Assembly (NCBI RefSeq): GCF_005860765.1
Contig: NZ_VCEI01000021.1
Location: 744,001 to 808,000 of the forward strand
Source of the DNA: Dyadobacter sediminis
GTDB lineage: Bacteria; Bacteroidota; Bacteroidia; Cytophagales; Spirosomataceae
Length of the DNA stretch: 64,000 nt
Reading direction: 5' to 3'
The notes under the pieces were generated by a model. The model made no database searches and was not told where the DNA came from. It was given only the letters and a program-made list of their open reading frames with translations. Numbering within the stretch: position 1 is the first letter of the stretch; each line of letters starts with the position of its first letter. Below are positions 1 to 64,000 of the stretch, piece after piece. The position numbers were made by a program, and so were the translations under genes.

Positions 1-158
1 AAGTTCATTGTAATGGGTTAATGAGTGGGTTGAAGCAATTGGCTGTTAGCTTTTAGCTATTACCTTTTGGAAAAATAGATGGTTAGTATGGGTAAAATAT
101 AAATCGAGAATATGACGGATTTCAATCAGTTACAGATAAACAGTCTTACTTTTTTGAA

Positions 159-1190
159 TCAGGCAAAATAGCTCTTGGCATTGATGACCTTTCCTTTTCC
201 GCCTTGTTCCGTAACGGTGTAATTGAAGCCTTTCTGAACGGAATACGCGCCGACTTCTCCTTGTTTGTTAATGGCAATAAATCCTACCTGAAACGTTTTT
301 GCACGTTCCGGATTCGGCTTCACAATGCGTTCAACGGCCTTTTTGCACGCTTCTTCCGGAGAAAGCCCGGAGCGCATGAATTCCACAACCAGATGCGTTC
401 CGCAAACCCGGATTACTTCTTCGCCCTGACCGGAAGAGGTAGCAGCACCGATTTCGTTATCCACAAAAAGACCAGCGCCGATAATTGGCGAATCGCCGAC
501 TCTGCCGCGCATTTTGAAGCCCATGCCGCTTGTCGTGCACATGCCTGAAAGATCGCCCTTTGCGTCCAGTGCGAGCGTTCCCATGGTATCATGGTTAAAA
601 GAGCCGTCCTCGAGCCGTGCAGGCGCAAACGGTCCGTGTCCTTTCGGGTGCGACTGCTGATGTTCAATGTTGATAACAGGCTTGTATTCCGCTTTGATGA
701 GCCATTGTTTATACGACTTTTCAGCATCGGGCGAAAGCTTGTCCGGTTCCAGCTTGAAGCCGTTTGCCAGTGCAAACTGTTGTGCGCCAACCCCTGCCAG
801 AAATACATGCGGCGTGGTTTCCATCAGTTTTCTTGCAACCGAAACCGGGTGTTTGATCCTTTCCAGAAAAGCGACCGAACCGCAGTTTGCCTTTTCATCC
901 ATAATGCAGGCGTCCAGCGTAACATGCCCGTCGCGGTCCGGGTTTCCGCCGAGACCTACGCAGCAATTAATGTCGTTTTCAATCGCGATCGCTGCCTGTT
1001 CCACTGCATCCAGTGCTTTTCCGCCTTTTTCAAGAACCGGCCAGGCTGCGCCGTTGGCAATTTGCCCGCTGTCCCAGGTGGAAATGACAACCGGTTTGTT
1101 TATAGCAGATTTGGCAAATAAATCGCTGATGCGGGAAAATGGAAGTACAACAGCAGACAAGCGTAGAAAAGAGCGGCGAGATGACGACAT
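159..1190 (-). CDS. Glycosylasparaginase (N4-(beta-N-acetylglucosaminyl)-L-asparaginase), Tat-exported
   Basis: An Ntn-hydrolase of the glycosylasparaginase/isoaspartyl peptidase family, which cleaves the GlcNAc-asparagine bond of N-glycopeptides. The 343-residue precursor starts with a twin-arginine signal (SRRSFLRLS, residues 4-12), so it should be folded and exported to the periplasm. The autoproteolysis site is visible as HDTMGTLALD near residues 200-209; Thr202 would become the N-terminal nucleophile of the beta chain. Downstream, the GRVGDSPIIGAG and TSSGQGEEVIR segments are the substrate-binding loops typical of the family. Length is normal. It stands alone on the minus strand and has its own candidate promoter 53-83 bases upstream. 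The physiological substrate, glycoasparagine or isoaspartyl dipeptide, cannot be settled from the sequence, but the two-chain layout and the HDTMG site favour glycosylasparaginase. Confidence 0.9.
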   Translation of the reverse strand: MSSSRRSFLRLSAVVLPFSRISDLFAKSAINKPVVISTWDSGQIANGAAWPVLEKGGKALDAVEQAAIAIENDINCCVGLGGNPDRDGHVTLDACIMDEKANCGSVAFLERIKHPVSVARKLMETTPHVFLAGVGAQQFALANGFKLEPDKLSPDAEKSYKQWLIKAEYKPVINIEHQQSHPKGHGPFAPARLEDGSFNHDTMGTLALDAKGDLSGMCTTSGMGFKMRGRVGDSPIIGAGLFVDNEIGAATSSGQGEEVIRVCGTHLVVEFMRSGLSPEEACKKAVERIVKPNPERAKTFQVGFIAINKQGEVGAYSVQKGFNYTVTEQGGKGKVINAKSYFA

Positions 1191-1242
1191 AGGATTTATA
1201 TTAATATTTTTTAAAAAGTCCTTTTTGACTTTAAAATTTTTT

Positions 1243-1273
1243 CAAATATACAGTTATAAGCACTACTTGCCAA
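1243..1273 (-). promoter_or_regulatory. Bacteroidetes-type promoter for the glycosylasparaginase gene
   Basis: On the minus strand the sequence reads TTG (1273-1271), 20 bases, then TATATTTG (1250-1243). This matches the TTG / TAnnTTTG promoter of the Bacteroidetes primary sigma factor with normal spacing. It lies 53 bases before the start codon. The rest of the 1191-1514 gap is AT-rich and shows no gene. Confidence 0.6.
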
Positions 1274-1514
1274 TAAGGTAATAATATTTTGTTGAACATG
1301 GAAACGGTAAGATTTTAGGTAAGTATTTCATAATTAATTTAGAATAAAGTACTTAATGCAAGGACTTGTAGATCGTTATAAAAGAAGATAGAACGTCTGT
1401 TGAAATCTGTTTATAGGTGTTTTGATCATCCGGATCTGTCAAAAAAATTCATCCTTTACTAATTAAAAACAAAAAGCTTTATTTGGCAGAAAGTATTAAA
1501 TTTTTCGCATTCAT

Positions 1515-2153
1515 ATGGTTCTGGAAATAAGGGATCTGCAACAGAAATACGGAGAACTTGAAATTCTGAACATTCCGTACTGGCAAATAGAAAAAGGCAT
1601 TTACTGGATTCAGGGCGAAAACGGAGCTGGCAAATCGACGCTTTTCAGGACGCTTTCGGGAATGCTGCCGTATACCGGTTCCATTGTGCTTGACGGCAAA
1701 TTTGATCTGAGAAAAAATCCGGTTGATTACAAACTGCGGTTGAATCTGGGCGAAGCCGAGCCGTTATATCCTTCCTTTCTGACCCCTGCTGATCTGATTG
1801 CCTTTGTCGCGGAATCCAAAAAAAGTCCCGAAGGGCAGGCCGAAATGCTGATTGAAGCCTTTGGTGTCCATTATCTTTCCAGTCCGTTCGGAAGCTATTC
1901 CAGCGGCATGGTTAAAAAGGTTTCGCTTTTGCTGGCTTTTCTCGGGAATCCGTCCGTGATTATTCTGGACGAGCCTTTGATCACGATTGATCAGGAAGCG
2001 CGGGCTTCGTTGTTTGAGCTGATTAAATCCTGTTACCTGAAAGGCGTTACTTTTCTGCTTTCTTCCCATCAGCCGTTCCAGCACGAAGGATTGACGGTTT
2101 CACAAAGTTTTGCATTGAAAGACAAAACGCTTGTCCCGGTTTCCGCTTTATGA
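1515..2153 (+). CDS. ABC transporter ATP-binding protein
   Basis: A 212-residue ATPase subunit that should energise the membrane protein encoded immediately downstream. All nucleotide-binding motifs are present: Walker A GENGAGKST (34-42), signature SSGMVKK (129-135), Walker B VIILDEP (148-154) and the switch histidine in LLSSHQPF (H185). The short length and the signature sequence resemble NatA/CcmA-like export ATPases. Its last codons overlap the next start (ATGA), so the two genes are translationally coupled. There is no substrate-binding protein nearby, which suggests an exporter. The substrate is unknown. Confidence 0.88.
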   Translation: MVLEIRDLQQKYGELEILNIPYWQIEKGIYWIQGENGAGKSTLFRTLSGMLPYTGSIVLDGKFDLRKNPVDYKLRLNLGEAEPLYPSFLTPADLIAFVAESKKSPEGQAEMLIEAFGVHYLSSPFGSYSSGMVKKVSLLLAFLGNPSVIILDEPLITIDQEARASLFELIKSCYLKGVTFLLSSHQPFQHEGLTVSQSFALKDKTLVPVSAL

Positions 2154-3223
2154 AAGCACTGGTCTTATCTACAGTTTCCGAATTTTTCAGAAAACGGGCC
2201 GGACTGTTTCTGGTGCTGATCGGGATATTGTTCGGCTTTCTGAGGGGAGAAGAGCATCATGCATTCGCTGTTTTCTTCCTGACGGCATCTTTCGGAAAAC
2301 TGTATCTTTTTCTGATCTGGCTTTTCTACGCGCTTTTCTGCATGCAGTCCTTGTTGCAGCAATTGCAGCAGCCGGAGTACGGTTTCATTTACCTGACAAG
2401 ACTCTGGCCGGTGCCCGTCAGAATATACCGCTTTACGGTAATTGCATTCGGCTTGCTTCAGCCGGTTCTTTATTATGGCGTTTACCTGATTGTTATCGCT
2501 GTTCAGGACAAAATACTTCCGAGCATATGGCCGGTGCTGCTGTTTTATCCTGCACTTGCACTGCTGGTGGCGGTTAGTTTGGAATGGAAAATCCGTCAGC
2601 CGGCGGCATTTATCAAAAGGAAAAGTAACAGCATTGTTAAACTGCCATTCAAAAGACCGGTTTCACTTACGTACTGGAAACTGGAATGGCTGTTAAAAGA
2701 AAAAGGAATTACATTGCTGATCGGAAAAGCAGGTTCTGTTCTGGTTACATTTGGAACGCTGCTTTATTTTTCAACCGGTGATTACGACCTGCGCCTTCCC
2801 GCAATCGGCATGTCGTTTGCTTATTTGCTGAATACCGGCATTTCCTATGAAATTTACCAATGGGAAAGTGAAATCTGGATGTGGGGCCGAACGCTTCCGG
2901 CTTCTGTTTTCATGCAAATCCGGCAAATCGTAAAAATCCATGCAATGATTATTCTGCCCGAAACGCTGATTTTGCTGCGGGATGGATTGCTGACTTTTTA
3001 TCAGATCGTTCAGTTGTACATGTTAGGACTGTCGCTGATTTTTTTATTGCATCTGTTTTTTTACAAAAAAGAAGGAATTCCGGAAGATTCTGCAAAGACC
3101 GTCTTTTTAGGCTTCATATTGCTGACTTTATTGATTCTCTACAAAATACCGGTTCTGATGATGGCCGGAATGCTTTTCCTGTTTTCAATCCTCGTTTATC
3201 CAAAATGGCGTAAAATCCACTGA
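2150..3223 (+). CDS. Polytopic membrane protein, probable ABC transporter permease
   Basis: A 357-residue integral membrane protein with many hydrophobic segments (for example around residues 15-35, 40-70, 95-145, 190-235 and three near the C-terminus). I do not recognise a named family. The 4-base overlap with the ABC ATPase gene and the absence of another membrane partner make it the likely permease of that transporter. A large inverted repeat begins over its stop codon and probably ends the transcript. Confidence 0.7.
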   Translation: MKALVLSTVSEFFRKRAGLFLVLIGILFGFLRGEEHHAFAVFFLTASFGKLYLFLIWLFYALFCMQSLLQQLQQPEYGFIYLTRLWPVPVRIYRFTVIAFGLLQPVLYYGVYLIVIAVQDKILPSIWPVLLFYPALALLVAVSLEWKIRQPAAFIKRKSNSIVKLPFKRPVSLTYWKLEWLLKEKGITLLIGKAGSVLVTFGTLLYFSTGDYDLRLPAIGMSFAYLLNTGISYEIYQWESEIWMWGRTLPASVFMQIRQIVKIHAMIILPETLILLRDGLLTFYQIVQLYMLGLSLIFLLHLFFYKKEGIPEDSAKTVFLGFILLTLLILYKIPVLMMAGMLFLFSILVYPKWRKIH

Positions 3224-3263
3224 TCACAGATTTGACGTGAAAAAGCAAATTTGTGATCAGTGG
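3217..3263. terminator. Long hairpin between convergent genes
   Basis: An 18-base stem with one G-T mismatch (left arm 3217-3234, right arm 3246-3263; core CCACTGATCACA / TGTGATCAGTGG) and an 11-base loop. It lies between the convergent permease and SDR genes, and the left arm covers the permease stop codon. There is no strong T-tract, so termination in both directions is an inference from position and stability. Confidence 0.55.
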
Positions 3264-3269
3264 AAACAG

Positions 3270-3983
3270 TTACTTCGCCGGCATTGTCGGCCTTACTTCC
3301 ACTTTGCTCGGAAGCGTGCGGGCCGGCATTTTAATAAGGTCGGCAACAATTTGTCCGATATCTTCTGGCTGAATTTTCCATGCATCCTTTTCGGAAGGCT
3401 GGTGATTGTTGAACTCGGTCGCTACGGAACCCGGCATAATGGTTGTTACTTTGATTCCGGCGTCTCTTACGTCCATCATCATGGCCTGCGAAAAACCGAC
3501 AACGCCGAATTTACTTGCATTGTAAGCGCTGCCGCCGGCGAAAAAGTTGGTTCCTGCAAGGCTGGAAATGGTAATGAAATAACCTTTTGTTTCTGTCAGC
3601 GCCTTTATAGCTGCCTTTGCGCTGAAAAATACGCCGGTAAGATTGATATCAATGGTTTCATGCCACTGTTCCGCGGTCAGTTCGGAAACGGGGGCAAAAT
3701 GTCCGACGCCTGCATTGGCAATGAGATAATCCAGCCGGCCCCATTTGGCAATAACGGCATCAACTGCTTTCTGCTGTGATTCCAGGTTTCTGACATCAGA
3801 CTGGATTCCGATTGCGGCTCCTTCCCTGATTTTATTAAGTGAAGCCGCTGCTTCATCTGCACTTTCCTGCGAGCGGCTTGTTATTGCAACAGAGATGCCT
3901 TGTCTGATCAGCACTTCTGCCACGCCATATCCGATTCCTTTTGAGCCGCCTGTAATTAATGCGATTTTGTTTTGGTCTGCCAT
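3270..3983 (-). CDS. SDR family NAD(P)-dependent oxidoreductase
   Basis: A classical short-chain dehydrogenase/reductase of 237 residues, probably cytoplasmic. The cofactor loop TGGSKGIG is at residues 11-18, the NAG motif at 90-92, and the catalytic triad is Ser140, Tyr154, Lys158 (SAYNASK). The MPGSVATEF segment after the active site is also typical. It is related to the 3-ketoacyl reductase/YdfG-like group, but the substrate cannot be predicted. It is transcribed alone, convergent with the ABC permease. The gap to fabG on the right (3984-4352) holds only the fabG promoter and otherwise unremarkable AT-rich sequence. Confidence 0.85.
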   Translation of the reverse strand: MADQNKIALITGGSKGIGYGVAEVLIRQGISVAITSRSQESADEAAASLNKIREGAAIGIQSDVRNLESQQKAVDAVIAKWGRLDYLIANAGVGHFAPVSELTAEQWHETIDINLTGVFFSAKAAIKALTETKGYFITISSLAGTNFFAGGSAYNASKFGVVGFSQAMMMDVRDAGIKVTTIMPGSVATEFNNHQPSEKDAWKIQPEDIGQIVADLIKMPARTLPSKVEVRPTMPAK

Positions 3984-4285
3984 TATTCCGGGTTTTTAGT
4001 AAATGAAAATTTTAAGAATAATAAAGTAACAGTGCCAAAACAAAGAAGGTTTGGTTTGTAAAATGTAATTTCATGAAAGGGATTCGAAATTTTGCATATC
4101 CCTTCATATCCTGATTTGATCAAATGCCTGAAATTAGCTGAGGTTATTAAAAGTTCTTTTTTATAAAAGTTAAAAGCTATTTGCCCATAGCAGCATGCAA
4201 TAAAATATACTGGACTTGTCAGGTTAATTTTACGGAATACGGTCTTCTGTCAATAAAGTCACGCAAGCAGTCTGCATTTTCTTTT

Positions 4286-4316
4286 TTGACCGTCTCTGAC
4301 CAATCACCTATTTTTG
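4286..4316 (+). promoter_or_regulatory. Promoter of fabG
   Basis: TTG (4286-4288), 20 bases, then TATTTTTG (4309-4316), a full match to the Bacteroidetes TTG / TAnnTTTG promoter. Transcription would start near 4323. That rules out the upstream in-frame ATG at 4314 as the translation start and supports the ATG at 4353. Confidence 0.7.
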
Positions 4317-4352
4317 CCAACCTTAAATTATTTTGACCGATCTAACTCGTTT

Positions 4353-5099
4353 ATGAAAATTGTAGAAAATAAAGTCGCATTGGTTACCGGCGCTTCCCGG
4401 GGCATTGGCCGTTCCATTGCATTGCGTCTTGCCCAGGAAGGTGCCGATGTTGCATTTACCTATTTGTCCAGCGTGGAAAAAGGCGAAGCACTCGCAAAAG
4501 AACTAGAAGAATTCGGCATCCGGGCAAAAGGGTACCGTTCGGATGCGTCCGATTTCAAAGCAGCGGATCAGCTTGTAACCGACGTACTGGCAGATTTCGG
4601 CAAGCTGGATATCCTGATCAACAATGCAGGCGTAACGCGCGATGGTTTGCTGATGCGCATGAGCGAGGAACAGTGGGATACGGTAATCAATATCAATTTA
4701 AAATCGGTTTTTAACCTGACAAAGGCCGCTATCAAAAGCATGATGCGTGCAAAAAGCGGTTCGATTATCAATATTACTTCGGTGGTGGGAATCCGCGGAA
4801 ATGCCGGTCAGTCCAATTATGCGGCTTCCAAAGCAGGCATAATCGGTTTTACCAAATCCATTGCGCTGGAACTCGGCTCGCGGAACATCCGTTCCAATGC
4901 CGTAGCGCCGGGCTTTATAGAAACCGAAATGACCGATGCCATTGATGCCAAAGCCGTGGAGGACTGGAAGCAGTCTATTCCGATGAAAAGAGGCGGCCAG
5001 CCGGAAGAAGTGGCGGATGCCTGCGTGTTCCTTGCTTCGGACCTTTCGCGTTATATTACCGGGCAGGTTATTCAGGTGGACGGTGGTATGTTAACATAG
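4353..5099 (+). CDS. fabG: 3-oxoacyl-[acyl-carrier-protein] reductase FabG
   Basis: The NADPH-dependent reductase of fatty acid elongation, 248 residues. Visible motifs are TGASRGIG (12-19), NNAG (90-93) and the Ser143-Tyr156-Lys160 triad within QSNYAASK. The C-terminal ITGQVIQVDGGM is the standard FabG ending. I start it at the ATG at 4353 because an earlier ATG at 4314 lies inside the promoter and would add a 13-residue tail not found in the family. A VWA-domain gene follows in the same direction after about 75 bases. Confidence 0.93.
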   Translation: MKIVENKVALVTGASRGIGRSIALRLAQEGADVAFTYLSSVEKGEALAKELEEFGIRAKGYRSDASDFKAADQLVTDVLADFGKLDILINNAGVTRDGLLMRMSEEQWDTVININLKSVFNLTKAAIKSMMRAKSGSIINITSVVGIRGNAGQSNYAASKAGIIGFTKSIALELGSRNIRSNAVAPGFIETEMTDAIDAKAVEDWKQSIPMKRGGQPEEVADACVFLASDLSRYITGQVIQVDGGMLT

Positions 5100-5174
5100 T
5101 CTCTTTCTTCGTTAGTAAATAGCTGGCAGTTTCCTTGTATATTGTACCGCTGCCAAGCTATTGACATTTCACTC

Positions 5175-7250
5175 ATGCGGTCTGAACTGATTTTCCAAAC
5201 TCCTTACTGGTTTATTATCTTTTGCCTGCTGGCAGGAGCACTGTATGCATACCTGCTGTACCAGCCTCAGCCGTCGTGGGGAAAAAGGTTAAATTACTTG
5301 CTCGCATTCTTCCGCAGCCTTTCGGTTGCACTGATCTGCTTTTTGCTGTTAAGCCCTCTGGTGAGGAAAACGGAAACCTCGGTGGATAAGGCAAAAATCG
5401 TTTTTGCCATCGACAATTCGGAATCTGTCAAACCCTACGGCGAAACGCTGCTGTCGCAGATAACTGCTGCCACAAAAGACCTGGAAGAATCGGGATTTGA
5501 AGTAAGTGTTCAGACGCTTGACAAAACGGCAAAATCGGCTTCTGCGGATTCCGTACGTTTCAATCAGAACAAAACGGATCTTTCCGGCATGCTTCAAAAC
5601 GTAAAAAGCAACTTTGAAGGACGCAATCTGACGGATGTGGTTCTGCTTTCGGACGGGATTGTCAATCAGGGAATTTCTCCGGCATATAACCGTTTTCCAT
5701 TCAAAATCAATGCGCTGGCAGTAGGAGATACGGTTCCGGATCTGGATATCCGGATCAAGGATGTAATAAGCAACCGTATTGCGTATCTTGAAAATGAGTT
5801 TCCTGTTCGTGCCGAAATTGTTGCCAACGGCCTTGCTGGAAAGTCCACAACCGTGACTTTAAAGCAGAACGGACGCGTGATTGCCAGCCAGAATATCGTA
5901 ATTGACCGTCCTGAATTTTACAAAGCCGTTGATTTCAAAGCTTCTTCCAGCCAGAAAGGTGTACAGCATTATACCGTGGAACTCGGCGCGGTTTCCGGTG
6001 AAACTTCTGCAAAGAACAATAAAAAGGATATTTACATTGACATCATTGACGGTCGTCAGCGGATTCTGCTGCTGGCGCTTGCCCCGCATCCGGATATTAA
6101 AAGCATTCGCAGCATGATCGAGGCCAATGACAATTATGAACTGGATATCAGCATACTTTCAATTTCGAATAACCTGCCGCCTTCTGCGAAGCCGTACGAT
6201 CTGGTGATTTTGCATCAGGTTCCGAACGTGCTGGGTCTTGGCAATGCGCAGATCCGTAAATTTATGGAAGCCAAGACGCCTGTTTTTTACATTCTGGGAA
6301 ATCAGTCGGCTGTTCCGCTGGCCAATACAATGAACAGGTCGTTGATTATCAATGCTTCCAATAACCAGATCGATAAAGTAACGGCGCGGTTCAACCCTTC
6401 TTTTCAGCAAATGAATTTTGATGCGGAAAGCCTTAAACTGCTCGAACGCCTTCCACCTTTGTCGGTGCCTTTTGGTGAGTACAATATTTCCTCAGGAACG
6501 GAAACGATCCTTTTTCAGAAAGTAGGAACGTTGAATACAAGTAAACCTTTGCTTGTGCTGAACACAAACGGCGAGCAGAAAATTGCCGTGCTGGCAGGCG
6601 AAGGAATCTGGCAGTGGCGGCAGGAAGAATTTGCCCAGACGAGCAAGCAGGAAGTGGTGGATAATTTGTTCCAGAAAGTAATTCAGGTGCTTTCCGTCAG
6701 AGAAGACAAGCGCAAGTTCCGCGTGTACCCGCTGAGCAATGAACTGGAAGCCGGCGAGCAGGTTGTGTTCCAGACGGAAATTTACAATGACATTTATGAA
6801 CCTGTTTTTGGTCAGGAAGTAAGTCTGAACGTAACGGACGAGAAAGGAGCAACCAAGCAATTTACTTATACGCATACAAAGGAAAATCCTTCTTTTAACG
6901 TAACCGGGCTCTCGGAAGGCGTTTACCGTTATGTTGCATCAGCTTCAATGCGGAACGGACAGGAAAAAGCAAGCGGACAGTTTGTGATCCGGAATGCCGA
7001 CCTGGAAGCAAATAATACGACAGCAGATTTTGGCATGCTGCGCGAACTGGCAAACCGCTCGGGCGGAACGTTCCTGACAGCTTCGGCTTTGCCTGATTTT
7101 ATCCGCCAAATAAAAGAGAACCGGCCTTCCGACCGGCTGGACAGCAGCGAGGAAATGGTCGAATTGATTTACCTGAAGTGGCTGTTTTTTCTGCTGGTTG
7201 TACTTCTGGGCGTTGAATGGGGACTAAGAAAGTACCATGGCGGATATTGA
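5175..7250 (+). CDS. VWA domain-containing membrane protein
   Basis: A 691-residue protein with two N-terminal transmembrane helices (about residues 10-30 and 40-62), then a von Willebrand factor A domain whose metal site AIDNSES (78-84) fits DxSxS, and LLSDG further on. A long region of beta-rich extracytoplasmic sequence follows, and a last helix lies near the C-terminus (KWLFFLLVVLLGVEWG), ending in a short basic tail. This layout is common in Bacteroidetes proteins distantly related to BatA/BatB. I use the ATG at 5175; a TTG at 5142 is also in frame but adds 11 unlikely residues. The gene end overlaps the next gene by 14 bases. Role unknown; VWA domains usually mediate metal-dependent protein binding. 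Confidence 0.8.
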   Translation: MRSELIFQTPYWFIIFCLLAGALYAYLLYQPQPSWGKRLNYLLAFFRSLSVALICFLLLSPLVRKTETSVDKAKIVFAIDNSESVKPYGETLLSQITAATKDLEESGFEVSVQTLDKTAKSASADSVRFNQNKTDLSGMLQNVKSNFEGRNLTDVVLLSDGIVNQGISPAYNRFPFKINALAVGDTVPDLDIRIKDVISNRIAYLENEFPVRAEIVANGLAGKSTTVTLKQNGRVIASQNIVIDRPEFYKAVDFKASSSQKGVQHYTVELGAVSGETSAKNNKKDIYIDIIDGRQRILLLALAPHPDIKSIRSMIEANDNYELDISILSISNNLPPSAKPYDLVILHQVPNVLGLGNAQIRKFMEAKTPVFYILGNQSAVPLANTMNRSLIINASNNQIDKVTARFNPSFQQMNFDAESLKLLERLPPLSVPFGEYNISSGTETILFQKVGTLNTSKPLLVLNTNGEQKIAVLAGEGIWQWRQEEFAQTSKQEVVDNLFQKVIQVLSVREDKRKFRVYPLSNELEAGEQVVFQTEIYNDIYEPVFGQEVSLNVTDEKGATKQFTYTHTKENPSFNVTGLSEGVYRYVASASMRNGQEKASGQFVIRNADLEANNTTADFGMLRELANRSGGTFLTASALPDFIRQIKENRPSDRLDSSEEMVELIYLKWLFFLLVVLLGVEWGLRKYHGGY

Positions 7251-8193
7251 AAGAAAACCTTGTTTGCTGTTTGCCGGATTTTTGCCCAAGATTATTTTAG
7301 TATGGTTTATATTTAAAAGTACCGCTTCTTTCGCTTTTCAGAATGCTGTTGAACCAGACAGCGTTCTTACCGATTCCGTCAGCCGTATAAACCCGGATTA
7401 TAAAATGCTGCGCGGAATATTTGCGGCCCAATCTGCATTGTATCTCGGCACTATTTACGGGTTAGGTAAATCCTGGTACAAAAATCCGCTCACCAAGTTT
7501 AGCATCAAAGACGATACACACGAGTGGCTCCAAATGGACAAACTGGGGCACGTTTACACATCGTACCAGATTGCACGCCATACTGCGGCCATTTACAGGA
7601 AAACGGGTATATCCAAAAAACAAATGCTCATTTACGGAGCAATTTCAGGCGTTATTTTCCAGACACCCATTGAAATCCTTGACGGATTTTCTCCCGATTA
7701 CGGATTTTCTCCCGGCGATATGGTTGCAAACATAACCGGCTCAGCCATTTACCTCGGGCAAATCGCCTTATGGGATGAAGTGCGCATACAACCCAAATTT
7801 TCCTTTCATTATACTTCATTGTCGCGGGTAAGGCCCGAGCTGCTTGGCAGCAGCCGTTTGGAAAGCTGGCTGAAAGATTACAACGGACAGACTTACTGGC
7901 TTTCGTTCAGTCCCGGAAGTTTTTTTAAAGGCAGCGGCTGGCCGTTGTGGCTTTGTTTTTCAGTGGGTTACGGCATGCATGATATGGTTTCTGCTGAGAA
8001 GTCAAGAAGTATAGAACTTGGTTACGTTCCTTATCGACAGTATTATTTGTCTTTGGATATTGATCTGACCAAGATCAAAAGCAGGAAAAAATTTGTTCGT
8101 ACAATCGGGTTTCTGGCAAATTCGATCAAAATCCCGGCACCGTCGTTGCAGTTCAGTAAAAAGGGCGTTGCGTTCAAGCCTTTTTATTTCTGA
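7237..8193 (+). CDS. DUF2279 family protein
   Basis: A 318-residue protein with an N-terminal hydrophobic segment that looks like a signal or anchor. The MDKLGHVYTSYQIAR stretch and the later SGVIFQTPIEILDGFSPDYG segment are the hallmarks of DUF2279, related to the predicted lipoprotein YfiM. The C-terminal third is beta-rich. It begins inside the end of the VWA gene, so the two are probably co-transcribed. Function is unknown; the family is thought to be in the cell envelope. Confidence 0.75.
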   Translation: MADIERKPCLLFAGFLPKIILVWFIFKSTASFAFQNAVEPDSVLTDSVSRINPDYKMLRGIFAAQSALYLGTIYGLGKSWYKNPLTKFSIKDDTHEWLQMDKLGHVYTSYQIARHTAAIYRKTGISKKQMLIYGAISGVIFQTPIEILDGFSPDYGFSPGDMVANITGSAIYLGQIALWDEVRIQPKFSFHYTSLSRVRPELLGSSRLESWLKDYNGQTYWLSFSPGSFFKGSGWPLWLCFSVGYGMHDMVSAEKSRSIELGYVPYRQYYLSLDIDLTKIKSRKKFVRTIGFLANSIKIPAPSLQFSKKGVAFKPFYF

Positions 8194-8261
8194 TCGGATG
8201 ATTGTAAAAGTGCCGGAATGAATATGCCTGAAACAGAATTCAGGAATTTAAATTTAAAAAA

Positions 8262-9245
8262 ATGAATATAGGAGATAAAGTAAGGCTTGTACACGGCAGG
8301 GAAGAGGGCGTAATTTACGCTTTTTTACCCGGAAATGTGGTTGAAATAGAAATAGAAGACGGTTTCCGGATTCCGGTTCTGCGCAATGAGATCGTGACGA
8401 TTTCACCTGTTGAATCGCAACGATTGGTAAAAGAAAAGGATACTAAAAAAATAGGTTCTCAAAGCGACAACATCGTTTCAAGATCAGCGCCTTTTGCGGA
8501 AAAGGGGATTTATCTGGCTTTTGTTGCCATTAATGACAAAGCGGTTACGATGCATGTTATTAATAATTCAGACTGGACGCTTCCGTTTACAGCGGCTTCT
8601 GTGAATGAACAGGTTAGTACGGGTTTGTCGGGTGGTGTACTGCTGCCGCGTACTTCGCAAAAGCTGACGGAACTGCTGATGAAAGATTTCGAAAGCTGGC
8701 CGGTTTTTGAATTTAAAATCCTTTATTACCGGAGCGGAAATTACAGCCTGCCGCAGACTTTGCATAAGAGAATCAAATGCCGTGCGCAGTCTTTTTATAA
8801 AAACAAAAGGAAAGCACCGGTGCTTGAAAAAGAGGCTTTTATTTATCAGCTCGACGAAGAAAACCTGAAAAAGGAAGTGCAGCCACATGCTGAAAATTTG
8901 TCGGAAGAGCTCAAAAACAGCATGCTGGGCGGAACGGAATCAAAGCCTTTGGCAATGGAAAAGCCGCAGGCCGTTGTGGATCTGCACATTGAGAAACTTG
9001 CCGTTAACACAGCAGGGATTTCGAAAGATAACCTGCTGAAAACACAGCTTGCGGCCTTTGAAACCAACCTTGAGCTGGCCATTGCAAACGGAATGGATGA
9101 AATTACGTTTATTCACGGCGCAGGAAGCGGCGTGCTCCGGGAAGAGCTGCACCGCCGACTGGGTAAAAACCCGCATGTCAATTATTTCAAGGATGCTCAG
9201 AAAGAAAAATTCGGATACGGTGCAACCCTCGTCAAGATCAAATAA
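8262..9245 (+). CDS. DUF2027 / Smr domain protein
   Basis: A 327-residue protein combining the Bacteroidetes-specific DUF2027 region (N-terminal SH3-like MNIGDKVRLVHGREEGVI, followed by a beta-rich central part) with a C-terminal Smr domain (about residues 235-327; DLHIEKL and HGAGSGVLREEL). Smr domains are nucleic-acid-binding modules with nuclease activity in some MutS2-type proteins. The HGxGxGxLR motif is complete. The protein has no signal peptide and should be cytoplasmic. The following lipoprotein gene overlaps its 3' end by about 53 bases in another frame. Confidence 0.85.
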   Translation: MNIGDKVRLVHGREEGVIYAFLPGNVVEIEIEDGFRIPVLRNEIVTISPVESQRLVKEKDTKKIGSQSDNIVSRSAPFAEKGIYLAFVAINDKAVTMHVINNSDWTLPFTAASVNEQVSTGLSGGVLLPRTSQKLTELLMKDFESWPVFEFKILYYRSGNYSLPQTLHKRIKCRAQSFYKNKRKAPVLEKEAFIYQLDEENLKKEVQPHAENLSEELKNSMLGGTESKPLAMEKPQAVVDLHIEKLAVNTAGISKDNLLKTQLAAFETNLELAIANGMDEITFIHGAGSGVLREELHRRLGKNPHVNYFKDAQKEKFGYGATLVKIK

Positions 9246-10680
9246 ATGGCTTTATAAATGCTTGTATCTGATTCTTATTTCAGGTATCATGCTGATCCTG
9301 TGGCAATGTCGTTCAAAGAAAACTGCTCCAAAAGCGCCTATGGAAGAATATAAATATTCTGATAAAGAGATTCAGAACGAAAAACACCTTTCTGTTATCA
9401 ACGTTCCCGTAGAAATACCCGTTTCGGAACTTGAAAATCAGATTAACATGAAGATCAAAGGGCTTATTTATGAAGACAACAGCTATGAAGATGACAATAA
9501 CGACAATTTAAAAGCAAAGGTCTGGAAAATAAGTCCGATCAAGGTCATTGCCATTGATTCTTCCTTTTTGTTTGAGGTTCCTCTGAAGATATGGGTCAGC
9601 GCAGGATATAGAATTAGTCCGCTGGGCATAAAAATGTCCGGATTCAAGGATACGGAATTTTCAATCAGGATCCGGCTGATTTCCAAACTGGGCATTTTGC
9701 CGAACTGGAAAATAAAATCGGAAACTTATGTAGACAGTTACGACTGGATCACGGACCCGAATGTAAAGGTTGCCGGCATCAACATTCCAATCAAAAGCAT
9801 GGCCAGCCGGCTTCTGAACAAAAATTTTGATAAAATTACAGAAGCAATCGACGAACAGGTTTCTGCCAATATCGAACTTAAAAAAAGTGCTGAAATGGCG
9901 TGGGAAATGGCCCGCCAGCCGATTATGCTTGCAAAAGAATTTGATACATGGCTTGTGGTCGCTCCGTCAAAAGTCGTTATGACGCCATTACTGGCCAAAA
10001 ACAATATTCTTCGTGCCGTCATTGGCATTAGTGCTTATACCCAAACGGTTACATCAGCCGTCAAGCCGGTAGTTCCGACGGTTCACAAGCTTCCGGATCT
10101 GGAAATTGTAAATCATGTAAATGAGGATTTCAAAATCGGATTGATCAGTCTTGTTTCCTATGAAGACGCGGCCCGGCTTGCAACGGCAAAACTGAAAGGC
10201 GAAACGTTTTCATTTTTGAACGGCCAGTATAAAGTAGAAGTTACGTCTGTTGAAATGTATGGGCAAAACGACAGGCTTGTAATAAAGGCTGCGATGAAAG
10301 GTAGTATAAACGGTACAATATATTTAAAAGGTATTCCGGATTATAACCCTGACAACCAGCAATTATCTCTAAAAAACCTGGACTACGATCTTGACACAAG
10401 AAATGCAATAGTTCGAACTGCCGGATGGCTGCTGCAAGGACAGTTCAGCAGAATGATGGAAAAGAAAATGGTGTTTCCGGTAGGTCAGCAGATCATCGAT
10501 GCAAAGGCTAAAATCCAGAAAGCACTGCAGAATTACAAAGTAACCGATGGTGTCATTCTGAAAGGTAATCTCTCCGATATTGTTCCGGATAAGGTTTATT
10601 TAACTCCTAAACACATTTATTCTGTTGTGTTTGCACACGGAAAGGTTAATTTGCGGGTTGACGGGCTAAAAGGAATTTGA
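9193..10680 (+). CDS. DUF4403 family lipoprotein
   Basis: A 495-residue predicted periplasmic or outer-membrane lipoprotein of the DUF4403 family. The start at 9193 gives a basic N-terminus (MLRKKN) and a hydrophobic stretch that ends in ILWQC, an imperfect lipobox, followed by a charged mature region. The reading frame is open further upstream to 9049, but that part is the out-of-frame smr gene. The chosen start still overlaps smr by 53 bases. DUF4403 proteins are beta-rich and distantly related to lipid-binding TULIP folds; the role here is unknown. Confidence 0.75.
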   Translation: MLRKKNSDTVQPSSRSNKWLYKCLYLILISGIMLILWQCRSKKTAPKAPMEEYKYSDKEIQNEKHLSVINVPVEIPVSELENQINMKIKGLIYEDNSYEDDNNDNLKAKVWKISPIKVIAIDSSFLFEVPLKIWVSAGYRISPLGIKMSGFKDTEFSIRIRLISKLGILPNWKIKSETYVDSYDWITDPNVKVAGINIPIKSMASRLLNKNFDKITEAIDEQVSANIELKKSAEMAWEMARQPIMLAKEFDTWLVVAPSKVVMTPLLAKNNILRAVIGISAYTQTVTSAVKPVVPTVHKLPDLEIVNHVNEDFKIGLISLVSYEDAARLATAKLKGETFSFLNGQYKVEVTSVEMYGQNDRLVIKAAMKGSINGTIYLKGIPDYNPDNQQLSLKNLDYDLDTRNAIVRTAGWLLQGQFSRMMEKKMVFPVGQQIIDAKAKIQKALQNYKVTDGVILKGNLSDIVPDKVYLTPKHIYSVVFAHGKVNLRVDGLKGI

Positions 10681-10769
10681 GAGATATAATTTGTACAATA
10701 ATAAGCTTGTTTACCATATTTTTTTACTTTTAATAGTATATTAACTGCTGATCAAAAGAAAGTATTTCT

Positions 10770-10777
10770 TAGCTTTG
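10770..10777 (+). promoter_or_regulatory. -7 element of the rnpB promoter
   Basis: TAGCTTTG matches TAnnTTTG, and the predicted transcription start (about 10784) coincides with the first bases of the RNase P RNA. The -33 element is only CTG at 10747-10749. Confidence 0.5.
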
Positions 10778-10783
10778 TGGCCA

Positions 10784-11187
10784 GAGGAAAGGATAAGCTG
10801 TCCTACCGCCACGGTTTTTACCGGGGAGGAAAGTCCGGGCAGCGCAGAGTACCGTACTTCCTAACGGGAAGGCAGCAAACCGGTGACGATTTGCTGACAG
10901 CAAGTGCCACAGAAAAGATACCGCCTTGGCATGTTTTTTATGTATCAGGGTAAGGGTGAAATGGTGGAGTAAGAGCCCACCGCTCTCTGGGTAACCATTG
11001 AGGCAGGGTAAACCTTACGGGCTGAAAGATCAAATAGGTGTCAGTTTGCGGAGTTACTCGCTCCCGTTTCTAACGCTGGCACGGGTAGATCGTTAGAGAT
11101 TCCGGGTGACCGGAATCCCGGATAAATGGTAGGAACCTTTTAGTTTGTAAAAGATACAGAACCCGGCTTACAGGCTTGTCCTTTTTT
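10784..11187 (+). ncRNA. rnpB: RNase P RNA (bacterial type A)
   Basis: The catalytic RNA that trims 5' ends of tRNA precursors. The conserved core blocks are present: GAGGAAAGTCCGGGC near 10835, the CAGGGTGAAA-like segment in GTAAGGGTGAAATGG near 10950, and ACAGAAA near 10911. The P1 helix closes the molecule: AAAGGATAAGC (10788-10798) pairs with GCTTGTCCTTT (11174-11184) with one G-U pair. The length of about 400 bases is normal. A T-rich stretch after 11180 may end transcription. The ends are accurate to a few bases. Confidence 0.93.
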
Positions 11188-11243
11188 CTGTTTTGAATTA
11201 ATTAAATACAGTGAATAATTGAATCACATAACTGGTGTTTCCC

Positions 11244-12752
11244 ATGAAGAAAAAGAATCTTTACGTTGCTTTAATTTGTTTGTCCCTGCTGAGCCTGGAT
11301 ACGTTTGCCCAAAACAGAACGTACGACGGGCCCAATAAAATGAATACCTGGTCCATAACAGGATATGGAGGGATCACAAAATTCTTCGGAGATTTAACGC
11401 AGTACGACGGCTTCAAACGCGGAGACAATGAAAAACTGACCGGTGGCTGGGGATTATCAGTAAACAAACAGCTTTCCCCTATATTCGGTCTTCAGATCGT
11501 CGGCTACAACGGACGCCTTCAGGGTTCCAAAGATTCACGCGTCAGTTCTCTGACAGGTGATGTTTACAGTGCTACATTCAACAGCCCGTCATTTGTTCAG
11601 GTTTCCCTGGATGGAACTGCCAACATCAGCCGCTTGCTGTTCGGCTACAAAAAACTTCGCAGATGGAAAGTTGACGCGCATTTGGGAGCTGGTATTATTT
11701 ATTACCACACCGATGTAGATTATGTTAACATAACCAAAGGAATAAGCGGCAGCTTCTCAACCAACACGGACAACAGTTCCAAGACAGCCGGTGAGTGGGA
11801 ACGTAACGGATCTACTTATACTCGTGAATGGGTTGTTCCAACAGGCTTGGCCATTCATTATGAGCTTTCTTCACGCTTTGACCTTGGCATTGACTACACA
11901 CACAATTTTGTAAATACAGAAAAGCTTGATGCAACGGTTGGTGATTTGAGCGATTATACTTCACAGCAAGGAATCTGGACATTTGCAAGAGGAGAATCAA
12001 GAAACGATTCTTACGGTATGCTGAACCTTGCATTGACTTACAAACTGGGTAAAAATGCAGTGAGAGCCAAAGGAGGCAAATACGATGCTGCAAGCGGCCG
12101 TTATCACCTGCGCTGGACGAATCCGCAATCTTTGATTCCGGTACCTTACAATCCAACGATGAGCGATGCTGACTCCATTGCAAAAGCAGTGATGCCGGAT
12201 CCGGTTGATCCACGTCTTTATACGGATTCTGATGGTGACAGTGTTGCCGACCTTTTTGACAAAGAGCCGAACACACCAAGCGGAAGTGTTGTTTCAGGTG
12301 GCGGTGTTGCCATGGATCTTGATAAAATCATCAGAGATGCCATTAAAAACAACCTTCCGAAAGACGAATGCGAAGCATTGTTCAGCAACATTGAATTTGA
12401 TACAGATAAAGCAATTATCCGTGACCCTTCGAAAGAAACATTAAGCAAGGTTGTTGAGCTTCTGAACCTGCGTACAAACTGCCGCATTGTTCTGGTAGGA
12501 CACACGGATGCACGTGCTTCTGACAGCTATAACGTAGGGCTTTCACGCCGCCGTGTTGATGCAGCCAAAAGATTCCTGATCCGCGCCGGTATTGCAGATC
12601 CAAGCCGCATCCTGACTGAGTATTATGGTGAGTATCGTCCGATTGCTGAAAACACCACCGTAGAAGGCTTGCAGTCTAACCGTCGTGTGGAAATCAAGAT
12701 TCTTCCTAACAACACATTGCGTTCTACCTATCCTGCCGGTTTCCGCCGCTAG
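11244..12752 (+). CDS. OmpA family outer-membrane protein
   Basis: A 502-residue envelope protein. It has a cleavable signal peptide (MKKKNLYVALICLSLLSL...FAQ), an N-terminal beta-barrel-like region of about 270 residues, a short calcium-binding linker of the thrombospondin type 3 kind (DSDGDSVADLF) and a C-terminal OmpA domain that binds peptidoglycan (SNIEFDTDKAIIRD through VGHTDARASDSYNVGLSRRR). I start at 11244 because the first ATG at 11235 would put residues before the basic N-region of the signal. A strong terminator follows. It probably anchors the outer membrane to the cell wall. Confidence 0.9.
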   Translation: MKKKNLYVALICLSLLSLDTFAQNRTYDGPNKMNTWSITGYGGITKFFGDLTQYDGFKRGDNEKLTGGWGLSVNKQLSPIFGLQIVGYNGRLQGSKDSRVSSLTGDVYSATFNSPSFVQVSLDGTANISRLLFGYKKLRRWKVDAHLGAGIIYYHTDVDYVNITKGISGSFSTNTDNSSKTAGEWERNGSTYTREWVVPTGLAIHYELSSRFDLGIDYTHNFVNTEKLDATVGDLSDYTSQQGIWTFARGESRNDSYGMLNLALTYKLGKNAVRAKGGKYDAASGRYHLRWTNPQSLIPVPYNPTMSDADSIAKAVMPDPVDPRLYTDSDGDSVADLFDKEPNTPSGSVVSGGGVAMDLDKIIRDAIKNNLPKDECEALFSNIEFDTDKAIIRDPSKETLSKVVELLNLRTNCRIVLVGHTDARASDSYNVGLSRRRVDAAKRFLIRAGIADPSRILTEYYGEYRPIAENTTVEGLQSNRRVEIKILPNNTLRSTYPAGFRR

Positions 12753-12773
12753 GATTCAGAAAATACTTTTTGC

Positions 12774-12802
12774 AAAAGGAAGGCATTACATGCCTTCCTT
12801 TT
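12774..12802 (+). terminator. Rho-independent terminator after the OmpA gene
   Basis: A 13-base stem (AAAAGGAAGGCAT at 12774-12786 with ATGCCTTCCTTTT at 12790-12802) and a 3-base loop, running into more T residues. It lies 22 bases after the stop codon. Confidence 0.85.
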
Positions 12803-12839
12803 TTTGTGCACTGATATCAGTAAAATCAGGAAATTCACT

Positions 12840-12847
12840 TACCTTTG
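12840..12847 (+). promoter_or_regulatory. -7 promoter element for rpsP-rimM-trmD
   Basis: TACCTTTG fits TAnnTTTG and sits 49 bases before the rpsP start, just after the OmpA terminator. No clear TTG is seen at the -33 position. Confidence 0.5.
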
Positions 12848-12895
12848 CACCCTGTTTAATCAAGGGACGAGTTCCCGGTCATAACAAATTCAATA

Positions 12896-13453
12896 ATGGC
12901 AGTTAAAATAAGGTTAGCGCGTCGCGGACGCAAAAAGAAAGCGATCTATGATATCGTAGTCGCAGATGCCAGAGCACCACGTGATGGTCGCTTCATCGAA
13001 AAACTGGGTGTTTACAACCCTGGAACAAATCCTGCTTTCATCGTTCTGGAATCAGACAAGGCAGTTGACTGGCTTCTTAAAGGTGCCCAGCCAACAGATA
13101 CAGCCCGTTCCATTTTGCAGCATGAAGGCATATTGCTTCGCAAGCACCTTCAGGTTGGTGTTATCAAAGGTGCAATTACGCAGGAAGTTGCCGATTCACG
13201 TTTTGAAGAATGGAAAGGTTCAAAAGCAGACCGCAAGGCTACTGCTGCCGATACCTTGACTCAGAAAAAAGATGCTGAGAAATTTGCCAAGCTGGAAGCT
13301 GAGCGTAAGGTAAATCAGGCCCGCGCCGAAGCAATTGCTAAGAAAAACACACCTCCTGCTGAAGAAGCGCCTGCTGGCGACGATGCAGAGGTTACAGACG
13401 AAGTTTCTGATGAGGCCGCAGCAGATGCGCCGGCAGAAGAATCTGCTGAATAA
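12896..13453 (+). CDS. rpsP: 30S ribosomal protein S16
   Basis: A small-subunit ribosomal protein. The N-terminal 80 or so residues (AVKIRLARRGRKKKAIYDIV, then DGRFIEKLGVYNPG) are the conserved S16 core. The protein is 185 residues, roughly twice the E. coli length, because of a lysine-rich helix and then an Ala/Glu/Asp-rich acidic tail after residue 140. Long tails of this kind are usual in Bacteroidetes S16. It heads the rpsP-rimM-trmD group. Confidence 0.96.
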   Translation: MAVKIRLARRGRKKKAIYDIVVADARAPRDGRFIEKLGVYNPGTNPAFIVLESDKAVDWLLKGAQPTDTARSILQHEGILLRKHLQVGVIKGAITQEVADSRFEEWKGSKADRKATAADTLTQKKDAEKFAKLEAERKVNQARAEAIAKKNTPPAEEAPAGDDAEVTDEVSDEAAADAPAEESAE

Positions 13454-13540
13454 TTTGCTTGAAAATACATTTTTATGGGTCTGTCGGTTTACCGAACAGA
13501 CTCATATTGTTTTTATACCATATATAAACATTTCATTCTC

Positions 13541-14101
13541 GTGACACAGGATAATTGTTATTTGCTGGGTTATATCGTAAGAACACACGGAACCTCGGGC
13601 AATGTTGTTATTTTTCTGGATGTGGATTATCCGGAAGATTATGAAGAACTTGACGCCGTTTATGTCGAGATCAAAGGAGAGCTGGTTCCTTATTTTATTC
13701 AGAATTTCAATCTTCAGAAGCAAGGAAATGCAATCGTAAGCTTTGAAGATGTAAATACGATTGAAAAAGCACAGGCGCTTGTCGGAACTTCGCTTTACCT
13801 TTCTCTGGATGAGCTGGAAGAGCTTGATAACGAAGAATTTTATTATCATGAAATCAAAGGCTTCACAGTTGTGGATGAAAACAAAGGTGAACTCGGGATT
13901 GTAAGAGAAGTATACTCGCTGAATGGCCAGGATCTGATTGCTATGGATTATCAAGGAAGTGAAGTGCTGATACCCACTGCAGAAGATATTGTTTTAAGAG
14001 CCGATAAAACAAAGCAGCAGCTGATCGTCAATCTGCCAGAAGGCCTGCTGGAAGTTTACTTAGACAACAATTCAGATAATACTCCGGATGATGCGGATTG
14101 A
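13541..14101 (+). CDS. rimM: Ribosome maturation factor RimM
   Basis: A 16S rRNA processing factor that binds S19 during maturation of the 30S head. I start at the GTG at 13541, which gives the canonical opening [17 protein letters not shown]; an ATG at 13475 is also in frame but adds 22 residues unlike the family. The product is then 186 residues, with the RimM N-terminal beta-barrel and a PRC-barrel-like C-terminal half ([15 protein letters not shown]). The end overlaps the start of trmD by 14 bases, and the order rpsP-rimM-trmD is conserved in bacteria. Confidence 0.9.
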
Positions 14102-14765
14102 CATAGTTACCTGCGTTCCGAGCCTGCTTGACAGCTTTTTTGCGCATTCCATTTTAAAAAGAGCACAGCAGGGCGGATTCGTGGAAGTTGTGATTCATGA
14201 TATCAGAGACTATTCGGTCAACAAGCACCGTACCATTGACGACTATGCTTTTGGCGGTGGTGCCGGTATGGTGCTGCAGATAGAACCTATTGCCCGTTGC
14301 ATCCGTAAACTGCAGAGCGAGCGGCAGTATGATGAAGTTATTTATCTGACGCCTGATGGCGAGCTGATGCAGCAAAGAATGGTTAACCAGCTATCCTTGA
14401 AAGGCAATCTGATCCTGCTTTGCGGCCATTACAAAGGGGTGGATCAGCGGGTCCGTGACTTGTTTGTAACCAGGGAAGTGAGTATCGGAGATTATGTGCT
14501 TTCTGGCGGGGAACTGGCTGCGGCCGTACTTGCTGACGCCATCATCCGTTTATTGCCGGGCGTGCTGAATGATGAAACTTCTGCATTGACAGATTCTTTC
14601 CAGGATAATTTGCTTGCACCGCCCGTTTACACCAGACCTGCGGATTTTGAAGGAAACAAAGTGCCGGAGATCCTGATGTCCGGGCATGAAGTCAAAATTG
14701 AATCCTGGCGCCACGAGCAATCTCTCCAGCGGACAAAAGAAAGAAGACCGGATTTGCTGGAATGA
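14088..14765 (+). CDS. trmD: tRNA (guanine-N1)-methyltransferase
   Basis: A SPOUT methyltransferase that makes m1G37 in tRNAs and so prevents frameshifting. The 225-residue sequence contains the N-terminal [13 protein letters not shown], the [10 protein letters not shown] loop, and the trefoil-knot segments [11 protein letters not shown] and [13 protein letters not shown] that bind S-adenosylmethionine. ATG codons at 14088 and 14091 are both possible starts. rplS, which often follows trmD, is absent; instead a hairpin follows at once. Confidence 0.95.
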
Positions 14766-14766
14766 T

Positions 14767-14800
14767 TAGCTATTAGCGATTGGCTTTTAGCTAATAGCTA
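14767..14800 (+). terminator. Hairpin after trmD, part of a degenerate TTAGCTA-rich spacer
   Basis: TAGCTATTAGC (14767-14777) pairs exactly with GCTAATAGCTA (14790-14800) around a 12-base loop. It starts two bases after the trmD stop. It lacks a T-tract and is AT-rich, so it may be a degenerate intergenic repeat rather than a terminator; a similar TTAGC...TTAGCTATTA stretch is seen at about 45-62. Confidence 0.45.
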
Positions 14801-14924
14801 TCACACTACCTTTAAAGCTGATTCAAATGTATTGCAATAAATTAATACGATAAAAAAAGCTTTTAAGGCCAGCAATCAACTAAAAATGATTTTCCATCAA
14901 AAGCTAAAGGCTAAATGCCAATAG

Positions 14925-14967
14925 CAACAAATGACCATCAATGACAAAAAATAATCATCAATGACTT
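14925..14967. repeat. Degenerate ATGAC/ATCATCA spacer repeat
   Basis: ATGACCATCAATGAC followed by ATCATCAATGACTT, between trmD and the GNAT gene. On the opposite strand this reads as GTCATT-type steps like those at 23054-23090. The 14801-14924 stretch is AT-rich without recognisable genes. Confidence 0.35.
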
Positions 14968-14986
14968 CCCGCCAAAAGCCAACACC

Positions 14987-15430
14987 CTAAAAGTCCAGAC
15001 TACAGTTAATCCATTCATTGTCAAAGTTCGTTCCGTACTTTCTGTAAAAGCCTACGGCGGAAGTATTCCAGTCGAGTACTTGCCATAACATGCCGGTACA
15101 GCCTGTTTGCTTTGCCGCTTTAACGGTTGCATCAAAAAGTATCTTGCCGATTCCGTTTCCGCGCATGCTTTCGGTAACAATGATATCCTCCATGTACAAT
15201 CTCTTTCCTTTCCAGGTAGAATAGCGAAAGTAATAAAGCGACAGGCCGACAATCTTTGAATCTGCTTCTGCTACAAAGAAATCGTACAATTTCTCATTGT
15301 AGTCACGCGTCATTTTCTCAACGTTGTTGGAAACCTGATTCAGTGCTTTTTCATAAGTCGCCAGTTCTTTTACCAGTTCAAAAACGGAGGGTATATCTTC
15401 AGTTGTTCCTTGTCGGGTTGAAATTGTCAT
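14987..15430 (-). CDS. GNAT family N-acetyltransferase
   Basis: A 147-residue acetyltransferase of the GNAT superfamily. The acetyl-CoA-binding motif A is visible as VTESMRGNGIGKILFDA, and motif B as MLWQVLDWNTSAVGFYRKYG. The overall length and the LYMEDIIV segment before motif A are close to spermidine/diamine acetyltransferase-like proteins, but the acceptor is not known. It lies just downstream of the RluD-type gene on the same strand and may share its transcript. Confidence 0.85.
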   Translation of the reverse strand: MTISTRQGTTEDIPSVFELVKELATYEKALNQVSNNVEKMTRDYNEKLYDFFVAEADSKIVGLSLYYFRYSTWKGKRLYMEDIIVTESMRGNGIGKILFDATVKAAKQTGCTGMLWQVLDWNTSAVGFYRKYGTNFDNEWINCSLDF

Positions 15431-15479
15431 ATGTCATTTTTATTGTTAAAACCGGCAAAGGCCAGAAATATACTATCTG

Positions 15480-16511
15480 CTACGGATGATTTACGTAGTT
15501 TTCCCACTTATCCAGAATCGCCTTGAAATTTTCGGGTAGTTCCGTATCAAACTGCATCCATTCTTTGGTTGTGGGATGGACGAAACCCAGTGATTTGGCA
15601 TGCAATGCCTGGCTTGGAAGCAGACTGAAACAGTTTTCGACCATTGCCTTGTAACTTCCGCTTGATGCGCCGCGGAGGATTTTATTTCCGCCGTAAGTGG
15701 TGTCATTGAAAATCGGATGACCGATATACTTCATATGAACGCGAATCTGGTGCGTACGGCCGGTTTCCAGTTTGCATTGAATCAAAGAAACCTCGCGAAG
15801 CCGTTTCAAAACTTCATAATGCGTTACGGCATGCCTTCCATGACTGCCATCCGGAAATATATCCATTACTTTTCGGTCTTTGAGATTTCTTCCGATGTGG
15901 CCGGTAACCATTCCTTTGTCATTTTTAGGTTCGCCCCAGATGATGGCATTGTATGTGCGTTCTATGGAATGGTCGGAAAACTGTTTTGCCAGAAATGACA
16001 TGGCAAATTCCGTTTTGGCAATCACCAGCAATCCCGATGTATCTTTGTCGATCCGGTGAACAAGCCCCGGCCTGATGTCGCCGTTGGTTCCCGTCGGCAA
16101 TTGCTTGAAATGGAAAGCCAGTGCATGTATCAGCGTTCCCGACCAATGCCCGAAAGCCGGATGTACAACCATTCCGGTCGGTTTGTTAACGATCAGCAGC
16201 GCGTCATCCTCATACAGGATATTTAACGGAATGTCCTCCGGAATAATTTCGGTATCACGCGGCGGCTCAGGAAGGGAAAGCGTGATAATATCATACGGCT
16301 TTACTTTATAACTGGCTTTTTTGGCCTGCCCGTTTACGCGTACAGCCTCAGCTTCAATGCCGTTTTGTATTTTTGTCCGTGAAGCTTTCGCAACATGAAT
16401 GCTAAGGTATTTGTCCAGCCTGATTGCGCTCTGACCTTTGTCAATAACGATTCGGTAATGTTCAAACAAATCATCTTCTTCAGAGGTAATTTCAACGTTA
16501 TCTTCGGACAT
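15480..16511 (-). CDS. RluA/RluD family 23S rRNA pseudouridine synthase
   Basis: A 343-residue enzyme that isomerises uridines in RNA, most likely in the large ribosomal subunit. An S4 RNA-binding domain is at about residues 28-85 (IRLDKYLSIHV...). The catalytic motif HRIDKDTSG is at 152-160 with Asp155 as the essential aspartate, and the LETGRTHQIRVH motif is further on. Length and order match RluD more than single-domain RluA. The exact target position cannot be read from sequence. Confidence 0.9.
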   Translation of the reverse strand: MSEDNVEITSEEDDLFEHYRIVIDKGQSAIRLDKYLSIHVAKASRTKIQNGIEAEAVRVNGQAKKASYKVKPYDIITLSLPEPPRDTEIIPEDIPLNILYEDDALLIVNKPTGMVVHPAFGHWSGTLIHALAFHFKQLPTGTNGDIRPGLVHRIDKDTSGLLVIAKTEFAMSFLAKQFSDHSIERTYNAIIWGEPKNDKGMVTGHIGRNLKDRKVMDIFPDGSHGRHAVTHYEVLKRLREVSLIQCKLETGRTHQIRVHMKYIGHPIFNDTTYGGNKILRGASSGSYKAMVENCFSLLPSQALHAKSLGFVHPTTKEWMQFDTELPENFKAILDKWENYVNHP

Positions 16512-16531
16512 TTTTCGATTTTAATTTACTA

Positions 16532-17449
16532 TTGGCAAAAATATCAAATTTAGTGGATTTACTTGGCCCTACGACACCGACTCCTCTGCAGGAACTTTCC
16601 GGCAAATTCACCGAAGAAGCAGGAATCCGACTGTTTATCAAACGCGATGACCTTATTCATCCGACTGTTTCAGGCAATAAATGGCGGAAACTCAAATACA
16701 GTTTAGTAAAGGCAAAAGCGGAAAATAAAAGCACTTTGCTGACATTCGGAGGCGCTTACTCCAATCATCTGTACGCAACGGCAGCTGCCGGAAATGCACT
16801 CGGATTCAGAACAATCGGGATTGTAAGAGGCGAGGAGCTGGCTGAAAAAGAAACGCCAACACTGAAATTCTGCCGTGAACAGCATATGCAGCTGCATTTC
16901 GTTTCCAGACAGGAATACAGGCAAAAACATTCTGAAGAATATTTGTTACAGCTATCCGGACAGTTTGACTTTCCTTTTATCATTCCGGAAGGCGGAACTT
17001 CGGGCCTTGCGTTAAAAGGGGTTGCTGAAATGGTTACGGAAGTACGAAGCCAACTGGCATCTGCACCGGATTTTTTTGCAGTGGCTGCCGGAACCGGCGG
17101 TACGGCTGCCGGAATACTTTATGCAAATGCGAATGTACTTGCATTTTCTGCGTTAAAAGGTGGCGGTTTTCTTGAAAATGAAATCCAGGCTTTGCTTGCC
17201 GGCTATGAAAACATGGGCAAACTGAAATTATTTACTGATTATCATTTTGGAGGCTATGCCAAATGGAATCCGGAACTTCTTGATTTTATAGAAAGCTTTA
17301 AAAATAATCATGGAATTCAGCTTGAACAGGTTTATACCGGCAAAATGTTTTTCGGCCTGTTCGAGCTGATCCGAAGCGGCTACTTTGCAAAAGGAACCGT
17401 AATTGTTGCCGTTCATACAGGCGGTTTACAAGGATTACGGATCAAATAA
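16532..17449 (+). CDS. PLP-dependent 1-aminocyclopropane-1-carboxylate deaminase / D-cysteine desulfhydrase family protein
   Basis: A fold type II PLP enzyme of about 305 residues. The PLP lysine is Lys50 in SGNKWRKLKYS; the substrate-carboxylate loop FGGAYSNHLYA and the phosphate-binding GTGGTAAG follow. Members open the ring of ACC or desulfurate D-cysteine; the sequence alone does not decide. There is no in-frame ATG near the beginning, so translation starts from TTG 16532 or GTG 16553. The stop codon overlaps the convergent antiporter gene by 8 bases. Confidence 0.82.
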   Translation: MAKISNLVDLLGPTTPTPLQELSGKFTEEAGIRLFIKRDDLIHPTVSGNKWRKLKYSLVKAKAENKSTLLTFGGAYSNHLYATAAAGNALGFRTIGIVRGEELAEKETPTLKFCREQHMQLHFVSRQEYRQKHSEEYLLQLSGQFDFPFIIPEGGTSGLALKGVAEMVTEVRSQLASAPDFFAVAAGTGGTAAGILYANANVLAFSALKGGGFLENEIQALLAGYENMGKLKLFTDYHFGGYAKWNPELLDFIESFKNNHGIQLEQVYTGKMFFGLFELIRSGYFAKGTVIVAVHTGGLQGLRIK

Positions 17450-19712
17450 CTGCGGAAACTTCGTCGTTACTGTTTGCCGTTTTTGTATTTACATATTCCT
17501 TGATGAAATCTTTCTGACCTGCAACCCACAGAACGTCTCCGTCTTCAATAATCATGGAAGCGTCGGGGTTGAGGATTCGTTCGCTGTTCCTTTCCAGACC
17601 GACGATCATTCCATGCGTTTTTTCCCGGATGAGGCTGTTACGAATGCTTTTGCCGCGGATGTTATACTCATTTCTGACAACAATGCGTGCAAGTGCAACG
17701 CTTTCTTCAGTCGCCAGATATTTGTTGCCGTCAATACTGATTTCCACATGGCCGCGGAAAGAGTCCAGTTGCTCATCCGTACCGATTACCTCGATGCGGT
17801 CACATGGATAAAGCACTTCGGTTGGTTTGGGCAAGTAAATGGTTTTGCTTCCGCGTTCAATCAGAACGACATTAATACCGAATTTTTCCCTGATCTTTAA
17901 TTCCTGCAGACTTTTTCCAATGAGGTTGGAATCCGCGCTTACTTCCAGAAATGCAAAGTGCGCATCCCACGGCAAAAGAATTTTTTTGGATTTGCCGCTT
18001 CCTTCCAGCTGGCGCGCATTGAGATTTTGTAAAAACCGGTCTTCAATTTTATGGTAAAATACCTGAAGTCTCTGATAAAAAATACCCATTCCGAGAATCA
18101 TAATGCCGGCTGCAAAGCTCAAGGCCGTGATCGTTGCAAAAAATGAGTTGAGCAAAAATCCCATGAGCAGAATCGCAATGAGCACTCTTGAAAATTCCAG
18201 TAAAAGCAGCGGCCCGCGGCTGTATTTGCGGCTCAGCCAGATTGCAGAATAGGCTTTGCGGTTTGATCTTTTGAATACCAATGCCCATAGAAAAGGGGAA
18301 ATAAGCAGAAATGTAATTGAAAACAGGACTGCATTCGTGATAAAAGTTTCAGGAATGCGCGTGTGCAGCTGATCGGCAAGCTGCCGGGAAGCCGCCAGTA
18401 TAATGCCTACGATTACGACAGCATTGAGGATTACCGTTTGAGAGTACGATTTCAATATCTGGTTCCAGTGCGTTGTCTGCCCGATTGTCTCCGTACTTGT
18501 GCTATAACGGTTCAGGTATAATTTCCATTTTTCCGGCAATCTTTTTTCCAGCCATTCGGAAAGAGGTTCGGATGCTTTCATCATATATGGAGTTGTAAAG
18601 GTTGTAATCACCGATACGCCGACCGCAATGGGATAAAGGAATTCACTGGTGACTTTGAGCGAAAGCCCGAGATTGGCGATGATAAAAGAAAATTCACCGA
18701 TCTGTGACAAACTCATTCCCGACTGCATGGATTTTTTAAGCGGCTGACCGGATATAATGGCCCCGAGCGATACAAACGTAGTCTTGCCTAAAATGACAAC
18801 GAAAACCAGAATAGCCGTTGGAACTGCATATTCTGCAAGCAAGCTCGGATTAATCAGCATGCCGACCGAAATAAAGAATATGGCGCCGAAAAGGTCTTTT
18901 ACGGGTTTCAGCAAATGCTCAATCTTTTCTGCATGCGTGGTTTCTGCCAGGATAGAACCCATGATAAATGCGCCGAGTGCAGCCGAAAACCCGGCTTGCG
19001 TAACCAAGAAAACCATTCCGAAACAGAGCGCAATGGAAGTGATCAATACACTTTCGTCATTCATCAGATTGCTGTAACGACGGAGCAGCGTCGGGAAGAT
19101 AAAGATCCCGCCCAGAAACCAGATTGTAAGAAAGAAAAACAGCTTCAGAATGGATTGCAGCAGTTCATAGCCCGCGAATTGCTGGCTTATGGATAACGTC
19201 GACAGCAAAACCATCAGCAAAACAGCTGTTAAATCCTCAATGACCAGAATGCCGAGAACGACTCTTGTAAATTGCTGTGTTTTGATTCGCAGTTCGTCAA
19301 ATGCTCGGAAAATGATTGTTGTGGAAGAAATGGCGATGATACCGCCCAGGAAAAGGCTGTCCGTTTTGCTCCATCCCAGAAGCTGACCCGTTACGAAACC
19401 GGTAACAAGCATCATGGAAACTTCAAAAAGCCCGGTGATGGCTGCAGTATTTCCAACCTTGACCAGTTTTTTAAAACTGAACTCCAGACCAAGATTGAAC
19501 AGCAGGAATATAACCCCGATTTCAGCCCATATTTCAATGGTCTTTATATCGGTTATGGTCGGGAACAAGTGAAAATTAGGTCCTACAAGTAATCCGGCCA
19601 GTATATAACCAAGCACAATAGGCTGTTTCAATTTCTTGAAAATAAGGGTGATGATACCCGCTATTGTGAGTATTAAAGAAAGGTCAACAATCAGTTGCGG
19701 AACGTGTGTCAT
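17442..19712 (-). CDS. Cation:proton antiporter, CPA2 (Kef-type) family with two RCK-C domains
   Basis: A 756-residue inner-membrane transporter. Residues 1-390 form the Na+/H+ exchanger domain with about 12 hydrophobic helices. Another group of helices follows at about 425-555, and the C-terminus carries two TrkA-C/RCK-C regulatory domains (about 585-650 and 670-745). It lacks the Rossmann-type RCK-N domain of KefB/KefC, so NAD(H) gating is unlikely, though RCK-C domains can bind small ligands. Role: potassium or sodium efflux and pH control. It is separated from sufB upstream by a terminator. Confidence 0.85.
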   Translation of the reverse strand: MTHVPQLIVDLSLILTIAGIITLIFKKLKQPIVLGYILAGLLVGPNFHLFPTITDIKTIEIWAEIGVIFLLFNLGLEFSFKKLVKVGNTAAITGLFEVSMMLVTGFVTGQLLGWSKTDSLFLGGIIAISSTTIIFRAFDELRIKTQQFTRVVLGILVIEDLTAVLLMVLLSTLSISQQFAGYELLQSILKLFFFLTIWFLGGIFIFPTLLRRYSNLMNDESVLITSIALCFGMVFLVTQAGFSAALGAFIMGSILAETTHAEKIEHLLKPVKDLFGAIFFISVGMLINPSLLAEYAVPTAILVFVVILGKTTFVSLGAIISGQPLKKSMQSGMSLSQIGEFSFIIANLGLSLKVTSEFLYPIAVGVSVITTFTTPYMMKASEPLSEWLEKRLPEKWKLYLNRYSTSTETIGQTTHWNQILKSYSQTVILNAVVIVGIILAASRQLADQLHTRIPETFITNAVLFSITFLLISPFLWALVFKRSNRKAYSAIWLSRKYSRGPLLLLEFSRVLIAILLMGFLLNSFFATITALSFAAGIMILGMGIFYQRLQVFYHKIEDRFLQNLNARQLEGSGKSKKILLPWDAHFAFLEVSADSNLIGKSLQELKIREKFGINVVLIERGSKTIYLPKPTEVLYPCDRIEVIGTDEQLDSFRGHVEISIDGNKYLATEESVALARIVVRNEYNIRGKSIRNSLIREKTHGMIVGLERNSERILNPDASMIIEDGDVLWVAGQKDFIKEYVNTKTANSNDEVSAVI

Positions 19713-19758
19713 GAAGATATAATGTGAGTGGATAGTTTAATGGAATCAATAAAATACA

Positions 19759-19786
19759 AAAAGCCTTTGACGAATCAAAGGCTTTT
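19759..19786. terminator. Perfect hairpin between sufB and the antiporter gene
   Basis: AAAAGCCTTTG (19759-19769) pairs with CAAAGGCTTTT (19776-19786) around the loop ACGAAT. The arms end in A/T tracts on both strands, so it can work in either direction. It lies 36 bases after the sufB stop and should end the sufB transcript. Confidence 0.85.
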
Positions 19787-19821
19787 CAGATATAAAGCTG
19801 TAAAAAAGTATTTCCGTGAAC

Positions 19822-21267
19822 TTAACCTACGCTACCTTCTAGGCTGATTTCCAGTAACTTCTGTGCTTCCACTGCAAATTCCATCGGAAGCTGGTTCAAT
19901 ACTTCTTTTGCGTATCCGTTTACAATCAGTGCAACGGCCTGTTCGGTCGGAATACCGCGCTGATTGCAGTAAAACAGAATGTCTTCACCGATTTTTGAAG
20001 TCGTGGCCTCGTGTTCCACCGTTGCGGACGGATTGCTTACTTCAATATACGGGAAAGTATGCGCGCCGCATTTGTCACCGAGCAAAAGGGAATCGCACTG
20101 TGAAAAGTTGCGTGCTTTCTCGGCTTTCTTGAACACCTGAACCAGGCCGCGGTAGGAGTTCTGGCTTTTTCCTGCTGAAATTCCTTTTGAAACGATCCGG
20201 CTTTTGGTATTTTTTCCGATGTGGATCATTTTTGTTCCGGTATCTGCCTGCTGCATGTTGTTGGTAACAGCAACAGAATAAAATTCACCGATCGAATTAT
20301 CGCCTTTCAGGATAACGGAAGGATATTTCCATGTAATGGCAGAACCGGTTTCGACCTGCGTCCATGAAATCTTTGAGTTGGCGCCGTCACAAAGACCACG
20401 TTTGGTCACAAAGTTGTAAATACCGCCTTTTCCATCTTTATCGCCCGGATACCAGTTCTGTACGGTCGAGTATTTAACGTTCGCATTTTCATGTGCGAAA
20501 ATTTCAACAACCGCTGCATGCAGCTGGTTTTCATCGCGCATCGGGGCCGTACAACCTTCCAGGTAACTTACGTGACTGTCTTCGTCGGCAACGATCAGCG
20601 TACGCTCAAACTGTCCGGTACCGGCTGCATTGATCCGGAAATAAGTGGAAAGTTCCATCGGGCAACGCACGCCTTTCGGAATGTATACAAAGGAGCCATC
20701 GGAAAAAACAGCAGAATTCAGCGCTGCGTAATAATTGTCTTTTGGCGGAACAACCGAACCAAGGTACTTTTTAACCAGCTCGGGATGCTCGCGGATTGCT
20801 TCGCTGATCGAACAGAAAATAATTCCTTTTTCTTTAAGAGATTCTTTAAAAGTCGTAAATACCGACTCGGAATCCATGACAGCATCCACGGCAATACCGG
20901 AAATCCTTTTTTGTTCATTCAGGGAAATCCCAAGTCTTTCAAATGTATCGCGCAGTTCGGGATCAATGTCTTCGATGCTTTCGACAGCTTTCTTTTTCTT
21001 GGGAGCCGAATAATATTTTATAGCCTGAAAATTAACTTCGGGATAATGCACATTCGGCCATTTCGGTTCATTCATGGTCAGCCACAGATGATACGCTTTC
21101 AGGCGCCATGCAAGCATCCATTCCGGTTCGTTTTTCTTGGCCGAGATAAACCTGACTATATCGTCATTCAGCCCCATAGGAGCTTCGTCTGCTTCTATAT
21201 CCGTTACAAAACCATATTTGTATTCTGAACTGGTGATCTCCTCCAACAATTCTTCTTCTTTGCTCAT
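19822..21267 (-). CDS. sufB: Fe-S cluster assembly protein SufB
   Basis: The scaffold component of the SUF iron-sulfur assembly machinery, 481 residues from the ATG at 21267 ([20 protein letters not shown]). Typical segments are [18 protein letters not shown]-like, [35 protein letters not shown] and the C-terminal [22 protein letters not shown] with the ligand-binding region. Earlier ATGs at 21273 and 21309 are possible but add poorly conserved residues. sufC and sufD, whose products form the complex with SufB, are not adjacent: hldD lies upstream and a terminator plus an antiporter gene lie downstream. Confidence 0.95.
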
Positions 21268-21340
21268 AGTCATATAATTATCGCCATGTGTCTCTATTAA
21301 CTGTAACACAGGGAAACAGGATAGAGTTTATTGATTGTAT

Positions 21341-21348
21341 CAAAAATA
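21341..21348 (-). promoter_or_regulatory. -7 promoter element for sufB
   Basis: On the minus strand this reads TATTTTTG, a full TAnnTTTG match about 74 bases before the sufB start. No TTG is found at the expected -33 position. Confidence 0.4.
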
Positions 21349-21434
21349 CAGAAAAAAGCGGATTTATTCGCGATTTTCCTGTAAATCCGCAATCACGGCC
21401 CCATGCAGCCGAAATCCGCTGCCGGGTAAAATGA

Positions 21435-22400
21435 TTAAAGATATGCTCCTGTGGAAAGGTAATTTTTTACATAGTCATGAACACCGTCTTCCAGTGAAGT
21501 AAATGGCTGCGTAAACCCGATTGAGCGCAGTTTGCCCATGTTTGCTTCTGTAAAATACTGGTATTTGTCACGGATATCTTCAGGCGTGTCGATGTAGGAA
21601 ATGTCCGGTGCTTTTTCCATGGCCAGAAACGTGCTGGTGACCAAATCCTTAAAGGTTCTTGCCCGGCCGCTTCCGAGATTGTAAATGCCCGAGTTTTTGC
21701 GGTGATGCATCAAAAATATACATACATCCAGCAAATCTTTTACATAAATGAAATCCCGCATTTGCTCGCCGTCTTTGAAATCCGGATTATGCGAGCGGAA
21801 AAGCTTCATTTTTTCGGTGGCTTTGATCTGGTTATAAGCGTGAAAAACAACTGAAGCCATGCGGCCTTTATGGTATTCGTTAGGACCGTACACATTGAAA
21901 AATTTCAGTCCGGCCCAGAAAAACGGCTTTTTTTCCTGCTGCAAGGCCCAGATATCAAATTCATTCTTGGAATCTCCGTACGGATTCAGCGGCTTTAAGG
22001 CAGGGATGGACGATTCGTCGTCGTCATACCCGTTTTCACCCAATCCGTAAGTTGCCGCGGAAGATGCGTACACAAGCGGAATCTGGTAAGCAACGCATTT
22101 TTCCCAAATCTGTTTGGAGTAGGAAACATTGAGTTCGTCAAAAATATTTTTGTCAAATTCGGTTGTATCCGTACGTGCGCCGATATGAAATATGAATTCA
22201 ATAGCACGGTTGTTCCTGTCAATCCATTCGAAAAGCGCATCGCGCTCCACTTTTTCTCGGATCGTTTTTCCATGCAGATTTTCCGCTTTTTCAATTTTTG
22301 AAAAATCATCGACTGCAATGATGTTTTTAAAACCATCCCGATTAAGCCGGCTGATAAGCCCGCTGCCGATAAATCCGGCTGCACCTGTTACGATAATCAT
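21435..22400 (-). CDS. hldD: ADP-L-glycero-D-manno-heptose 6-epimerase
   Basis: An extended SDR enzyme that epimerises the ADP-heptose used for the lipopolysaccharide inner core. The N-terminal nucleotide loop TGAAGFIG is at residues 5-12, the family signature HIGARTDTTE at 72-81, and the catalytic Tyr141 and Lys145 are in NPYGDSKNEFD. The length of 321 residues is normal. With lpxB about 1 kb away, it shows the cell makes LPS. The stop lies about 87 bases from the sufB promoter, so the two genes are probably separate transcripts. Confidence 0.93.
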   Translation of the reverse strand: MIIVTGAAGFIGSGLISRLNRDGFKNIIAVDDFSKIEKAENLHGKTIREKVERDALFEWIDRNNRAIEFIFHIGARTDTTEFDKNIFDELNVSYSKQIWEKCVAYQIPLVYASSAATYGLGENGYDDDESSIPALKPLNPYGDSKNEFDIWALQQEKKPFFWAGLKFFNVYGPNEYHKGRMASVVFHAYNQIKATEKMKLFRSHNPDFKDGEQMRDFIYVKDLLDVCIFLMHHRKNSGIYNLGSGRARTFKDLVTSTFLAMEKAPDISYIDTPEDIRDKYQYFTEANMGKLRSIGFTQPFTSLEDGVHDYVKNYLSTGAYL

Positions 22401-22551
22401 GCGAGAAAATAGATGTTTAATAAGGTTAATCTGTAAAAAGAATGCCTGAAAAGAACAGTCGGAAATCCCGGTCCGTTCCTAAACTTTCTGTTGAAATAGG
22501 ATTTTTTTTAGTTATCCTCTTGTTGAACTGCAAAACTACGGATACAAGATG

Positions 22552-22559
22552 TAATTTTG
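22552..22559 (+). promoter_or_regulatory. -7 promoter element for the PTPS-family gene
   Basis: TAATTTTG matches TAnnTTTG and ends 28 bases before the start codon. The nearest TTG (22523-22525) is too far for a standard spacing. Confidence 0.4.
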
Positions 22560-22587
22560 TACTCTATTTATCAAGTGAAGAAGATTT

Positions 22588-23007
22588 ATGATTTACGTAA
22601 CAAGAAAAGAGCATTTCAATGCGGCCCACCGGCTTTTTAACCCGGCATGGTCAGAAGAAAAAAATCAGGAAGTATTCGGTCCGTGTGCGAATAACAACTG
22701 GCATGGACATAATTTTGAGCTGATTGTTACGGTAAAAGGAAAACCAGATCCTGAAACAGGATTTGTAATCGATTTGAAAGTGCTGGGAAATCTGGTCAAG
22801 GAAATGATCGTGGATAAAGTAGACCATAAAAACCTGAACCTCGACGTGGATTTCATGCAGGGCAAAATGGCATCATGCGAAATTTTCGTAACTGAAATCT
22901 GGAATATACTGGCACCCGCAATCGCCGAAGCAGCCCCGGAAGCAAAGCTTCACTATATCAAGCTTGTGGAAACACCCAAGAATTTTGTTGAATATTACGG
23001 AGAATAG
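22588..23007 (+). CDS. 6-pyruvoyl-tetrahydropterin synthase / QueD family protein
   Basis: A 139-residue zinc enzyme acting on 7,8-dihydroneopterin triphosphate, giving either 6-pyruvoyl-tetrahydropterin or 6-carboxy-tetrahydropterin (queuosine pathway). Zinc ligands are His14, His39 and His41, the catalytic Cys is Cys33, and VDHKNLNLD (His80) and Glu127 complete the site. The spacing Cys-x5-His-Gly-His is that of animal-type PTPS, whereas E. coli-type QueD has Cys-x3-His-Gly-His. No queuosine gene is nearby. Both activities remain possible. Confidence 0.85.
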   Translation: MIYVTRKEHFNAAHRLFNPAWSEEKNQEVFGPCANNNWHGHNFELIVTVKGKPDPETGFVIDLKVLGNLVKEMIVDKVDHKNLNLDVDFMQGKMASCEIFVTEIWNILAPAIAEAAPEAKLHYIKLVETPKNFVEYYGE

Positions 23008-23302
23008 GGCTGGCTTTTAGTCAAGTGTACATGACTTGTTGGCATTTGTATTTAAGTCATGGTTGGTCATTGTAAGTCATGGTTAGTCATCAATTGTAAG
23101 TAATTGGTTTTTTTCCTTTTCTTGCAGCAACTGGATTTAATTCTTTATCAATCTTGATTTGTTGGCAATTTGTCTTGGTTGTTAACATTGGTTTGCGTTG
23201 GTAAATTTCAACCTGAAATCCATTGTAAAATATTGCTCAGCCACTTGCTTTCAAACTTGCCGCTAATAGTTCTCTGCCAAACAGCCATCAAAACAAATCA
23301 GA
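23008..23302. other. Intergenic spacer with GTCAT-type degenerate repeats
   Basis: No gene is seen here. AAGTCATGGTTGGTCAT (23054-23070) is followed by AAGTCATGGTTAGTCAT (23074-23090), a near-exact direct repeat with a 20-base period, in a stretch rich in GTCAT and TTGG steps. CAAGT...ACTTG around 23021-23039 forms a short palindrome. A weak promoter (TTG 23179-23181, 20 bases, TAAATTTC 23202-23209) could serve lpxB. Confidence 0.45.
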
Positions 23303-24412
23303 ATGAAATACTACCTTGTTGCCGGCGAGCGTTCGGGCGATTTGCATGGTTCCAATCTCATCAAAGGAATAAGGGAAAATGATCCGGATGCGCAGTTCAG
23401 AGGCTGGGGCGGAGACATGATGAAAGCCGAGGGACTGGAACTGGTGAAGCATTACAAAGATACCGCTTACATGGGTTTTCTGGAAGTAATGCTTAACCTT
23501 CATAAAATTTCCCGATTTCTGAAAGACTGCAAAACGGACATTCTGAATTACAAGCCCGACGCACTCATCTTGATCGATTATCCCGGTTTTAATCTGCGGA
23601 TTGCTGCATTTGCCAGAAAAAAGGGTCTGAAAGTATTCTATTATATTTCTCCGAAAGTCTGGGCATGGAATCAGAAACGTGCTCTGAAGATCAAGGAAAA
23701 TGTGGATCATATGTTTGTGATCTTTCCTTTTGAGACTGATTTTTACCTGAAATACGATTACAAAGTAGATTATGTAGGCAATCCGCTGATGGATGCCATT
23801 GCATCATTCCGCCCTGATCCGGAGTTCAGAAGTAAAAACGGAATTCCTGCTCACAAGCCAGTCATCGCATTGCTACCCGGAAGCAGGCAGCAGGAAATAA
23901 CGGGAATGCTGGACATCATGCTGCGTACTCAGCCGCATTTCCCGGATCATCAGTTTGTGATTGCCGGTGTAAGCAATCTTCCCGCTTCTTTGTATGACAA
24001 ATATGTTTCGGCTCACCATGCGGTAATAGTTTATGAATCAACTTACGATCTGTTAGCTATTTCAGAAGCTGCATTGGTTACGTCCGGAACTGCAACTCTG
24101 GAAACAGCTCTTTTTAATGTGCCGGAAGTCGTATGTTACAAAACGAGTGCCTTGTCTTATGCCATTGCAAAGCAGCTTATCCGTGTGCCTTACATTTCAC
24201 TGGTTAATTTGATCATGAACAAAGAAACAGTGAAAGAACTCATTCAGAATGAATTGAATGAAGCCAATCTGGTAAATGAACTGAAACTGATTTTGCCTGG
24301 CGGAACAAAACATCAGGCGCAAACGAGTGATTATGCTGTTTTGCGGGAGTTGGTTGGTGAATCCGGCGCTTCTGTAAAAGCAGGAAGGTTAATGGTTGAA
24401 TATCTAAAATAG
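23303..24412 (+). CDS. lpxB: Lipid-A-disaccharide synthase
   Basis: The GT19 glycosyltransferase that joins UDP-2,3-diacylglucosamine and lipid X in lipid A synthesis, a peripheral inner-membrane enzyme of 369 residues. The opening MKYYLVAGERSGDLHGS, the DYPGFNLRIA segment, YYISPKVWAWN, and the C-terminal-domain LLPGSRQQEI and TSGTATLET motifs are all characteristic. Length is normal. It stands alone, convergent with the next gene, with a repeat cluster between. Confidence 0.95.
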   Translation: MKYYLVAGERSGDLHGSNLIKGIRENDPDAQFRGWGGDMMKAEGLELVKHYKDTAYMGFLEVMLNLHKISRFLKDCKTDILNYKPDALILIDYPGFNLRIAAFARKKGLKVFYYISPKVWAWNQKRALKIKENVDHMFVIFPFETDFYLKYDYKVDYVGNPLMDAIASFRPDPEFRSKNGIPAHKPVIALLPGSRQQEITGMLDIMLRTQPHFPDHQFVIAGVSNLPASLYDKYVSAHHAVIVYESTYDLLAISEAALVTSGTATLETALFNVPEVVCYKTSALSYAIAKQLIRVPYISLVNLIMNKETVKELIQNELNEANLVNELKLILPGGTKHQAQTSDYAVLRELVGESGASVKAGRLMVEYLK

Positions 24413-24427
24413 AAGACAATCGCCAAA

Positions 24428-24656
24428 GCGCCCCGGAGGGGCATCCTGTTTGTAGCAAAAGTTGCAGGATGTAAGTTTTGCCCCGGAGGGGCATCCTGTT
24501 TGTAGATTATTAATTATTTGATATTAAGGAGGCTCCTCCGGAGCCGCTTTTTACAATGTCTTCTAAATCTTGGCTAGAAACAGGGAGCTCCTCCGGAGCC
24601 GCTCAATAATGCCTTCAAATCTGGTGCTATAAACAGGAGGCTCCTCCGGAGCCTGC
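24428..24656. repeat. REP-like palindromic repeat cluster, two inverted and three direct copies
   Basis: Five related elements fill the gap between lpxB and the next gene. Two copies in reverse orientation (24428-24454 and 24480-24505) read GCCCCGGAGGGGC then ATCCTGTTTGTAG. Three forward copies (about 24527-24547, 24575-24602, 24628-24656) read AAACAGG(A/G)(G)GCTCCTCCGGAGCC. Each contains a GC-rich perfect palindrome next to a conserved AAACAGGA/TCCTGTTT tail. Forward copies are about 55 bases apart with similar spacers (for example AATGTCTTCTAAATCT and AATGCCTTCAAATCT). The arrangement resembles the paired REP elements (BIMEs) that are mobilised by RAYT transposases. It may also act as a transcription barrier between the convergent genes. 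Confidence 0.75.
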
Positions 24657-24665
24657 CACCAAATC

Positions 24666-25916
24666 TCAGGTTTTACGTTTTTTCTTTCTTGCGGAAGGAA
24701 ACAGGATATTATTCAGGATCAACCGGTAACCCGGCGAGTTGGGATATAAGTTAAGATCCGTAGGCATGCGATGACTACCGCCGCGGCCTTCCGGATCATG
24801 GCCGCCATAGAATGTCCATTGACCGCGGCCTAATTCTCCGTAAATATACCGGTCTGAAGAGCTGCTGGTGCCCATGACCAAGACGCCCGGTTTTATGATG
24901 CTTTTTGTAAATGCAGTTGTCTGGCCCATAAATTCCCGGATCAGGTTTTCATGATTCTGTACGAGCATGGCAGGAATAACGTCCCATTTGGCAGAAAAGT
25001 CGAACAATGAGAAGTAGGCATCGCTTTCACCCCAGTTCCGGTATCGTCCGGAAGAAGAATTGATATCCGAAAAGTTCATTCCGTCATATTCATCCAGCTG
25101 TAATTTGAAATTCTGGAATGCAAAGGTTTTCTCAAAATCCAGTTTGGATTGTGCGTCCGGATCAATGCCGTCACCGTCCATATTATCAACGATGTCTATT
25201 CCTTCGGCAGCCAGTGCAATGTCGAATGTTTCGGCACCGGAACACATGGCAAACAGAAAACCGCCACCTGCACAGAACTCCTTGATCGATTTGGCAACGG
25301 CCAGTTTCATTTGTGATACTTTGGTAAAACCAAAACGGCTTGCAATCGATTCCTGTGCTTTGATGTCCGCTTGCGTAGTGCGGCGTAGATTTTTTCCAAA
25401 CTGCCCTGTAAAATCTTCATGATGCAAGTGCAGCCAGTCATATTTGGGCAGATCGCCTTTCAGGATTTCTTCGTCGTAAATGACGTCAAACGGAATTTCG
25501 GCATATTTCAGGACCAGTAAGACAGCATCTGTATTTTCAAATTCGGCAGGGCTGATCTTGATCGGGGAGTAAACGGCTATTTTTGCCGCTTTATGCAGTT
25601 TTACAACATCCATATTGATGTCCGGATTGCTGATCTGGCTGATGATCTGCTGGCTGGCAGCTTCTGAGAGGATTTCATAAGAAATAGCGCGGAGTTTGCA
25701 TTCATTTTCAACCGATTTGGTATACTGCACCATAAAGCTCCCGCCGCGGTAATTCAGCAGCCAGTCTACATCCGTTTCACCTTTCAGCAGCACATAGGCA
25801 AGCCCGTATGCTTTCAGGTGATTGGTCTGCGATTTATCCATCGGAATGAAAATCTGGTTGGCATTGCAAACCTGTGCAGCAAGCACCAGTATGAATATTC
25901 TAACGCTTCTGAGCAT
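24666..25916 (-). CDS. Secreted protein with glutamine-amidotransferase-like fold
   Basis: A 416-residue exported protein with a signal peptide (MLRSVRIFILVLAAQVCNA). The central region around residues 215-232, CAGGGFLFAMCSGAETFD, looks like the nucleophile elbow of class I glutamine-amidotransferase-like folds, with Cys225 as the candidate nucleophile; the C-terminal GRGQWTFYGGHDPEGR segment contains a candidate His. Bacteroidetes homologues are often labelled asparagine synthetase B, but I see none of the N-terminal Cys or the AMP-binding motifs of AsnB, so I do not use that name. It may be a secreted peptidase- or amidase-like enzyme. Function unknown. Confidence 0.6.
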   Translation of the reverse strand: MLRSVRIFILVLAAQVCNANQIFIPMDKSQTNHLKAYGLAYVLLKGETDVDWLLNYRGGSFMVQYTKSVENECKLRAISYEILSEAASQQIISQISNPDINMDVVKLHKAAKIAVYSPIKISPAEFENTDAVLLVLKYAEIPFDVIYDEEILKGDLPKYDWLHLHHEDFTGQFGKNLRRTTQADIKAQESIASRFGFTKVSQMKLAVAKSIKEFCAGGGFLFAMCSGAETFDIALAAEGIDIVDNMDGDGIDPDAQSKLDFEKTFAFQNFKLQLDEYDGMNFSDINSSSGRYRNWGESDAYFSLFDFSAKWDVIPAMLVQNHENLIREFMGQTTAFTKSIIKPGVLVMGTSSSSDRYIYGELGRGQWTFYGGHDPEGRGGSHRMPTDLNLYPNSPGYRLILNNILFPSARKKKRKT

Positions 25917-26149
25917 GACTGTAGATGTTTAGAAATCCGTGGCATCATGAATAGAGGAGGGTTAATCAAATTTAATGAATATTAATAAGATTAGTCGCTG
26001 TAATTGAGGTATTTCAATGTATTTTTTAATAAAAAAAACGGGTACCCTGAAAAGTATCCAGGCACGTAGATACAGCATCGTTAACGCATTCGGATTTACG
26101 CTTTGAAATACCCTGTTTCAAACGACTGTCTGTGGTATTAACTGTCGTT
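25917..26149. other. Intergenic gap without recognised gene
   Basis: An AT-rich spacer between two minus-strand genes. Only a weak inverted repeat is seen (AAACGAC 26120-26126 with GTCGTTT 26144-26150) near the stop of the next gene, without a T-tract. Confidence 0.4.
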
Positions 26150-27862
26150 TCAAGAAAAACGGACGACGTGCCGGAAAGGAGTGAAGCCCGTCAGGTAAAC
26201 CGTTGGCGCGTCCATTGCGGGCAGTGCGCCGCGTAAAGAAATATTTTTATGTGAACCCGTTCCATGGCCGAAAGTGATTGTATCTTTTTGAACACTGTAA
26301 CTTCCGGCACCGCTTTTCAAAAGCCAGGCGTCTTTGGTATTTTCTATTTTTGAAATTCCGGTAAATGTTCCGCCGGCGCGGAATATCAGTTCAAGTGCCA
26401 CCGGAACGCGTTCCGTTCCGGAAGTTGCTATTTCCACTTCCATCCCGTTTTCTGTTTCCCTCACCAAAACCTTTGTTTCCAGCAGCTGAATTTCACTTTG
26501 CGGCCTGACATTCCTGGGCATTTTGTCCCAGTCACCATCATCCGGAAGCTGTTCTTTTGGATAAGGCTGAAAGTACGGTCCTTCCAGTTTCTGGGTCAGT
26601 TCCCATACATTGCCGTGCTGAACTATTTTTTCAGCCTGAAACTGACCTTTCCCGAAAAACGACGAAGCAAACCGCATTCCCTGTAAAACGGCGTTGCCTT
26701 TCATGAATGTAAACCAAACGGGATTGTTGGCAATCAACGTGCAGTCCCGCTCATTTCTTCTGATTCTGACAAGCCCCGAGTTCGGGAAAGTGCGTATGTA
26801 GTTCAATGGCAGCAGTTTTGTAGCCGGAAGTTCATTCCATAAGGAAGTATCCGAAAGAAAATAGTCCAGAAATCCGCCAATTTTGAGCCCGGCCGTTTTT
26901 TCAATCATTTCGCACATGGCCGCATATTCCCCGTTCTGATCTTTTAACGCCAGATAACGGTACGGATAATAGTAGTTTTCAAGCGTTCCGATTACGGCTT
27001 TGTCCTGCCTTCCGGAAGCATCTGTAACGATTTCACCGTTCGGATGAACATAATACATCGTCATATTCAGATTTTTACGTACTGCGTCCAGCAATTCGGG
27101 TTTGTTCAGACCGTTGGCAATGGTAATCAGCAGCCTGTCAGTCAGCGAAGAATAGATAAAAGTGCTTTTTTCATTGTACTGTCCATCTTTGTCAATATCA
27201 ATTTTTTCGGCAAGCCATTGTTCTGCCCTTGCCGTGTACGCTGGATTGGGCCAGCGTTCGTTCAGTTTGGTCAATGCAGCAGTTACAACCCAGCGGTGAT
27301 TGGGCGTATGAATTCCGCCTGTGCTCAAAGCGGTGCCGGCACGGAGCAGGAATGTCTTCAGGTTTGCCAGTACTTTTTCCACGTCCGCTGTTCCGGACTT
27401 GTCCAGCAGCGTATAGGCCATTGCAAGCCTTTTAACCAGAAAGCCGGTGTCAGGCGTGGAGTGGAAATTGGTAGATAAAAGATCAATGGTTCCATCTTCA
27501 TGCTGCGTCCTGATCAGATAAAGTACAGCCACATTGATTTCATCAAGCAGTTGTGCCGATTTGTAGAACCGGGACGAAGAAGAAAAAAGCGCGCAGGCGC
27601 CCCATTGGATCAATGCAGCCGTGCTATGCGGGTTTAGGATGTCAAAGGCATCCATCAGGCCGCCAAAGTCCTTGCTGTTTGTGTCCTTCACCTGCAAAGA
27701 CCTGAGTGATGCAACGCCGAGATCGTTCTGCTGAACCAAGGCTTTTAACCACAAAGGTGCTTTTTCATCATTGGTTTTCACCGGTACAAAATGCGTTGCC
27801 GGCAATACGGGCAAGGCACAAAGTACAGCTGCGCTGCTTTTAACAAATCCTCTTCTGTCCAT
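26150..27862 (-). CDS. Tat-exported protein, possible polysaccharide lyase-like
   Basis: A 570-residue protein starting at MDRRGFVKSSAAVLCALP, a twin-arginine signal; an ATG nine codons earlier is less likely because it precedes the signal. Residues 50-330 are helix-rich with repeated aromatic and hydrophobic patterns as in alpha/alpha-toroid enzymes (TPNHRWVVTAAL, YNEKSTFIYSS), and residues 350-570 are beta-rich. This two-part layout, with ASGRQD in the middle, resembles heparinase II/III- and PL8-type lyases, but I could not identify a family with confidence. It lies 58 bases downstream of the amidase gene on the same strand, so they are likely one operon acting on periplasmic or environmental substrates. 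Confidence 0.55.
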   Translation of the reverse strand: MDRRGFVKSSAAVLCALPVLPATHFVPVKTNDEKAPLWLKALVQQNDLGVASLRSLQVKDTNSKDFGGLMDAFDILNPHSTAALIQWGACALFSSSSRFYKSAQLLDEINVAVLYLIRTQHEDGTIDLLSTNFHSTPDTGFLVKRLAMAYTLLDKSGTADVEKVLANLKTFLLRAGTALSTGGIHTPNHRWVVTAALTKLNERWPNPAYTARAEQWLAEKIDIDKDGQYNEKSTFIYSSLTDRLLITIANGLNKPELLDAVRKNLNMTMYYVHPNGEIVTDASGRQDKAVIGTLENYYYPYRYLALKDQNGEYAAMCEMIEKTAGLKIGGFLDYFLSDTSLWNELPATKLLPLNYIRTFPNSGLVRIRRNERDCTLIANNPVWFTFMKGNAVLQGMRFASSFFGKGQFQAEKIVQHGNVWELTQKLEGPYFQPYPKEQLPDDGDWDKMPRNVRPQSEIQLLETKVLVRETENGMEVEIATSGTERVPVALELIFRAGGTFTGISKIENTKDAWLLKSGAGSYSVQKDTITFGHGTGSHKNISLRGALPAMDAPTVYLTGFTPFRHVVRFS

Positions 27863-27920
27863 GAAAGTTTTTGGTTGCTTTCCGTACAAAAGGATTTAAT
27901 TGAGACAGCATACTAATTGG

Positions 27921-29519
27921 TTACTGAACCGTTTTGATAAAGCGCGGTGCCCTGCGGTTTTTGGAAACCTGCTCGTAAGCATAAGCCATGCTGATCAGCG
28001 ACGGCTCACTGTAGGCTTTTCCCAGAAATGAAATCCCGACAGGCAATTCGTCGATACTGCCCATGGGAACCGTTATGGACGGAAAACCGGAAAGCGCCGC
28101 CGGACCATAGGAGCCGTATCCCGTCCAGAAATCGCCATTTACAGGATCAATACACCACGAAGCGCCGGTTGCCGGGCCACATAGCGCATCCAGTTTGCTG
28201 GCTTCGAGTTCCTTGTTCAGCAAATCTCTTACATTAATGATTCTTGCCAGTGCATCTTTGTATTCTTTCGATTCCAGATTGCCTCTTGACTGCGAGACTT
28301 CAAACAGTTCCTGCTTGAAATCGGGCATAACCTTTTCTTCATTGGCTTTGTTGAAAGCGATCAGTTCTTCCAGCGACTTGATTTTCGCATTGGAAGCGGA
28401 AAGGTATTTATTTACCCCATCCTTGAATTCATACTGAAGAACGGCTGATTCTGCACCGTCCACATCGCCGGTTTTCATGAATTCCACTTCTACAATCGTT
28501 GCACCCTGACTTTTCATCTGGTCCAGAGCCTTTTTCAGCAAGGAATCAATGCCTTCATGCTGTTTCAGAAAACCTTTTTCAACACCAATGCGCTTTCCGT
28601 TCAATCCTTTTGGAAGCAGAAAAGCCGTGTAATCCGGTACTTTTTCACGATAGCTGTTTTCAACTGCATCCTGCTCATCAAAACCCGCCATGGCTCCGAG
28701 CAAAACCGCTGCATCCGCAACGGTTCTGGCCATTGGTCCGGCTGTATCCTGTGTTTTGGAAATCGGGATAATGCCGGAACGGCTCACTAGTCCGACGGTG
28801 GGCTTGATGCCGACAACGCCGTTCATCGATGCCGGGCATGCAATGGAGCCGTTGGTTTCCGTACCGACGGCAACAGCGCATAAGTTTGCTGCCACGGCAA
28901 CGCCAGAACCGGAACTCGATCCGCATGGGGAACGGTCGAGCACGTATGGATTGTGCGTTTGCCCACCGCGGCTGCTCCATCCGCTCGACGACCTTGTGGA
29001 ACGGAAGTTTGCCCATTCGCTCAGATTTGTTTTGCCCAGAATCACCGCACCGGCTTTACGCAGTTGTTTTACCACAAAGGCATCTGTCGCGGCAATGTTT
29101 CCTTCCAGAGCAAGCGATCCGGCAGTTGTCTGCATTTTGTCTGCGGTATTGATGTTATCCTTGATCAGGACAGGAATGCCGTGCAAGGCACCTCTGGTTT
29201 TGCCGCTTTTCCTTTCCTTGTCCATGGCATCGGCAATGCTGAGTGCATCCGGGTTCAGTTCAATGACTGAGTTCAGCTTGGGACCGTTGCGGTCGTATTT
29301 TTCTATTTGTTGCAGATAATGCTGCGTGAGCGAACGGGAAGTAAGTGCGCCATCCTGCATTTTCTTCTGCATGTCCGCAATCGTCATTTCGGAAACCTGA
29401 GAAGACTCAGGTTCCTTGTTTCCGCTGTCCTTTTCATTCTTGCTGCAGCCGGCAAAATGGAACGCTACAGAAGACAAACCCGCTGCTGAGGCGATATGAA
29501 TAAACGCTCTTCTTTTCAT
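27921..29519 (-). CDS. Amidase signature family protein, lipoprotein
   Basis: A 532-residue amidase of the Ser-cisSer-Lys class. Lys120 (PVLIKDNINT), the Gly/Ser-rich loop with the cis-Ser near residue 202 (PCGSSSGSGVAVAA) and the nucleophile Ser225 (ETNGSIACPAS) are all present. The N-terminus MKRRAFIHIASAAGLSS ... FAGC combines a basic region with a lipobox at Cys25, so it is probably a lipoprotein, possibly routed through Tat or Sec. The substrate (an amide, aryl amide or peptide) is not known. An ATG 11 codons upstream is disfavoured because it precedes the signal. Confidence 0.85.
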   Translation of the reverse strand: MKRRAFIHIASAAGLSSVAFHFAGCSKNEKDSGNKEPESSQVSEMTIADMQKKMQDGALTSRSLTQHYLQQIEKYDRNGPKLNSVIELNPDALSIADAMDKERKSGKTRGALHGIPVLIKDNINTADKMQTTAGSLALEGNIAATDAFVVKQLRKAGAVILGKTNLSEWANFRSTRSSSGWSSRGGQTHNPYVLDRSPCGSSSGSGVAVAANLCAVAVGTETNGSIACPASMNGVVGIKPTVGLVSRSGIIPISKTQDTAGPMARTVADAAVLLGAMAGFDEQDAVENSYREKVPDYTAFLLPKGLNGKRIGVEKGFLKQHEGIDSLLKKALDQMKSQGATIVEVEFMKTGDVDGAESAVLQYEFKDGVNKYLSASNAKIKSLEELIAFNKANEEKVMPDFKQELFEVSQSRGNLESKEYKDALARIINVRDLLNKELEASKLDALCGPATGASWCIDPVNGDFWTGYGSYGPAALSGFPSITVPMGSIDELPVGISFLGKAYSEPSLISMAYAYEQVSKNRRAPRFIKTVQ

Positions 29520-29593
29520 AGGAGTAAATGCACATGGAAGTTTAATGTGCAATATAAAGGACTATGAATCCAGAATCCGTTTCCGGCTGTGAT

Positions 29594-29722
29594 TTAATCC
29601 GACTTTTTCATAATGCGCAGCAGAATCCAGAAAGGCAGGATGACAATGCAGGAAAAGAGGGTTGCAAAAATGAGAATAGTGGAGAATACAATCCTCGCGA
29701 GGAAAATGAAAATATGGCTCAT
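29594..29722 (-). CDS. Short membrane peptide, 42 residues
   Basis: An open frame on the minus strand encodes 42 residues starting MSHIFIFLARIVFS and ending MKKSD. It has one or two hydrophobic stretches (residues 3-36) and a basic end, as in single-span membrane peptides. It lies upstream of the amidase gene in the same direction, 75 bases away. I found no clear promoter or ribosome site, so it is a candidate only. The region between it and the next gene (29723-29869) is AT-rich and otherwise empty. Confidence 0.4.
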   Translation of the reverse strand: MSHIFIFLARIVFSTILIFATLFSCIVILPFWILLRIMKKSD

Positions 29723-29869
29723 AAGTAAGTGTGTGTGATGTTGTAGAACTATTTTCCGACTTTATTGAATTATATTTCTAATAAAGTAAAGAAACTATTG
29801 CAAATCAGGCTTATAGAATACTTTGTACATTAAAATTGACTTAAATTTATAAATTTTTGCACAGTATTT

Positions 29870-29899
29870 TTGGCTGGCACAATAATTTATTTAACTTTG
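29870..29899 (+). promoter_or_regulatory. Consensus promoter for the 60-residue membrane peptide
   Basis: TTG (29870-29872), exactly 19 bases, TAACTTTG (29892-29899). This is a full match to the Bacteroidetes primary promoter with optimal spacing, 33 bases before the start codon. Confidence 0.75.
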
Positions 29900-29932
29900 G
29901 CAATAGAAAATATCATATAAATCATTTGCACC

Positions 29933-30115
29933 ATGAACTTCCTGTCAAATATCATATATTATTCAGCAAAATTACTCTTTGCAACGATACTGTTTGTTGC
30001 TATGGTTATATCAACAATCATCTCGCTTCCTTTCATCGGAGCGGGGCTAATCAAAGATGCAGTGAATTCCTATTCACCTCAGCCGGACAACAATTACGTG
30101 GATAATTACAGTTAG
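29933..30115 (+). CDS. Short membrane protein, 60 residues
   Basis: A 60-residue product starting MNFLSNIIYYSAKLLFATI with a long hydrophobic region (residues 6-42; AMVISTIISLPFIGAGLI) that could span the membrane once or twice, then a polar tail rich in Asn, Asp and Tyr (NSYSPQPDNNYVDNYS). Reality is supported by its own consensus promoter and a strong terminator, which make a complete monocistronic unit. I recognise no family. Tail residues would probably face the periplasm or cytoplasm depending on topology, which I cannot decide. Confidence 0.75.
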   Translation: MNFLSNIIYYSAKLLFATILFVAMVISTIISLPFIGAGLIKDAVNSYSPQPDNNYVDNYS

Positions 30116-30136
30116 TACATTTCTTTTATATCAGTA

Positions 30137-30170
30137 AAAAGGGCCTGAAATTCTTGTTTCAGGCCCTTTT
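30137..30170 (+). terminator. Rho-independent terminator after the 60-residue gene
   Basis: A perfect 14-base stem (AAAAGGGCCTGAAA 30137-30150; TTTCAGGCCCTTTT 30157-30170) with a 6-base loop, running into further T residues. Confidence 0.9.
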
Positions 30171-30355
30171 TTGTTTTCTGGATATGTTAGAAACGGTTTT
30201 ATGCCGGTACGAATTATGCTTCTTCTCATAAAATGAATTAATTTTCGTTTTTAATCTGCAAAAGAACATTTGACCAATTCCTGATGCCCGTTAACCGCAA
30301 TTTCTCTTCCATACAGCAAATCAAAGTCAAACTATTTATTTCGAAGTCCGTTTTA

Positions 30356-31324
30356 ATGCGACAATGCATCATGCTGAGTTTGACCTTGTTCTGCAATTTA
30401 TCGTACGCGCAGTTAAATCGTTACAGCTTTGAGAAAGGGATGATGGGTTCTCCGTTCAAACTGGTGCTGTACGCTCCGGACGATTCTGTGGCCAATGCGG
30501 CTGCAAACAGCGCATTTAAAAGGGTTGAAAAGCTGAACGAAATCATGAGCGATTACCGTGACGGCAGCGAGATCAATCTGCTTTCTGCCCAGTCGGGAAG
30601 TGGAAAATGGGTTGCTGTAAGCAAGGAACTGTTTGACATCCTGGCCATTTCGCAGGATATCAGTCAGAAAACGGAAGGGGCTTTCGATGCGACACTCGGA
30701 CCCGTAGTGCAGATGTGGCGCCATGCTACAAGAAAAGGTATTTTCCCGGCCAGACAGGAAATAGAAGAGGCTTTGTCCAAAACCGGTTTTAAAAAAATGA
30801 AACTGGATGCAGACGGCTATAAAGTTTTGCTTGCCCAGAAAGGAATGCGCCTGGATATCGGCGGACTTGGAAAGGGTTTTGCAGCAGAAGAAGCGATCAA
30901 GGTTGTGAAAAGTTATGGAATAAAGTCGGCAATGATGGATGCGGGCGGCAAAATCGTGCTCACCGATTCGCCTCCGGGCACCGGCGGATGGAAAATAACG
31001 GTTTCAAACGGCAGCGACTCATTAAAGACCATGGAACTGTCCAATACTTCACTCGCTACTTCCGGCCCTACTTACCGCTACATGGAATACAAAGGCGTGC
31101 GTTACTCACATATTGTGGATCCGAAAACGGGTGTCGGCCTGCTTTATCACGTAAGAACAACAGTTATTTCCCCGGACGGAACCGTCGCGGACGCGCTTGC
31201 AACGGCATTCAGCGTAGCAGGAATTGCAAAAAGCAAAAAGTACATGAAGTTTTTTCCGGAAAGCAAGGTATGGCTCGTAGAAAAGCAAAACGAGCAAGTT
31301 GCCGACTGGAACATGCTGGAATGA
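30356..31324 (+). CDS. apbE: FAD:protein FMN transferase (ApbE family)
   Basis: A 322-residue exported flavin transferase that attaches FMN covalently to Thr/Ser in proteins such as NqrB, NqrC and RnfG. From the ATG at 30356 the product begins with a signal peptide (MRQCIMLSLTLFCNLSYAQ); the frame is open further upstream, but that part is not signal-like. Family motifs include GAFDATLGPVVQMW, MRLDIGGLGKGFAAEEA, DAGGKIVLTD and the C-terminal SHIVDPKTGVG with metal-binding residues. It stands alone; its target is not in this window. Confidence 0.9.
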   Translation: MRQCIMLSLTLFCNLSYAQLNRYSFEKGMMGSPFKLVLYAPDDSVANAAANSAFKRVEKLNEIMSDYRDGSEINLLSAQSGSGKWVAVSKELFDILAISQDISQKTEGAFDATLGPVVQMWRHATRKGIFPARQEIEEALSKTGFKKMKLDADGYKVLLAQKGMRLDIGGLGKGFAAEEAIKVVKSYGIKSAMMDAGGKIVLTDSPPGTGGWKITVSNGSDSLKTMELSNTSLATSGPTYRYMEYKGVRYSHIVDPKTGVGLLYHVRTTVISPDGTVADALATAFSVAGIAKSKKYMKFFPESKVWLVEKQNEQVADWNMLE

Positions 31325-31497
31325 CACGGGTCTGCTTTACATTTTACTTCTCACACCTTACTTCTCATACCTCAAAACACACAGCCGGCAAACCTGGCCC
31401 GGCTCGTGGTTTATTTTTTGCTGCAGAGATTTTCTGGAATCTTTAAAGAAACAGCTGAATACAGCTTTCAGGAAAACAGGAAATTTTGCGGGTATCT

Positions 31498-32019
31498 ATG
31501 GAAAGTATCATAAAAATATTTGGAGAAGGTGAAAATCTCTCCACACTTCAGATGTCTCTGAGGGCGGCTGCTATTTTTATGATCACACTGCTTTTACTGC
31601 GCATTGCCGGACGCCGTTCATTCGGCATGAAAACACCTTTTGACAACATCATTGTCATATTGCTGGGCGCCATACTGAGCAGGACCGTCGTCGGTGCATC
31701 GGAGTTTGTGCCTACCATTTCTGCGGCGCTTGTCATTGCAGTGCTTCACCGCCTGTTTGCGTGGATCGGATCTTCCAATCTGAGATTCGGCAGGATGATC
31801 AAAGGCAGGAAAATAGCTTTATATCAAAACGGGCACATTATGAAGGAAAACCTGAAAAGAGCACTTGTCAGTGAAACAGACCTGTACGCAAGCCTGAGAA
31901 ACCATCTGCAGGAAGACAATTTTGAAAATATAGAAAGTGCGTTTATGGAAAGCGACGGGCAAATCAGCTTTGTCAGGAAAAACACAAATATAACATCTGA
32001 AAAAGCAGGGATTTTATGA
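31498..32019 (+). CDS. DUF421 (YetF/YcaP) family membrane protein
   Basis: A 173-residue protein with three hydrophobic N-terminal helices (residues about 17-90, with RIAGRRSFGMKTPFDNIIVILLGAI) and a small cytoplasmic alpha/beta domain (about 100-165). The GRRSxGxxTPFD motif is the DUF421 hallmark. Its stop overlaps the pta start in ATGA, so it is probably translated with pta-ackA. Function unknown. I use the ATG at 31498 over the in-frame TTG at 31486. Confidence 0.8.
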   Translation: MESIIKIFGEGENLSTLQMSLRAAAIFMITLLLLRIAGRRSFGMKTPFDNIIVILLGAILSRTVVGASEFVPTISAALVIAVLHRLFAWIGSSNLRFGRMIKGRKIALYQNGHIMKENLKRALVSETDLYASLRNHLQEDNFENIESAFMESDGQISFVRKNTNITSEKAGIL

Positions 32020-34121
32020 CAAAGAATATATTCATTGCATCGGCAGAACCTTATGCCGGAAAATCGGTCATCGCACTCGGGCTTGTAAATATGCTGCTGG
32101 CGAAAACCAAGAAAGTCGGGTTTTTCAAGCCGATTATTTCACAACAGGAAAACGGAGTCAAAGACAAGCACATTGAAGCGGTCCTGAGTTACTTTTCCCT
32201 GCCGATTCCATACGAAGATACTTACGCTTTTACCCGTCAGGAAGTACTTCAGCAGACCGAATCCGAAAACTGGGGTGAAATGATCAATACGATCATCAGC
32301 AAATTTAAAAAGCTGGAAGATGCGTATGATTTCACCGTGATCGAAGGAAGCGATTTCCTCGGAGAAGGCGTTGCTTTTGAGTTCGAGTCCAACGCAGCCA
32401 TTGCCAAAAACCTCGGCGCACCGGTTCTGACGATTATTAACGGAGAAAACAAATCCACTGCCCAGATCGTAAGTTCAGCATTAAATGTGCTGCGGAATTT
32501 TGAGTCACGCGAAGTTCAGGTTCTCGGGATTGTGGCAAACCGGGTAAAACAGGAACAAGTCGATGACGTACGCGAACTGCTGCACATGCAGTTGCCGAAA
32601 GAAATTATCCTGACCATTATTCCTTTGGAAAAAGGGCTGCAAAGTCCGACAATGAAAGAAATTGCGGATGTACTTGAGGCCAAAGTGCTTTTTGGTGAAA
32701 ACCTCCTTTCCAGTCAGGTCGACAATTTTGTTACAGGCGCCATGATGCTGCCGAATTTCTTGAACCATATCAAGGAAAACCTACTCATTGTCACACCCGG
32801 CGACCGCGGCGATATCATTATCGGTGCTCTTCAGGCCAATCTTTCCGCCAGTTATCCGAAAGTGGCGGGCATTGTGCTGACTGCCGGCACCGAGCCGGAC
32901 GAACCTGTTGTTCGCCTTATCGAAGGACTTCAGACGATTATTCCGATTATAGCAGTCAAAAAAGGAACATTTGAAACGACGACAATGATCGGAGGAATCC
33001 ATTCGCGGATTACGGCCGATAATACCAACAAAATCAGTCTTGCGATTGATACCTTTGAAAAGTACGTTGATATGAAAGCGCTTGACGACCGGATTATCAC
33101 TTTCCAGCCGGAAGGAATTACGCCGCATATGTTTCAGTACCAGCTTGTAAAATGGGCCAAAAGCCAGAAAAAACACATCGTACTGCCGGAAGGAAACGAT
33201 GACAGGATTCTCAAAGCTGCTGCAAGGCTCATAAGCCAGAATATCGTGGATCTGACTATTCTCGGCGATCAGGCGGAAATAGCGGCATCGCTGAAAAGAC
33301 TGGGGCTGGATCTGGATCTGAACGCGGTTAAAGTGATCAATCCGGCTACTTCCGATTACTATGAACAGTATGTGGAAACGCTTTTTGAACTCAGAAAGAA
33401 TAAAAATGTAAATCAGGAAATGGCGCGTGACCTCATGACCGATGTTTCGTACTTCGGTACAATGATGGTTTACAAAGGCGATGCCGACGGAATGGTTTCC
33501 GGCGCGGTGCATACAACGCAGCATACGATCAGGCCGGCTTTGCAGTTTATCAAGACAAAACCCGGCGTTTCCATTGTTTCGTCCGTTTTTTTCATGTGCC
33601 TTCCCGAGCGTGTTTCTGTTTTCGGCGATTGTGCGGTCAATCCGAATCCGACTGCGCAACAACTTGCAGAAATTGCGATTTCATCTGCGGAAAGCAGCGC
33701 ACGTTTTGGCATAGAACCGCGCATTGCCATGTTGTCCTACTCTTCCGGAACTTCGGGCGAAGGCGAGGATGTGGAGAAAGTGCGGGAAGCAACGGCCATT
33801 GTAAAACAAAAGCGCCCCGACCTGAAAGTGGAAGGCCCGATCCAGTACGATGCCGCCGTAGACCCGATCGTAGGAAACCAGAAAATGGCCAATTCGGAAG
33901 TGGCCGGAAAAGCAAGCGTGCTTATTTTTCCGGATCTTAACACGGGCAACAATACTTATAAGGCCGTGCAGCGCGAGACCGGCGCGCTGGCAATCGGACC
34001 GATGCTTCAGGGTTTGAACAAGCCGATCAACGATCTGAGCCGCGGCTGTACTGTGGATGATATTTTCAATACCGTAATCATTACTGCGATCCAGTGCCAG
34101 GAAAGCGGACAATCCTTATAA
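32016..34121 (+). CDS. pta: Phosphate acetyltransferase
   Basis: Interconverts acetyl-CoA and acetyl phosphate. This is the long form (701 residues): an N-terminal P-loop-like region (SAEPYAGKSVIALGL), a DRTGG middle domain and a catalytic PTA domain from about residue 370 (HIVLPEGNDDRILKAA, VSGAVHTTQHTIRPALQ, SYSSGTSGEGEDVEKV, EGPIQYDAAVDP). The gene is 4-base coupled to DUF421 and followed after one base by ackA, forming the standard acetate overflow pair. Confidence 0.95.
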   Translation: MTKNIFIASAEPYAGKSVIALGLVNMLLAKTKKVGFFKPIISQQENGVKDKHIEAVLSYFSLPIPYEDTYAFTRQEVLQQTESENWGEMINTIISKFKKLEDAYDFTVIEGSDFLGEGVAFEFESNAAIAKNLGAPVLTIINGENKSTAQIVSSALNVLRNFESREVQVLGIVANRVKQEQVDDVRELLHMQLPKEIILTIIPLEKGLQSPTMKEIADVLEAKVLFGENLLSSQVDNFVTGAMMLPNFLNHIKENLLIVTPGDRGDIIIGALQANLSASYPKVAGIVLTAGTEPDEPVVRLIEGLQTIIPIIAVKKGTFETTTMIGGIHSRITADNTNKISLAIDTFEKYVDMKALDDRIITFQPEGITPHMFQYQLVKWAKSQKKHIVLPEGNDDRILKAAARLISQNIVDLTILGDQAEIAASLKRLGLDLDLNAVKVINPATSDYYEQYVETLFELRKNKNVNQEMARDLMTDVSYFGTMMVYKGDADGMVSGAVHTTQHTIRPALQFIKTKPGVSIVSSVFFMCLPERVSVFGDCAVNPNPTAQQLAEIAISSAESSARFGIEPRIAMLSYSSGTSGEGEDVEKVREATAIVKQKRPDLKVEGPIQYDAAVDPIVGNQKMANSEVAGKASVLIFPDLNTGNNTYKAVQRETGALAIGPMLQGLNKPINDLSRGCTVDDIFNTVIITAIQCQESGQSL

Positions 34122-34122
34122 A

Positions 34123-35346
34123 ATGAATATTCTCGTTATAAATTCAGGAAGCAGTTCACTCAAATACCAGCTTTTCAGCATGCCCGATGAAAGGCCGCTT
34201 TGTACAGGTCTGATAGAAAAAATCGGTAAAGAAGATTCACTGATACGTCATAAAACGATCAGAGAAGAGGATGTACAGGTAACAGAAAAAACCCTGGCGG
34301 TAAAAGATTTTGGCGAGGGAATGAAACATGTACTTGCATTGCTGACGGACTCGGGACTTATCAAAAACACGGATGATCTGGAAGTAATCGGGCATCGAGT
34401 CGTGCATGGCGGCGAGTATTTTTCTACGGCAGTCGTCATTGATCCGGATGTCAAGCAAAAAATCCTGGGTTTGTCCACGCTTGCGCCGCTTCACAATCCG
34501 GTGAATTACAAATGCATAGAATTTGCGGAAAAGATCTTTCCGAATGCCAAACAGATCGCCGTTTTTGATACCGCATTTCATCAGACCATGCCCGAATTTG
34601 CTTTCAGGTATGCCATTCCGGAAAAGTACTATTCGGAAATGCACATCCGCGCGTATGGTTTTCACGGAACGAGCCACAAGTATGTGTCTGAAAGAGCGAT
34701 GGAGTGGCTTGGAAAACCGGATGTAAAAATGATCAGTATCCATTTGGGAAATGGATGCAGCATAACGGCCGTCAGCGGCGGGAAATCCATTGATACGAGC
34801 ATGGGTTTCGGACCGCTCAGCGGGCTGGTAATGGGAACGCGCTCAGGCGATATTGATCCTTCGGTAATCCTGCATCTGCAGCGGAAAGAAGGAAAAACAG
34901 CCGACGAAATGGATAAACTGCTTAACAATGAATCCGGATTGCTCGGACTTGCCGGTTCCAACGACATGCGCGATGTGATGAAAATGCTGGAATCCGGCAA
35001 TTACGATGCAGAACTGGCCATTGATATGTATGCTTACCGGATAAAAAAATACATCGGTTCCTATACAGCCGTACTGAACGGCCTGGATGCTATTGTATTT
35101 ACTGCAGGCGTGGGAGAGAACGATGCGCTGATGAGGGAAAAAATCTGCCGCGGTATGGAATACTTCGGCATTCAGCTGGACGCTGAAAGCAACCGGATCA
35201 AGTCGGATCAGATCCGGGAAATAAGTGAGAAAAGTGCCGGGGTGAAAGTGCTTGTAATCCCGACCAATGAAGAGCTTGAAATTGCCCGTCAGAGTTTCGA
35301 ACTGTTGCGGGAAGACCCGCCTTGCGAGCAGGTTATTTTGTACTAA
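34123..35346 (+). CDS. ackA: Acetate kinase
   Basis: The ASKHA-fold kinase that makes ATP and acetate from acetyl phosphate, 407 residues. Visible motifs: NSGSSSLKYQLF at the N-terminus, HRVVHGGE, FDTAFHQTMP, YGFHGTSHKYV, HLGNGCSI, and FTAGVGEND near the end. Length is normal. It follows pta by one base, so pta and ackA are one operon. Confidence 0.96.
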   Translation: MNILVINSGSSSLKYQLFSMPDERPLCTGLIEKIGKEDSLIRHKTIREEDVQVTEKTLAVKDFGEGMKHVLALLTDSGLIKNTDDLEVIGHRVVHGGEYFSTAVVIDPDVKQKILGLSTLAPLHNPVNYKCIEFAEKIFPNAKQIAVFDTAFHQTMPEFAFRYAIPEKYYSEMHIRAYGFHGTSHKYVSERAMEWLGKPDVKMISIHLGNGCSITAVSGGKSIDTSMGFGPLSGLVMGTRSGDIDPSVILHLQRKEGKTADEMDKLLNNESGLLGLAGSNDMRDVMKMLESGNYDAELAIDMYAYRIKKYIGSYTAVLNGLDAIVFTAGVGENDALMREKICRGMEYFGIQLDAESNRIKSDQIREISEKSAGVKVLVIPTNEELEIARQSFELLREDPPCEQVILY

Positions 35347-35373
35347 TCGGATATAATTTTCTATTAAATAATT

Positions 35374-35392
35374 ATTTTAAATAGTTGTTTAA
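35374..35392 (+). promoter_or_regulatory. Candidate TetR operator, upstream copy
   Basis: ATTTTAAATAGTTGTTTAA, 105 bases before the TetR gene. An exact inverted copy lies after the gene and 15 bases of it recur at 48907-48921. The surrounding AT-rich sequence is imperfectly palindromic (GTTTAAATTATTTATTTAAAAC). Autoregulation is an inference. Confidence 0.5.
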
Positions 35393-35496
35393 ATTATTTA
35401 TTTAAAACACTTGAGTGTAACAAAATTAATACAGACATTTGATCATAAATCAGAAGAAAAACGGTCTGATATTTAATAAGGTATTGCCTAACTCAA

Positions 35497-36117
35497 TTGA
35501 ATGTGAAGTGTGTAACAGAAAAAAGTGAGGACAAGATCAAAGAAGCGGCCAGAAGGGTTTTTCTGAAGAAGGGCTTTGACGGGACTACTTCGCGTGACAT
35601 TGCGCGGGAAGCAGACATGAACATTGCGCTGACCAATTATTATTTCAGAAGTAAGGAAAAGCTGTTTCTGGAAATCTTCAAGGATATCCTGGAATTGTAT
35701 TTTAAGAATATGGTGAATATCCTCAACAAACCGGTGGATATCAAAACCAAGATTTCGGACATGATCGAGAATGACTTCAAAATGATGAATGAAGAACCCG
35801 ATCTGGTAATTTTCATCATGAATGAGATCCACAAGGAACCGGAACGTCTTTTTCCTGATCTTTCATTTTTTAAACAGATCCGCTCGACCTTGTTCTGCAA
35901 GCAGCTGGATGAAGGCATTGCCAACGGTACATTGCGGCAAATCCACATTGAAAATATTATTCCGCTGATTAAAAGCTGTGTGGAGTTTATCTTTCTTGGA
36001 AAGCACATCCATAAAAAGATTTACGGCATGAGCGAAGAGGAATTTAACCGGTATGCGCAGGAGCAGAAAGAACATGTCAAAGCAATGATCTGTAATTACC
36101 TGATACTGGAAAGTTGA
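35497..36117 (+). CDS. TetR/AcrR family transcriptional regulator
   Basis: A 206-residue (or 204) one-component regulator. The N-terminal helix-turn-helix is clear: DKIKEAARRVFLKKGFDGTTSRDIAREADMN, then ALTNYYFRSKEKLF (about residues 12-60). The C-terminal ligand domain is helical and not recognisable to a subfamily. No in-frame ATG lies near the start; TTG 35497 or GTG 35503 are the possible starts. The sequence on both sides of the gene holds the same 19-base element in opposite orientations, so it may control itself and the genes to the right. Confidence 0.85.
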   Translation: MNVKCVTEKSEDKIKEAARRVFLKKGFDGTTSRDIAREADMNIALTNYYFRSKEKLFLEIFKDILELYFKNMVNILNKPVDIKTKISDMIENDFKMMNEEPDLVIFIMNEIHKEPERLFPDLSFFKQIRSTLFCKQLDEGIANGTLRQIHIENIIPLIKSCVEFIFLGKHIHKKIYGMSEEEFNRYAQEQKEHVKAMICNYLILES

Positions 36118-39181
<3,064 letters not shown>

Positions 39182-39185
<4 letters not shown>

Positions 39186-40186
39186 AAGAGAAAGTTTTTA
39201 TAACCGGAGCCAGCGGATTCATTGGTTTTCATCTGGTGGAAACTGCGCTGAAAGCAGGCATGGAAGTACATGCAGCCGTGCGCCCATCCAGTGATCTGAC
39301 TTTTCTGAAGAAGCTGAAAACGGATTCTCTTGTATTTGCAAACACCGATTTCAGTTCGCAGGAATCGCTGAAACACACACTTGAAAAGTCGGGCTGTGAG
39401 TATATTATTCATGCTGCGGGCGTAACAAAAGCCAAAAGTGCAGCGGCTTACAACCTCGTAAATGCCAATTACACACTTCATCTGGCGCAGGCTGCGCTGG
39501 CAACGGGCATTCCGCTGAAAAGGTTTGTTTTTCTGAGCAGTCTGGCGGCAATCGGGCCGCTGGCTTATGCAGCTGAACAGCCGATTACGGAAAACACTTT
39601 GCCGGTTCCGGTAACGGATTATGGCAGGAGCAAGCTGCTTGCCGAAAATTACCTTTCGGATGTTGAAAATTTACCGTTGACGATTATCCGCCCGACTGCC
39701 GTATATGGTCCGGGCGAAAAGGATCTTTTTGTTCTTTTCAAAACACTGAACAAAGGTCTGGACGCTTACATTGGCAATGGCCCTCAGCGGCTGAGCTTCG
39801 TGTATGTCAAAGATCTGGTGGCGGCAACAATGGCTGCTTTAAAGGAAAGCAGTAAAGAAGTCTCCGTTTACAATATTTCCGACGGTCATGCTTACGACCG
39901 GTATGCGCTGGCCGACAAGTTTAGGGAAATAAGCGGCAAAACCAGCCTTCGCACACACCTTCCGATGACACTGGTGAAAATGGTCGCCGGGTTGCTCGAT
40001 GCGGTTTATGCATTTTCAGCGGCAACGCCGGTTCTGAACAAAGAAAAATTAAAAGAGCTTACAGCGCCAAACTGGATCTGTAGTATAGACGCAGCCCGCA
40101 ATCATCTGCGGTACCGGCCGCAATACAACTTGCAGCAGGGACTTACCGAAACACTGATGTGGTACAAGGAAAATAAATGGCTCTGA
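39182..40186 (+). CDS. NAD-dependent epimerase/reductase, candidate ceramide reductase
   Basis: A 334-residue extended SDR enzyme. The cofactor loop ITGASGFIGFH is at residues 7-17; catalytic Tyr147 and Lys151 lie in TDYGRSKLLAE, with the Ser of LSSLAAIG upstream. In Bacteroidetes and Caulobacter, proteins of this type clustered with SPT reduce the 3-keto group of the sphingoid base or ceramide. The 4-base overlap with the acyltransferase gene makes that reading likely. After its stop there is a palindrome CCGGAATTCCGG (40213-40224) and a 94-base gap. Confidence 0.72.
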
Positions 40187-40280
40187 CATTTCTGTACCCT
40201 CTTGATCAACATCCGGAATTCCGGTGACTTGATTAACCGAAGGCTAAGGACTGCAAAATAACACGTTATGATGTTTAAAA

Positions 40281-42848
40281 ATGAAAACAACAATTAAGCC
40301 GGTATGGTTAAACATGCTCCTGATGATCTGTTTAGTACAGATTTTCAGCGGAACAGCCATAGCGCAAAACACAACAATCAAAGGAACGGTTACGGATGCA
40401 AAATCCGGCGAAACACTGCCGTATGTATCGATTCTGATTCCGGGTACGACAATGGGAACCGTCTCGGATGTTGACGGACGTTATGCACTAACGTTACGTG
40501 AAGAATACACGAAAGTTAAATTTACTTACATCGGTTACCTCAGCGTAGAAAAGGAAATCAAGCCGGGCGTTAGTCAGGTTATTGATGTAAAAATGTCGGT
40601 CGATGCATCCATGCTTAAGGAAGTAACGGTAAAAGGAAAAGCAAAATACCGCAACCGCGACAATCCTGCCGTTCAGCTGATCCGCGAAGTCATTGCGCAC
40701 AAAGACCAGAATAAAATGGCCAGCAATAATTACGTCGAGTACGAGCAGTATGAAAAAATTTCCTTTGCGCTGAGTAACCTTTCTGAAAATTTCAAGGAAA
40801 AAAGGATTTTCAAGAATTATCAGTTTTTGTTCAAAGATCAGGATTCGGCGGCGATCGGAGGCAAAAACATGTTGCCGGCCTACATTCAGGAAAAGCTTTC
40901 ACAGGTTTATTTCAGAAAAAATCCCTACACGAAAAAGCAGCTTGTACTCGCAAACCGCCGTGCCGAGTTTGATGCAAAATTTGTGGATAATGACGGTCTG
41001 AGCGCCTATTTCAACCGGCTTTATGAAGATATTAATCTTTATGACAATGACATTTCCATTGCAACCAACCTTTTGCTGAGCCCGATCGCCAATACGGCGC
41101 CGACATTTTACAAGTTTTTTATCCGCGATACGGTGAAAACCAGCACGCCGTGGCTTGTGGAGCTGGGATTTGTCCCGAGAAACAAAACCGATATGCTTTT
41201 TGAAGGCAAGCTGTTTGTCACGCTGGACGGGAATTATGGCGTTCAGAATGCATATCTGACAGTTAACAAAGACATTAACCTGAACTTTATGCGTGATCTG
41301 GAAGCGCATATTGAATTTGAAAAAGGCACAGACGGACGTTACCGGCTGAATAAAACAAGTCTTGCCATGGAATTTGCACTTGGTGAGAAGAATGCAGGTT
41401 TTTACGGACAACGGATTGTCAATTTCAAAAACTACATTATCAATCAGAGCCGGCCGGACAGCACGTACAAAGGTCCGGGCGAAGAAATTGCCTACAATCC
41501 GGATGTGAAAGTCGGAGAGTCTTTCTGGAACACGGCAAGGCACATTCCGCTGGATAAAATGGAGCTGGATATTTATAAAAATATCGATACCCTGCAGACG
41601 ATTCCATCTTTCCGGCGCACCATGGATATTTCCACGCTTTTGCTTTCGGGGTATAAATCCTTGGGTAAAGTGGAAATCGGGCCGGTGAATACGTTTTACA
41701 GTTTCAACCCGATTGAAGGTTTCCGGCTGCGTTTCGGCGGAAGAACAACGACCGATTTAAGCAAAAGGGTTTATTTCGAAACGTATGCGGCATACGGCTT
41801 CAAGGACAAGAAATGGAAGTATTTCCTGAGCGGCACGTATTCGTTCAATAATAAATCCGTTTATCATTTTCCGCTGAACTACATCCGTGCGAGTTATCAG
41901 CGCGATACCAAAATTCCCGGTCAGGATCTGCAGTTTGTTCAGGAAGACAATTTTCTTTTATCCTTTAAAAGAGGGGAAAACAACCGCTGGCTGTACAATG
42001 ACGTGTACAAAATGGAATACGTCAGGGAACTTGAAAGTCACTTTTCTTACCGGATCGGTTTTACGCAATGGAGGCAGACGCCCGCCGGAATACTTCGGTA
42101 CGAACGACTGAATGACGAAGGCGGTCTGCAGAATGCCGGCACGCTGAGCAACACCGAAGCCAATCTGGAACTCCGTTATGCGCCGAACGAGCAGTTTTAT
42201 CAGGGAAAATTGTACCGTACGCCGATTATCAACAAATACCCGATTTTCACACTGCGCTACAATGCCGGTCTGAAAGGTGTGTTTGAAGGACAAAACCGGT
42301 ACCATAATCTTACGGCCAATGTTGCTAAAAGGGTTTATTTATCCCAGTTCGGCTATGCGGATGTGACTGCAGAAGGCGGCTATATTTTTGGAAATAAAGT
42401 CCTGTTTCCGCTGCTGACCATTCACCGCGCCAACCAGACTTATGCCTATCAGTTGAATTCCTATAACCTGATGAACTTCCTGGAATTTGTCAGTGACCAT
42501 TATGCAAGTCTGGATATTCAGTATTATATGAATGGATTTTTGTTCAACAAGATTCCGCTGATCAAAAAACTGAAATTAAGAGAAGTGTTCAGTTTCAAAG
42601 GACTGATGGGCGGCTTGCGTGACGAAAACAATCCGGGTCTGAATCCGTCACTTTACCGCTTTCCTGTGGATGAGGCCGGCAAGCCGATCACGTATACGCT
42701 GTCGAGAGAACCGTACATTGAAGGAAGTATAGGCATTGCCAACATTTTCAAACTGCTCCGCGTAGACCTTGTAAAAAGATTTACGTATCTGGATAATCCC
42801 AATGTTTCGGAGTGGGGCGTGCGGGCAAGGTTCAGGCTCGATTTTTAA
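40281..42848 (+). CDS. DUF5686 outer-membrane protein with carboxypeptidase-D regulatory-like domain
   Basis: An 855-residue envelope protein. It begins with a signal peptide (MKTTIKPVWLNMLLMICLVQIF...AIA) and a CarboxypepD_reg-like beta-sandwich domain (residues about 30-115; IKGTVTDAKSGETLPYVSILIPG), which in Bacteroidetes is common at the N-terminus of TonB-linked and outer-membrane proteins. The rest matches the DUF5686 family, ends in beta-rich sequence with a terminal aromatic (RLDF), and probably forms an outer-membrane barrel. Function is unknown. It stands between the ceramide and head-group gene groups, all in the same direction. Confidence 0.85.
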   Translation: MKTTIKPVWLNMLLMICLVQIFSGTAIAQNTTIKGTVTDAKSGETLPYVSILIPGTTMGTVSDVDGRYALTLREEYTKVKFTYIGYLSVEKEIKPGVSQVIDVKMSVDASMLKEVTVKGKAKYRNRDNPAVQLIREVIAHKDQNKMASNNYVEYEQYEKISFALSNLSENFKEKRIFKNYQFLFKDQDSAAIGGKNMLPAYIQEKLSQVYFRKNPYTKKQLVLANRRAEFDAKFVDNDGLSAYFNRLYEDINLYDNDISIATNLLLSPIANTAPTFYKFFIRDTVKTSTPWLVELGFVPRNKTDMLFEGKLFVTLDGNYGVQNAYLTVNKDINLNFMRDLEAHIEFEKGTDGRYRLNKTSLAMEFALGEKNAGFYGQRIVNFKNYIINQSRPDSTYKGPGEEIAYNPDVKVGESFWNTARHIPLDKMELDIYKNIDTLQTIPSFRRTMDISTLLLSGYKSLGKVEIGPVNTFYSFNPIEGFRLRFGGRTTTDLSKRVYFETYAAYGFKDKKWKYFLSGTYSFNNKSVYHFPLNYIRASYQRDTKIPGQDLQFVQEDNFLLSFKRGENNRWLYNDVYKMEYVRELESHFSYRIGFTQWRQTPAGILRYERLNDEGGLQNAGTLSNTEANLELRYAPNEQFYQGKLYRTPIINKYPIFTLRYNAGLKGVFEGQNRYHNLTANVAKRVYLSQFGYADVTAEGGYIFGNKVLFPLLTIHRANQTYAYQLNSYNLMNFLEFVSDHYASLDIQYYMNGFLFNKIPLIKKLKLREVFSFKGLMGGLRDENNPGLNPSLYRFPVDEAGKPITYTLSREPYIEGSIGIANIFKLLRVDLVKRFTYLDNPNVSEWGVRARFRLDF

Positions 42849-42883
42849 GAGAAGAAAAGGGCTCAGTTTAAAACACCAGTTAT

Positions 42884-43597
42884 ATGAATTATGCAATTAT
42901 AGCAGCCGGCGAAGGTTCGCGCCTGGCGAAGGAAGGGTTCAAGCTTCCGAAGCCCATGGTCAGCCTTTACGGAGAAATGCTTATAGATCGTCTGATCGGA
43001 ATTTTTATGCGTAACAACGCGCAGCGGATCAAGATCATCATCAATGAAGAATCGGAAAGCCTTGAAAAACATCTGACCGAGTTAAGCCGTACGTTTCCGA
43101 TTGATATCATTAAAAAATCAACGCCGAGTTCACTGCACAGTGTTTACGAGCTGTTGAAATCCGATCCGGAACTGGATTCCGTTTGCCTTACAACAACGGA
43201 TACCGTTTTCAAGGAAGAGGAATTCAGCGAATTCATTGACTATTTTCAGGAAAACAGCAGCATAGACGGCTTGATGGCAGTTACTTCTTTCATTGATGAT
43301 GAAAGTCCGTTGTATGTAAGCGTAAATTCGCAAAATGGAATTACTGCATTTACCGATCAGAATGTGACGCAAACCTCATTTGTGTCCGGCGGAATCTACT
43401 GTCTGAAAAAAAATGCCATTGCCGTTGTGGACAAAGCGGTGAAAAATGGTACAAGCAGAATGCGGAATTTTCAGCGGCAATTGCTGGAAAACGGCATCAG
43501 ACTGGAAGCCTATCCGTTCTCGAAAATCGTGGATGTGGATCATGTCAGCGACATTCGTACGGCGGAGCTTTTTTTAAGTCCTGAAAATGCCTACTGA
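42884..43597 (+). CDS. Sugar-/polyol-phosphate nucleotidyltransferase
   Basis: A 237-residue NTP transferase of the MobA-like/GlmU-like type. The nucleotide-binding signature AAGEGSRL (7-14) and KLPKPMV (20-26) are present, and the central TTTDTVF and later GGIYCLKK match the metal- and substrate-binding positions. Relatives make CDP-choline, CDP-inositol or NDP-sugars. The neighbours (kinase, phosphatase, CDP-alcohol phosphotransferase) suggest it activates a polyol phosphate with CTP. The specific base and polyol are inferred from context, not seen. Confidence 0.8.
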   Translation: MNYAIIAAGEGSRLAKEGFKLPKPMVSLYGEMLIDRLIGIFMRNNAQRIKIIINEESESLEKHLTELSRTFPIDIIKKSTPSSLHSVYELLKSDPELDSVCLTTTDTVFKEEEFSEFIDYFQENSSIDGLMAVTSFIDDESPLYVSVNSQNGITAFTDQNVTQTSFVSGGIYCLKKNAIAVVDKAVKNGTSRMRNFQRQLLENGIRLEAYPFSKIVDVDHVSDIRTAELFLSPENAY

Positions 43598-43668
43598 ATA
43601 TAATACAGACACCAATTAACCAAATTACCCTTTAAATGACCGGCGGCTTTTACCGGTCAGCAGCGTAC

Positions 43669-44538
43669 ATGAATGAATTAGAAATACTTGGCGTGCACCG
43701 TAACCGGAAGTTTTCGCCGAATCATATAGGAAATGACGATGCCATTTTTTCTCTGACAGCCCAGGAACTTGTTAAAATGGGATGCGGAATCAGCATTTGT
43801 TCCGAAGATGAACTGCTGGGAATGAATGAAGTCACGCAGCAGAAAATATTTACAATGGCCCGTCAAAAAGAAGTTGTAAGGAAACTGCAGGAATTTGAAA
43901 AAAACGGAACGCAGGTTATCAATTCGGCATTCGGCATTGAAAACTGTTACCGCACCAATCTGACCAATGCGCTGAACCTGAACAACATTCCGGTTGCAGA
44001 AAGTTACATTGTTCCGACTTCTTACAGCGACAACGATGTTTTTGATAAAATAGACAGCAAAGGGTACTGGATCAAGCGCGGAGATTTTCATGCAATCCAT
44101 AAAGAGGACGTTTCCTTTGCAAATACACGAGATGAAGCCAAGGAAATCTTGCGCGAGTATGCACTGCGGGATATTCCCGATGCAGTTATTTCCGGACATC
44201 TGATCGGCGATCTGGTGAAATTTTACGGCGTGCGCGGTACCGATTTTTTCTTCTGGTTTTATCCTTACGATAACAATCATCACAAGTACGCTGATTACCA
44301 AAGCATCAACGGAAATTCTGTTTATCATGCGTTCGATGCGGAGAATTTAAAAAATGTAGCGACCGTCGCAGCGGAAGTGGTTGGAATAGCTATTTATGGA
44401 GGAGATGCCATTGTCGGCAAAGACGGAAGTTTCCGGATTATTGACCTCAACGACTGGCCGAGTTTTGCACCCTGCCGGGATCAGGCCGCCGGCCATATCG
44501 CACGCATGCTTTACAATCAATTTACCAACCAGAATTAA
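43669..44538 (+). CDS. ATP-grasp fold protein
   Basis: A protein of about 289 residues whose C-terminal half looks like an ATP-grasp enzyme: KGYWIKRGD as the first nucleotide-binding strand, HLIGDLVKFYGV as the middle, and GGDAIVGKDGSFRIIDLNDWPSF with a metal-binding Asp/Asn pair. ATP-grasp enzymes ligate carboxylates to amines, and a subgroup phosphorylates inositol phosphates. Either could fit a head-group pathway. I start at 43669; an ATG at 43636 adds residues encoded within a GACCGG...CCGGTC hairpin and is less likely. The stop shares one base with the next start. Confidence 0.62.
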   Translation: MNELEILGVHRNRKFSPNHIGNDDAIFSLTAQELVKMGCGISICSEDELLGMNEVTQQKIFTMARQKEVVRKLQEFEKNGTQVINSAFGIENCYRTNLTNALNLNNIPVAESYIVPTSYSDNDVFDKIDSKGYWIKRGDFHAIHKEDVSFANTRDEAKEILREYALRDIPDAVISGHLIGDLVKFYGVRGTDFFFWFYPYDNNHHKYADYQSINGNSVYHAFDAENLKNVATVAAEVVGIAIYGGDAIVGKDGSFRIIDLNDWPSFAPCRDQAAGHIARMLYNQFTNQN

Positions 44539-45515
44539 TGGAGACAACTACTTCAGGCAAAAGCGGAAAAAAAGAGGAGGCAGTCAAATCCGGTTCAGCT
44601 TTCGAAAATTCACTCAAGTCCAGCGATACCGAAGAACAGATCGATATCTGGTTTTACCGTCCAATCGGTTACCAGATTGCATTATTTTGTGCAAAAGTAG
44701 GCATCAGGCCCAATCCGGTTACGATCGTCAGCATTTTCTTCGGGGTTGCCGCCGGAATACTTTTCTATTATCAGGAACTCTGGATCAATGTAATCGGCAT
44801 GCTGCTGCTGGTATTTGCCAATTCGCTCGACAGCGCCGACGGGCAGCTTGCCCGCATGACGAACGACAAAAGCCGGCTCGGCCGGATTCTAGACGGTGCC
44901 GCGGGTGATTTCTGGTTTATTGCCATTCACATTGCCATTTGCCTCCGCAGCCAGAATGAAGGCTGGAGTGCATGGATATGGGTTCCGGGCGTACTCGCCG
45001 GCGCTTCGCACGTGGTGCAGTCGGCCATGGCGGATTATTACCGCAATGTGCATTTGTTCTTTATCAAAGGAACTTCCGGAAGCGAGCTGGACAGTTCACG
45101 GGACTTGCAGCAGGAATACGACCGCCTGAGCTGGTCTTCCGATTTCGGAATGAAATTCATTGCCAGAACGTATCTGAACTATACGAAACTGCAGGAAAGC
45201 TTTTCACCGCAGCTTCAGAAACTGCTTGCGCTTGTACGGGACAAATACCGCAACGGCCTTCCGAATGAACTTGTCGTTGATTTCCGTGCGCACAACAAGC
45301 CGTTGATGAAATATACGAACATTGTCCAGTTCAATACGCGGGTTTTGTTTCTGTTTCTATGGCTTTTTCTGGATCAGTCATGGATTTATTTCTTTTTTGA
45401 CATGTTTGTCCTGAACCCGATCCTGATTTATATGATCGTCAATCAGGAAAAAGTAAGCCGCTATTTTTACAAGAAAATCCTGAACGGAAAGACGAATGGG
45501 TACCAAACTGTATAA
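44538..45515 (+). CDS. CDP-alcohol phosphatidyltransferase family protein with altered motif spacing
   Basis: A 325-residue membrane enzyme of the CDP-alcohol phosphotransferase family, which moves a phospho-alcohol from CDP to an acceptor lipid or alcohol. The core motif is NSLDSADGQLARMTNDKSRLGRILDGAAGD; in residues Asp98-x2-Asp101-Gly-x2-Ala-Arg106 ... Gly115-x3-Asp119, then four residues, then Asp124. The family consensus has three residues between the last two aspartates. Several hydrophobic segments lie at 62-95 and 265-310. The 41-residue N-terminal extension is polar. It overlaps the next gene by 20 bases and the previous by one, so it is coupled to both. Confidence 0.85.
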   Translation: METTTSGKSGKKEEAVKSGSAFENSLKSSDTEEQIDIWFYRPIGYQIALFCAKVGIRPNPVTIVSIFFGVAAGILFYYQELWINVIGMLLLVFANSLDSADGQLARMTNDKSRLGRILDGAAGDFWFIAIHIAICLRSQNEGWSAWIWVPGVLAGASHVVQSAMADYYRNVHLFFIKGTSGSELDSSRDLQQEYDRLSWSSDFGMKFIARTYLNYTKLQESFSPQLQKLLALVRDKYRNGLPNELVVDFRAHNKPLMKYTNIVQFNTRVLFLFLWLFLDQSWIYFFFDMFVLNPILIYMIVNQEKVSRYFYKKILNGKTNGYQTV

Positions 45516-46575
45516 AGCTGTTTTTCTGTTCATAGGAATTGTTTCGCTGAGCTATATGATTTATAGCACCGGAATGCTTGTAATCTGGGAAAATATCCAG
45601 CGTACCGGATTGTGGTTTATTCCAGTAATCGGAAGCTGGCTGCTGATTTATCTGCTGAATGCCTTTGCGTTCCGTGCCATTATCCGCGAGCCGGCCATGC
45701 CCGAAAGCAATATTTCCTTTCGTTCAGTTTTGCGGCTTACGATTTCGGGCTATGCTATCAATTACATTACGCCGTTTGTAGCACTGGGCGGAGAGCCGTA
45801 CCGGATTCTGGAACTGAAGCCCGCGCTTGGCATTCAGAAAGCAACGTCTTCCGTGCTGTTGTACGGCCTGATGCACATGTTTTCGCATGTTATTTTCTGG
45901 CTTGCTTCCATTATCCTCATCGTGGCCGTCGTGCCGCTGAACAATATGATGCTTGCCGGCTGCGGACTTTTACTTGTTACGGGGCTGGTTCTTGGTTACT
46001 GGTTTATCAATGTGTATAAAAAAGGCTTTACCGTAAGTACTTTTCGCTTGCTGGAAAAAATTCCTTTTATCCGAAAAAAAGCGAATGCCTTTGCGCAGAA
46101 AAATGCTGAAAACTTGTTTGAGGTGGACGAACAGATCCGCATTTTATACGCCGAACGGAGAAATGTATTTTACGCTTCGCTGTTTTACGAGTTTGCAGCC
46201 CGGCTGATTTCCTGTGCGGAAATCTATTTTACAGCGCATGCGATCGGCTTGGAAATGACTTTGTCGCAATCATTGATCGTGAGTTCGGGTTCGTCGCTGT
46301 TTGCCAATCTGGTTTTCTTTTTTCCGATGCAGCTGGGAACACGCGAAGGCGGACTGGCACTTGCGCTGAGCAGCGTAGGCCTTCTGGCTTCCAAAGGAAT
46401 TTTTATCGGAATCGTCATGCGCATCCGTGAAATTGTATGGATCGCCATCGGACTTGCGCTTATTAACCGCAAGGTCAAAAACAGGAACCCGAACAGTGAC
46501 AAGGATAATGATGATAAAAACATGGAGCCTGTTCCGGTCGGGGCGGTGAACACATTCAGAAAGCAGAATTTATAA
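45496..46575 (+). CDS. Flippase-like integral membrane protein (LPG synthase TM region family)
   Basis: A 359-residue polytopic protein with about eight hydrophobic segments, of the UPF0104/lysylphosphatidylglycerol-synthase-TM type. Characteristic stretches are SGYAINYITPFVALGGEPYR and SGSSLFANLVFFFPMQLGTREGGLALA. Homologues are associated with lipid or glycolipid export; the fused domain in MprF flips lysyl-phosphatidylglycerol. Its start lies inside the end of the CDP-alcohol phosphotransferase gene, suggesting that it moves the product of that enzyme. A role in transporting the head-grouped lipid is inferred from this coupling. Confidence 0.8.
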   Translation: MGTKLYKAVFLFIGIVSLSYMIYSTGMLVIWENIQRTGLWFIPVIGSWLLIYLLNAFAFRAIIREPAMPESNISFRSVLRLTISGYAINYITPFVALGGEPYRILELKPALGIQKATSSVLLYGLMHMFSHVIFWLASIILIVAVVPLNNMMLAGCGLLLVTGLVLGYWFINVYKKGFTVSTFRLLEKIPFIRKKANAFAQKNAENLFEVDEQIRILYAERRNVFYASLFYEFAARLISCAEIYFTAHAIGLEMTLSQSLIVSSGSSLFANLVFFFPMQLGTREGGLALALSSVGLLASKGIFIGIVMRIREIVWIAIGLALINRKVKNRNPNSDKDNDDKNMEPVPVGAVNTFRKQNL

Positions 46576-46619
46576 AAAACAGTATCCGCTAGAACGGGTA
46601 TGATTGAAAACAAACAATT

Positions 46620-47333
46620 ATGATTAAAGGAATTTTACTTGATTACGGCGGAACAATTGATACAAACGGCCTGCATTGGGCGAATGTATTGTGGGAAAGT
46701 TATCAGCAGAATCAGGTAAATGTGGACAGAGACGCATTTGCAAGTGCCTATACATTTGGTGAAAGGGCACTGGCACTGAATCCGATCATCAAACCGCATC
46801 ATGTTTTTTACGATGTATTGTTCCTGAAAGTGGAGCAGCAGTTTGCTTTTTTGAAGGAAAAAGGCTTTTCCATGAATGATGAAGCCATCCAAGCCATTGC
46901 GAGTGCCTGCAATCATTTTGCACGCACAACAGTAGAAAAAGCAGCGCCGGTTCTGGCGGAACTGGCAAATGATTATCCGCTGGTAATGGTTTCCAATTTT
47001 TACGGCAATATCAACAGCGTTTTGAAGGATTTTGGAATCAGAGAATATTTTCAGTCCGTTGTGGAATCGGCGGTTGTGGGTGTACGCAAGCCCGATCCGC
47101 AGATTTATCAGCTTGGCGTTGATGCACTGGGCTTTGATCCTGCAGCATGCGCTGTTGTGGGCGATTCGTACAGCAAAGACATTCTGCCGGCTAAAAAGCT
47201 GGGCTGCAGAAGTGTCTGGATAAACGTGAAAGGCTGGGATGAAGCCACGGATCACGAACAGAAGCATGCAGATGCAGAGATTTCCGATTTTGCACAATTG
47301 CCGGAAACCCTGAAAAATTTAGGTTCATTGTAA
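46620..47333 (+). CDS. HAD family hydrolase
   Basis: A 237-residue haloacid dehalogenase-type phosphatase. Motif I is LLDYGGTID with Asp8 as the likely nucleophile; motif II Ser lies in VMVSNFYGN, the conserved Lys in GVRKPDPQIY, and motif III in VVGDSYSKDILPAK. The cap is helical (class I). In the present setting it may dephosphorylate a polyol phosphate or remove a side product. The substrate is not visible in the sequence. Confidence 0.85.
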   Translation: MIKGILLDYGGTIDTNGLHWANVLWESYQQNQVNVDRDAFASAYTFGERALALNPIIKPHHVFYDVLFLKVEQQFAFLKEKGFSMNDEAIQAIASACNHFARTTVEKAAPVLAELANDYPLVMVSNFYGNINSVLKDFGIREYFQSVVESAVVGVRKPDPQIYQLGVDALGFDPAACAVVGDSYSKDILPAKKLGCRSVWINVKGWDEATDHEQKHADAEISDFAQLPETLKNLGSL

Positions 47334-47382
47334 ACTTTGTTGTGGCACGATTAATGCCGCAATGGAAATTAAAAGAAACAGT

Positions 47383-48291
47383 ATGTACGACATTTGCACC
47401 ATAGGGCATATTACCCTGGATAAGGTTGTTACGGCGAATTCCGTCAAATACATGCCGGGCGGCACTTCCTTTTACTTTTCAAAAGCACTCAGGCAGTTTG
47501 ATGTAAATTATACGCTGGTAACTGCACTGGCAGAAAAGGAAAGTCACATTGTCGCCGGCCTGCGCGAGGAAAATATTGAAGTATTTTCTCTGGATAGCGA
47601 ATACACGGTTTATTTCGAAAACATTTACAGCTTTAATCAGGATCACCGCGAGCAGAATGTACTGCACAAAGCGGCGCCTTTCACGCCTGAACTGATGCCG
47701 GCCATTGATGCGAAAATTTTCCATCTCGGGCCGTTGCTTTCCGACGATATTTCTGCCGATCTGGTTAAACAGCTGGCTGCAAAAGGGCTGGTTTCACTGG
47801 ATATTCAGGGTTTTCTGCGCTATGTAAAAGATCAAAAGGTTCTGTATAAAGACTGGGCCGAAAAGAAAGAAGTACTTCCGCATGTGTTCACGCTGAAAGC
47901 CAATGAATTTGAAATGGAAGTCGTGACCGGCACGAGCGATGTCCGCAAAGGTGCGCAGTATCTGGCCGATCTGGGTGTGAAAGAGGTGATTATTACGCTT
48001 GGCAGCAAAGGTTCGCTGATTTACAAGGACCATGCATTTTTCCAGATTCCGGCCTATAAACCTGCGGCAATCGTAGATGCAACGGGCTGCGGAGATACGT
48101 ACATGGCCGGTTATTTAAGTAAAAAAGTGCAGGGCGCGGATGTTCAGGAAGCGGGCGAGTTCGGTGCAGCCATGGCGACGCTGAAAATCCAGTCGTCGGG
48201 ACCGTTTTCCGGCGATCCGGAAATGGTGGAAGAAGTCCTTCGTTCCGGCGAATGCGACAGGGAAATGATTGCGCAAGCAATGTTATTATAA
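47383..48291 (+). CDS. PfkB family kinase, candidate inositol kinase
   Basis: A 302-residue ribokinase-like sugar/polyol kinase. The N-terminal GG signature is YMPGGTSFYFSK (23-34), and the C-terminal DATGCGDTYMAGY (232-244) holds the anion hole and the catalytic Asp238. The combination GG(T/A)SF and SLDIQGFLRYV (138-148) is, from memory, shared with plant myo-inositol kinase rather than with ribokinase or fructokinase, and the genes around it suit a polyol phosphate pathway. The exact substrate must be tested. The start at 47383 begins the protein at the first beta strand; an ATG seven codons upstream is also in frame. Confidence 0.8.
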   Translation: MYDICTIGHITLDKVVTANSVKYMPGGTSFYFSKALRQFDVNYTLVTALAEKESHIVAGLREENIEVFSLDSEYTVYFENIYSFNQDHREQNVLHKAAPFTPELMPAIDAKIFHLGPLLSDDISADLVKQLAAKGLVSLDIQGFLRYVKDQKVLYKDWAEKKEVLPHVFTLKANEFEMEVVTGTSDVRKGAQYLADLGVKEVIITLGSKGSLIYKDHAFFQIPAYKPAAIVDATGCGDTYMAGYLSKKVQGADVQEAGEFGAAMATLKIQSSGPFSGDPEMVEEVLRSGECDREMIAQAMLL

Positions 48292-48299
48292 CAATTTTA

Positions 48300-48878
48300 A
48301 TGATGATGAAATACGTGTTTAGCATACTGACGGCATTTTGCCTGGTGCTGTTTTCGTATTCAGAAAGCCATTCCACTGATAGGAAATCAACTGAGAAATC
48401 CGTTGATTCCGATGACTTTCCGGTACCAACCAATGTTCCCGGACTGCTGTTTTATATTCAGCGTGACCCGAATTCCAATACCATTTGCTACCAGCTGAAT
48501 GTGGACAAGCAGGGGCGGATCAGTGAAAAAAATCCGGTCAATACATTCTGGATCCGTTATACGGACGGAGGCGTGCGCAAAGACCTGAATTACCTTCAGA
48601 GAAAATTTGCATACGGTATCAATTCCAAACAGACCGGAAATTCCTCTTTTGAACTCAGGTCTGTAGCTTACTCCAAAATGCCGCTGTACCTTCGGAAAGA
48701 CAGTAAAGACGAATATCATGTTTATGCCAGCATCAACAAAAGGGAATGCATCCTGAACAGGGTTTTCATTCATATAGACGGTGGCACGTTCTGGTCGCCG
48801 AACGTACTTTACATCGAACTGAAAGGAACGGATACTGCCACGGGAAAGACAATAATTCAGCGTATTAAACCAACCTGA
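48300..48878 (+). CDS. DUF4833 domain-containing secreted protein
   Basis: A 192-residue (or 190) protein with a signal peptide (MKYVFSILTAFCLVLFSYSES). The mature part contains the DUF4833 family stretch, with YIQRDPNSNTICYQLNV, NTFWIRYTDGG and KFAYGINSK; it is mostly beta-structured. DUF4833 proteins have no known role. It lies 8 bases after the PfkB kinase gene, so it belongs to the same transcript. Three consecutive ATGs (48300, 48303, 48306) can start it. It could bind or process the lipid product in the periplasm, but this is a guess. Confidence 0.78.
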   Translation: MMMKYVFSILTAFCLVLFSYSESHSTDRKSTEKSVDSDDFPVPTNVPGLLFYIQRDPNSNTICYQLNVDKQGRISEKNPVNTFWIRYTDGGVRKDLNYLQRKFAYGINSKQTGNSSFELRSVAYSKMPLYLRKDSKDEYHVYASINKRECILNRVFIHIDGGTFWSPNVLYIELKGTDTATGKTIIQRIKPT

Positions 48879-48893
48879 AACGGGTAAATAATT

Positions 48894-48921
48894 TATATTT
48901 GATGTTTTTTAAATAGTTGTT
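48894..48921 (+). promoter_or_regulatory. Promoter element and candidate TetR operator before the cmoA-like gene
   Basis: TATATTTG (48894-48901) matches the -7 consensus, 56 bases before the start codon; a TTG is not seen at the usual distance. Directly after the expected start site comes TTTTAAATAGTTGTT (48907-48921), a 15-base exact copy of the operator-like element next to the TetR gene. This placement suits repression of cmoA-icmt by the TetR protein. Confidence 0.45.
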
Positions 48922-48956
48922 GATAATAGCATCAAATTCTTACCTAAACTGATAAC

Positions 48957-49706
48957 ATGACAAATTCGCCGGATTTTGAGCAGGACGAAGTCTTTAAGGA
49001 TGAAATTACAAAAGTTTCGGATTTCAAGTTCGGAACAACCGTAGTGAAGGTTTTTGACGACATGGTCAGCAGATCGGTTCCGTACTATAATGAAATGCAG
49101 CGCATGGTGGGGGAAATAGCTGCTGATCACGTGAAGGAAGGTTCCTGCCTGTACGATCTCGGCTGCTCTACAGGTACAACAATGATCGAAGTGGACAAGC
49201 TGATTCCTTCCGACATCCGCTTTATAGGCATTGACGAGTCACCTGAAATGCTTGCGAAATGCGATGTCAAGTTAAAAGAAGCAGATTTTGTCCGTCCGTA
49301 CGATCTGGTTACAGGTGATCTGCATGAGCCGCTCCCGATCCAGAATGCGTCCGTGGTGATTCTGTGCCTTACGCTTCAGTTTGTCCGCCCGCTTTACCGC
49401 GAAAGGCTGCTCCGGAATATTTACGCCGGCCTGAACCCGGGCGGTGTTCTGATTCTGGTGGAGAAAGTACTTGCGGAAAGCACCGTTTTCAACCGCGATT
49501 TTATTAAATATTATTACAATTACAAGCGTCGCAATCATTACAGCGAAATGGAAATTTCCCAGAAAAGAGAAGCACTGGAAAACGTTCTGATCCCGTACAA
49601 GCTTTCTGAAAACCTGCTTCTGCTGAAAGAAGCCGGCTTCGGGGATTGTGAAATCTTCTTCAAATGGTATAATTTCTCCGGATTAATAGCTTATAAAAAA
49701 TCATGA
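48957..49706 (+). CDS. CmoA-like carboxy-S-adenosylmethionine synthase / SAM methyltransferase
   Basis: A 249-residue class I methyltransferase fold protein. It aligns by eye with E. coli CmoA over most of its length: FDDMVSRSVPYYNEMQRMVG, LYDLGCSTGTTM (SAM loop), LTLQFVRP, GLNPGGVLILVEK, and HYSEMEISQKREALENVLIPY. CmoA converts prephenate and SAM to carboxy-SAM, which CmoB uses to modify tRNA wobble uridine. No cmoB is seen here. The following gene overlaps by 4 bases and encodes an ICMT-like methyltransferase, an unusual partner. It could instead be a plain methyltransferase. Confidence 0.8.
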   Translation: MTNSPDFEQDEVFKDEITKVSDFKFGTTVVKVFDDMVSRSVPYYNEMQRMVGEIAADHVKEGSCLYDLGCSTGTTMIEVDKLIPSDIRFIGIDESPEMLAKCDVKLKEADFVRPYDLVTGDLHEPLPIQNASVVILCLTLQFVRPLYRERLLRNIYAGLNPGGVLILVEKVLAESTVFNRDFIKYYYNYKRRNHYSEMEISQKREALENVLIPYKLSENLLLLKEAGFGDCEIFFKWYNFSGLIAYKKS

Positions 49707-50431
49707 TCGCCATCGGTAATTTCTTTTTCAGGTTCAGGAATGTATTGTTTATTTTCCTGTATCTGCTGCTTTTTATACCTTCACCCATGTTGTTTACACC
49801 GGAAGCCTTTGGTGAAAAATATTATTTGTTACCGATCATCCTTGGACTGCTTGTTACATTTTCCGGTGAACTGATCCGCGGAATCACCATTGGCCTTGCT
49901 TACATTATCCGGGGCGGAAAGGACAAAAAGGTTTATGCGGAAAAACTGGTCACCGAAGGCATTTTCAGGCATTGCCGCAATCCGTTGTATGTCGGGAACA
50001 TTCTGATGCTGCTGGGTGTGGGCATTCTTTCCAATTCCCTTATATACGTTGCCGTAGTGATGCCTTTGTTTCTTTTTATCTACCAGGCGATTGTGCTTGC
50101 AGAAGAAAACTTTCTGCGCAACAAGTTCGGTGCGCAGTTCGACAGTTACTGTGCGCGTGTGAACAGATGGCTGATCAATTTCAACGGGATCGGTGCAACG
50201 TTTAATGGTATGAGGTTCAATTACAAACGCTGGCTGCTCAAAGAATACAACACGCTGTTCGTATGGATGACGGGCATCATTGCCATTCTGTTGTTTAAAT
50301 ATCCCCAGCTGGTTCCGGATGAGGAAAACCGGATGAAAACATTTGTCATTATCGTGCTGGTTCTGGGCGCCGTTTACGGATACATCAAGTACCTGAAGAA
50401 ATCAGGAAGAATGACAGATGCCGTTGCCTGA
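49703..50431 (+). CDS. ICMT/PEMT-like membrane methyltransferase
   Basis: A 242-residue polytopic protein of the isoprenylcysteine carboxyl methyltransferase / phospholipid methyltransferase type. The SAM-binding signature is RHCRNPLYVGNILMLLG, followed by the AEENFLRNKFGAQFDSYCARVNRW segment typical of this family; hydrophobic segments lie at 7-30, 43-65, 95-130 and 185-235. Such enzymes methylate lipid head groups or prenylated thiols. The overlap with the CmoA-like gene and the neighbouring lipid cluster suggest a lipid substrate, which is inference. Confidence 0.78.
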   Translation: MIAIGNFFFRFRNVLFIFLYLLLFIPSPMLFTPEAFGEKYYLLPIILGLLVTFSGELIRGITIGLAYIIRGGKDKKVYAEKLVTEGIFRHCRNPLYVGNILMLLGVGILSNSLIYVAVVMPLFLFIYQAIVLAEENFLRNKFGAQFDSYCARVNRWLINFNGIGATFNGMRFNYKRWLLKEYNTLFVWMTGIIAILLFKYPQLVPDEENRMKTFVIIVLVLGAVYGYIKYLKKSGRMTDAVA

Positions 50432-50539
50432 CCTTTTGACAGGTGTTTGTTGGTATCATTTTTTTAAAGGTTAATCTGGTTGCGTTCTTGTAATGGCAAT
50501 GTCATTTTGCATCTTAATAATAATTTAACAAGTGTTATT

Positions 50540-50569
50540 TTGACAGGTTACAAAAGGCTCATATTTTAG
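50540..50569 (+). promoter_or_regulatory. Promoter of the type II NADH dehydrogenase gene
   Basis: TTG (50540-50542), 19 bases, TATTTTAG (50562-50569), one base off the TAnnTTTG consensus with ideal spacing. It lies 66 bases before the start codon. The rest of the 50432-50634 gap has no gene. Confidence 0.6.
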
Positions 50570-50634
50570 TTAACCTACTGAATATTAATGTATTCGCAGA
50601 ATAACCCTTCTTAATAAATAAAATCTGTAACGTT

Positions 50635-51921
50635 ATGAAAGTTGTAATCGTTGGTGGAGGATTTGCCGGTGTAAATCTTGCCCTGGATCTTGCTAAAAGT
50701 AATAAGTTCGAGATCGTACTGGTGGATAAAAACAATTACAATTTTTTTCCGCCATTGATATATCAGGTTGCGACGGCTTATCTGGAACCTTCAAGCATCA
50801 GCTACCCGTTCCGGAAATTGCTCCGCGGCAGGGGAAATGTTTATTTCCGCATGGGCGAGCTTCTCAAAGTAGTACCAAACGAGAACAAAATCATTCTGAA
50901 TAACGGAGAACTGCAGTACGACTTTCTGGTTTTTGCAACCGGAGCAGAAACAAACTTCTTTGGCATGGAAAACGTAAAGCGGAATTCCACACCGATGAAA
51001 ACCCTTGACGATGCCCTGGAAATGCGTAACAGAATGCTTCTCCAGATGGAAAAAGCATCCGTTTCTGAAGATCCGGCAGAAGTAAAGAAACTGCTGACCG
51101 TGGTAATTGCAGGCGGAGGGCCCACCGGTGTGGAAATATCCGGCATGTTCGCAGAAATGCGTAATGGCATCCTGCGCAAGGAATATCCGGAACTTGCCGG
51201 AAGAGGAAGCGAAATTTACCTTGTGGACGGTGGCGATGCCCTGCTTTCTCCGATGAGCGTAAAATCTCAGGAAGATACCTTGCAGGCGCTCAGAAAACTG
51301 GGTGTCAAGATTAAGCTGAATACGCACGTTACCGACTTCGTGGATGACAAGGTTGTTTTTACAGATGGCGAAAGTATCGAAGCCAAAACGCTGATCTGGG
51401 CTGCCGGCGTTACCGGAAAGGTGTTTGAAGGAATTCCGCCGGAGGCGTATGGCCGCGGCAGAAGAATGCTTGTGGATGCCCATAACAGAATTGCAGGTTC
51501 CTATAATATCTATGCGATCGGTGATGCCTGTCTTCAGACTACGGACGAAAACTTTCCGAACGGCCATCCGCAGGTAGCGCAGGTTGCCATACAACAGGGA
51601 AAACTGCTTGCAAGGAATTTGCAGCTTATTGCGGAAAACAAGCCGCTTCATTCGTTTGCTTATCACGACAAAGGATCAATGGCCATTATCGGCAGGGCCA
51701 AAGCGGTTGTGGATCTTCCTTCGCCCAAGCTGCATTTCAAAGGAGTAATTGCGTGGCTTGCATGGTTGTTTATTCACCTTCTTTCTCTGATAAACCATCG
51801 TAACCGGATCAATACGCTGTATAACTGGATGGTTGCCTACTTTACTAAAGACCAGTCATTGCGGATGATTATCAAGCCCACTATGACCATGAAAAAGGCG
51901 GAAGCTGTCCAGAATTCCTAG
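50635..51921 (+). CDS. ndh: Type II NADH dehydrogenase (NDH-2)
   Basis: A 428-residue single-subunit flavoprotein that passes electrons from NADH to quinone at the inner membrane without pumping protons. The N-terminal FAD loop is VIVGGGFAGVN (4-14), the NADH loop VVIAGGGPTGVEISG is near residue 155, ATGAETNFFG and IYAIGDACLQT are typical NDH-2 sequences, and a C-terminal hydrophobic/basic region (AWLAWLFIHLLSLINHRNRI) should tether it to the membrane. It has its own promoter. Confidence 0.9.
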   Translation: MKVVIVGGGFAGVNLALDLAKSNKFEIVLVDKNNYNFFPPLIYQVATAYLEPSSISYPFRKLLRGRGNVYFRMGELLKVVPNENKIILNNGELQYDFLVFATGAETNFFGMENVKRNSTPMKTLDDALEMRNRMLLQMEKASVSEDPAEVKKLLTVVIAGGGPTGVEISGMFAEMRNGILRKEYPELAGRGSEIYLVDGGDALLSPMSVKSQEDTLQALRKLGVKIKLNTHVTDFVDDKVVFTDGESIEAKTLIWAAGVTGKVFEGIPPEAYGRGRRMLVDAHNRIAGSYNIYAIGDACLQTTDENFPNGHPQVAQVAIQQGKLLARNLQLIAENKPLHSFAYHDKGSMAIIGRAKAVVDLPSPKLHFKGVIAWLAWLFIHLLSLINHRNRINTLYNWMVAYFTKDQSLRMIIKPTMTMKKAEAVQNS

Positions 51922-52070
51922 ACCGGCGGAAGGATGTCATTTGTCATGAATTAAAATGCGCTGTCCGGAGTCGGAGGACAGGCGGAAAAAACAGCTGTAC
52001 TTCATTATTCAAACCTTGAAACGATCCGGGATTTTTCCGGAGGAATAGATCGTACCTAATATTTTACCAA
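51922..52070. other. Spacer with small hairpins between ndh and the GAF gene
   Basis: CTGTCC (51961-51966) pairs with GGACAG (51976-51981), followed by a short A-run; this may end the ndh transcript. A second short stem TCCGG/CCGGA lies near 52026-52043. No strong promoter is visible for the next gene. Confidence 0.4.
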
Positions 52071-54479
52071 ATGGAACTCATTACTGTTGATGTGACACAA
52101 AACACACCGTACGGGCTCCAGAAAATTGATTCCTCGGTTTCATTCCGAAGCTTTATTTCTTTTCTTGAAAGCAAAGCTGATCAGGAAGAAACTGTAAAAA
52201 GAACCTTTTTCTCACTTGTACTGGAACGGCTTAAGGCAGAGCCGGGGTTTAACAGGCAGATTCCGCTGACAGAAGTAGCTGCGTATAAAGATCAGTTAAG
52301 TCTTGTATACGGCATGCTTGTGCCTCCGGTTGCCGATGAAAATAATGTTTACTGGGCACTGAGCATGCCGCTTGGCCCGGTGGTTTTTTATGGTACGGCC
52401 GGATTTTACAATCTGATAACCGACCAGAACCATACCGGCAATCTCCGATGTGATCTGATTGATGACAACAGAGACGTTTACCGGCATAAAATGCAGATGC
52501 TCTATACCTTCATTCTGGAAAGACTTTACCATTTTCCGCCGATTCATCACAGCGATATGATCATCACGCTTAAAGATGACCATTCCGGCCTGCAGAAATT
52601 TTACCGCCTGAACGTTGACAACCGTTTTTGTGATGTATACCCGAAAGAAGCGCTGCCCGAGCTGAACCTGAAGGAAATGCGTCAGGATCTGATGGAATCG
52701 TTTAATCTGGATGTCATAACCAGACTTTTACCAGTCGATTTGTTCCGGTTCGAAGGATTTTCCATTGTTACCATGACGGATGTGACGGGCGAGCATGCGC
52801 TGGAACACATTAAAAGCACTATTCTGGAAAGACAGTCGTACGAGCCGGCTGCTTACTTCAGGAATATCAATGAGTCGCTGAAAATGTTGGTTGAAAATGC
52901 CCATATCGATTTCGGCATGCTGCCTGTTCTGAAAGTGAACAACAAGCTGGTTTTTGACCGCAATACGCTGCTGTACAGCAAGCTGATGCAGACTTCAACA
53001 GAAAGCAGCTCGGCGGAGGAAATGTACCTTTCCATGGCAACGGAGTATTTCCGCGATCCGAAACTATTTTTTATGCGAAATCTGGATACGGAGAATGAAC
53101 ATAAAAAGGAGCTCGTCAAAAAGCTGAGAAATCAGCAAATCGAGTCGTTTGCATTGCTGCCGGTTTATTATGATAACAGGGCCATTGGCGTACTGGAAGT
53201 TTATTCCCGCATGGAAAACAGCATTGATGAAAAAGTGCTGGCGCGGCTGGATTCTGCACTGCCGCTGATTTCGCAGATCATGAAAAATTACATTGATGAA
53301 TTCAATGCAAACATTGAAAATGTAATCCGGGAAAAATTCACTTCTTTACAGCCGGCCGTTCAGTGGCGGTTTAGGGAAACGGCGTGGCATTTTCTGAGAG
53401 ACAAAGCAGCCAATCCGCAAAATGCAGTTATTGAAAACATCCATTTCAAGAATGTGTACCCGCTTTACGGCGCTATTGACATCCGCAACTCAACCGTTGA
53501 AAGAAACCTTGCACTCAAAAAAGATTTACAACTTCAGTTCACCGTATTGACAGAAACTTTTACTGCATTAAAACAAAAACTGGGATTCGGGCTGGCCGAT
53601 GAAATGACTTATAAATGTAAAAAGTGGTTTTCCGAAATTTATGATCAGACAACGGACAGTGATGAAATGAAAGTGCGTGATTTCCTGGATTTTGAAGCAC
53701 ATCCGTTTTTACAGCATTTCAGGGAAAACGGCATGGCCGAATACAGCCGGGAAAGTGTAAGCCACAACAAGGAAAAATCAGAAATCAAAGAGATTATTGA
53801 CTGCTACTTCGAAATCACAGACGAGCAGCACGGCGCAGCATTTGCCAACAGAAGGGCACTGGAAACGTCCATGCAGCAGATCAATTCGTCCGTAAACCTT
53901 TATCTTGATCTTTTTAAAAGCGAAATACAGCAGTCTTACCCGTGTTATTTTGAAAAGTTCAGGACGGACGGCATTGAATACGATATTTACATTGGCCAGT
54001 CCATTAAGCCGGATCAGAAATTCAGCGAACTTTACCTGAAAAATATCCGGCTGTGGCAGCTTACTTCCATGGCAGCCATTACCAAAATCACCAGTCTGCT
54101 GATCCCGAAAATGGAAAAACCTCTTGAAACCACGCAGTTGATTTTTATCCATTCAAGCAGCATAGACATCAGTTTCCGGGACGATGAACGCCGATTCGAC
54201 GTGGAAGGTGCCTACAACATCCGGTATCAGGTGATCAAAAAGCGGATTGACAAAGTCAGGGTCAAAGGAACAGGAGAACGCCTTACACAGCCCGGCAAGA
54301 TTGCAATGGTGTATTTCAATGAAAAATCCTCGGAAGAATATGCGGGTTACATCCGTTATCTGCAGGAAAAAAATACATTATGCGATGATCTTGAATATCT
54401 TGAGCTGGAAGAACTGCAGGGCGTCACAGGTTTGAGAGCACTCCGGATCGGCGTTAACCTGGAGAATGAATGGAGTTGA
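52071..54479 (+). CDS. Large GAF-like cytoplasmic protein
   Basis: An 802-residue protein without signal peptide or membrane helices. The clearest part, residues about 300-410 (SSSAEEMYLSMATEYFRDPKL, then IESFALLPVYYDNRAIGVLEVYSRM), has the beta-rich pattern of GAF sensor domains. The N-terminal 280 residues and the C-terminal 380 residues match nothing I recognise, though the latter is helical with ATTITKITSLL-like stretches and ends in beta-strands. It has no output domain such as a kinase or HTH. The HD/Pycsar-type gene begins within its last bases, pointing to joint expression and perhaps a shared signalling role. Confidence 0.75.
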   Translation: MELITVDVTQNTPYGLQKIDSSVSFRSFISFLESKADQEETVKRTFFSLVLERLKAEPGFNRQIPLTEVAAYKDQLSLVYGMLVPPVADENNVYWALSMPLGPVVFYGTAGFYNLITDQNHTGNLRCDLIDDNRDVYRHKMQMLYTFILERLYHFPPIHHSDMIITLKDDHSGLQKFYRLNVDNRFCDVYPKEALPELNLKEMRQDLMESFNLDVITRLLPVDLFRFEGFSIVTMTDVTGEHALEHIKSTILERQSYEPAAYFRNINESLKMLVENAHIDFGMLPVLKVNNKLVFDRNTLLYSKLMQTSTESSSAEEMYLSMATEYFRDPKLFFMRNLDTENEHKKELVKKLRNQQIESFALLPVYYDNRAIGVLEVYSRMENSIDEKVLARLDSALPLISQIMKNYIDEFNANIENVIREKFTSLQPAVQWRFRETAWHFLRDKAANPQNAVIENIHFKNVYPLYGAIDIRNSTVERNLALKKDLQLQFTVLTETFTALKQKLGFGLADEMTYKCKKWFSEIYDQTTDSDEMKVRDFLDFEAHPFLQHFRENGMAEYSRESVSHNKEKSEIKEIIDCYFEITDEQHGAAFANRRALETSMQQINSSVNLYLDLFKSEIQQSYPCYFEKFRTDGIEYDIYIGQSIKPDQKFSELYLKNIRLWQLTSMAAITKITSLLIPKMEKPLETTQLIFIHSSSIDISFRDDERRFDVEGAYNIRYQVIKKRIDKVRVKGTGERLTQPGKIAMVYFNEKSSEEYAGYIRYLQEKNTLCDDLEYLELEELQGVTGLRALRIGVNLENEWS

Positions 54480-54507
54480 AATTGTCTACAATATAACTGA
54501 CCGTTCC

Positions 54508-55731
54508 ATGAATTATAACCATCAGATTGATAAAGTCAGGCACCATGTCCGGCATTTCTTCGAGACCAAAGCTTTATCGCAGTTGAGTTATCATAACCTG
54601 GCGCATACGGAAACCGTAGTTTCCAGTGCAGCCAAAATTGCCGGTCACTACCGACTGGATGAAAAGGAAACGTTCATTGTAACTACCGCTGCATGGTTTC
54701 ATGATACCGGTTACAGCAACGGCGAGGCATCCGGGCACGAGCGAAGAGGCGCACAGCTGGCTGCGGAATATCTGGTAAAAGAAGAAGTGGAGGAAAGCAT
54801 TGTCAGAGCAGTGGAAGGCTGTATCCTGGCAACGATCTGGCCGCAAAAGCCTGTAAACCTGTTGCAGCAGATTGTCTGCGATGCCGATCTTTACCATTTT
54901 GGCACGCCGGAATTTTCGGACTGGAACAAGCTCGTACGCAAAGAAGAAGAGCAACGGAGCGGAAAGAAAATGGATAAGGTGGAATGGCGCCGGAGTACAA
55001 TCAGGCTGCTGGAAGCGCACCGTTTTCATACGGATTTCTGTCGAGAAAATCTGGACGCGCAGAAACATAAAAATCTGGAAAAACTGAAACAAAAGGATAA
55101 AGAAGAAATTCCTGCGGCAGCAGAAAAGCCGGATTTCCTGACTACACAGTTACCTGAACAATTTACTGATGGCGGTGACAGCAAAAAGCCGAAAGGAGAC
55201 CGGCCTGAAAAGGGAATAGAAACCATGTTCCGGATCAGTTCAAATAACCACCAGCGACTGAGCGATATGGCCGATAACAAAGCGCATATCATGGTGACGA
55301 CCACTTCCATTATCATTTCCGTACTGCTCAGCGTGCTCGTCCGCAAGCTGGAAGACAATACGTATCTGATCATCCCGACGACACTGCTGCTCACCATCTG
55401 CATGATCACGATGGTGTTTTCCATACTGGCTACACGGCCGTCTATTCCGCACGGTACTTTCACGCAGGAAGAGATAGAAGCAAAAAGTGTGAATCTGCTT
55501 TTCTTCGGAAACTTTTACAGAATGCCTTTTCAGGAATTTTCCAGCGGCATGCAGCGCATGATGATGGACAGGGAGTTTTTATACGGAAGTCTTACCAAAG
55601 ATGTGTATTCACAAGGCGTGGTGCTGGGCAGAAAGTATCGTTTGCTGCGGATTGCATACAATGTTTTCATGTTCGGTATAATTGGGTCTGTCATTGCATT
55701 TGTAATTGCTTCCACCCTGTTTGAACATTGA
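54508..55731 (+). CDS. HD-domain phosphohydrolase fused to a Pycsar-type membrane effector domain
   Basis: A 407-residue two-part protein. Residues 1-150 form an HD phosphohydrolase domain with the metal ligands His33 (HNLAHT), His65-Asp66 (FHDTGYS) and Asp125 or Asp127 (CDADLYH). A charged linker follows (150-240). Residues 240-407 match the Pycsar effector domain family (PycTM-like): RISSNNHQRLSDMADNKAH, then two adjacent helices (262-280 and 285-307), a cytoplasmic segment (EFSSGMQRMM), and a third helix (382-404). In Pycsar phage defence, cCMP or cUMP made by a pyrimidine cyclase triggers a membrane effector. No cyclase gene lies next to it. The alternative ATG at 54466 overlaps the GAF gene by 14 bases. 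Confidence 0.83.
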   Translation: MNYNHQIDKVRHHVRHFFETKALSQLSYHNLAHTETVVSSAAKIAGHYRLDEKETFIVTTAAWFHDTGYSNGEASGHERRGAQLAAEYLVKEEVEESIVRAVEGCILATIWPQKPVNLLQQIVCDADLYHFGTPEFSDWNKLVRKEEEQRSGKKMDKVEWRRSTIRLLEAHRFHTDFCRENLDAQKHKNLEKLKQKDKEEIPAAAEKPDFLTTQLPEQFTDGGDSKKPKGDRPEKGIETMFRISSNNHQRLSDMADNKAHIMVTTTSIIISVLLSVLVRKLEDNTYLIIPTTLLLTICMITMVFSILATRPSIPHGTFTQEEIEAKSVNLLFFGNFYRMPFQEFSSGMQRMMMDREFLYGSLTKDVYSQGVVLGRKYRLLRIAYNVFMFGIIGSVIAFVIASTLFEH

Positions 55732-55765
55732 CGGAATAAGCTGGTCCGCCACAAACTGAAATCAA

Positions 55766-56623
55766 ATGGCAGTACATTATAGAAGGATTATCTGGCTGGC
55801 TTTATGCTGCTTTTGCGTAAGCAGCTGCAATTCTGTACAAAAGAAAAAAATGAGCTTGGGGAAATTCGATATGGGCAATCCCGAAAAGTTCAACATGCCC
55901 GAAAGTCTGTTCGAGATTTCGGGCATCACGTTTCGGAATGGCAACAGCGATACGGTTTATGCCGTTCAGGACGAAGAAGGGAAGCTGTTCAGGCTGGGCT
56001 GGAAAAATAACCGGCAGCTGCATACCAGATTTGCCAGAAAAGGAGATTACGAAGATGTTGCCATTCTGAAAGACCAGGCCGTTATCCTGAAAAGCAACGG
56101 CTTTTTGTACACATTGCCTTTGTCCGAAACGGTATTTGAAGAATCGGAACAAACCAGGGAATGGAAAAAGATTTTGCCCAAAGGAGAATACGAAGGCATG
56201 TACGCCGACAATGCCACGGACGATCTGTACATACTTTGTAAAAAATGCCCGCAGGATGATTCCAAAGACAGCGTAACCGGATATATTTTTAACCCGTTTA
56301 AAGATTCCACAAACGTAAAAACATTTTCCATTCAGGTGGATGAAATCAAAGCCATAACCGGAAAGGTTTCCAGGGGCTTTCGTCCGTCCGGAATAGCAAA
56401 GAACCCTGAAACCGGCGATTGGTATATTTTGTCGGCAGTGAATAAACTGCTTGTCGTCACGGATAAAAACTGGAAAGTAAAAGATGCTTTTCCGCTGAAC
56501 GGCAATGTGTTTATACAGCCAGAAGGCATTGCGTTTGACAAGGCCGGAAACCTGTATATTTCCAATGAAGGCGATGATTTGTCAAACGGCAACATTCTGA
56601 AATTCAAGCCTGCTGCACACTGA
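55766..56623 (+). CDS. SdiA-regulated domain lipoprotein
   Basis: A 285-residue predicted lipoprotein (lipobox CVSSC near residue 21). The body has the repeated strand pattern of a beta-propeller: ISGITFRNGNSDTVYAV, GYEDVAILKDQAVILKSNGFLY-type segments, and RPSGIAKNPETGDWYILS, ending with QPEGIAFDKAGNLYISNEG. These match the SdiA-regulated domain family. Function unknown; several members are thought to bind metals or act as extracellular enzymes. It precedes the large metallophosphoesterase gene by 41 bases. Confidence 0.75.
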   Translation: MAVHYRRIIWLALCCFCVSSCNSVQKKKMSLGKFDMGNPEKFNMPESLFEISGITFRNGNSDTVYAVQDEEGKLFRLGWKNNRQLHTRFARKGDYEDVAILKDQAVILKSNGFLYTLPLSETVFEESEQTREWKKILPKGEYEGMYADNATDDLYILCKKCPQDDSKDSVTGYIFNPFKDSTNVKTFSIQVDEIKAITGKVSRGFRPSGIAKNPETGDWYILSAVNKLLVVTDKNWKVKDAFPLNGNVFIQPEGIAFDKAGNLYISNEGDDLSNGNILKFKPAAH

Positions 56624-56664
56624 CAGCAATCCGTAAATCTGACAATGATACTCACAATACTCCT

Positions 56665-59600
56665 ATGAGTTTACTTCTTCGAACCGTTATTTTTCTTGTA
56701 ATTGTGGCCGGGACTTTCTCCTGCGCCAGCTACAAAACCGGTTTTTCCAGAGAAGGTGAAATTTGGCAAAAAGAAGCGCCGGATTCTTCTCTGGAACTGA
56801 AACATACGATGTATCTGATCGGCGACGCCGGCAACGATTCACCCGAAAGCAGGGCACCGGTACTGGAATACCTGAAAAATAAACTGGCAACGGAACCTGC
56901 AAACAGCTCGGCCATTTTCCTGGGCGATAACATTTACGAATACGGCATGCCGCCTGCCGAAGACTCTGCCGCCCGCAAAGTGGCCGAATTCCGTATCGAC
57001 AGCCAGCTGGAAACATTGAATGACTTTAAAGGCCGGCCCATTTTCATTCCGGGAAATCACGACTGGCGTGGCTGGGGTGTAAAAGGGTTGAAAAGACAGG
57101 AAAAATACGTTCAGAAATACATCAATGAACGTCGTGGCAAAAAGGACAAGGACAACTGGGAAGATTACTTTCTGCCGCTCGACGGCTGCTCCGGCCCCGA
57201 AGTGGTGGAACTGAACGACAATGTGGTGGTTATCGTAGCGGATTCGCAGTGGTGGCTTACCAACTGGGACCATGATTCCCGGATCAATGACGGCTGTGAA
57301 ATCAGGAACAGGGAACAGTTCCGCTTCATATTTGAAAATACAGTCCGCAAGTACCGCAACAAAAACGTGGTTATTGCCATGCATCATCCGCCTTATACGT
57401 ACGGCCCGCACGGCGGACGCTTCACGATCAAGCAGCATATTTTTCCGCTTACCGAAATCAACCCTAAACTGTACATTCCATTGCCCGGACTCGGAAGCCT
57501 GAGTGCATTGTTCCGTGCAACGATCGGGTCAAGGCAGGATATGGCCAACAGGCATTACAAAGATTTGCGGGCCGCGCTGCTGGCAGGAGCAAAGAAAAAC
57601 GGGGAATTCATTTTTGCGAGCGGCCACGAGCATACACTGCAGTTTATCGAAAATGACGGACAGGAATTCATCGTCAGCGGAAGCGGCTCCAAGACAAGTC
57701 CGGTGGGTTTGGGAAAAGGTTCGCTGTTTTCAGCTTCGGCGCTTGGTTATGCCACGCTCAGCTTTTATGAAGGCGGTGAAACATGGGTCAGTTACTGGGA
57801 AGTGCAGCCGGACGGCAAAAATGCAAAGCTTGTTTTCCGGAAAAAAATCAAAGAAAGGCAAGTAGCCTCTGTTCGGGATTCAACGGCTACTTATACAGAA
57901 TATAACCTGCATGCCGACAGCGTAAGCCGTTTCGTATCGAGTATGCAAGTAAAGCCGGTCGGAAAGTTTCATCAATTTTTGTTCGGGAAGCATAATCGTC
58001 CGCTTTATCTGCAAAAATACCCGTTTCCCGTTCTGGACTTGAACCGTTACAAAGGCGGATTGACACCCGTAAAACAGGGTGGGGGAAACCAGACCAATTC
58101 GCTGCGTTTACGCGGCAGTGACGGGAAGGAATACGCCATGCGCGGACTCACCAAAGATGTCAGCCGTTTTCTTCCGTTTCCGTTTAACCAGATGGTTGCT
58201 GCCAAATACCTTGTTGAAGATAACTTTCTTTCCACCAATCCGTTTGCGCCGCTTTCCATGCCTGTACTTGCAGAGGCGGTAAACGTGTATCATACCAACC
58301 CAAAACTGTATTATGTTCCGGCGCAGCCTGCGCTTGCCACGTACAATCCGCTTTTTGGCGGAACCATGAATCTGCTGGAAGAAAGGCCGGACGGCAAACG
58401 ATGGAAACAAGCCGACTTTTTCGGAAATCCCGACAAAATCGTCAGTTCGCCGGAACTGGTCGAAAATCTGCTGGACGACAGCAAGCACAAAGTAGACGAG
58501 CAATGGGCGGTACGAACGCGCCTTTTTGACTTTCTGATCGGTGACTGGGACCGGCATGACGATCAATGGGCATGGTCGGCATCAAAACAGAAAGACGGAT
58601 CGACATTGTACCGGCCCATCCCGCGCGACAGAGATCAGGCTTTCTCCCTTTACGACGGTGCCATTACGGGTGTTGCAAGGCTGACCTTGCCGTTCTTAAG
58701 GCAGCTTCAAAGTTTCAGTCCTGAAATACAAAGCATGAAATGGACAACATGGAGCGCACGTTTGTTTGACCGGACTTTCCTGAACAGCCTGAGCTGGGAA
58801 CAATGGGAAAATGAAGTAAAATTTATTCAGAAAAACCTGACGGATGAAGTCATTGAAAGCTCTTTTGCCGAATGGCCCGGTAAAGCCAGGGAACTGGCTG
58901 CACCCGCTTTGATAAACAGTATAAAATCACGTCGTGATCATCTGCTTCAGATTGCAAGAACGCATTATGAATTTGTAAGTGAATCCGTTAATGTCATCGG
59001 AACGGAGGAAAAGGAACGTTTTGTAATCGAAAGAATGGACAATAACCGGACAAGCGTAACCGTATCTGAAATCGGGAAAAACAAACAGATCGGACAGCGT
59101 AATTTCCAGCGGATATTTGAAAACAGCATTACAAAAACCATTAACATTTATGGAAACGGCGACAATGACGAGTTCATTGTAAAAGGCGATGTGAAAAAAG
59201 GAATCAGATTACGGTTGATCGGCGGCCAGGGAAAAGACCTTTTTACAGACAGTGCACGCGTAAGTTCCGGCGGCAAAAAAACGTTTATTTACGACGACAA
59301 AGGTAATAATGAAGTGCATGCAGGCGACGTTACGGCAGACAAACGCAGCAATCTTTACAGATACAATGTGTACGACCGCAGAAGTGCAGACAGTAACTAT
59401 GACATTGCGATTCCCTTTCCCGTTCTCGGTGTCAATCCTGACGACGGACTGCTGATCGGAGCGAATGTAAGCAGGACAAAGTACGGGTTTGAAAAAGAAC
59501 CTTATGCTTCGGTGCAAAATTTCGGCGGCAGCTATGCATTCGGAACAAAAGGGTTCAAACTGAATTACACCGGCGATTTCATCAATGCCTTGCGGATTTT

Positions 59601-60453
59601 TGATTTTTACCTGGACACTTACTACCGCGGCCCGACTTACGCTTTCAACTTCGCCGGCTTGGGAAACAATTCGGTGCGGGTGTTTGACAATGCCGATTAT
59701 TACCGCGTCCGCCAGACAGCATTTCACGTTTATCCCGCATTGAAAAAACGGTTTGCAGGAAACAGCGGATTTATCGCGCTCGGGCCTTACTTTGAACTTT
59801 CGGATATTCAGGCGACAGCAAACCGGTTTATAACCAGCAATGAAAATGGATTAGACAACCGGATTTTTGAAACGAAATATTACAGCGGAGCCCGGTTTCT
59901 AGCAGATTTCAGCAGCGTGGACAACATTTTTGCGCCGCATACCGGAATCCGTTTTCATGCCGGTATGAACTGGACGAATGATCTGAGAACCCGTAAAAAC
60001 TTCGGGGCTTTACGCGCACAGCTGGCATTTTACAACAGCCTTGATCCAAAGGAAAATATTGTTCTGGCTACACAAATCGGAACGGGAGTTAATTTCGGAG
60101 AAGGCTATGCATTCTTTCAAATGCCTGTTATTGGGGGCAGACAAGGTTTGCGGGGCTATCGTACCGAACGTTTTTACGGCAGAAGCACCGTTTGGCATGA
60201 TACCGATCTGCGGGTAAAAATTGGCAGCAGTTACAATCCGACACTTCCGCTGACGTACGGCATTTTCGGAAGTTTTGATTACGGCCGCGTATGGCTGCAA
60301 GATGATCCTTCCAAAAACTGGCATTATAATTACGGAGGCGGCATATGGCTTGCACCGGTCGATATTCTGACACTTTCGGTAGGCGCATTTATCCCGAAAG
60401 AAAAGAATGAAGAGAAGCCGCGCATAGCTTTTCAGCTTGGATTCTGGTTCTGA
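56665..60453 (+). CDS. Metallophosphoesterase with kinase-like middle region and Omp85-type barrel
   Basis: A 1262-residue protein with a lipoprotein-like start (VAGTFSC, Cys20). Residues 45-400 are a calcineurin-like metallophosphoesterase with GDAG (54-57), GDN (87-89), GNHD (130-133), MHHPPY and SGHEH. The C-terminal 330 residues are beta-rich and end in aromatic FWF, like BamA/TamA outer-membrane barrels. Between them, residues 480-800 hold LIGDWDRHDDQW (Asp627, Asp629, His631) and IPRDRDQAF (652-660), the spacing of the catalytic loop and metal-binding loop in HipA/Fam20/PI4K-like kinases. The protein seems to be anchored in the outer membrane with its enzymes in the periplasm or outside. 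Confidence 0.8.
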   Translation: MSLLLRTVIFLVIVAGTFSCASYKTGFSREGEIWQKEAPDSSLELKHTMYLIGDAGNDSPESRAPVLEYLKNKLATEPANSSAIFLGDNIYEYGMPPAEDSAARKVAEFRIDSQLETLNDFKGRPIFIPGNHDWRGWGVKGLKRQEKYVQKYINERRGKKDKDNWEDYFLPLDGCSGPEVVELNDNVVVIVADSQWWLTNWDHDSRINDGCEIRNREQFRFIFENTVRKYRNKNVVIAMHHPPYTYGPHGGRFTIKQHIFPLTEINPKLYIPLPGLGSLSALFRATIGSRQDMANRHYKDLRAALLAGAKKNGEFIFASGHEHTLQFIENDGQEFIVSGSGSKTSPVGLGKGSLFSASALGYATLSFYEGGETWVSYWEVQPDGKNAKLVFRKKIKERQVASVRDSTATYTEYNLHADSVSRFVSSMQVKPVGKFHQFLFGKHNRPLYLQKYPFPVLDLNRYKGGLTPVKQGGGNQTNSLRLRGSDGKEYAMRGLTKDVSRFLPFPFNQMVAAKYLVEDNFLSTNPFAPLSMPVLAEAVNVYHTNPKLYYVPAQPALATYNPLFGGTMNLLEERPDGKRWKQADFFGNPDKIVSSPELVENLLDDSKHKVDEQWAVRTRLFDFLIGDWDRHDDQWAWSASKQKDGSTLYRPIPRDRDQAFSLYDGAITGVARLTLPFLRQLQSFSPEIQSMKWTTWSARLFDRTFLNSLSWEQWENEVKFIQKNLTDEVIESSFAEWPGKARELAAPALINSIKSRRDHLLQIARTHYEFVSESVNVIGTEEKERFVIERMDNNRTSVTVSEIGKNKQIGQRNFQRIFENSITKTINIYGNGDNDEFIVKGDVKKGIRLRLIGGQGKDLFTDSARVSSGGKKTFIYDDKGNNEVHAGDVTADKRSNLYRYNVYDRRSADSNYDIAIPFPVLGVNPDDGLLIGANVSRTKYGFEKEPYASVQNFGGSYAFGTKGFKLNYTGDFINALRIFDFYLDTYYRGPTYAFNFAGLGNNSVRVFDNADYYRVRQTAFHVYPALKKRFAGNSGFIALGPYFELSDIQATANRFITSNENGLDNRIFETKYYSGARFLADFSSVDNIFAPHTGIRFHAGMNWTNDLRTRKNFGALRAQLAFYNSLDPKENIVLATQIGTGVNFGEGYAFFQMPVIGGRQGLRGYRTERFYGRSTVWHDTDLRVKIGSSYNPTLPLTYGIFGSFDYGRVWLQDDPSKNWHYNYGGGIWLAPVDILTLSVGAFIPKEKNEEKPRIAFQLGFWF

Positions 60454-60525
60454 AACAAACCATTGGTGGCATCATAATTTTAGTAGCCGGGCCAATTGCC
60501 ATGCTACAAGCTAAACTGAAACAGA

Positions 60526-61089
60526 ATGGATTCTTCTACTTACGCGTATGATTCACACGGCACCGTATCTGCTGTATTTCTAGAAACGGAAAATGCAGAC
60601 AAAGCATACCATGCACTGATGAAAAGGGGATATTCACGCGATGAAATTTCCCTGCTGATGTCGGATGAAACGCTGAACAAGCATTTCAACCAGTCTGGTT
60701 ACCATTCGGAACCGGAGGCCAAGCTGGCCGAACAACCTAAAATCAGTCTGGGTACCATGCTTGGAGGAACTGCCGGCGCCATCACCGGAATACTTTATGC
60801 ACTAACTCTGGGTTCCATTCCCCGGTTAAGAATTGCCTGCCCGTGGTGGATAGCCGGACTGACGGGTGCAGCAGCGGGAGCAATAACCGGCCGAGCAATC
60901 GGTAATATCATCTGTTCAAAAGTTGAAAAGGAAAATACAGGCTCGTATGAAGACGGAGTAAAAGAAGGCGGCATTATCATCAGCGTCGATCCCAGAAATA
61001 TAGCCGACAGAAATGCCATTATCAGTGAATTCAAGCAATTTCATGGCCAGGATATACTTGGAAATGACGGTTATGCACATTTGGACTGA
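60526..61089 (+). CDS. General stress protein (YflT-like), membrane-associated
   Basis: A 187-residue protein. The N-terminal region (VSAVFLETENADKAYHALMKRGYSRDEISLLM) is the YflT/general stress 17M-like fold, which also opens the DUF2382 protein encoded on the other side of the terminator. The middle has Gly/Ala-rich segments (LGGTAGAITGILYALTLG, GLTGAAAGAITGRAIG) that could insert in the membrane, and the C-terminus (KEGGIIISVDPRN) repeats the fold. Role in stress tolerance is inferred from the family. Confidence 0.75.
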   Translation: MDSSTYAYDSHGTVSAVFLETENADKAYHALMKRGYSRDEISLLMSDETLNKHFNQSGYHSEPEAKLAEQPKISLGTMLGGTAGAITGILYALTLGSIPRLRIACPWWIAGLTGAAAGAITGRAIGNIICSKVEKENTGSYEDGVKEGGIIISVDPRNIADRNAIISEFKQFHGQDILGNDGYAHLD

Positions 61090-61101
61090 ACGATATAAAT
61101 G

Positions 61102-61139
61102 AAAACCCGGATGCCGCCTTGCTGCGGCGTCCGGGTTTT
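61102..61139. terminator. Strong terminator between convergent stress genes
   Basis: A 16-base stem with one G-T pair (AAAACCCGGATGCCGC 61102-61117; GCGGCGTCCGGGTTTT 61124-61139) and a 6-base loop, with A and T tracts on the two sides. It can end transcription from both strands. Confidence 0.9.
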
Positions 61140-61166
61140 TCAAGTTAAAACAGCAGGTTGACAAAA

Positions 61167-62060
61167 TTACATGTTGCCTGAACTACGGCGATCCGTTTCA
61201 GTCAGATCCTCAGTCGTTACTTCTGTATGGCGGACAGTATCGCGAATTACTTCTTCTTTTTCCTGTGTGTTGAGATTTACATTTACTTCTTCAACAACCC
61301 TTGCTTCTTTGCTTACAACCGGGATTTCGGCACTTTCCGTTACTTCAATTGTTCCTTCCTGGAAATTAGCGAAATCAGCTTCTGTTGCTACCCGGTTTAC
61401 AGGCGTGCGGTCCACTTCAACGCGTTCCTGCCTTAAGCGAATAGTTTCTTCCACCGGACGCTCGATAATCCTGCTTCTGAACCTTACGCCGCCGGTAGCG
61501 ACACTGCGTTTGCCGATATGGATTGTTTCTCTGATTACCGGAATGGATTCCGTGTTCAGATCTTCATCACCGGAAATGACCGCATCCGAACTTGTACTCA
61601 AATCGGCAACGTCGGACATCAGGGCTGCATTGCGTGTGTTTACTTCTACATCAGCCGGCAAAGTGTTGTTATAATCTGCTGTAATGCTGCTGTCGTAAGC
61701 TGTTGTTCCGGAAATTTTGGATTCAAATTCGTTTACATCCACTGCGCCGTAATCATCCAGAATGTTGGAGGCATCCAGCGCCTGCTGCATGTTATTGGTA
61801 TGCACTGTCATGATGGTACCCGTACGACCGGCCTTGGTGTAACGGTCCGTTTCATCATTCGTATCAAAAAGGCGTGAAAAAAAGTCTCCGATACGGTCAG
61901 TTGTATCAGTAACCTGTCCATCTGTACTGCGGTTGTCTTCAGTATCTACGTTATGATTGATATCAATATCATCCGGACTGAACCCGCGGTTTAATAAGGT
62001 TTGTTTGGCCTGATAAGCCTCGGTACTGTTCTCGAAAATTCCTATGACTGTCTGTGACAT
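61167..62060 (-). CDS. DUF2382 (YsnF/AvaK-type) stress protein
   Basis: A 297-residue cytoplasmic protein. Residues 1-35 (VIGIFENSTEAYQAKQTLLNRGF) resemble the YflT-like fold; a variable acidic/Thr-rich middle follows; residues 165-285 form the DUF2382/YsnF domain (SIPVIRETIHIGKRSVATGG, ERVEVDRTPVNR, EIPVVSKEARVVEEV). Proteins of this family are found in heat, salt and desiccation responses. Together with the following gene on the same strand it makes a DUF2382 pair. Confidence 0.8.
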   Translation of the reverse strand: MSQTVIGIFENSTEAYQAKQTLLNRGFSPDDIDINHNVDTEDNRSTDGQVTDTTDRIGDFFSRLFDTNDETDRYTKAGRTGTIMTVHTNNMQQALDASNILDDYGAVDVNEFESKISGTTAYDSSITADYNNTLPADVEVNTRNAALMSDVADLSTSSDAVISGDEDLNTESIPVIRETIHIGKRSVATGGVRFRSRIIERPVEETIRLRQERVEVDRTPVNRVATEADFANFQEGTIEVTESAEIPVVSKEARVVEEVNVNLNTQEKEEVIRDTVRHTEVTTEDLTETDRRSSGNM

Positions 62061-62104
62061 AACTCTGATCGTTAAATAGTTAATATAGTTTATTCTATTG
62101 AAAA

Positions 62105-62557
62105 TTACTCTTCCGCACTGTCTGACCGGTTGATGATCAGTTCTTCTTTTCTCAATGTTTCCTTTGAAATCATCTGTGTTTCTGTTTTATATCTTGTAAC
62201 ATGTAGCTCCTCGACCAGAAACAGCTTTTTTACAATCACCGCTTCTTCTCTCACTACGGAAAGGATCATGGTGTCGCCTTCATATCTGACCGGCGGGGGT
62301 GCCATTTCCACAAACTGATTTACTTCTTTCTTCTCTATATTTATTCTTTCCTGAATCAGGGGAAGTTCCAGCATGACGTCCTTTTCCGTCACTTTTTTCT
62401 CGATCTGGACCCGGCCTGTTTCGATTACTTTTTTATCTATCTGCAATAACTCTTCTATTACCGGAATAACCATGGATTCCTGTTCTGTAATATCGCTGAA
62501 ATGCTCTGTCCGGCTGTCGGAATCCGGGATCTCGCCATTTTCGTTCTGATTGATCAT
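62105..62557 (-). CDS. DUF2382 domain protein, short form
   Basis: A 150-residue relative of the preceding protein that contains only the DUF2382 domain: MVIPVIEELLQIDKKVIETG, LELPLIQERINIEKKEVNQ, and VREEAVIVKKLFLVEE. It has no signal peptide. It lies 44 bases upstream of the longer paralogue on the same strand, so both are likely made together. The two may have arisen by local duplication with loss of the YflT-like part. The gap up to 62824 shows no further gene. Confidence 0.75.
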   Translation of the reverse strand: MINQNENGEIPDSDSRTEHFSDITEQESMVIPVIEELLQIDKKVIETGRVQIEKKVTEKDVMLELPLIQERINIEKKEVNQFVEMAPPPVRYEGDTMILSVVREEAVIVKKLFLVEELHVTRYKTETQMISKETLRKEELIINRSDSAEE

Positions 62558-62824
62558 GTTACTGCAGTATTTATGATGATGAATTGTCCTTGGGTCAGTT
62601 CACACTAACTAAAGTGATAATATGGTTTCAAAAATGGTTCCAAGATGTATTCGCCTGGTTTGGCATGTGGAATTACTCAATTTGTAGATTTCAATTCGCA
62701 AAGCCGGAGGTTGTATGCAACTGATTGTCAGTTCCGGAATGTCTTACAACTGGAACTTGTTCAGCCGCAGGCATAATTTTTAGTCCAAATGCACCTTCAG
62801 TTTCAACCATTTTCTCCTTTTATT

Positions 62825-63574
62825 ATGAAAAAAATCAACTTGCCTGCCACTTTCCTTATGTTCCTTGTGCTGTCGGGCTGCGGCGGTGAAAATACCGATT
62901 CCAATGTAAAGGCACCCGGTGAAGAAAAGACGGCAAAAACCAAAGTGCTCGGAGCCGGCGCCGACCTCATCCAGGATAAAACGCCTTTGAAAAAACTGAA
63001 CACATACCTGGACGGTTTTCACTTTTACAACGGTGATATGAAAGGCCAGATGGAAGCGCATCATTATGTGACACAGCTGAACGAAGATGTGCATCAGGCC
63101 ATCATTTTTGACGGAAATGATGAAAATGCCAAAATCATGGGCATTGAATACATTGTTTCTGCAAAGCTGTTTGCAAAGCTGCCGGCGGAGGAGAAAAAAC
63201 TCTGGCACAGCCATGTTTATGAAGTAAAATCCGGTGAGTTGATTGCACCCGGCATACCTGAGGCCGTTGAACACGAACTCATGGAGAAGCTGGTTTCCAC
63301 ATACGGGAAAACAATTCACACCTGGCACACCGACCGCGATCTTCAGCTTCCTCTGGGTGCTCCGATGCTGATGATGGGCTTTACTCAAGATGGCCAGCTT
63401 GATACCGCAATGGTATCAGAACGGGATAAGAACTTCGGGGTTTCAACAAGCAAGAAGCGGGAAAACAGAAAGGACATTCCATCACCGTCCATTGATCCTC
63501 TGGCAAACGCCTGGGAAAAAGGAGAAGTAAGACAACTGCAATGGAGCAATAAAAAAGTAGAAGGTCATCATTAA
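62825..63574 (+). CDS. OBAP (DUF1264) family lipoprotein
   Basis: A 249-residue lipoprotein with a signal ending in LVLSGC. The mature part matches the oil-body-associated protein / DUF1264 family: LDGFHFYNGDMKGQMEAHHYV, IFDGNDENAKIMGIEYIVS, LWHSHVYEVKSGELIAPG, KTIHTWHTDRD. The His-rich pattern (HH, WHSH, WH) suggests metal binding. Function in bacteria is unknown. I start at 62825 because the upstream ATG (62789) precedes the signal. Confidence 0.8.
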   Translation: MKKINLPATFLMFLVLSGCGGENTDSNVKAPGEEKTAKTKVLGAGADLIQDKTPLKKLNTYLDGFHFYNGDMKGQMEAHHYVTQLNEDVHQAIIFDGNDENAKIMGIEYIVSAKLFAKLPAEEKKLWHSHVYEVKSGELIAPGIPEAVEHELMEKLVSTYGKTIHTWHTDRDLQLPLGAPMLMMGFTQDGQLDTAMVSERDKNFGVSTSKKRENRKDIPSPSIDPLANAWEKGEVRQLQWSNKKVEGHH

Positions 63575-63620
63575 CGACCTGAAAACGTACTTTTCACATT
63601 GCACATTAAGAATAAGACAC

Positions 63621-63660
63621 AAAAAAGGATGACAGCGAACATATGCCGTCATCCTTTTTT
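63621..63660. terminator. Terminator between convergent OBAP and DUF4142 genes
   Basis: A 13-base perfect stem (AAAAAAGGATGAC 63621-63633; GTCATCCTTTTTT 63648-63660) with a 14-base loop. A and T tracts allow use from both directions. Confidence 0.85.
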
Positions 63661-63687
63661 GATGGTTTAAAGCTACTGAAATCTTGA

Positions 63688-64000
63688 TTATTTCGCCAGT
63701 GAATCTTTCATAGCTTCGGCCATTTCCAGATGATGTCTCAATGCCGGCAGTTTGGAGGCTGCCCATGATTTGAGTTCACTGTCGGCGCCGCCGGTGGATT
63801 CTTTTTCAAACAGATTAACCGTTTCCATGTGTGAAACAACCATCATGTTGACATATATGGAATCAAATGCAGCTCCCGAAACGGCTGCAAGACTGTCCAG
63901 CTTATCCTGCTTGGCATCGGAAAGTGTTGTCGGGATTTCTACATTTTTCTTGTTCGCGAGTGACATCAGTTCCTGACTTGCCGCCGTATGGTCGGTAACC
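63688..64000 (-). CDS. DUF4142 domain protein, 5' end beyond the window
   Basis: The C-terminal part of a DUF4142 protein, a ferritin-like helical fold widespread in soil and environmental bacteria. Reading from the window edge, VTDHTAASQELMSLANKKNVEIP is the family signature; then FDSIYVNMMVVSHMETVNLFEKES and the final helix (HHLEMAEAMKDSLAK) follow. The frame stays open to position 64000, so the true start lies outside. The internal Met at 63966 is not the start. Confidence 0.85.
   Translation of the reverse strand, partial: VTDHTAASQELMSLANKKNVEIPTTLSDAKQDKLDSLAAVSGAAFDSIYVNMMVVSHMETVNLFEKESTGGADSELKSWAASKLPALRHHLEMAEAMKDSLAK

Follow-up and report, generated by a model that had tools for sequence, protein, structure and literature searches.

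The question raised by this locus of Dyadobacter sediminis (Spirosomaceae) was whether the enzymes encoded beside the sphingolipid backbone genes attach inositol to ceramide, and from which source the inositol phosphate would come. In gut Bacteroidota, inositol sphingolipids shape both the membrane and the capsule. Of the pathways predicted for these lipids, one half has, to our knowledge, never been tested in vitro. The locus was analyzed within a stretch of 64,000 nucleotides, hereafter the window, and an earlier note had read it as an inositol head-group pathway. This reading was partly supported, and attachment of inositol to ceramide is most likely what these enzymes perform.

All seven ORFs in 42884-48878 are on the + strand, with short gaps or overlaps. 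They encode a nucleotidyltransferase (NTP; 42884..43597; PF00483), an ATP-grasp enzyme (43636..44538), a CDP-alcohol phosphotransferase (44538..45515), an LPG_synthase_TM flippase-like membrane protein (45496..46575; PF03706), a HAD phosphatase (46620..47333; PF00702/PF13419), a PfkB kinase (47362..48291; PF00294), and DUF4833, a secreted or envelope protein (48252..48878; PF16117). As the earlier note had stated, they follow co-directionally behind genes for serine palmitoyltransferase (SPT; 36862..38067; NF047600, 724 bits against a cut-off of 640), a GNAT-like candidate ceramide-pathway acyltransferase (38064..39185; weak GNAT match), and an NAD-dependent epimerase/reductase (39182..40186; PF01370) that is a candidate 3-ketosphinganine or related reductase, the order of the latter two being conserved. 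A gene for a CarboxypepD_reg + DUF5686 outer-membrane-type protein (40281..42848; PF18939, PF13715) also stands in front of the seven and was part of the unit in 20/20 fetched family loci. A TetR-type gene, possibly the operon regulator (35497..36117; PF00440), lies upstream near SPT in 18 of these 20; all of these genes are likewise on the + strand.

The seven-gene order beside SPT, whose conservation the earlier note had proposed to check, was repeated in 21/21 NTP-bearing genomes among the 121 of the family (the window and 20 fetched loci), and chance grouping was therefore ruled out. The ATP-grasp and HAD genes, for which the earlier note had proposed no function, were conserved to the same degree as the other cluster genes. 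In the named homologous loci of Bacteroidales and Sphingobacteriaceae (n=80, a set that excludes B. vulgatus itself), NTP and the CDP-alcohol phosphotransferase were present in 80/80 and HAD in 76/80, the four misses being on truncated contigs. The proposed tie to organisms with sphingolipids held for 25/26 cluster genomes (that of the window and named ones), in which SPT scored above the curated cut-off (the exception is a MAG); it may or may not extend to 8 more distant cluster genomes, whose SPT relatives scored only 479-526 bits, below that cut-off. In the phylum sample, the NTP matches of 4/14 genomes (G083, G100, G141, G159; E 1e-9 to 1e-12, 22-26% identity) were set aside as other nucleotidyltransferases, and 6/10 kinase matches (27-35% identity) were excluded from the kinase count.

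The translation of the PfkB kinase contains the motifs GGTSF and DIQGFLR, which the earlier note had likened to plant myo-inositol kinase. The best PDB relatives of the window kinase, and the nearest solved ones, were the entries of the bacterial TM0415 (1vk4, E 4.4e-30), a protein that phosphorylates myo-inositol (PMC5931981). The inositol contacts D11, N78, Q141, and R145 of TM0415 correspond to D20, N87, Q149, and R153 in the window kinase (4/4 kept), and the four were kept together in 18/19 rows of the kinase alignment A2, with Leu for N78 in the remaining locus, L124. The alignments were made from a subset of loci (A1 20, A2 19, A3 18, and A4 20 rows; A5 35/81; A6 23 sequences), and trees, which carried no support values, were used lightly. 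At the donor site, the window kinase has ATGCGD where the PPi-type motif is RXGRGD; thus, an ATP-type donor is expected. A PPi-dependent kinase like TM0415 was rejected, as two of the three PPi-binding basic residues are missing (R229 and R232 are A and C), though K171 is kept; the PPi determinant M266 is replaced by I, and F221 by Y. Judged from these residues, the protein is very probably an ATP-dependent myo-inositol kinase used in place of inositol-phosphate synthase (MIPS).

MIPS is the enzyme that converts glucose to inositol phosphate, and the PfkB kinase occupies the place where most relatives carry it. The absence of an inositol-phosphate synthase gene, which the earlier note had reported for the locus, extends to the whole genome (PF01658). 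In 8 genomes outside the family, MIPS lies directly after HAD in 8/9 module loci, and two Parapedobacter loci (L180, L183) carry MIPS and the kinase together in one SPT operon. Among the 121 family genomes, 21 had the window-type module and 12 a module like that of B. thetaiotaomicron (BT), while none had both. The kinase or MIPS was found in 33/33 module-bearing genomes and in 0/88 others (Fisher p 2e-30 for these 121 family genomes, with ancestry ignored); by genus, the same association gave p 3e-8 (8/36 vs 28; one family, ancestry ignored). The kinase was the sole source in 3/12 family genomes with the BT-like module. Thus, within one family, MIPS is replaced by the kinase, and the window-type and BT-like modules exclude each other. 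MIPS occurs elsewhere in the genome in 5/21 family genomes with the window-type module, which counts against the reading of the operon given below. As MIPS and an inositol kinase interchange at one operon place, an independent argument for an inositol-handling cluster is obtained. Dyadobacter sediminis seems to begin from scavenged inositol via the kinase, and its relatives to make inositol phosphate from glucose. MIPS-free Dyadobacter should accordingly need external inositol for inositol lipids, and the head group should be labelable from the medium.

The NTP protein is a candidate CTP:inositol-phosphate cytidylyltransferase. Its profile aligned with T. maritima 4jd0 over positions 5-224 of 236, and at E 0.01 the profile search returned 61 PDB sequences of enzymes that differ in their nucleotide, uridylyl-, thymidylyl-, and cytidylyltransferases scoring alike. 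The top match was a uridylyltransferase, which counts against the CTP assignment, and the score against the inositol-phosphate cytidylyltransferase (IPCT) family NF041135 was 31.5 bits, the cut-off being 580. The CDP-alcohol phosphotransferase scored 44.2 bits against PF01066 (gathering score 22). Of the signature D1xxD2GxxAR...GxxxD3xxxD4, D1-D3 are present and D4 is Gly, as it is in all 110 cluster loci (the window, 20/20, 9/9, and 80/80, some genomes counting twice); D4 is retained in 7/7 loci of the BT-like module and in 2/2 other loci. A D-to-N change of D4 nearly abolished the activity of a PIP synthase (PMC4634129), which counts against the role proposed here. No description of this loss in the cluster transferase was found in the literature searched, and it raises the question of a CDP-alcohol transferase that works without its presumed base, for which the invariant His158 is one candidate substitute.

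On this basis, the operon was read as making inositol phosphoceramide by way of CDP-inositol, fed by a kinase and with dihydroceramide as the most likely acceptor; a probability of about 0.7 was assigned to this reading. The PfkB kinase would very probably convert free myo-inositol and ATP to inositol phosphate, NTP would join inositol phosphate and CTP to CDP-inositol, and the CDP-alcohol phosphotransferase would pass phospho-inositol to a lipid, most likely the dihydroceramide supplied through the SPT genes of the operon. The ATP-grasp protein may add, and the HAD phosphatase remove, a phosphate group on the inositol along the route. We infer the use of CTP, ceramide as the direct acceptor, and these last two roles. 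Three proposals of the earlier note were supported: a route by way of CDP-inositol, its tie to sphingolipid synthesis, and a start from free inositol. The CDP-inositol idea and the cluster are not new, both having been proposed in 2022 (PMC9246714).

The simplest three-step scheme leaves no step for the ATP-grasp and HAD proteins, which counts against this explanation. The ATP-grasp protein had no Pfam match at 0.001, and in NCBIfam only a sub-threshold RimK-family match (29.3 bits vs 143.4). Its AlphaFold model (mean pLDDT 88.8) matched ATP-grasp enzymes in Foldseek, the fold being generic. Rather than a kinase, it may be a ligase that attaches an amino acid to the head group, a somewhat doubtful reading with which the RimK match agrees and for which the Foldseek ranking also speaks, D-Ala ligases and ArgX being on top, RimK at rank 16, and the first ITPK at rank 24. 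The single-sequence search found only the ligase PsnB (E 0.51). In the profile search, however, the best match was ITPK4 (7pup, E 9e-6), and ITPK1 and the Entamoeba ITPK likewise fell below 0.01; PsnB came second (E 5e-4), but other amino-acid ligases reached E 0.98 at best. By profile, the core ATP-grasp protein is thus closest to an inositol-phosphate kinase, and no description of such an ITPK-like protein was found in the literature searched. The ITPK group is best known from eukaryotes. If the kinase role is true, the protein would be a bacterial member of this group placed in a lipid pathway.

A more detailed form of the kinase role is a phosphate relay that sets stereochemistry, which we put forward tentatively and regard as rather unlikely. 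Ins(3)P from MIPS or the kinase would receive a phosphate at O1 from the ATP-grasp enzyme, NTP would form CDP-inositol phosphate, the D4-less transferase would pass this head group to ceramide, and HAD would remove the 3-phosphate. The relay would account for the ATP-grasp and HAD genes accompanying both the MIPS and the kinase clusters. If it is true, bacteria would have a third route to inositol lipids, one that includes an ITPK-like enzyme of their own and a transferase without D4.

Direct transfer to ceramide was also weighed against the scheme that Heaver et al. put forward for the homologous cluster (PMC9246714), in which CDP-inositol reacts with diacylglycerol to give phosphatidylinositol and a second enzyme, proposed to be HAD, shifts the head group to dihydroceramide. 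A PAP2-type enzyme performs such an exchange from PI-DAG in the BT-like module, but no PAP2-type gene was found in the window's operon in the ORF list or by Pfam. Moreover, the HAD protein resembles soluble HAD subfamily IA phosphatases (NCBIfam), a fold that is probably unsuited to lipid exchange, and SPT lies within the same operon in 31/31 named kinase loci. The scheme is therefore considered unlikely for the window.

It is quite improbable that the unit uses a polyol other than myo-inositol, with the kinase acting on a sugar or another cyclitol, and makes a different phospho-polyol head group. The PfkB protein stays under every NCBIfam equivalog cut-off, an aminotransferase and a Gfo/Idh/MocA dehydrogenase are present in six distant clusters, and TM0415 has a Km of 12 mM for myo-inositol and its true substrate may be another (PMC5931981), which counts against an inositol kinase. 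Against this stand the conserved inositol contacts and MIPS, which homologous clusters carry at the position of the kinase and which occurs alongside it in Parapedobacter; residue conservation and this replacement support inositol, the polyol named in the earlier note. An ordinary surface-polysaccharide or compatible-solute cluster, beside SPT by accident, is highly improbable. Enzymes of the NTP and PfkB families occur widely in sugar metabolism, which speaks for it, but the same order beside SPT was found in every NTP-bearing family genome and in 29/29 named kinase-only loci, and Pfam showed no glycosyltransferase among ORFs of at least 90 aa in 36862-48878.

In the inositol phosphoceramide reading, the flippase-like protein, DUF5686, and DUF4833 might deal with the completed lipid in the envelope, which is a guess. 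DUF5686 and DUF4833 flank the CDP-alcohol phosphotransferase gene of either module, the DUF5686 gene lying directly before it in the BT-like module too, and in one locus (L107) DUF4833 is fused to a CDP-alcohol transferase. The AlphaFold model of DUF4833 is all-beta (pLDDT 86.7), and nothing in the PDB matched its fold at E 0.001 or even below E 0.1. Outside the window-type module, DUF4833 occurred at 30 places in 28/395 genomes. Of 20 such loci that were fetched, 6 adjoin the BT-like module, one (L238) has a divergent CDP-alcohol phosphotransferase gene and GtrA, and 13 have neither. As just 6/20 adjoin the BT-like module, the link of DUF4833 to inositol lipids is only partial. No mention of DUF4833 was found in the literature searched.

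Compared with known systems, the pairing of an NTP transferase and a CDP-alcohol phosphotransferase is shared with the archaeal and Thermotoga CTP:inositol-1-phosphate cytidylyltransferase/DIPP synthase, whereas the window enzymes are separate proteins in a lipid context, lack D4, and score far under the family cut-off. The PfkB fold is common to TM0415 of T. maritima, which is PPi-dependent, and the T. kodakarensis myo-inositol 3-kinase. The window kinase keeps the inositol contacts of TM0415, but it has an ATP-type donor site without RXGRGD, and it sits among genes for lipid synthesis and not for inositol catabolism. Profile similarity to the ITPK family lies in the C-terminal ATP-grasp part; unlike that family, the cluster proteins are bacterial, operon-encoded, and ~290 aa long, with a predicted kinase role, and the fold search does not single out ITPK.

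The BT_1522-1526 cluster of B. thetaiotaomicron shares the likely end product and a DUF5686-type neighbour with the window cluster, and in other Bacteroidota the BT-like cluster is located at SPT in a like place. It uses CDP-diacylglycerol, a PIP synthase, the PgpA phosphatase, and a PAP2 inositol phosphorylceramide synthase; the PIP synthase query gave 0 matches in the Dyadobacter sediminis genome. PI-DHC, the product of the BT module, is also made by B. vulgatus and P. veroralis, which lack the BT genes (PMC9246714). For Bacteroides vulgatus and Prevotella, Heaver et al. described a putative alternative inositol lipid cluster with CDP-inositol proposed (PMC9246714). A literature search, mostly judged from listings, for kinase-type or later work on this cluster found only Heaver 2022, reviews, and lipidomics. 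The kinase-bearing cluster is a fresh variant of this known pathway, which itself is so far a predicted one.

The window core (NTP, ATP-grasp, CDP-alcohol transferase, flippase-like, and HAD) matches the alternative cluster of Heaver et al. (PMC9246714). The words ATP-grasp and DUF4833 are absent from the main text of that paper; the ATP-grasp gene is nonetheless in both clusters. The two share the NTP transferase, the CDP-alcohol phosphatidyltransferase, HAD, and the proposed CDP-inositol, together with nearby LPG-synthase-type (PF03706) and carboxypeptidase-regulatory-like (PF13715/PF18939) proteins. In contrast to the published cluster, the window has a PfkB kinase instead of MIPS, which is neither nearby nor in the genome, and carries DUF4833 and the SPT, GNAT-like, and reductase genes in the same operon.

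The seven genes at 42884-48878 of the window (plus strand) were confirmed by ORF and profile checks in the 6.2-Mb genome, and their protein families were those given in the earlier note. On the same strand, they are preceded by the serine palmitoyltransferase (SPT), GNAT-like, reductase, and DUF5686 genes. Among 121 Spirosomaceae genomes (the family), the nucleotidyltransferase (NTP) was found at E 1e-20 in 21, all of which contained the kinase. The order SPT, GNAT-like, reductase, DUF5686, NTP, ATP-grasp, CDP-alcohol phosphotransferase (CDP-OH), flippase-like, HAD, PfkB kinase, and DUF4833 was identical in all 20 family loci fetched besides the window. Named genomes were scanned with the ATP-grasp profile, and the best 80 of 577 confirmed stretches were used. 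In these best 80, CDP-OH and NTP accompanied ATP-grasp in every case and HAD in 76, while the inositol-phosphate source was the kinase only in 29, inositol-phosphate synthase (MIPS) only in 38, both in 2, and neither within the stretch examined in 11. As the exact window order was found in 29/29 of these kinase-only loci and in the 20 family loci, the gene order beside spt, the conservation of which the earlier note had raised, is kept elsewhere. The 11 loci with neither gene include contigs ending early and Pedobacter, whose genomes carry a divergent MIPS outside the cluster. In Pedobacter cryoconitis, this MIPS lies 15 kb from SPT in another part of the genome, and an APH-family kinase and a glycosyltransferase are encoded just upstream of the cluster (L158:6805-8936). 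Downstream of the window operon (48957-50431) lie genes for a CmoA-type methyltransferase (250 bits against a cut-off of 193) and a PEMT-like protein, as they do in the Dyadobacter loci examined.

A whole-genome search found no MIPS in the window's genome. In a phylum sample of 198 genomes, strong NTP matches (E below 1e-40) outside the family occurred in 8 genomes (9 loci), all with MIPS, which lay directly 3' of HAD in 8 of the 9 loci; the ninth contig ends nearby. The 21 family genomes with the NTP module comprised 16 with the kinase only and 5 with an additional MIPS, each on a contig other than that of the cluster. The second, Bacteroides thetaiotaomicron-like (BT-like) module, with a PIP-synthase-like CDP-OH gene, was present in 12/121 family genomes (MIPS only in 8, kinase only in 3, both in 1) and never in the same genome as the NTP module. 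Neither kinase nor MIPS was found in the 88 family genomes lacking both modules, a perfect match in counts that ignore kinship; by genus, it was 8/8 versus 0/28. Two Parapedobacter species (L180, L183) had MIPS, kinase, and SPT in one operon, and two genomes of other families (G033, G099) had the kinase apart from the module and also MIPS.

The closest solved relatives of the kinase were entries for TM0415 of Thermotoga maritima (E 4e-30), which phosphorylates myo-inositol with PPi at a high Km, for which reason inositol is perhaps not its true substrate (Nagata et al. 2018, PMC5931981). All four inositol contacts of TM0415 are conserved in the window kinase. At the positions of the PPi-binding R229 and R232 it has Ala and Cys, the pattern of ATP-type enzymes, although K171 is conserved. 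The S89 position is occupied by Gln, a residue shared with a homologue that forms a product other than Ins(1)P; the window kinase may therefore possibly yield Ins(3)P, the same product as MIPS. One genome with a MIPS-type cluster also encodes a distantly related PfkB protein (L124, G124:C1:2952552-2953421) that carries the RXGRGD motif of the PPi type.

The window CDP-OH retains signature aspartates D1 to D3 and has Gly at D4. Gly was likewise found at D4 in 20/20 family loci, 9/9 distant MIPS-type loci, and 80/80 named loci (best 80 of 577), some genomes falling in two of these sets, and D4 was conserved in 7/7 BT-like enzymes and two outside relatives. The eight signature residues have been termed absolutely conserved, and changing D4 to N nearly abolished activity (Clarke et al. 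2015, PMC4634129). The enzyme would thus have to work with a different base or without one; His158 does not vary across the 20-row alignment. In one genome without MIPS, a CDP-OH–DUF4833 fusion (L107:14994-16283) is followed by a PAP2_3 gene, and a kinase gene is encoded approximately 2.4 kb away on the opposite strand.

The ATP-grasp profile (20 sequences) best matched inositol 1,3,4-trisphosphate 5/6-kinase (ITPK) 4 in the PDB (E 9e-6), followed by graspetide ligase PsnB (5e-4) and human and Entamoeba ITPK (0.004-0.007). With its confident AlphaFold model, the top Foldseek matches were D-Ala ligases and ArgX, and ITPK appeared at rank 24. Thus, a kinase function is favoured by sequence but not by fold. 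Because ATP-grasp and HAD occur in MIPS and kinase clusters alike, the pair could shift or protect a phosphate on inositol, which is a tentative reading.

The earlier note held that homologous clusters in organisms without sphingolipids would count against its reading. Of 26 cluster genomes searched, comprising the window's own and named ones, 25 had an SPT above the curated cut-off (640), which favours the reading, and the exception was one MAG. Eight distant cluster genomes had SPT relatives at 479-526 bits, below the cut-off. In other families, the BT-like module has DUF5686 before CDP-OH and DUF4833 after or fused to it, and genes for a fatty acid hydroxylase and a PAP2-type protein lie downstream of CDP-OH. 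Five fetched loci (L240, L244-L247) all contained MIPS, with SPT in the fetched stretch in three. The end product of the BT-like module in B. thetaiotaomicron is PI-DHC, and the gene surroundings common to both modules argue for the same product from the window cluster.

In six of the nine distant MIPS-type loci (L115-L120; G031, G070, G152, G188, G074, G132), CDP-OH is preceded by a class III aminotransferase gene and followed by a gene for a Gfo/Idh/MocA dehydrogenase; the two enzymes could produce a head group of amino-inositol. MlaE, ABC ATPase, and MlaD genes lie between NTP and ATP-grasp in seven of the nine (L113, L115-L120); their position suggests dedicated transport of the product lipid. 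L118 has two NTP matches in one cluster, near 2632 and 5268.

The window core is of the same kind as the unconfirmed cluster of B. vulgatus and Prevotella, comprising MIPS, NTP transferase, CDP-alcohol phosphatidyltransferase, and HAD beside LPG-synthase-type and carboxypeptidase-regulatory-like genes, for which CDP-inositol was proposed and moderate homology in Sphingobacteria reported (Heaver et al. 2022, PMC9246714). Neither ATP-grasp nor DUF4833 is mentioned by name in the main text of that paper. The earlier note's observation stands and its proposal of a CDP-inositol head-group pathway from free inositol is largely upheld, but the pathway is already known as a prediction. New are the entry by way of a kinase, the presence of an ITPK-like protein, and the absence of D4.
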